From IMG/VR virus record IMGVR_UViG_3300007628_000003, positions 1 through 23,310 of that record: 23,310 nt of DNA; one strand, 5' to 3'. Source of the stretch: a virus. This document shows, one piece after another, positions 1 through 23,310 of the stretch; the stretch's first letter is position 1, and each line of letters opens with the position of its first letter. The notes beneath the pieces were generated by a model. That model saw only the letters and a list, made by a program, of their open reading frames with translations, searched no databases and had not been told where the DNA came from. The translations under genes and the position numbers were made by a program.

Positions 1-2
1 GA

Positions 3-113
3 ATCGGCCAAATGGAATTTGAAAAGGTATATAAAGTAGCTTCGTTTATTGAAGTTGATTCGTTGGAAGAAACTGACAGGGGTGATGGTGGTTTTGGAAG
101 TTCGGGAAGATAG
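3..113 (+). CDS. dut: dUTPase, C-terminal fragment (cut by window start)
   Basis: Only the last 36 residues are present, reading from IGQMEFEKV to a TAG stop at 111-113. The start resembles the IxQ(L/M)xFxKV strand of conserved motif IV of trimeric dUTPases. The end, RGDGGFGSSGR, matches motif V (RGxGGFGSTGR), the glycine-rich tail that closes over the uracil nucleotide bound by a neighbouring subunit. The enzyme hydrolyses dUTP to dUMP and pyrophosphate, which keeps uracil out of phage DNA and supplies dTMP synthesis. Motif V is intact, so the gene is probably functional, and it is followed after 8 nt by the glycosyltransferase gene. The fragment is short, but the motif match is close to unmistakable. 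Confidence 0.85.
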   Translation: MGQMEFEKVYKVASFIEVDSLEETDRGDGGFGSSGR

Positions 114-121
114 GAGAATAA

Positions 122-1327
122 ATGGAAAAGGTTCATACATCTAATTTAGAACAATTTAAGCAACAATTAGCTGGTGAAAAATCAGATATTGAAATACCGT
201 TGACTGATAGGAAAGTGTTTGAAGTTGTGAAGAATATAGTTGTTACTATTCCTGCAAGTTATGCTGGGGTAGGACACATTAGAACTATATTTCCTTCAAA
301 TTATTTGAATGCTATTTTTGGAAAATCTAACAAACTTCAAACTATAGTGTCTCCTTTTTTTCCAACTCAAAAAGATATTCTGTTGAGAACTAAGGCTATA
401 TGGTTTCAGCGTGTAATGAATCCTAAACACGTTGATATTATAGAGCAATATCGACAGAAAAAAGATGCATTGAAGATCAAGATGGTTTATGATATAGATG
501 ATTTTATATGGAAGGGTGACAGGGAAGGTGAGTGTATACCAGAATATAATAATGGTAGAGAAGGTGTAACCGATGAGATTAGATCTGCTTCTGTTGAAAT
601 CATGAAACGAATGGATTTGATTACTGTTAGTAGTCAATTTCTTGGTGATTATATTACTAATACGTTGAACGTAGATGTTCCTATTAGGTTGCTTGAAAAT
701 AGAGTATTCAAAGCGTTTTGGGGAGACCAAAGAAAAAGTCCAATAGTAAAGAAAATAGAAAAGCCTAAAATCATATGGACGGCTTCGCCTACACATTGGA
801 ACGATAGGCTTGGATTAAAGGGTGATATTGATAATGCTTGGTGTGAATATGTATTGAAAAATGTAAAGGATGGTAAGATACAATTTTTCAATATGGGATG
901 TAATAAGGTTCCTTTCTATTTTAAAGAACTTGAAGGTCATAAGGATTATTTCATTGTTCCTTGGACAAATAGCTATTTGTATCATTTGCCAGTTAAAAAG
1001 ATAAACGCAGATTTTTCGATTGGACCATTAGTTCCTAACTTTTTCAACTATTCAAAGTCTTGTATTAAGATGCAGGAATCATACGCTAATGGAAGTGCTT
1101 TTATTGGAACTACATTTACAAATGGATATGCTTCACCATATGATAATTCTTTTTTGACATTAAAAGATAACTGTACAGTAAAAGATATTGAAGATATGAT
1201 TGATGAATATAGTGAGCCAGAAAAATACAATGAAATTATCACTAAACAGTATGACGCAATGAAAGATAATGATTGGTATTATGAATCTACTGGTTATATC
1301 AAACAGTTATTAGATTGTTTATCGTAA
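122..1327 (+). CDS. GT-B-type glycosyltransferase (GT4/GT1-like)
   Basis: This 401-aa protein has the layout of a two-domain GT-B glycosyltransferase. An N-terminal Rossmann-like strand with a glycine turn (residues 40-56, VVTIPASYAGVGHIR) is followed near residue 122 by KMVYDIDDFIW, a sequence typical of phage and O-antigen glycosyltransferases. The C-terminal donor-binding half has IKFN-like segments around residues 305-330 (FNYSKSCIKMQESYANG), where this superfamily carries its conserved E-x7-E-like or KxxE donor-site residues. It would transfer a sugar from a nucleotide-sugar. The acceptor is unknown; modified phage DNA, a virion protein or a host glycan are all possible. AGGAGA at 112-117 sets the ATG start. 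It sits between dut and DNA polymerase, which suggests early expression. The fold is fairly sure, the substrate is not. Confidence 0.6.
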   Translation: MEKVHTSNLEQFKQQLAGEKSDIEIPLTDRKVFEVVKNIVVTIPASYAGVGHIRTIFPSNYLNAIFGKSNKLQTIVSPFFPTQKDILLRTKAIWFQRVMNPKHVDIIEQYRQKKDALKIKMVYDIDDFIWKGDREGECIPEYNNGREGVTDEIRSASVEIMKRMDLITVSSQFLGDYITNTLNVDVPIRLLENRVFKAFWGDQRKSPIVKKIEKPKIIWTASPTHWNDRLGLKGDIDNAWCEYVLKNVKDGKIQFFNMGCNKVPFYFKELEGHKDYFIVPWTNSYLYHLPVKKINADFSIGPLVPNFFNYSKSCIKMQESYANGSAFIGTTFTNGYASPYDNSFLTLKDNCTVKDIEDMIDEYSEPEKYNEIITKQYDAMKDNDWYYESTGYIKQLLDCLS

Positions 1328-1337
1328 AGGATAATAA

Positions 1338-3956
1338 ATGTTTCTTAATGTATATTACGATGCATATAAAGACAAAATTTATCATAGATATATTGATGAA
1401 AATGGTAAAAGGAGGGTGGAGAAGGTTGACCCAGTATATGAATATTATATATATGATAGTTCGGGAGAATCACCAATTAAAGATATTTTTGGCGTTCCAG
1501 TTGTAAAGAAAATAGCAAAAGATAAGAAAACTTACAAAGACATTTCAAAGAGGTCTAAGGTATGGGAATCTGATTTACCGGTTGACATGAAATTCTTACA
1601 TCAACGGTGGGGACATAAAGAAAGAAAACTTGACATTTCCAATTTTCAAATAGCCTCTATTGATATAGAATGTGAGGGGAAGGTTGATTTTACAAATTTA
1701 CAGGGTGCAAAAACGCCAATCAATCTTATTACTGTTGGGTTATCAAAACAAAATGAATATTATACGTTTGGAACGAGAGAGTATACGGGTGGTAAAGTTT
1801 CTAACTATTTTTGGATTCCAGATGAAAAACGCCTTGTTGAAAAGGTTATTGAATTTTTACGTAGAGCTAAGGTTGATGTTTTTACTGGGTGGAACATTAA
1901 CGCAAATCACAACCAGCGTTCAAAAGTAAATGGTTTTGATATTCCATATGTGATTTATAGATGTGTTGTGTTGGGGATTGATTACACTAAACTTTCTCCA
2001 TACGACATAGTAAGAGAAGTAAAAGAAAATCAATTTGAAATAGCTGGCTCTTCAATTCTTGATTATGAGGCACTTTACAAAAAATTTGAAAGGGTGAAGC
2101 GGCAGAATTACAAACTTAATACCATTGCTAACATTGAATTGGGTGAAGGTAAGTTAGATTTTGATGGCTCGTTCAGTGATATATTTTTAACTGACTGGAA
2201 TAAGTTTGTTGAATATAATGTACAGGATGTTAAACTGATTGTTAATCTTGAGAATCATCCAAATAAGGGTAAAAAATATATTGAATTAGCCCTTCAAACG
2301 TGCTACCAATCTCTTATTCCGTTTGATAGGATATACTCAACTGTTCAAATGGAAACTGGCTACATTCTTGATTTCATGCACAAACAGAATCTTGTTATAA
2401 ACAATAAACTTTTGTCAAGTAGTGAAGATAAGGTTCCGGGTGCATATGTATATATGAAACGTGGATTGACAAATTTTATAATGACGTATGATTTTAAGTC
2501 AATGTATCCATATCTTATTTTACAGTATGGCATTTCTCCTGAAAATCTTGTAATGAATCCAGATAACATTGATGGTTTAAGCAAAACCCCATTGTCTGAA
2601 ACAAAAGTGTGGGAGGTTGCAGATGGAACAGTTAAGGTTGGTGGGGTGTATTATAAAAAAAATGATAACGCGGTAATTCCTTCGGTTACTCGAAAGATAC
2701 TTAAAGAGCGCGAAGAGTTTAAGAATAAGAAAAAGATTAGTGAGGCGATGAAGCAGGGGCACGATGTTTCTACGATTGCAAAGAGTATGAAACTCGATTA
2801 TGATTTTGTAAAGGAAGTTCACAATGAAATTTTGAGAGAAGGGTTTAGTTCAAAATATTATGATGCTCAACAGAATGTAAGAAAAATTTATGCAAATTCG
2901 CTTTATGGTATTCTGAACTCTAAGTATTTTCATTACTATAATACTAACAATGCAATGGCGATTACTCTTGGTGGTCAAGAGCTTATTAAGCATGTTTCTG
3001 AGAAGCTAAATAAGTATGTTAAGTTGTCTTGGCATGTCATGGCTCATAAGTTAGTTCCTGAATATGTTAAAGTCAAAGATATTGAGCCCGTGAAAGACGA
3101 TGTTGTTATTCTTATTGACACCGATTCAAATGGTTTTACTTTACAGGAAATGATTAAGAATGCCGGAATAGTATTCAAAGATAATCAAGATTTTATAAAT
3201 TTTTGCCAGATACTTGAGGTCAAATATTTTGATACGTTCTTCAATAAAATACTTGACATTTATGCAGCAAAATATGGTGTTGAAAATAAGATGGTGTTTA
3301 AGCGTGAGAAAATTGGAACTAAATTTTTCTCTAATGTGAAAAAGAGGTACTTGGTTGAAGTATTAGATAATGAAGGTGTTACGTATTCCGAACCACAATA
3401 TGACAATAAAGGCATTGAAACAGTAAGAACAGATACGCCGACGTTTTGTAGGGAATATCTTGAAAAATTATTGATTTTTATGCTTCACAATTCCAAAGAA
3501 GACACTCTGAAATATATGAAATATATCAAGGATAAGTTTAAAAAAGCTCCTATTGAAGATATAGCCATACCGAAAGGGGTTTCGGATTATGATAAATATG
3601 CACTCCCCATTGACAATTACCTAAAGAAAGGTTTATTTTACAAGTCAAAATGTCCGATTCATAACAAAGCAGCTATAAATTACAATTATTTGATAACTAA
3701 ATATCATTTGAATTATGAAACTGTTGTAAATGGAACAGCTATAAAATTCTTTCATATAAATCCAAAAAATGAATTGAAACAAGAGGTTGTGGGTTTTATT
3801 GGGAAGTTTCCGAAAGAGTTTTTAGATAAATTTCAAATAGATTATGATTACATGTGGAATAGAACGTTTCAAAACATAATTCAGCGTTATTTTTATGTTC
3901 TTGGGTGGGGAGATGTGACATTCAAGAAAACTGATTTTTCTAAATTCATAAAGTAG
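1338..3956 (+). CDS. 43: DNA polymerase, family B (T4 gp43-like)
   Basis: Replicative polymerase with 3'-5' proofreading, 872 aa against about 898 in T4. The N-terminus resembles T4 gp43 (xRYIDENGKxR). Exonuclease motifs: ExoI SIDIE (D109, E111), ExoII in GWN...FDIPY (184-204) and ExoIII Y-NVQ-D (Y293, D297). Polymerase motifs: A, YDFKSMYP (D385, 388-391); B, K-x3-NSLYG (516-524); C, IDTDS (D594, D596). A KKRY segment lies further on, as in gp43. ExoII is interrupted by about 12 extra residues (187-198) between GWN and GFDIPY, absent from T4 and RB69. Another segment (about 470-500) between motifs A and B reads like a small helix-turn-helix. All catalytic residues are present. Translation begins 10 nt after the glycosyltransferase stop, with AAAGGA just upstream. 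Confidence 0.97.
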   Translation: MFLNVYYDAYKDKIYHRYIDENGKRRVEKVDPVYEYYIYDSSGESPIKDIFGVPVVKKIAKDKKTYKDISKRSKVWESDLPVDMKFLHQRWGHKERKLDISNFQIASIDIECEGKVDFTNLQGAKTPINLITVGLSKQNEYYTFGTREYTGGKVSNYFWIPDEKRLVEKVIEFLRRAKVDVFTGWNINANHNQRSKVNGFDIPYVIYRCVVLGIDYTKLSPYDIVREVKENQFEIAGSSILDYEALYKKFERVKRQNYKLNTIANIELGEGKLDFDGSFSDIFLTDWNKFVEYNVQDVKLIVNLENHPNKGKKYIELALQTCYQSLIPFDRIYSTVQMETGYILDFMHKQNLVINNKLLSSSEDKVPGAYVYMKRGLTNFIMTYDFKSMYPYLILQYGISPENLVMNPDNIDGLSKTPLSETKVWEVADGTVKVGGVYYKKNDNAVIPSVTRKILKEREEFKNKKKISEAMKQGHDVSTIAKSMKLDYDFVKEVHNEILREGFSSKYYDAQQNVRKIYANSLYGILNSKYFHYYNTNNAMAITLGGQELIKHVSEKLNKYVKLSWHVMAHKLVPEYVKVKDIEPVKDDVVILIDTDSNGFTLQEMIKNAGIVFKDNQDFINFCQILEVKYFDTFFNKILDIYAAKYGVENKMVFKREKIGTKFFSNVKKRYLVEVLDNEGVTYSEPQYDNKGIETVRTDTPTFCREYLEKLLIFMLHNSKEDTLKYMKYIKDKFKKAPIEDIAIPKGVSDYDKYALPIDNYLKKGLFYKSKCPIHNKAAINYNYLITKYHLNYETVVNGTAIKFFHINPKNELKQEVVGFIGKFPKEFLDKFQIDYDYMWNRTFQNIIQRYFYVLGWGDVTFKKTDFSKFIK

Positions 3957-3967
3957 AGGTGGTTTGT

Positions 3968-4393
3968 GTGGAAGATAAAGAAAACTTAGACAGTGTTGAA
4001 TTTCATCCGGTTGTTATGATTGGCGTAGCGTGTGAATTTGAAGATGTGTTTTTTCCTTGGCTTGAATCTTCTTGTGACGCATTAAACATAAACATAGAAA
4101 AGGAAACTGACTACGTTGAAACTTTTCTCAAGATTCAGAGAATTGCAAATACTAAATTTGAGTACGTGTTTATAAGTGGTGTTGAGTGTTTGTATATGTC
4201 CGATAAAGTGTGTTTTGTCGGGATTGGAGTTCAAGAGTTTCCAGAAAGTAGTTCAATTAAAAGATTGAAAATAGATTTATATGAAGATTTTGAAAAAATG
4301 AATTTGGTTAGTTCTGATATGGGTGGGCTTGAATTGATAAATTTTTGGGCCGATTTGTTGATAATTGAAAAAGGAGATGAGAATGTCAAATAA
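3968..4393 (+). CDS. Unknown acidic protein between DNA polymerase and UvsX
   Basis: I do not recognise this protein of about 141 residues. It is acidic and probably a compact alpha/beta domain, with hydrophobic strands near VVMIGVACEF, YVFISGVECLYM and VCFVGIGVQEF, and it is rich in cysteine for a phage cytoplasmic protein. There is no signal peptide or membrane segment. An in-frame GTG at 3959 gives three more residues, but the AGAGG at 3955-3959 overlaps that codon and is well spaced for the GTG at 3968, so I prefer 3968. The 3' end overlaps uvsX by 11 nt and holds its ribosome-binding site, so the two are probably translationally coupled. In T4 this neighbourhood holds clamp-loader and regA genes; I see no resemblance to those. 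Confidence 0.7.
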   Translation: MEDKENLDSVEFHPVVMIGVACEFEDVFFPWLESSCDALNINIEKETDYVETFLKIQRIANTKFEYVFISGVECLYMSDKVCFVGIGVQEFPESSSIKRLKIDLYEDFEKMNLVSSDMGGLELINFWADLLIIEKGDENVK

Positions 4394-5420
4394 ATCCAGT
4401 GGTAATAGTATGGTTAGTAAAATTTTGAGTGTATCAAAGAATAAGTATATAAACACTGTTTCTAATTCAGAGTTTTACAATAGAGAACAGGAATCTGTGA
4501 TAACTGATATTCCTCTTCTTAATGTCGCGTGTAGTAGTAAGATTGACGTTGGTTTAAAGTCTGGTATTCTTACAGTTGCAGGAGAATCTAAACATTTTAA
4601 GTCAATGTTTGGCCTTTACTTCGTTGAGGCATTTTTGAAAAAGGATAGTGAAAATGTAGTTGTTTTTGTTGATTCTGAATTTGGTATTCCAAAGGAATAT
4701 CTTGAGAAGTTTGATTTAGATTGGGATAGAATTGTTCATGCTCCAATCAATTGTGTAGAAGATTTGAAACATGAATTAGTAACTCAAATTGACGCTTTTA
4801 AGAGCGATAAGAAAAAACCAAAAGTTATGTTTTTTCTTGATTCACTTGGCAATCTCGCTTCACGTAAAGAACTTGAAGATGCACTTGAAGGTAAAGAAAA
4901 AGCAGATATGACACGGGCGAAGTCAATTAAAAGTCTTTTTCGTATGATAACGGTAGATTTGAAATTGCTTGATATTCCAATGGTAATTATCAATCATACA
5001 TACAAGGCTCAGGATGCCCCCAATCCAAAATATGCCCCCACGGTTGTGGGTGGTGGAACTGGAGCTATATATTCTTCTGATTACATATGGATTATTAAAC
5101 GTAAAAAAGAAAAAGATGGTAGAGATGTTTTGGGCTATGAATTTAATATTAAGATTGAAAAGGGGCGTGGGATTAAAGAGGAATCTACTTTACCAGTTCG
5201 GGTTTATTGGGATTCTGGTATTCATAAATGGGCTGGTTTTTCTGAACTTGCGGTTGAATTTGGTATTGTAGAACGTATTAAACTTGGCCGAAGAGCGGGT
5301 ATTAAGTTTAATGATATGGAAATTGATTCTGGTATTGAAGATAGTGATGATGAATTTTGGAATTATGTTTTAGATAATTCAGATTTGGCAGATAAAATTT
5401 ATTCTAAATATAAAGGTTGA
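4383..5420 (+). CDS. uvsX: UvsX, RecA-like recombinase
   Basis: Strand-exchange protein of T4-like recombination-dependent replication, about 345 aa, close to T4 UvsX in size. From the ATG at 4383 the P-loop is GESKHFKS (67-74); the Phe-Lys-Ser ending instead of GKT/S is typical of UvsX. Walker B is KVMFFLDS (D153). Other RecA-core parts follow: VVFVDSEFG (the region around the catalytic glutamate), IPMVIINHTY, and a glycine-rich VVGGGTGAIY loop like the DNA-binding L2 region. The tail is acidic. The start was chosen because AAGGAG at 4371-4376 is six bases before ATG 4383; an upstream in-frame TTG (4365) has no such site. It acts with gp32 and UvsW, both encoded in this window. Confidence 0.95.
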   Translation: MSNKSSGNSMVSKILSVSKNKYINTVSNSEFYNREQESVITDIPLLNVACSSKIDVGLKSGILTVAGESKHFKSMFGLYFVEAFLKKDSENVVVFVDSEFGIPKEYLEKFDLDWDRIVHAPINCVEDLKHELVTQIDAFKSDKKKPKVMFFLDSLGNLASRKELEDALEGKEKADMTRAKSIKSLFRMITVDLKLLDIPMVIINHTYKAQDAPNPKYAPTVVGGGTGAIYSSDYIWIIKRKKEKDGRDVLGYEFNIKIEKGRGIKEESTLPVRVYWDSGIHKWAGFSELAVEFGIVERIKLGRRAGIKFNDMEIDSGIEDSDDEFWNYVLDNSDLADKIYSKYKG

Positions 5421-5423
5421 TAA

Positions 5424-5663
5424 ATGTCAAAATACAATCCATATTCATTGGAAATGATTCCCACGGAAGATTTGATGAATGAGATTAAGCGTAGGAGCTA
5501 TAAGGAAACTTTCATATCGTGTTTTAAGGATAATGATCCAGAAACTCCGGGCGAGTTTAAATTTTTCATGAGTGGTAATATTGAAGATAGAGTGTGTCTT
5601 ATTAAATATTTGGACTATGTTGCTGGAAATGAATTTTTGAATAGTTTGAATATTTATCAATAA
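5424..5663 (+). CDS. Small unknown protein between uvsX and helicase
   Basis: A 79-aa protein starting 4 nt after uvsX, with an AAAGG element before the ATG. The segment around residues 10-24 (EMIPTEDLMNEIKRR) is a short amphipathic helix of a type seen in many small phage proteins. There is no catalytic motif or membrane segment. In T4 the small gene 40 lies between uvsX and 41, so this is a positional counterpart, but I see no sequence resemblance that would justify the name. The reading frame is compact, fits between its neighbours and ends just before the gp41 ribosome-binding site, which supports it being a real gene. Confidence 0.65.
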   Translation: MSKYNPYSLEMIPTEDLMNEIKRRSYKETFISCFKDNDPETPGEFKFFMSGNIEDRVCLIKYLDYVAGNEFLNSLNIYQ

Positions 5664-5703
5664 AGAAGAGAGGTGTATCATCGATCCGCTATTTTATGAA
5701 AAA

Positions 5704-7089
5704 GTGGTGTTGAAGTTAATATTGACTGATAGTAAGATAAGGGATAAAGTTTTCCCTTATCTTGACTTGAAGATTTTCGATAATTTCGGTTGTAAAGAGA
5801 TAGTAAAAAAGATAAAGCAATTTGAGAGTAAATACGATTCATTTCCATCATTCAAAGACCTTAAACTTTTCATTGATAAAAAAGATGTATATGAAGAACT
5901 GGACACCATAAACAATTTAGACATATCTGATTATAAAAATGAGTTTGTTTTAGATAATGTAAAGGAGTTTATTAAGGGTAAGTTGATTTTTAATTACCTT
6001 GCTCTTGCTCATGAAAAATTAAACGATGGTAATCTTGATGATATAGGTCCGTTTGCTGATAAACTGAAAGAAGCTAATTCATTTAGTTTTGATGATAATG
6101 TTGGTCTTGATTTATTTTCTGATGAAGGCGAACAGTTGATGTATGAACATCTTCATTCTGAGGATGAATGTATACCTACTGGAATTTTAGGTTTTGATGA
6201 AATGATAAGGGGGGGTTTGCACAGAAAGAGCGTTACGGTCTTCGTCGCGCAGTCGAACTTAGGCAAAACTTTGATCAAGTGCGCGGTTGCAGCTAACATG
6301 ATTCTCAATAATCAGAAAGTTGTATATGTGACGTGTGAATTATCTGAGCCATATGTTGGTGAACGTATTCTTCAAAATATGTTTAACGTTGATAGGGATA
6401 GATTAGGAAATCTTTCAAGAGAAGAGTTTGGTAGGGTTTATAAAAAATTTAAAGAAAAGATTAAGAATAATCTCATTATCAAAAAGTATGGTGCTGGTAA
6501 GTCAAATGTGAATCATCTTAAAATGTTGTTTAAGGAACTTCACGATAAAAAGAAATTTGTTCCAGACATATTACTTCTTGATTATCTTGGTATTTTTGGT
6601 GCTTATGGCGCTACAAAAAATTCAAATTCTAATGATATTGGAAAGCTCAAATGTCAAGAACTTGAAGCATTTGCGTATGAATATGATGTTCCGGTATTGA
6701 CAAGTGCCCAAAGTAATAGGTCTGGTTATGGTAGAAGTGATATTGATCCAACTCACATAGCTGATGCAATCGGTATTTTTACTGAAACTGATGTGGTTAT
6801 AGGAGTAACACAAACAGAAGAATTACGTGAACTTGACCCGCCACAATTTACATGGTTATTGTTGAAAAATAGGTTTGGTTTGAATTTAAAGCAATTACAG
6901 GTTGGAATATGTTATGAGAAAATGAAATTATATAATTTAGATTCAGATGGTCTTGTGATTGGAAATTCCAAAGAGTTAGAAAAGGATAAGTCTGACAAGA
7001 TAGAATCTGTATCTAAACATTTGGATGAACAATTTGGTATCGGTAAAAAGAAAAAAGTAATGAAAGATTATTTGGAAATTGAAGAATAG
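5704..7089 (+). CDS. 41: Replicative DNA helicase (T4 gp41-like, DnaB family)
   Basis: Hexameric 5'-3' replicative helicase, at least 461 aa (T4 gp41 is about 475). The N-terminal domain (…DKVFPYLD…) aligns with T4 gp41 (…KVWPYMD…). Walker A is AQSNLGKT (182-189), Walker B VPDILLLDYLG (D293), and LTSAQSNRSGYGRSDI (from about 332) is the H3/arginine-finger region. The coordinates begin at a GTG with no ribosome-binding site. The open frame extends upstream, and GAGGTG at 5670-5675 is ideally spaced for an AUC codon at 5680, which would add IDPLFYEK; the true start is therefore probably 5680. The P-loop region (6211-6300) is 47/90 G+C with C- and G-ending codons, unlike the rest of the gene. 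It partners with the gp61 primase encoded downstream. Confidence 0.95.
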   Translation: MVLKLILTDSKIRDKVFPYLDLKIFDNFGCKEIVKKIKQFESKYDSFPSFKDLKLFIDKKDVYEELDTINNLDISDYKNEFVLDNVKEFIKGKLIFNYLALAHEKLNDGNLDDIGPFADKLKEANSFSFDDNVGLDLFSDEGEQLMYEHLHSEDECIPTGILGFDEMIRGGLHRKSVTVFVAQSNLGKTLIKCAVAANMILNNQKVVYVTCELSEPYVGERILQNMFNVDRDRLGNLSREEFGRVYKKFKEKIKNNLIIKKYGAGKSNVNHLKMLFKELHDKKKFVPDILLLDYLGIFGAYGATKNSNSNDIGKLKCQELEAFAYEYDVPVLTSAQSNRSGYGRSDIDPTHIADAIGIFTETDVVIGVTQTEELRELDPPQFTWLLLKNRFGLNLKQLQVGICYEKMKLYNLDSDGLVIGNSKELEKDKSDKIESVSKHLDEQFGIGKKKKVMKDYLEIEE

Positions 7090-7097
7090 GAGCGTTT

Positions 7098-7466
7098 ATG
7101 TCAACATATTTTACAGATGATAGTTATCACAATTATCTTGATTTTATGGATGAGGAAGTTAGTCGCCGTGGATTCTATAAATATTTAGAAATGTTTGAAG
7201 TAGATTTGAGCAAGTTTTTTGAGACTGGAAATACTTGTGATAAAAATTTGAAGCAAAAGTTCAATATACTTTTGAGAAAAATCAAACAAAAATATTGCGT
7301 TCCGATATATGAAAGTGTTAATTTTATTGAACAGGATTTTGCAGAAGTGGGGGTCATTCTTAAAATGCTTGATGATAGAAACTGGACCATTGTGAAGTAT
7401 GAACTTTCTAAGAAATATGGTAAGGTAATTAAGAACAATAGCATGTTGAAGTTTTTTGTGAAATGA
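7098..7466 (+). CDS. Unknown protein downstream of helicase
   Basis: A 122-aa protein with a good ribosome-binding site (AGGAG, 7088-7092) before ATG 7098. It appears mostly helical and lysine-rich, with three cysteines and no motif I recognise. Its stop overlaps the next start (ATGA at 7463-7466), so the pair is translationally coupled. Lying between the gp41 and gp32 genes, it occupies the place where T4 has gp33 (late co-activator) and gp59 (helicase loader). That position makes a role in replication or late transcription plausible, but sequence alone does not show it. Confidence 0.65.
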   Translation: MSTYFTDDSYHNYLDFMDEEVSRRGFYKYLEMFEVDLSKFFETGNTCDKNLKQKFNILLRKIKQKYCVPIYESVNFIEQDFAEVGVILKMLDDRNWTIVKYELSKKYGKVIKNNSMLKFFVK

Positions 7467-8041
7467 AATATTCAAGGTTGATGGTATTTTCAATTTTTCT
7501 TCACGTTCAAAGACAACTTGAACGCAAGAAAAAGGTTTTCTTTTCTGATAAAATTAATCCAATCAGTAATCGTGTTTTTGATAGGTCATCGATATATGTT
7601 AGGAGTAACGTAAACAGAATATACAATGAGATTGAGAATAGCTATTATACATTGAACGATTATATGATTGCTTTGTTGTGTAGTAAACTTCATGGTAAGT
7701 TTGATTTTAGAATGGTTAGAAAGAAAGAAATAGTACAATTGAAAGGGGTTTTCAATGAAAAGAGATTGAGTGTTGATAAGGAATTTTTATTGGCACTTAA
7801 AAGAAAATTATCTTTGAATATGAAAGATTTGTTTGGGTTGCGCGAGAATCAAGAAAGTATTATTTTTGAATTGTTAGAAAAAGAGTACATATCTGATGCA
7901 TTTTCTGTAAAATACAGTGACTATTTTTTGGATGATTATTTAGACCAAAAAAGAAATAAATATGTTAAGGTTTGTAAAGTTTTGAATAGTTTTTTTAATG
8001 TTAAGGAGTTTGGTTATGGCGAAGAAATTTGGAGCAATTGA
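7463..8041 (+). CDS. Unknown basic helical protein just before gp32; helicase-loader candidate by position
   Basis: A 192-aa, lysine- and arginine-rich, predominantly helical protein. I see no recognisable motif. Its size (gp59 is 217 aa), its basic character and its place directly upstream of the single-strand binding protein are what one expects of a gp59-type helicase loader, which binds gp32, gp41 and forked DNA. I could not align it convincingly to T4 gp59, so this remains a positional guess. It starts in an ATGA overlap with the preceding gene, and its last 26 nt overlap gp32 and hold the gp32 ribosome-binding site (TTAAGGAG). All three genes are therefore probably cotranslated. Confidence 0.65.
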   Translation: MKYSRLMVFSIFLHVQRQLERKKKVFFSDKINPISNRVFDRSSIYVRSNVNRIYNEIENSYYTLNDYMIALLCSKLHGKFDFRMVRKKEIVQLKGVFNEKRLSVDKEFLLALKRKLSLNMKDLFGLRENQESIIFELLEKEYISDAFSVKYSDYFLDDYLDQKRNKYVKVCKVLNSFFNVKEFGYGEEIWSN

Positions 8042-8966
8042 TTGGGATTCTTTGAATAAGAAGATGGATGATGAGAATCAGAAGGGTCAGCGAGAAACAA
8101 AGAAAAAACACGATGAGCGTTTTTATTATCCTGATGTAGATGCAGAAGGTAATTTTAAGGGTAAAATTCGTTTTCTTCCTTCTCATGATTTGGTGTCTTC
8201 TCCGATTGTTAAGACAATTAAGCATAATTTTAAGGACAAGAATGGGTATTTTAACCAACACTGTCTTCAAGAAGTTGGAAAGTTTTGTAATGTATGTAAA
8301 TTTATATTTGATGATTATAAAGACTTGAGGGATAGGGCTGGTAAAGAAGCCGCCTTGTCAGCATATAAGCATCGTTTTAATAAGGAATCCCGAATTACAA
8401 ACATTTTGGTTCTTGAAGATTCATCACATGAAGAAAATGTTGGTAAGGTTTTTCTTTATCGTGTGTCTGCAACTATAAATGATAAGATTGACGATATGAG
8501 AACTCCTGATGGTGATGATCCAGATAAGCAGCTCGTACATGTTCAAGATTATTATGCTGGTTCTACAATGAAACTTGAGGTATATACAAATGCTGGTGGT
8601 TATAAAGAATATGATAAATGTAAATTTCTCACACCTTCGCCCCTTTATGGTGGTGATGAAGAAAAGATTCAGGAAGTACATGAACAAATTTATGATTTGA
8701 GTGAATTTGTAAGTGAAGATAATATTAAGTCTCCTGAAGAGCTTGAGATTCTTTACAAGAAAGTTTGTGGTATTGGGGAATCGAAGCAGGTTATTTCAGA
8801 AGAGGATGTGATTTCTACTTCGTCAAAGATTGATGAAATGATTGATGAAGATAAGAGTCAAAAAACAAAGAAGGAAGATGTTGAAATAACAAATGAAGAC
8901 ATTAATAACAGTGTAGTTGAAAGTGAAGATGATATTGATGATTTTATCAACATGATGGATGACTAA
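8016..8966 (+). CDS. 32: Single-stranded DNA-binding protein (T4 gp32-like)
   Basis: About 316 aa, aligning with T4 gp32 through the core: KIRFLPS (T4 VIRFLPS), the zinc module, ITNILVLED…NVGKVFLYR (T4 WANILVVKD…NEGKVFKYR) and YDKCKFL (T4 YDESKFL). The zinc ligands are H70-x12-C83-x7-C91-x2-C94; T4 uses H-x12-C-x9-C-x2-C. The N-terminal 30 residues are basic, as needed for cooperative binding. The C-terminus is strongly acidic and ends DDIDDFINMMDD, the tail that recruits UvsX, primase and helicase loader in T4. ATG 8016 is chosen because TAAGGAG (8002-8008) sits seven bases upstream. A strong hairpin terminator follows. Confidence 0.95.
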   Translation: MAKKFGAIDWDSLNKKMDDENQKGQRETKKKHDERFYYPDVDAEGNFKGKIRFLPSHDLVSSPIVKTIKHNFKDKNGYFNQHCLQEVGKFCNVCKFIFDDYKDLRDRAGKEAALSAYKHRFNKESRITNILVLEDSSHEENVGKVFLYRVSATINDKIDDMRTPDGDDPDKQLVHVQDYYAGSTMKLEVYTNAGGYKEYDKCKFLTPSPLYGGDEEKIQEVHEQIYDLSEFVSEDNIKSPEELEILYKKVCGIGESKQVISEEDVISTSSKIDEMIDEDKSQKTKKEDVEITNEDINNSVVESEDDIDDFINMMDD

Positions 8967-8976
8967 AATTAAAGGT

Positions 8977-9008
8977 GGGCGCTTGGGTTTTCTCAAGCGC
9001 CCTTTCAA
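8977..9008 (+). terminator. Intrinsic terminator after gp32
   Basis: A perfect 9-bp GC-rich stem, GGGCGCTTG (8977-8985) with CAAGCGCCC (8994-9002), has an 8-nt loop and is followed by TTTC and a T-rich stretch. It is one of the most GC-rich short segments in the window. It lies just after the gp32 stop and only 12 nt before the primase ATG, so it would limit read-through from gp32 into primase. Confidence 0.85.
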
Positions 9009-9013
9009 TTCTT

Positions 9014-10039
9014 ATGTATCAACACGAAATAGACCAATCTTTAAAAAATCACATATTAAAAAATTACATATTTGAAGCTGCAAGAAATTATAGGGGTGTT
9101 GTATATAGAAACGATGGAGTGAATTTTCCTTGTAATATTTGTGGGGATTCTTCATATTCCAAAAGAAAGAAACGTGGGTGGTTTAAGTTTCTTCATGGTA
9201 GATGGTTTTATAGGTGCTGGAACTGTGGTGCTTCGATTCACGCTGAATGGTGGCTTAAAGAGTATCATCCAGACATATACCATTCGTATTTTAAGGAGTT
9301 GATGAGAAGTGCTCTTGAAGATAATAAAGACGTTGTAAAACAGCGAAATGTTGTTAAATTAGTTGAATCCAAAGAACATAAATATGATGAAAAGGATGAA
9401 GCTAAAACATTCAGACCAATTTTGTCGTCTGATAAGAAGCTATTTGTTGATGCTATAAATACTTGTAAGAAGAGAAATATTCCAGATAGTGTCTATTCAA
9501 GTTGGTTCGTTTCAGTTTCAGGGGTTTACAAAAATAGAATCATTATTCCTTTTTATAATCAACAAAACCGGATAATTTATTGGCAGGGGCGTTCAATTTA
9601 CAATAAAGAACCAAAATATCTTAATTGTAAAAAAGATAAAAATGAAGTAATACAAAATCAATTGCGCCAGCTCGATAAATCAAAACCAATTATACTACTT
9701 GAAGGGTATATAGATTCTATTTTTGTTGAAAATTCTTTATTTACATTTTCTACTAATTGGTCAACGGAACACCAGAAAGAATTTGACAAATTAGATGTAT
9801 ATTATTTACTTGACTATGATGTTACCAGTGAAACAAGGAAAAAGCAGCAACAGTTATTGAAAGCAGGTAAATGGGTATTTAATTGGAAAAAGTTTATAAA
9901 AGATAATGAACTTTTGGAAAATGTTAAATGGGATGTAAATTCTCTTTACGTTAAACAGTGTAGGCGTGAACTGTATAGTTTTTATGAACTGGAAAAATAT
10001 TTCACTAAATCGTGGTATGATAAGTTTTGGTTTGTATAG
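9014..10039 (+). CDS. 61: DNA primase (T4 gp61-like)
   Basis: About 341 aa, equal in length to T4 gp61 (342). A four-cysteine zinc-binding domain comes first: C40-x2-C43 (FPCNICGD) and C68-x2-C71 (RCWNCG). A Toprim-type domain follows, with KNRIIIPFYN, the YWQGRS segment, the glutamate strand PIILLEGYIDSIF and the acidic motif YYLLDYD. It makes RNA primers for lagging-strand synthesis as part of the primosome with the gp41-like helicase. The frame is open upstream through the terminator (GTG at 8975), but ATG 9014 is the sensible start since the upstream part lies in the hairpin. No clear Shine-Dalgarno sequence precedes ATG 9014, so initiation may be weak, as suits a protein needed in small amounts. 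Confidence 0.92.
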   Translation: MYQHEIDQSLKNHILKNYIFEAARNYRGVVYRNDGVNFPCNICGDSSYSKRKKRGWFKFLHGRWFYRCWNCGASIHAEWWLKEYHPDIYHSYFKELMRSALEDNKDVVKQRNVVKLVESKEHKYDEKDEAKTFRPILSSDKKLFVDAINTCKKRNIPDSVYSSWFVSVSGVYKNRIIIPFYNQQNRIIYWQGRSIYNKEPKYLNCKKDKNEVIQNQLRQLDKSKPIILLEGYIDSIFVENSLFTFSTNWSTEHQKEFDKLDVYYLLDYDVTSETRKKQQQLLKAGKWVFNWKKFIKDNELLENVKWDVNSLYVKQCRRELYSFYELEKYFTKSWYDKFWFV

Positions 10040-10051
10040 AAAAGAGATTTT

Positions 10052-10786
10052 ATGTCAAAAATAATGGGTATAGATATTAGTTCAAGAAATAGCGGCTGGT
10101 GTGTTATTGATGGTAAAGAGTTGATAGAATATAATGTTATTCATCCATCTTCAAAGATGTCAATGTCTCAGAAATTGAATCTTTTTAATGGTGAACTCGA
10201 AAAGATTATATCTCAACATAAACCGGACAATATAGCTATTGAAGATGTAATTATATGTCGTTCCGCTAAAACTGCTATTGTGTTGGGTAGATTTAATGGT
10301 GTGGCGCTTCGTCTTGCATATGCTCATAACCAAAAGGAACCAAGTTTATATGTTCCATCGGAGTGGAAAAAATCACTATTGGGATGTGATGGTAGTTCAC
10401 CTAAAGCTGAAATTCAATTATCTATTTGTGAATATTTTGATTTGATTAAACCTGATAGGTTTGATTATTATATAGAAAAGGTCAATGATGCAAAATCAAT
10501 ACTTGCAAGTGTTGATAAAGGTGAGTTATATCATCTTAGAAAATGTTTGGCATCTGAAAAGAGAAAGAAAGATTCTGATTCTACGAAGATAAAAAACATT
10601 GAGCGACAAATAAATAAGTCAAAGAAATCAGTTGAAGTAGATTTGAAAGAAAGAAAGAAATTGATGAGCAGTGAACTTGAAAGTGTTAGTCTTGAGATTT
10701 ATTCTGAAACTGGTATTAGTGATGATATTGCTGATAGTATCGGAGTTGCACTTAAATGTCAATCTGAATTAGGAGAGCTAAAATGA
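10052..10786 (+). CDS. RuvC-like Holliday-junction / branched-DNA endonuclease
   Basis: A 244-aa RNase H-fold nuclease of the RuvC type. The first catalytic aspartate is in MGIDISSRNSGW (D8), the second acidic residue in IAIEDV (E64), and the C-terminal acidic pair in GISDDIADSIGVAL (about D224-D228). These match the D-E-D-D set of RuvC. A highly charged, lysine-rich helical stretch (about 145-205) separates the core motifs and is longer than in bacterial RuvC. T4 itself resolves junctions with the unrelated endonuclease VII (gp49), so this may be the alternative resolvase in this phage. AAGAG precedes ATG 10052. The last four bases overlap the next small gene. Confidence 0.85.
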   Translation: MSKIMGIDISSRNSGWCVIDGKELIEYNVIHPSSKMSMSQKLNLFNGELEKIISQHKPDNIAIEDVIICRSAKTAIVLGRFNGVALRLAYAHNQKEPSLYVPSEWKKSLLGCDGSSPKAEIQLSICEYFDLIKPDRFDYYIEKVNDAKSILASVDKGELYHLRKCLASEKRKKDSDSTKIKNIERQINKSKKSVEVDLKERKKLMSSELESVSLEIYSETGISDDIADSIGVALKCQSELGELK

Positions 10787-10908
10787 AATTTGGTAGATTC
10801 CCAAAAGAAAGAAAAAGTAATGTTGTTTTTGATGGTCGTCAAGTATATGAAAATCGGAGTGTTGGGATTGAAGTGAAGGATATTAAAAAAGATGCAAAAA
10901 ATAAGTAA
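10783..10908 (+). CDS. 41-aa basic protein
   Basis: A short reading frame starts with ATG 10783 inside the end of the RuvC-like gene and ends with TAA 10906-10908 inside the start of the RNase H gene. It encodes a basic 41-residue protein beginning MKFGRFPKERKSN and ending KDIKKDAKNK. AGGAG at 10771-10775 is well placed, seven bases before the start. Without it there would be a gap of about 105 nt, unusual in this tightly packed segment. The four-base overlap upstream and 17-base overlap downstream follow the coupling pattern seen throughout. The function is unknown. Confidence 0.6.
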   Translation: MKFGRFPKERKSNVVFDGRQVYENRSVGIEVKDIKKDAKNK

Positions 10909-11848
10909 TATTGATAGTATTTTTGATTATATAAAAGATATCCAGTTAAAATCAAATGTTCTTATTTTTGATGCTCACAATTTAGTATATAGGATGATTC
11001 ACAGTGCAGCATATGAATTTGAAAAAACTGATAAGCGTTATTATATGGGTCAGGAAGAAAAGACGTGGACTAAAACTGAATATTATGGTTATTGGAAACA
11101 TCTTGTAATTTCGAGTATTTTTTCTGTTATAAAAGATAGGCGACCAGATAAAGTAATATTGGCATTTGATGGCGACAATACTTGGAGAAAAGAGATATAT
11201 TCTGATTATAAGTCAAGTAGAAAATTGAAGCGAAAAAAATCAAAGGTTGATTTTGATGAATTTTTTCCTATACTGAATGAATTTATCAATGAACTTAGAA
11301 TTATTTTTTCAAACTTTTATGTGCTTAGAATAGACACGTGTGAGGCTGATGATGTAGTTGCTATATTGACTAAATATTTTTTGAAATCTGAGGATGTTTC
11401 TGTTGAATTGATAAGTACAGATAGTGATTTTACACAGCTTCAGATATATCAAAATTTCAAACAGTACAATCCAACCACAATGAAATATATGAAATCTGTA
11501 AATCCCTTGATGGATTTACAAGTTAAGATTATTAGTGGTGACAATTCAGATGATATTCCCGGTATTAAGAATCGATGTGGTCCAAAAACAGCAATGAAAA
11601 TACTGAATGAGGGACTTGATTCGCATCTTGAAGATGAAGACACGAAAAAGAAATATGTTTTAAATACTAAACTCATTGATTTTGAATATATACCAAAGCA
11701 AATATCTGATAAGATAGTTGATTGTTATTGTAAATATGAAACTGCACAATTAAAACCGAATGTGGTTTCTGATTGGTTTATAAAGAATGGACTCAATGAT
11801 TTAGAGAAGAAATGGCAATCAGATTCAACTACAATTAAGAAGATATGA
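10892..11848 (+). CDS. rnh: RNase H / 5'-3' exonuclease (T4 Rnh-like, FEN family)
   Basis: A 318-aa member of the flap-endonuclease/5' exonuclease family, closest in pattern to T4 RNase H (305 aa). Metal-binding acidic clusters appear in order: LIFDAHNLVYR (D27), ILAFDGDNTWRKEIYSDYK, EADDVVAIL, STDSDFTQL and KIISGDNSDDIPGI. The last leads into a helix-hairpin-helix-like GPKTAMKIL, which binds DNA. FEYIPKQISDKIV near the C-terminus also parallels T4 RNase H (FDYIPDNIASNIV). It would remove RNA primers and adjacent DNA from lagging-strand fragments and interact with gp32. Its stop overlaps the gp4 start (ATGA). Confidence 0.92.
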   Translation: MQKISNIDSIFDYIKDIQLKSNVLIFDAHNLVYRMIHSAAYEFEKTDKRYYMGQEEKTWTKTEYYGYWKHLVISSIFSVIKDRRPDKVILAFDGDNTWRKEIYSDYKSSRKLKRKKSKVDFDEFFPILNEFINELRIIFSNFYVLRIDTCEADDVVAILTKYFLKSEDVSVELISTDSDFTQLQIYQNFKQYNPTTMKYMKSVNPLMDLQVKIISGDNSDDIPGIKNRCGPKTAMKILNEGLDSHLEDEDTKKKYVLNTKLIDFEYIPKQISDKIVDCYCKYETAQLKPNVVSDWFIKNGLNDLEKKWQSDSTTIKKI

Positions 11849-12360
11849 TACATAGAAAAGGAAGTTGGTATCAAGGGACATATACGCCGAAATATCCCGA
11901 AAAGTGTTTAAATAAGGGCAACATTGAATACAGAAGCTCTTGGGAAGCTAAAGTGTGTTACCTTTGTGACATGTCAGGTAACATATTGAAATGGGGATAT
12001 GAACTTCTAAAAATACCTTATACTGATATTAAAGGTAAAGTTAGAACATATATAACAGATTTTATTGTTGTTCTTAGAAGTGGTGATAAAATTGTTAAAT
12101 GTGTATGGGAAGTGAAGCCACAAAAACAGGGGCCGTTGCTTGAAGCTGGAAAACTAAACACTAAAAATAAACCACAACAACCAACGAGAAAAACAAGAAA
12201 AGCAATGGCAAGATATAATTACGAATTGAAAACATATGTGAACAATACTAAGAAATGGAACTCGCTTATGGTATATTGTAAATCTAATGGTTATGTGTTT
12301 GAGGTCATTTCTGAGCAACACATTAAACAAATGATGAGTAGGTTAAGTAAGATAATATGA
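11845..12360 (+). CDS. 4: Head completion protein / TnsA-like nuclease (T4 gp4)
   Basis: 171 aa, about 20 longer than T4 gp4. Hallmarks shared with that family: IEYRSSWEAK near the N-terminus (E34), ILKWGYELLKIPY (T4 IIAWGSE…IPY), RTYITDFIVVL (D72) and CVWEVKPQ (E89, K91). E…D…ExK is the catalytic layout of TnsA and other restriction-like nucleases. TR-K-AMARYNYELKTYVNNTKKW parallels the T4 region before its NTDKW. In T4 the protein is needed to finish DNA-filled heads so that tails can attach. It is encoded here in the replication block beside RNase H, not with the other head genes. It overlaps both neighbours by ATGA. Confidence 0.85.
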   Translation: MIHRKGSWYQGTYTPKYPEKCLNKGNIEYRSSWEAKVCYLCDMSGNILKWGYELLKIPYTDIKGKVRTYITDFIVVLRSGDKIVKCVWEVKPQKQGPLLEAGKLNTKNKPQQPTRKTRKAMARYNYELKTYVNNTKKWNSLMVYCKSNGYVFEVISEQHIKQMMSRLSKII

Positions 12361-12548
12361 GATATGTAAATTTAGGAATAAACAGTGCAATATATACTAA
12401 ATTGACAAATATGAATACACAAGATATTGTGTATTTTATTGATATTCTGGAAACGATTATAAATAACTATACCTTTGATTATTCAAAGCAAATTTTTATC
12501 GGTAGATTAAAAGAACTGAGACGCGAACTGAAACAAAGAAATGGATGA
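12357..12548 (+). CDS. Small unknown protein (63 aa)
   Basis: A 63-aa reading frame coupled at both ends by ATGA overlaps, to gp4 upstream and to the ribonucleotide reductase downstream. It has a hydrophobic middle (DIVYFIDILETIINNY) that looks like one amphipathic helix, and a basic tail (RLKELRRELKQRNG). No family is recognised. The exact overlaps with two well-supported genes argue that it is translated. A TATAAATA string inside it (12458-12465) could be read as a late promoter but may be chance. Confidence 0.6.
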   Translation: MRYVNLGINSAIYTKLTNMNTQDIVYFIDILETIINNYTFDYSKQIFIGRLKELRRELKQRNG

Positions 12549-15253
12549 CTAACATGGAGAAGTCGTTAGGGGTTTTATCAGATATTACTGTTTTTTCAAA
12601 ATATGCGAGGCATCTTTCAGATAAGCAACGACGAGAAATTTGGGAGGAATTGACTTGGCGCAATTTGGGAATGCATCTTAAAAAATATCCTTTTCTTGAA
12701 AATGAGTTAATGGATATATATAGAGGGGTTTTAGATAAAAAAGAATTGCCATCAATGCGTTCAGTTCAATTTGCTGGTAGGGCAATTGAATTGAATAATG
12801 CGAGAATTTATAATTGTTTTAAAAACACAACTGCTTTTATTACAAATGAAGGAGTAAAAACATTTAATGATTTTAAAGATGGCGACAATATAAATGTTTT
12901 AACACATCTTGGTAATTGGAAAAACGCAGTAGTAAAAAATTACGGAGTGCAAAAACTGAACAAGATAACAATAAAAAGAGGAAGAAATGAAATTGTTGAA
13001 TATGCAACTCCAAACCATCGTTGGTTACTTTCAGATGGTTCTGAAACAACTTCGTTAAAAAAAGGCGATTGTTTAATGTCTGCTCCGTCATTATTTGAAA
13101 AATTTAATTATGATAATACAGAACCTTTTGATAAAGTTTCAAATAAAACAAACGCTCTTTTTATAGTAAAAAACATTGAAAAATTTAACAAAGAAGAAGT
13201 TTGGTGTTTGGAGGTAGAAGACGACAAGTCTTTTGTTCTATCGTCTGGTATAAGTACGGGGAACTGTGCATATTTACCAATGTCAGAATTGGAAGCGTTT
13301 CAGGAAGTTATGTTTTTGTTGCTTGGTGGTACAGGGGTTGGTTATAGTGTTCAGAAACATCACGTTTCTCAACTTCCACCACTGATTGGGCCCTCAAATA
13401 AATCTAAAAAATATGTAGTCAGCGATTCAATTGTTGGGTGGGCTGATGCGGTGAAAACTTTAGTAAGTTCATATTTTAAAGGTAAACCAGCTCCAAGGTT
13501 TGATTTTAGTGATATTAGACCAAAAGGTACTTTATTGGTAACTGCTGGTGGTAAAGCACCCGGACCAGCACCATTAAAAACATGTTTACATCAAATAAAG
13601 CAAGTTTTTGATTCGGTTATTGAAGAAAGGGGATTGGGAACATCACTTAAACCAATTGAAGCTCATGATATTAATTGTCACATCGCAGATTCAGTATTAT
13701 CTGGTGGTATTCGTAGAGCCGCTATGATTTCTTTGTTCTCGTATGATGATAAAGAAATGCTTGAATGTAAGTTTGGTTCTTGGTGGGAACGAAATCCACA
13801 ACGTCAACGTGCAAATAACAGTGTTGTTATGGTTAGAAGTAAAGCCAATAAAAAACATTTTGATTGGGTTTGGGAAAGAGTGAGAGCGAGTAATTCGGGT
13901 GAGCCGGGAATTTATTGGACAAATGATAAAGATTTGGGAACAAATCCTTGTTGTTTTGCTGGTAAAACTAAAATATTGACAGAAAATGGTTATATAGAAA
14001 TATCAAGAATGGTTGATAAACAACTTCGTTTTGTAAATGTTAAGGGAGAATTGGTTAATGGTACAGTTTGGTCGAACGGGTTTAAGAAAACTATAAAACT
14101 AACACTGTCAAATGGAAATGTGATAGTTTGTACACCCGACCATGTTTTTATGGATATGTGTGGAGACGAGATAGAAGCTAAGGATACGTTTGACAAGTTA
14201 TTAAAATCGGAAAATGGGTTCGCTGTTACAGTTGAAGAAATAAATGATTTTGGTTTTTTGGAGGTTTTTGATTTTTCACTTGATGATGATACACATTGGG
14301 GGGTTGTTGAGGGTGTTATTGCTCATAATTGTGAAATTTCTCTGAAGCCATACCAATTTTGTAATCTTACCACGGTTAATGGTTCAACTGTTGAAAATCA
14401 AGAAGATTTTAATAATAGAGTATATTCAGCGTCTTGCATTGGCACGTTACAGGCTTCATATACAGATTTTAATTATTTGCGGGATTGTTGGAAAGAGACC
14501 ACGGAAGAAGATGCTTTAATTGGTGTAAGTATTACTGGAATTGGTTCTGGAAAATTAGAACATCTTGATTTAGAAGAAGCTGCTGTGATTGCTAAAAAAA
14601 CAAATGAAGAATTTTCAAAAATGATAGGTATAAATCCAGCGGCAAGAGTTACAACTATTAAGCCAGAGGGTAGTGGTTCTCTCGTTGTTGGCTCATCATC
14701 TGGTATACATGCTTGGTATGCACCTTATTATATCAGACGAATGAGATTTAATAAAGATGAAGCTATATATTCATATTTAAAGAGAGCTATACCTAATTTA
14801 GTTGAAGATGAATTTTTTAAACCAGAAACCGAAGGTGTTGTTTCTATTCCAGTTAAAGCTCCAGAAGGTGCAATTTATAGATATGAATCGGCAATTGATT
14901 TACTTGAAAGAACTAAGAAATATCACGATAAATGGATAAAGCCGGGACACGTGTCGGGTGTCAACACTAATAATGTTTCTGTCACAGTGTCAATTAAAGA
15001 TGATGAGTGGGAAAATGTTGGTAAATGGATGTGGGACAATAGAAATTCATATAATGGCATTTCTGTATTGCCATATGATGGAGGTTCTTATGTTCAAGCA
15101 CCGTTTGAGGAAATAACTGAAGAGACGTATAATGAGTTGATTAAATATGTTAGAAATATTGATTTGACAAAAGTAAAAGAAGTTATGGATTCGACTAATC
15201 TAAACGGTGAAGTTGCGTGTAGTGGTGGTTCATGTGAAGTCACTCACATTTAG
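12545..15253 (+). CDS. nrdJ: Class II (B12-dependent) ribonucleotide reductase with two inteins
   Basis: The precursor is 902 aa: 626 aa of enzyme plus inteins of 150 and 126 aa. The exteins resemble monomeric adenosylcobalamin-dependent ribonucleotide reductases: LSDITVFSKYAR and RRE-WEEL near the start, GGTGVGYSVQ, RPKGTLLVTAGGKAPG, DSVLSGGIRRAAM, SGEPGIYWTND, and KPEGSGSL-VGSSSGIH. Catalytic motif N-x-C-x-E is N467, C469 (thiyl-radical cysteine) and E597, interrupted by intein 2. C241, just after intein 1, corresponds to the redox-active active-site cysteine (NCAYLP). The C-terminal ACSGGSCEV is a C-x4-C shuttle pair. It reduces ribonucleotides to deoxyribonucleotides. No NrdB-like radical subunit is nearby, consistent with class II. 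Activity should require both splicing events. ATG 12554 is an alternative start. Confidence 0.94.
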   Translation: MTNMEKSLGVLSDITVFSKYARHLSDKQRREIWEELTWRNLGMHLKKYPFLENELMDIYRGVLDKKELPSMRSVQFAGRAIELNNARIYNCFKNTTAFITNEGVKTFNDFKDGDNINVLTHLGNWKNAVVKNYGVQKLNKITIKRGRNEIVEYATPNHRWLLSDGSETTSLKKGDCLMSAPSLFEKFNYDNTEPFDKVSNKTNALFIVKNIEKFNKEEVWCLEVEDDKSFVLSSGISTGNCAYLPMSELEAFQEVMFLLLGGTGVGYSVQKHHVSQLPPLIGPSNKSKKYVVSDSIVGWADAVKTLVSSYFKGKPAPRFDFSDIRPKGTLLVTAGGKAPGPAPLKTCLHQIKQVFDSVIEERGLGTSLKPIEAHDINCHIADSVLSGGIRRAAMISLFSYDDKEMLECKFGSWWERNPQRQRANNSVVMVRSKANKKHFDWVWERVRASNSGEPGIYWTNDKDLGTNPCCFAGKTKILTENGYIEISRMVDKQLRFVNVKGELVNGTVWSNGFKKTIKLTLSNGNVIVCTPDHVFMDMCGDEIEAKDTFDKLLKSENGFAVTVEEINDFGFLEVFDFSLDDDTHWGVVEGVIAHNCEISLKPYQFCNLTTVNGSTVENQEDFNNRVYSASCIGTLQASYTDFNYLRDCWKETTEEDALIGVSITGIGSGKLEHLDLEEAAVIAKKTNEEFSKMIGINPAARVTTIKPEGSGSLVVGSSSGIHAWYAPYYIRRMRFNKDEAIYSYLKRAIPNLVEDEFFKPETEGVVSIPVKAPEGAIYRYESAIDLLERTKKYHDKWIKPGHVSGVNTNNVSVTVSIKDDEWENVGKWMWDNRNSYNGISVLPYDGGSYVQAPFEEITEETYNELIKYVRNIDLTKVKEVMDSTNLNGEVACSGGSCEVTHI
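12815..13264 (+). other. Contiguous mini-intein 1 in NrdJ (at the redox cysteine)
   Basis: NrdJ residues 91-240 (150 aa). Block A starts with the nucleophile C91 (CFKNTTAFITNEGV). Block B is VEYATPNHRWL (about 152-162), with the T-x-x-H-like signature. Block F is EVWCLEVEDDKSFVL (218-232). The end is SSGISTGN-240, followed by extein C241. Excision rejoins ARIYN to CAYLP, the continuous sequence expected of the enzyme. There is no homing endonuclease domain. The penultimate residue is Gly, not the usual His; some natural inteins lack that histidine, so splicing is plausible. Confidence 0.9.
13952..14329 (+). other. Contiguous mini-intein 2 in NrdJ (inside the catalytic motif)
   Basis: NrdJ residues 470-595 (126 aa). 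Block A begins at C470 (CFAGKTKILTENGYIEI). Block B is VIVCTPDHVFM (526-536), with the canonical T-P-D-H. Block F is LEVFDFSLDDDTHWG (572-586). The end VIAHN-595 has the standard His-Asn and is followed by C596. Excision yields NPC-CEISLKPYQFCN, the expected enzyme sequence. It is a minimal intein with no room for an endonuclease. The insertion point (NPC/xEI) is, from memory, the one used by the split intein NrdJ-1 known from ocean metagenomes; here the intein is unsplit and the +1 residue is Cys. Confidence 0.93.
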
Positions 15254-15263
15254 AAAGGTTTAA

Positions 15264-15368
15264 ATGAAAGTAAAGAAACTACATAAAATGCACTACAGTG
15301 GGGTGGTGCATAATATATCGGTAGAGGACAATCACAATTACGTTGCTGATGGTTTATTGGTTTCTAAT
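15264..15368 (+). other. Split-intein C-terminal fragment (Int-C) of UvsW
   Basis: 35 residues starting at the ORF's own ATG. VHNISVEDNHNYVADG is a canonical block F and LLVSN-35, followed by extein C36, is block G. This is the size and sequence type of Int-C fragments of natural split inteins (typically 30-40 residues). No block A or B precedes it in this frame, because the nrdJ stop is 10 nt upstream. The penultimate residue is Ser rather than His. The matching Int-N should end a gene encoding the UvsW N-terminal half up to its Asp-Glu. Confidence 0.92.
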
Positions 15369-16292
15369 TGTCATTCTGCAAAGACCTATTCAATAAATAA
15401 GATTGGTAAGATGTGCGACAATGCAGAATATAGGATTGGGTTTACTGGAACGCTGCAAGAAGATATGAATGATTTACTTAACATCGAATCGGTTATTGGA
15501 CCAGAATTGATAAATGTTAAGTCTGATGAAGGTATAGAAATGGGTGTTATATCGCCCATTTCTATTGTAAATGTTTTGCTTAAACATAAGCAAAATATAG
15601 TAAATGAGATATTTGATTTCGATAAGCAAATTAAGGATATAAATAAATATATAAGGGAATTGAAAGATGTAGATGGATCAGAAGAAACTGTTGAAGGTTA
15701 TAAGGAACAAAGAACCAAGGTCAAACAGAGAAAATTTAGATTTGAGTCTGATTTGGTAAAGAGTTCAATGGATAGGATGTGTGTTTTTGATTGGATATTT
15801 TCAAAGATACCTAAGCCTCAAAACAATCTTATTTTGATGCAACATATAGAGCAAGTTAAGAACGTTGAACAGTATTTAATTGACAATTTAGATGATGATT
15901 ATAAAGTGTTTATAATTTATGGGGAGATAAAAACTGAACAACGAGAAGCTATACGAAAGTTGGTTGAAACAGAAGAGAATTTGATAATTGTCAGTACATA
16001 TAAAACTATGTCAACTGGTCTTAACATGAAGAAATTACACAATGTCATATTCGCTTCTAGTTATAAATCAAAAATTACAATTTTACAGTCTATTGGCAGA
16101 GGGCTTAGAAAGTCTAAAGATAAGCAGAAAATGGTTTTGTGGGATGTTATAGATGATTTGAGTTATTCCAGTTCAAGAGGAAATTTAATTACAAATTATC
16201 TATATGAACATTTTAGAGAGAGATTGAAATATTATGTTGAACAGAAATTCAATTTCAAAACTATTAAACTTGAGATTGATAAGTTGATTTGA
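15264..16292 (+). CDS. uvsW: UvsW helicase, C-terminal half, preceded by split-intein C-fragment
   Basis: 342 aa. Residues 1-35 are the C-terminal fragment of a split intein. Residues 36-342 are the C-extein: it begins CHSAKTY, the second half of the DEAH-box motif II (DE/CH) of UvsW. GFTGTL (motif III) follows, then VSTYKTMSTGLNM (motif V) and ILQSIGRGLRK (motif VI), then VLWDVIDDLS; each parallels T4 UvsW. Motifs Q, I (Walker A) and the DE of motif II are missing and are not found elsewhere in the window. ATP hydrolysis therefore requires joining to an N-terminal half made from another locus. UvsW unwinds branched DNA and R-loops and rescues stalled forks. AAAGG before ATG 15264 shows it is translated on its own, 10 nt after nrdJ. 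Confidence 0.93.
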   Translation: MKVKKLHKMHYSGVVHNISVEDNHNYVADGLLVSNCHSAKTYSINKIGKMCDNAEYRIGFTGTLQEDMNDLLNIESVIGPELINVKSDEGIEMGVISPISIVNVLLKHKQNIVNEIFDFDKQIKDINKYIRELKDVDGSEETVEGYKEQRTKVKQRKFRFESDLVKSSMDRMCVFDWIFSKIPKPQNNLILMQHIEQVKNVEQYLIDNLDDDYKVFIIYGEIKTEQREAIRKLVETEENLIIVSTYKTMSTGLNMKKLHNVIFASSYKSKITILQSIGRGLRKSKDKQKMVLWDVIDDLSYSSSRGNLITNYLYEHFRERLKYYVEQKFNFKTIKLEIDKLI

Positions 16293-16311
16293 TTTTTTCT
16301 TAGGAGTATAT

Positions 16312-17529
16312 GTGAACAAGTGTAAATCGTGTGGTAGATTTAGAAAAAAAGATGAAAAATATTGTGATGTTTGTAAACAATCAATCGTTGAAAAGGTAGA
16401 AGATTTTAATTCTAATGTTGATGTTGATGAAAATGAGGCGATTGGTACAGTTACTTATAAGCAAATTGTTGCCACTGGCAATACTCCTTATAATCTTGAC
16501 AATTTGATTGATTTATTTGAAATTGACAGACAAAAGTGGATTGCTAACAATCCCAAAATCAATTCGTGGGATGTTACTACTAAAGATGGGATAACATATA
16601 GAAATTATCAAATTAAAGTTTCGTTCGTTCGGTCTGACGTGGTTTGGGATTATGAAGATATACGAAAGGATTTTATTGAACTTTGTAAATCTCATAAACC
16701 AAAAACTAAGTCAATTAAGTATAAGGTTGATAAGAATCAAGATAATAATTTGGCAGAAGTAAACATATATGATGCTCATATAGGTAAATTGTGTTATCAT
16801 GCTCAATCGGGTGAGAATTATGATACTTCGATAGCATATGATAGGTTTATGAACACTCTTGATTTGACAATGAAAAGAGCCAGTGTTTTCAATTTCAATA
16901 GAATAGTTTTTCCTGTTGGTAATGATTTTTTTAATACTGACAATATGTTGGGAACAACAACCAAGGGAACTATTCAGGTTGAAGATAGAAGGTGGCAAAA
17001 AGTCTATAAGTTGGGAAGGGAATTGTTAATTGGCGGTATTGATTTTCTTTCTCAGTTCGCTCCGGTTGATGTTATTGTTGTTCCGGGTAATCATGATTTT
17101 GAGAGAATGTTTTATCTTGGTGATACTTTACAAATGTTCTATGCTGACAATCCAAACGTGACGGTAAATAACTCTGAAAAGTTCAGGAAGTATTATAAAC
17201 ATGGTAATGTTCTTTTGGGTTACACTCACGGTGCAGATGAGAAAGAATCAGATTTACCATTGCTTATGGCTCAAGAAGTTCCACATTTGTGGAGTCAATC
17301 TAAGGTAAGAGAGTTTCATCTTGGTCATTTACATCACAGAAAAGAAATAAAATATCGCTCAACCAAGGAATATGTGGGTGTGGTTGTTCGATATATGAGA
17401 AGTATTAGTGGAACTGACCAGTGGCATTCTCAAAAAGGATATGTTGGAACTTTGAAGGGCAGTGAATGTTTCATTTGGAATGATAAAACTGGATTAGTTG
17501 CAATGATGGAAAACAATATAGTTCTTTGA
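16312..17529 (+). CDS. Zinc-ribbon metallophosphoesterase
   Basis: A 405-aa protein. N-terminal zinc ribbon: C4-x2-C7 and C18-x2-C21 (CKSCG…CDVC). After about 150 residues comes a calcineurin-like phosphoesterase core: D-x-H motif IYDAHIGKL, GND motif FPVGNDFFN, VVPGNHDFER (GNHD, with catalytic His), GYTHGAD and GHLHHRKE. These supply the usual two-metal ligand set. Such enzymes cleave phosphodiesters in nucleic acids or nucleotides. It does not look like T4 gp47 (SbcD-like), because there is no gp46 partner and the order of extra domains differs, so the substrate is open. GTG 16312 is the start, with TAGGAG five bases before; an ATG two bases earlier is out of frame and is followed at once by TGA. 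Confidence 0.8.
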   Translation: MNKCKSCGRFRKKDEKYCDVCKQSIVEKVEDFNSNVDVDENEAIGTVTYKQIVATGNTPYNLDNLIDLFEIDRQKWIANNPKINSWDVTTKDGITYRNYQIKVSFVRSDVVWDYEDIRKDFIELCKSHKPKTKSIKYKVDKNQDNNLAEVNIYDAHIGKLCYHAQSGENYDTSIAYDRFMNTLDLTMKRASVFNFNRIVFPVGNDFFNTDNMLGTTTKGTIQVEDRRWQKVYKLGRELLIGGIDFLSQFAPVDVIVVPGNHDFERMFYLGDTLQMFYADNPNVTVNNSEKFRKYYKHGNVLLGYTHGADEKESDLPLLMAQEVPHLWSQSKVREFHLGHLHHRKEIKYRSTKEYVGVVVRYMRSISGTDQWHSQKGYVGTLKGSECFIWNDKTGLVAMMENNIVL

Positions 17530-17581
17530 ATTGGAGGTTGAAAATTGATTGTCGATATGTGGCAGTGATGAATCCTCCAAT
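17530..17581 (+). promoter_or_regulatory. Inverted repeat in the 91-nt gap after the phosphoesterase gene
   Basis: ATTGGAGG (17530-17537) can pair with CCTCCAAT (17574-17581), leaving a 36-nt loop. The left arm contains GGAGG, a strong ribosome-binding sequence, followed by TTG codons opening only very short frames (for example 17545-17568, seven residues). The right arm would mask that site. There is no T-run, so it is not a typical terminator. It may be an RNA control or processing element; function is unknown. Confidence 0.4.
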
Positions 17582-17620
17582 CCAATAAGGATAATAGTAA
17601 TTTTAAAGGAGCGGTAATGT

Positions 17621-17902
17621 ATGGCAAGTAAATCATTTATGGAATATTTAAAGCAGAGTAATACTATTGTAAAAGAGAGTGTTAGGGAAAAACAAGAAAA
17701 AGAAAAAAAGGTTAAGGACAAGGTAGTTGAAGAATCAACTAAAACAGCTACTAACGCACGTAATCCTATGTCAAGAGCTAATGAAATTTTAAGTGGTATG
17801 CCTTCGGAAAACAATGTTAATGTGAATGAAAATAATGGTTTTGCTAAAGTAAAGTATCAGAAACAGGGTAGGGTTGTTAATAGAGCAGCCAATCTCATAT
17901 AA
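17621..17902 (+). CDS. Small charged unknown protein (93 aa)
   Basis: Unrecognised protein with three parts: a short N-terminal segment (ASKSFMEYLKQSN), a highly charged helical or coiled-coil stretch rich in Lys and Glu (about 16-42), and a low-complexity Asn/Gly/Val tail ending NRAANLI. This make-up resembles small core, scaffold or decoration proteins of phages but is not specific. AAAGGAG (17605-17611) lies nine bases before ATG 17621; ATG 17617 is out of frame and stops at once. Its stop codon overlaps the TATAAATA late-promoter box at 17898. Confidence 0.65.
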   Translation: MASKSFMEYLKQSNTIVKESVREKQEKEKKVKDKVVEESTKTATNARNPMSRANEILSGMPSENNVNVNENNGFAKVKYQKQGRVVNRAANLI

Positions 17903-17905
17903 ATA
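17898..17905 (+). promoter_or_regulatory. T4-type late promoter TATAAATA (upstream of gp14)
   Basis: An exact TATAAATA, followed by ATTA, lies at the start of an intergenic region upstream of the first virion gene in the window. T4 late promoters consist of just this -10 element, recognised by the gp55 sigma factor. The same longer string, ATATAAATAATTA, recurs at the promoter at 20868. By analogy, transcription would start around 17911. Confidence 0.7.
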
Positions 17906-17927
17906 ATTATGTACAGATGGATTTTGA

Positions 17928-17966
17928 AAGGTGTTTGATTGGTTAATAGTCAAACACCTTTTCTTT
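17928..17966 (+). terminator. Intrinsic terminator or 5'-leader hairpin before gp14
   Basis: An 11-bp perfect stem, AAGGTGTTTGA (17928-17938) with TCAAACACCTT (17950-17960), has an 11-nt loop and is followed by TTCTTTTAT. The form is that of a Rho-independent terminator that would end the early or middle transcript from the phosphoesterase side. It lies downstream of the late promoter at 17898, so late gp14 mRNA would contain it in its leader. Confidence 0.75.
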
Positions 17967-17982
17967 TATATAAGGGGAATTT

Positions 17983-18648
17983 ATGAGTGACTGGAATAGT
18001 GATTCAGCTTTACCGTCCGGTTATTTCAATTATACACAGTCGGCATATGACAACGAATCTGAATTGTATGAAATTTTAATTACTGACATGTACAATCAGA
18101 ATAACCTGAGCGCTGATTATTATGAGTCAACTTTTGATACGTCATATGATAAGTTGTTTGGTGAGGACGGAGATAGATATTTTAAACAGAAATTCACTAT
18201 AATTCTTCACGGAGAATTGCCTAAAGAAGAGCAATTGTGGTCGCGGTTTGGTATTGAAGGTATTGACAATTTTCAAATGTTCTGTACGAAACGACATTTC
18301 AGTGCTGCTTCTTTAGCTGATACTGGTGACACTGTAATTCCAAAAGTAGGAGATGTAATATACACTTCATATAATAATAGAATATATGAAATTAGGGATG
18401 TTGGGCAAGAAGAAGAGATGTTACATCAAAGAAAACATACTTGGGTGTTCACATTATCACCGTTTACAGATACTAACATTTCATTGAGTGCAGATACTTC
18501 AGCGACAATGGGTGATATTAGTGCATTTACAAATCAAGATATTGATGATTTTGACATATCAGAATTTATAGATAATGAACTTTCAGCGTTTGATTATGAT
18601 GATAGTTCTGAAACAGAATCGCCCGATTCAATATGGGGTGATTATTAA
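17983..18648 (+). CDS. 14: Neck protein (T4 gp14-like)
   Basis: 221 aa (T4 gp14 is 256). The match to gp14 is by pattern. A tyrosine-rich segment with KLFGED (T4 LIFGED) is followed by KFTIILHGEL…EEQLWSRFGI, where T4 has the AAYLNSFEGY…FFSNFGM segment. DTVIPKVGDVIYTSYNNRIYEIRDV parallels T4 [22 protein letters not shown], and a glutamine/lysine stretch then leads to the WVF strand. The acidic C-terminal tail (from about residue 165) is shorter than in T4. The protein would sit at the head-tail connector and take part in joining the tail. AAGGGGA before ATG 17983 gives a good ribosome site; transcription probably comes from the late promoter at 17898. Confidence 0.8.
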   Translation: MSDWNSDSALPSGYFNYTQSAYDNESELYEILITDMYNQNNLSADYYESTFDTSYDKLFGEDGDRYFKQKFTIILHGELPKEEQLWSRFGIEGIDNFQMFCTKRHFSAASLADTGDTVIPKVGDVIYTSYNNRIYEIRDVGQEEEMLHQRKHTWVFTLSPFTDTNISLSADTSATMGDISAFTNQDIDDFDISEFIDNELSAFDYDDSSETESPDSIWGDY

Positions 18649-18659
18649 AGGAGAATATT

Positions 18660-18956
18660 GTGAAAGATTTTAGAAAACGATTAGATGAAATGACAAAACC
18701 TAAAGAGAAATTCATATCTGAGAATCTTAATGTTCTTAATGAGTATGTGGTTGATAATTCAGAATTGCCAGATGAGCTGTTGGTTTCTCTTGTCATATAT
18801 CACAAATCGCATAACATACATGAAGATTTTAAAAGTGACATGATTATGTATAAATTGATTGATGAGAATTGTGATATTACTGATAAGGGAAAAGAAATTG
18901 TAGAAAGTAAAGATACAGTTGAGAAAATTAAAAGGATTTTGAGTGAATCTAAATAG
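18660..18956 (+). CDS. Unknown helical protein (98 aa)
   Basis: A charged, mostly helical 98-aa protein with no recognised motif. AAAGGAG (18648-18654) sets the GTG start at 18660. The C-terminal part (DTVEKIKRILSESK) is a basic amphipathic helix and overlaps the start of the next gene by 14 nt. Its place between a neck gene and a fibre gene suggests a late protein, perhaps a chaperone or minor virion component, but that is only context. Confidence 0.65.
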   Translation: MKDFRKRLDEMTKPKEKFISENLNVLNEYVVDNSELPDELLVSLVIYHKSHNIHEDFKSDMIMYKLIDENCDITDKGKEIVESKDTVEKIKRILSESK

Positions 18957-19602
18957 TGAAAGTAAACTTATTTTAGAACACTATCTTGATGATAGGCAAC
19001 GAAAAGAGTTTAGTAGGCTTTTTTCAGATAAACTTTTATTATCAGAAGAAGATTTTAAAAGTAAAGTTAAAACTATCGTTAAGGATGATTCTTTCATTGG
19101 GCCTAAAGGTGATAGGGGAGATGTTGGGCCTAAAGGCGATGATGGTAAATCTGTTGATGTTAATAAGATAGTCACGGATATTATAAGTCAACTGAAAAGT
19201 GATAATGTTTTTGTTGAATCTATTATAGAAAAGGCTGCATCTGCAAATTCTTGGTGGTATTCTGGAAGTGGTATAAATGAAACCGATGCAAAAGAAATTG
19301 CACTTAGTCAAATAAAATCTGGAAGAATTTCAGGTTCGATTAGGATTTCTGAATCTCCATCGACCGTTGATTTTTATCAATATATACATTTTGTAGATAC
19401 TGATAACTCAGTAATTGTTTTGAATTTAATAGAAGGTATTGATGGTAGACAATTTAGAATACTGAATTGTGGAAATTGTGGAAATTGGGTTGAGATTGTT
19501 CCACGAGGAAGTGATTTGTTGTTTGGTGAAAATCAAAGTTTTATTTTGTATGATGGTGAAGTGATTGATTTGTGTTTTAATTCAATAGAAGGTTGGAGAT
19601 AA
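18943..19602 (+). CDS. Collagen-like virion/fibre protein
   Basis: A 219-aa protein. A helical N-terminus (1-50) is followed by six uninterrupted Gly-X-Y triplets at residues 53-70 (GPK GDR GDV GPK GDD GKS), a short helical link with WWYSGSG, and a beta-rich C-terminal domain. That domain includes DFYQYIHFVDTD and a duplicated CGNCGN turn encoded by a 9-bp tandem repeat. Short collagen-like segments commonly hold phage fibres or spikes together as trimers, so a trimeric appendage is likely. The GTG start at 18943 follows AAAGGA (18931-18936) and lies within the previous gene. The stop abuts the next ATG directly (TAAATG), so the two are probably expressed together and may belong to one structure. 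Confidence 0.75.
   Translation: MNLNSESKLILEHYLDDRQRKEFSRLFSDKLLLSEEDFKSKVKTIVKDDSFIGPKGDRGDVGPKGDDGKSVDVNKIVTDIISQLKSDNVFVESIIEKAASANSWWYSGSGINETDAKEIALSQIKSGRISGSIRISESPSTVDFYQYIHFVDTDNSVIVLNLIEGIDGRQFRILNCGNCGNWVEIVPRGSDLLFGENQSFILYDGEVIDLCFNSIEGWR
19465..19482 (+). repeat. Two tandem copies of a 9-bp unit (AATTGTGGA)
   Basis: AATTGTGGA at 19465-19473 is repeated exactly at 19474-19482, with a partial third copy (AATTGGG) after it. It encodes N-CGN-CGN in the collagen-like protein. A small in-frame slippage duplication is the simplest explanation. Confidence 0.7.
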
Positions 19603-20862
19603 ATGAGTTTACTTAGAAAAATGAACATAACGGCTGATGACGGTCCGAGTATAGATGCTTTTGCAAGATGGAGAGTTAGTAGTCCTACAACTATATTTGA
19701 TTCTAAAAATATATATGATTATGGTTTGTCTGCTTCTGAAAATCAACCACTTTACTTTGATAATGTTGAATTGAGTGGTTCTGGAACGAGTACAGTATGG
19801 AATAATTATGAGAGTTCGCAAGAAATTAAAGTTTCTGAAAATGAATTTGGTATACGTGTAAGACAAACTAAAATGAGATTTAATTATAAGCCTGGTAAAA
19901 GTATGGAAATTATTCTTTCGTTTAATTTTCAGGGTGGTTTTGATGGAATAACTAAACGCGAAGGATTATTTGATGAAAATAATGGAATATTTCTTGAATT
20001 AAGTGATACTGATGTTTACATCGTAAATAGATCAAATGCTTCTGGTTCTGTCGCTGATAATAAAGTTTTGCAAAGTAATTGGAATTTGGATACGATGGAT
20101 GGAAATGGAAAATCTAAGATTAATCTTGACTTTACTAAAACTCAATTGTTTTTTGTTGATGTAGAATGGCTTGGTGTTGGTAGAGTTAGATGTGGATTTG
20201 TGATTGATGGTGTTCCAATATATACACATCAATTTCTGAATACTAATGTTTTAGATGTTGTTTATATGAGAGTTCCTAATTTACCGATTAGGTCAGAAAT
20301 AACTAATGATGGTACTGGACCGGCGACATCTATGGTTCAAATTTGTTCTACTGTAATATCAGAAGGTGGAACTGATGAAACTGGAATGATTAGATATGCA
20401 TCAACTGACGGAACTCACGTATCGTGTACAAATGAAAATGTTGTTTATGCAATTTTAGGTATTAGACTTAAAAGCAATATGCATGAGTCTTCTGTAAAGA
20501 TATTAAATTCAGCTATACAAGTACAATCTGCGAGTTCTAAGTTAGAATGGTTTATAGTTTTAAATCCTACTGTTGCAGGAACTTTTAATTATCAAGATGA
20601 GCCATATTCTACAGTGCAAATTGCAAGAGGTGCTACGGAAAATATTGTTACTGGTGGATATAAAATATATGGTGGTTTTATTGAATCAGGTGGAAATCAA
20701 ACTGGTGCAGCTGGCAGTGTGAGTAAAACAGTTGAAAATGCTATTCTTTTAGGTTCTACTATTGGTGGAGTTAGCGACACAAAAGTTTTGTGTGTTCGTC
20801 CAATAGATGGTTCAGATGGAGTTGATGTTGAATGTTCGTTGACGTGGAGAGAGTTAAATTAA
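19603..20862 (+). CDS. Large beta-rich phage structural protein
   Basis: A 419-aa protein of a type common in environmental phages. The N-terminal signature DAFARWRVSSPTTIFDSK (residues 18-35) and the central strand pair FFVDVEWLGVGRVRCGFVIDG (about 186-206) recur in phage virion proteins. It is almost all beta strand and poor in lysine, with lectin-like runs such as GKSMEIILSFNFQGGF and YKIYGGFIESGG. No enzyme motif is seen. It is probably a capsid- or tail-surface appendage protein and may assemble with the collagen-like protein encoded directly upstream (TAAATG junction). The exact virion position cannot be given. A late promoter lies just after its stop. Confidence 0.75.
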   Translation: MSLLRKMNITADDGPSIDAFARWRVSSPTTIFDSKNIYDYGLSASENQPLYFDNVELSGSGTSTVWNNYESSQEIKVSENEFGIRVRQTKMRFNYKPGKSMEIILSFNFQGGFDGITKREGLFDENNGIFLELSDTDVYIVNRSNASGSVADNKVLQSNWNLDTMDGNGKSKINLDFTKTQLFFVDVEWLGVGRVRCGFVIDGVPIYTHQFLNTNVLDVVYMRVPNLPIRSEITNDGTGPATSMVQICSTVISEGGTDETGMIRYASTDGTHVSCTNENVVYAILGIRLKSNMHESSVKILNSAIQVQSASSKLEWFIVLNPTVAGTFNYQDEPYSTVQIARGATENIVTGGYKIYGGFIESGGNQTGAAGSVSKTVENAILLGSTIGGVSDTKVLCVRPIDGSDGVDVECSLTWRELN

Positions 20863-20867
20863 TCCTA

Positions 20868-20875
20868 TATAAATA
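20868..20875 (+). promoter_or_regulatory. T4-type late promoter TATAAATA
   Basis: An exact TATAAATA lies five bases after the structural-protein stop codon and 18 bases before the next ATG (20894), with the same flanking ATTA as the box at 17898. A start about six bases beyond the box would fall near 20881, at the GAGGAGG ribosome site, leaving a leader of only about 13 nt. Confidence 0.75.
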
Positions 20876-20893
20876 ATTAAGAGGAGGTTTTAA

Positions 20894-21229
20894 ATGTCAA
20901 TTAAAGATTTACTTGCAGAGATGTATGGCTATACCCAATTTCCCACCATTAAAGTGACTGAGGAAAGTTACTCTAAAGCGGGAAAAATGATTAAAGAAAT
21001 GGCTGATACTAATTGGTCAAAATCAAAGAAACTTCGCCGTGAAGCATGTCGTAAAATGACAGAAATGGCTGATATGAGTGATGTTTTAGTTGATAAATAT
21101 ATGTGTGAGATGGATAAATATTCGACCGAGTTGGGTAATAAATTGATGCAAGAAATGGCTGATAATTTCATTGAAGTTAAAGATGAAAAGGAAGACAGAG
21201 AAAATAAAATGGATAAATATTTAAAGTGA
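20894..21229 (+). CDS. Small helical late protein with EMAD repeats (paralogue A)
   Basis: A 111-aa, Lys/Glu/Met-rich helical protein with a very strong ribosome site (GAGGAGG, 20881-20887) and its own late promoter, both pointing to high late expression. The string EMAD occurs three times (residues 35-38, 57-60, 87-90). Residues 29-87 align without gaps to residues 5-63 of the next protein, sharing T-x-W-S and a D-x-Y-x-T-x-L-x-x-K pattern, so the two are tandem paralogues. High expression and a charged helical make-up suit a prohead core, internal head or decoration protein, but I do not recognise the family. Confidence 0.7.
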   Translation: MSIKDLLAEMYGYTQFPTIKVTEESYSKAGKMIKEMADTNWSKSKKLRREACRKMTEMADMSDVLVDKYMCEMDKYSTELGNKLMQEMADNFIEVKDEKEDRENKMDKYLK

Positions 21230-21239
21230 GGGGCAAACG

Positions 21240-21491
21240 ATGGCTGTAGATGTAAAGAAGGTTATACAAGATTTGGGTTCTACTGATTGGTCGGTTGATG
21301 AAAATGAAGCATATAAGGCAATTCAACTTATTAAGGGGTTGATAAGTCAAGATGATGAAATGGCTAAGGAATATATTAAAGCAATTGATGAATACACTAC
21401 TCAATTAGCTAAAAAGATGATTGGTAGTGAAAAGAAAGTTGTTGGTGAATCTAATGAGTTTAGTACTTTTTATAACAGGTTCTTTCGATAA
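21240..21491 (+). CDS. Small helical late protein (paralogue B)
   Basis: An 83-aa protein starting 10 nt after its paralogue, with GAGG upstream. Its first 63 residues match the preceding protein in register: W17-S18 to W41-S42, Y45 to Y69, and D50-x-Y52-x-T54-x-L56 to D74-x-Y76-x-T78-x-L80. It lacks the EMAD repeats. The last 20 residues (ESNEFSTFYNRFF) are unrelated and aromatic; such a tail can be a docking peptide. The stop overlaps the next ATG (TAATG). Confidence 0.65.
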   Translation: MAVDVKKVIQDLGSTDWSVDENEAYKAIQLIKGLISQDDEMAKEYIKAIDEYTTQLAKKMIGSEKKVVGESNEFSTFYNRFFR

Positions 21492-21904
21492 TGTCAGACA
21501 ATGTTAAAGTTGATAGTGTAATTTCCTATATTCTTTTGAAAAAGTTGATGACTCCGTTTACAAAAACCGCTGCTTATGAAGCTGATCTAATAAACGAAGA
21601 TGGTAGAGTGATTAAGCAGCCTGAAACGGATAAGGAGAAAGAAGCATTGACTTTACTTGATAGAGTAGTTTTTAAGATTAGACGTTTGCTTAAAGGAAAA
21701 ATGTCTAATCTTCATACTTATCTTTGGTTACAAACAAGAGATAGAAATCAGTTCTATAATAAGTTGGTGGTTCGTGGCAGTGTTGAACAAAAGGCTGAGA
21801 TAAAAAGAATAAAACGAAGTTTATCTAACGTTGCAGAAAGTTTTGATTGTTCTATTGATGATTTACTTAAAACAATCTTGCTTGATGAAGACGTGGGGGA
21901 ATAA
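21491..21904 (+). CDS. Conserved T4-like phage protein of unknown function (137 aa)
   Basis: I recognise the general type: a 120-150 aa protein found upstream of the portal gene in environmental T4-like phages, with a TPFTKTAAYEADLINEDG segment near the start and TDKEKEALTLLDRVVFKIRRLLKG (about 46-69) in the middle. The first part looks like a beta hairpin, the rest basic helices. No enzymatic motif is visible. Its position in the late, portal-proximal cluster suggests a role in virion assembly, but the function is not known to me. It starts in a TAATG overlap with the preceding gene. Confidence 0.7.
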   Translation: MSDNVKVDSVISYILLKKLMTPFTKTAAYEADLINEDGRVIKQPETDKEKEALTLLDRVVFKIRRLLKGKMSNLHTYLWLQTRDRNQFYNKLVVRGSVEQKAEIKRIKRSLSNVAESFDCSIDDLLKTILLDEDVGE

Positions 21905-21907
21905 ATT

Positions 21908-22219
21908 ATGCCGTCGGCAGTTATTCAGAGTTTTGCGAAAAAAACAAATAAATCAGAAAAAGAAGTTGAAGACTTATATTCAAGAGCCAAAAAGATAGTT
22001 AAGAAAGAATATCCAGAAGTAAAGGAAGATTCTCAAGATTTCTATCAATTGGTTATTGGTATACTTAAAAAGATGGTTGGTGTTGACGAGGAAAGTTCTG
22101 CTTCAACTAACCTATCTTCAATGGGCGATTATGTATATGCAAGGCGATTAGGAAACGTAAAGAAGAGAGACATTAAAGAAGAGTTTTATATTTACATGGA
22201 ATCAAGAAAAGATAAATGA
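21908..22219 (+). CDS. Conserved small phage protein (103 aa), portal-proximal
   Basis: A 103-aa, two-part protein. Residues 1-60 (VIQSFAKKTNKSEKEVEDLY…AKKIVKKEYPEVKED…FYQLVIGILKKM) form a small helical domain whose pattern (SFAKKTxKSxxEVExL…KKEYPxVKED) recurs in many tailed phages, often near structural genes. A serine-rich linker follows, then a basic tail (YARRLGNVKKRDIKEEFYIYMESRK). The function is unknown. GGGGA precedes ATG 21908, and the stop overlaps the next start (ATGA at 22216). Confidence 0.7.
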   Translation: MPSAVIQSFAKKTNKSEKEVEDLYSRAKKIVKKEYPEVKEDSQDFYQLVIGILKKMVGVDEESSASTNLSSMGDYVYARRLGNVKKRDIKEEFYIYMESRKDK

Positions 22220-22752
22220 AGCCCGATGGATATAGTTTACGGTCTATAAGTGATTATTTCAAATATCTGAGAACTAATTTTAAGTTTACAAGAAAGATAG
22301 TTCCCGGAAGAATGTATTCTTATCACTACAATTTTAGCAAGGAATATCCGAGGGAAGAGCTTAGATTGTATGATTATGAACCGTTAGTGTTTATATTCGA
22401 GGTTAGGGGAAAATATGCACTGGGTATGAATTTTCACCACATGCCCCCAAAACCAAGAATGATTTGGTTTGACAGAATATCAAAATTGTCAAGAAGATTA
22501 GATGAAACTGTAAGAATTAGAGGATTGGGTGGACAGCCGGTTTATAGGATATATGGATTAAATTATCCTAAAGTTTATCAAGTGTTAAGAAAAACGAAAG
22601 TGGCTATAAGAAAGTATAGACTTGATAGAATAACAAACGCGAGAGCTATTGATTTAAGAAAATTCAAGGAAGTAAGTGCATTTTTTGCAAGAACGTATTT
22701 TGATGCGAACATAGCTGACATTAGGATGCGGTATAATAAGTTTGTGCCGTAG
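22216..22752 (+). CDS. Conserved basic phage protein upstream of the portal gene (178 aa)
   Basis: A 178-aa, Arg/Tyr-rich basic protein. The pattern GRMYSYHYNFSKE…LRLYDYEPLVFIFEVRGKYALGMNFHHMPPKPRM resembles a family widespread in T4-like phages (…LPxYDxFPLVFPL…GxNLHYLPPxxR). It appears to contain a compact beta domain followed by basic helices. I do not know an established function; the basic character and the neighbouring gp20 suggest DNA contact or a head or neck assembly role. It is followed by a 41-nt gap with a late-promoter-like sequence before gp20. Confidence 0.7.
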   Translation: MKPDGYSLRSISDYFKYLRTNFKFTRKIVPGRMYSYHYNFSKEYPREELRLYDYEPLVFIFEVRGKYALGMNFHHMPPKPRMIWFDRISKLSRRLDETVRIRGLGGQPVYRIYGLNYPKVYQVLRKTKVAIRKYRLDRITNARAIDLRKFKEVSAFFARTYFDANIADIRMRYNKFVP

Positions 22753-22755
22753 TAG

Positions 22756-22763
22756 CATAAATA
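22756..22763 (+). promoter_or_regulatory. Probable late promoter CATAAATA before the portal gene
   Basis: CATAAATA differs at one position from the T4 late consensus. It lies in the 41-nt gap between the preceding stop and the gp20 ATG, about 30 nt upstream of that start. AAGGGA before ATG 22794 is the ribosome site. It is weaker evidence than the two exact boxes at 17898 and 20868. Confidence 0.5.
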
Positions 22764-22793
22764 CTTATATAAAATTTTTCATAAGGGACGTTG

Positions 22794-23310
22794 ATGAAAT
22801 ATACAGGTCAAATAGCAGAGATAAATCCATTTGCTAAGTTTTTTTTGAATTTCATACCTAAATCTTGGCGTGACACTCAGCAACAAATTAGTGATAATTC
22901 TCAGGGGCAAACTCAGGAAGAATTAGAACATAAGACTTCTGATAATTATGATAGTTATGCTGATTTACATATAATGGATTTTGATTTTGAACAATATTTT
23001 TCAAATAAGAAATCCAGAGTGCATAAATATAGAGAAATGGCATTGTCTCCTGAGGTTTCAGATGCACTCGATAATATATGTGATGAGGCCATTGTAAAGA
23101 AAGATAATGCTATCGCAGTGCTTAATTTTGAAAATGATGATATGAATGATCTTGTAAAGAAGAGAATCCGCGCGACGTTCGATTATCTACATGATAAAGT
23201 ATATAAGCTGAATAGAAATGGGTGGAATCTTTTTTATAAATGGCTTGTTGATGGAGAACTTTATCTTGAATTGATAATGAACAGTAAGAAAGATAACATA
23301 ATTGGATTTA
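22794..23310 (+). CDS. 20: Portal protein (T4 gp20-like), 5' part
   Basis: The frame stays open to the window end, giving 172 residues. After a variable glutamine-rich N-terminus, the conserved gp20 core begins: YREMALSPEVSDALDNICDEAIV (T4-type YRxLAxxPEVxxAIDxIxNEAIV), then IRATFDYLHDKVYKLNRNGWNLFYKWLVDGELYLELI, the stem-wing region of the T4 portal (…GxxLFRxWYVDGRLYxHxI). Twelve copies form the ring at one head vertex through which DNA is packaged and to which the neck attaches. AAGGGA lies upstream of ATG 22794. The rest of the gene is outside the window. Confidence 0.9.
   Translation, partial: MKYTGQIAEINPFAKFFLNFIPKSWRDTQQQISDNSQGQTQEELEHKTSDNYDSYADLHIMDFDFEQYFSNKKSRVHKYREMALSPEVSDALDNICDEAIVKKDNAIAVLNFENDDMNDLVKKRIRATFDYLHDKVYKLNRNGWNLFYKWLVDGELYLELIMNSKKDNIIGF

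What the first reader, a model, noticed from the sequence alone, without database searches (positions are those of the whole stretch)
15264..16292. UvsW helicase is fractured inside its DEAH box by a split intein; the N-terminal half is not nearby
The ORF begins with its own ATG and ribosome site, carries a 35-residue Int-C (block F VHNISVEDNHNYVADG, block G LLVSN) and continues at CHSAKTY with only the C-terminal helicase motifs (III, V, VI). The break falls between DE and CH of motif II, so ATPase activity needs trans-splicing. In the fractured-gene arrangement described for phage split inteins in ocean metagenomes, the two halves usually flank a free-standing homing endonuclease. Here the upstream neighbour is nrdJ, 10 nt away, and no Int-N, N-extein or endonuclease occurs in 15 kb upstream or 7 kb downstream. 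The halves must be dispersed, or the N-half lost.
Basis: partly seen in the sequence, partly recalled or inferred. Interest (0 to 1): 0.82.

Follow-up and report, generated by a model that had tools for sequence, protein, structure and literature searches.

The report
Split-intein phage helicase missing its partner
A T4-like environmental phage carries only the back half of the UvsW DNA helicase, tagged with the back half of a split intein; related phages keep the front half next door, but here it is not within about 30 kb, so the halves are either joined from distant genes or the front half is gone.

Summary
ORF 15264-16292 is a 35-residue Int-C fused to the C-terminal half of UvsW, broken between DE and CH of helicase motif II. 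No N-half, Int-N or homing endonuclease is found in the window or in overlapping contigs of the same phage (about 30.8 kb together). The nrdJ/uvsW-C junction recurs in two other, non-identical contigs, so misassembly is very unlikely. The split itself is a known kind: the same site carries the same intein family in cultured Salmonella S16-type phages, Proteus phage PM2, Prevotella Lak phages and many viral contigs, usually as uvsW-N/Int-N, a free-standing endonuclease gene, then Int-C/uvsW-C. Of 115 distinct UvsW Int-C sites elsewhere, 100 have Int-N upstream (at most 4.4 kb away), 14 are cut off by sequence edges and one has its N-extein nearby; none resembles the window. Best reading: a fractured uvsW whose halves became dispersed and need trans-splicing (about 70%); main rival: N-half lost, C-half a relic. 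Whether the N-half exists could not be tested, because only about 31 kb of this phage is available. New variant of a known kind; moderate interest.

The parts
15264..15368 (+). Int-C, 35 residues, ends ...LLVSN
   Evidence: Homologous to Int-C of split inteins at the same site; weak Pfam Intein_splicing match
15369..16289 (+). UvsW C-extein, starting with Cys+1 and CH of motif II; contains motifs III, V and VI; stop codon 16290-16292
   Evidence: PF00271 E 9e-10; T4 UvsW 2oca E 3e-28
15254..15263 (+). 10-nt spacer AAAGGTTTAA between nrdJ stop and uvsW-C ATG, with a ribosome-site-like AAAGG
   Evidence: Sequence; same junction in L002 and L003
12545..15253 (+). nrdJ, the upstream neighbour, where relatives have the endonuclease and uvsW-N
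   Evidence: ORF list; matches phage class II ribonucleotide reductases in three pieces

Best explanation
The ORF is the downstream half of a fractured uvsW gene. An intein of a phage family that inserts at DE|C of helicase motif II became split, with a free-standing homing endonuclease between the halves. In this lineage the endonuclease was lost and the halves were separated by rearrangement, leaving Int-C/UvsW-C behind nrdJ while Int-N/UvsW-N lies elsewhere in the genome. Both proteins are made separately, the intein halves associate, and trans-splicing joins ...DE to CH..., rebuilding the ATPase site. Shown: the anatomy, the site, the family, and absence of the partner from 30.8 kb. Inferred: that the N-half exists and that splicing occurs.
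For: Intact Int-C and C-half with an own start and ribosome-site-like sequence; same site and intein family in many phages with the N-half next door; all UvsW columns conserved in at least 98% of 174 C-halves are kept; ORF intact in three non-identical contigs; split genes with no endonuclease match exist at 21 sites, and L092 has its halves 4.4 kb apart; most of the phage genome is unseen.
Against: No N-half or Int-N in 30.8 kb. No unpaired Int-N of the expected DEC[LF]HP type with enough downstream sequence among 68 matching stretches of viral contigs. No other dispersed case among 115 sites.
Confidence: 0.7

Rival explanations
1. The N-half and endonuclease were lost outright. The Int-C/C-half ORF is a recent relic, or is kept for a non-helicase role, and UvsW function is absent or supplied by another helicase.
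For: No N-half in 30.8 kb and no candidate unpaired Int-N in viral contigs. The C-half keeps 26 of 30 columns conserved at 90%, below the family mean. The three strains are too alike to show selection.
Against: The ORF is undamaged and keeps every column conserved at 98%; a useless 342-aa ORF would be expected to decay.
Confidence: 0.22
2. The N-half is supplied in trans by another replicon, such as a co-infecting phage or a prophage.
For: Fractured uvsW of this family is common in phages, so donors exist.
Against: Such dependence would be unreliable, and no case was seen; no relative of the C-half was found in bacterial genomes.
Confidence: 0.04
3. The arrangement is an assembly error that joined nrdJ to uvsW-C and dropped the N-half.
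For: The window is a metagenomic assembly and the arrangement is unique in this survey.
Against: L002 and L003, separate contigs with strain differences, have the same junction.
Confidence: 0.02

Closest known systems
Fractured uvsW of Salmonella S16-type phages (S16, STP4-a and others) and Proteus phage PM2, annotated as two helicases with a hypothetical protein between
   Same: Same break at DE|CH, homologous Int-C, separate C-half ORF with its own start
   Different: There the N-half/Int-N and an endonuclease-like gene lie directly upstream; here nrdJ does
Fractured genes with phage split inteins (Dassa et al. 2009, from memory; AceL NrdHF, PMC7891396)
   Same: Gene broken by a split intein in a phage-like genome
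   Different: Both halves flank a free-standing endonuclease in that arrangement; neither the endonuclease nor the N-half is near here
Contiguous inteins at the same UvsW site (L341/L345, L360, L373, L376 and others)
   Same: Same insertion site and intein family in the contigs tested
   Different: One open reading frame, expected to splice in cis
Cyanobacterial DnaE split intein (from memory)
   Same: Works like it if the N-half is distant: two dispersed genes, one enzyme after trans-splicing
   Different: Bacterial chromosome and replicative polymerase; here the second gene has not been found

Membership tests
Split intein (Int-C half) | C-terminal intein end with block F and a final Asn followed by Cys, Ser or Thr | tested here: met
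   ...NHNYVADGLLVSN|C; invariant residues of the family kept in the alignment
Split intein (Int-C half) | Cognate Int-N encoded in the same genome | tested here: inconclusive
   Absent from 30.8 kb; the rest of the genome is not available
Split intein (Int-C half) | Trans-splicing activity | not testable with these tools
   Needs co-expression
Fractured gene (phage) | Both gene halves adjacent, flanking a free-standing homing endonuclease | tested here: not met
   Upstream neighbour is nrdJ; no N-half or endonuclease of this kind nearby; the TnsA-like ORF 11845-12360 is a head-closure protein
UvsW helicase | C-terminal helicase domain with motifs V and VI | tested here: met
   PF00271 and 2oca matches
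UvsW helicase | N-terminal domain with Walker A (motif I) and DE of motif II | tested here: not met
   Not in this ORF and not in the 30.8 kb around it

The most novel reading that the evidence does not exclude
A phage in which the two halves of a split-intein-broken recombination helicase are encoded far apart, so that the active enzyme exists only after trans-splicing of proteins from two distant operons: a phage counterpart of cyanobacterial DnaE and a step beyond the fractured-gene stage.
Probability: 0.65. Interest if true: 0.55.

Novelty: new variant of a known kind. Interest (0 to 1): 0.45.

Why it matters
The UvsW site offers a graded series in one gene: intact, contiguous mini-intein, split with an endonuclease between the halves, split without it, and (here) halves apart. 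If the distant N-half exists, it shows how a gene break made by a mobile element becomes permanent and dispersed, and it would let one test whether the timing of two operons controls assembly of a recombination helicase. The intein pairs may also be useful in protein engineering.

Tried and rejected
Misassembly: two further contigs have the same junction. N-half in overlapping contigs to the left (L168) and right (L169, L171): none. N-half as an unpaired DEC[LF]HP-type Int-N elsewhere in viral contigs: none with enough downstream sequence. The nrdJ inteins as partner: the second gives only a weak Int-N match (31%, E 1e-3), and both are complete in-frame mini-inteins. The TnsA-like ORF 11845-12360 as the endonuclease: it is a gp4-like head-closure protein. 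Closest relatives by capsid protein (at most 47% identical) mostly have intact uvsW, or a contiguous intein. A near-identical deposited phage: none. Bacterial genomes with the C-half as query: no relative. Literature: no held paper has both 'split intein' and UvsW; Dassa et al. 2009 is not held, so I could not check whether UvsW is among its eight gene types.

Full report
What was checked. The window is one entire virus record of 23,310 bases, from a T4-like phage with a gp43-type polymerase, gp4-type head closure, nrdJ and a portal gene. The ORF at 15264-16292 encodes 342 residues: 35 residues of Int-C, then the UvsW C-half from CH of motif II onward. Support comes from Pfam Helicase_C (E 9e-10; the Intein_splicing match at residues 2-35 is below cut-off), from T4 UvsW (2oca, E 3e-28) and from Int-C at the same site in other phages (up to 51% identity). 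T4 UvsW itself has DECH, so the Cys after the junction is both the splicing nucleophile and a normal helicase residue.

Absence of the N-half. HMMs from 23 N-exteins and their Int-N were run on all stop-to-stop frames of the window and of L002, L003, L168 and L171. The best scores were E 0.15 and 0.52, against 1.3e-61 or better and 3.8e-33 or better for held-out fractured genes. The overlapping contigs add about 0.8 kb on the left (L168) and, by my count, about 6.6 kb on the right (L171), 30.8 kb in all. The nrdJ/uvsW-C junction is also in L002 and L003, which differ from the window by 0.6% and 0.2%, so it is a property of the population and not of one assembly.

The family. Cultured Salmonella S16-type phages carry, in order, a UvsW N-half ending ...NDE-C plus Int-N, an endonuclease-like gene, and Int-C plus the C-half. 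Proteus phage PM2 and viral contigs L013 and L014 do likewise. Prevotella Lak phages have Int-N and Int-C about 1.1 kb apart. I call the endonuclease Vsr-like from its sequence and from memory of the family described by Dassa et al.; a Pfam check failed on a coordinate error and was not repeated.

The census. After removal of identical sites, 115 distinct UvsW Int-C sites outside this phage were classified: 64 split with the endonuclease between the halves, 21 split without a match to it, 15 in one open frame, 14 with under 1.5 kb of upstream sequence, and one (L284) where Int-N was not detected but an N-extein lies about 0.8 kb upstream. Part of this set was fetched by Int-N and is biased towards having it. 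In the set fetched by Int-C alone, 61 of the 62 sites with enough upstream sequence had Int-N within 6 kb, L284 being the other. The largest gap was 4.4 kb (L092). The window phage, with about 15 kb upstream and none, stands alone.

Is the half still under constraint? All UvsW columns conserved in at least 98% of 174 C-halves are kept, and 26 of the 30 columns conserved in at least 90%. That fraction is below the family mean, and the gene is on a long branch, nearest to a mixture of split (L124, L125) and intact genes. The three strains are too alike for a selection test. This fits a working or recently working protein but does not prove it.

Mechanism. By itself the ORF lacks Walker A and the Asp-Glu of motif II, so it cannot be an ATPase. 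From established intein chemistry the likely course is association of Int-N and Int-C from two separately made proteins and ligation of ...DE to CH.... Dispersal could follow if recombination separated the halves after loss of the endonuclease; 21 of the sites above are split with no match to the endonuclease. In L013 a gp32-like gene, a primase-like gene and a small uvsY-like gene precede uvsW-N (these names are mine, from the sequences). In the window the primase-like gene is followed by ruvC, an rnh-like gene, gp4 and nrdJ, and only then uvsW-C, which would fit a local rearrangement. This ordering argument is inference.

Verdict. The split belongs to a widespread phage intein family that I did not find described for UvsW in the held literature, although the key paper could not be read. 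The absence of the partner is unusual and unexplained. Dispersal is favoured over loss, mainly because the C-half is intact and most of the genome is unseen.

Noticed in passing
window 12815-13264 and 13952-14329: nrdJ carries two complete in-frame mini-inteins (about 150 and 126 residues), at N|CAYLP and at NPC|CEISL, both at cysteine motifs of the reductase (intact nrdJ genes match in three pieces).
   Followed up: partly
L377 5095-8039; similar sites in L347, L350, L365, L369, L381, L383 and L387: The same split-intein family also breaks a second helicase-like gene at its DE|CH motif, which to my eye resembles DinG/XPD, with an endonuclease-like gene between the halves.
   Followed up: partly
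L345 about 2760-3030 and L346 about 1930-3450: In two related phages uvsW is also broken near motif V, before STGINIK; the upstream half ends in a similar tail of about 50 residues in both, and no Rfam intron family matched.
   Followed up: partly
L092 10315-14679: A fractured uvsW whose halves are 4.4 kb apart with no match to the usual endonuclease between them: a possible intermediate towards dispersal.
   Followed up: no
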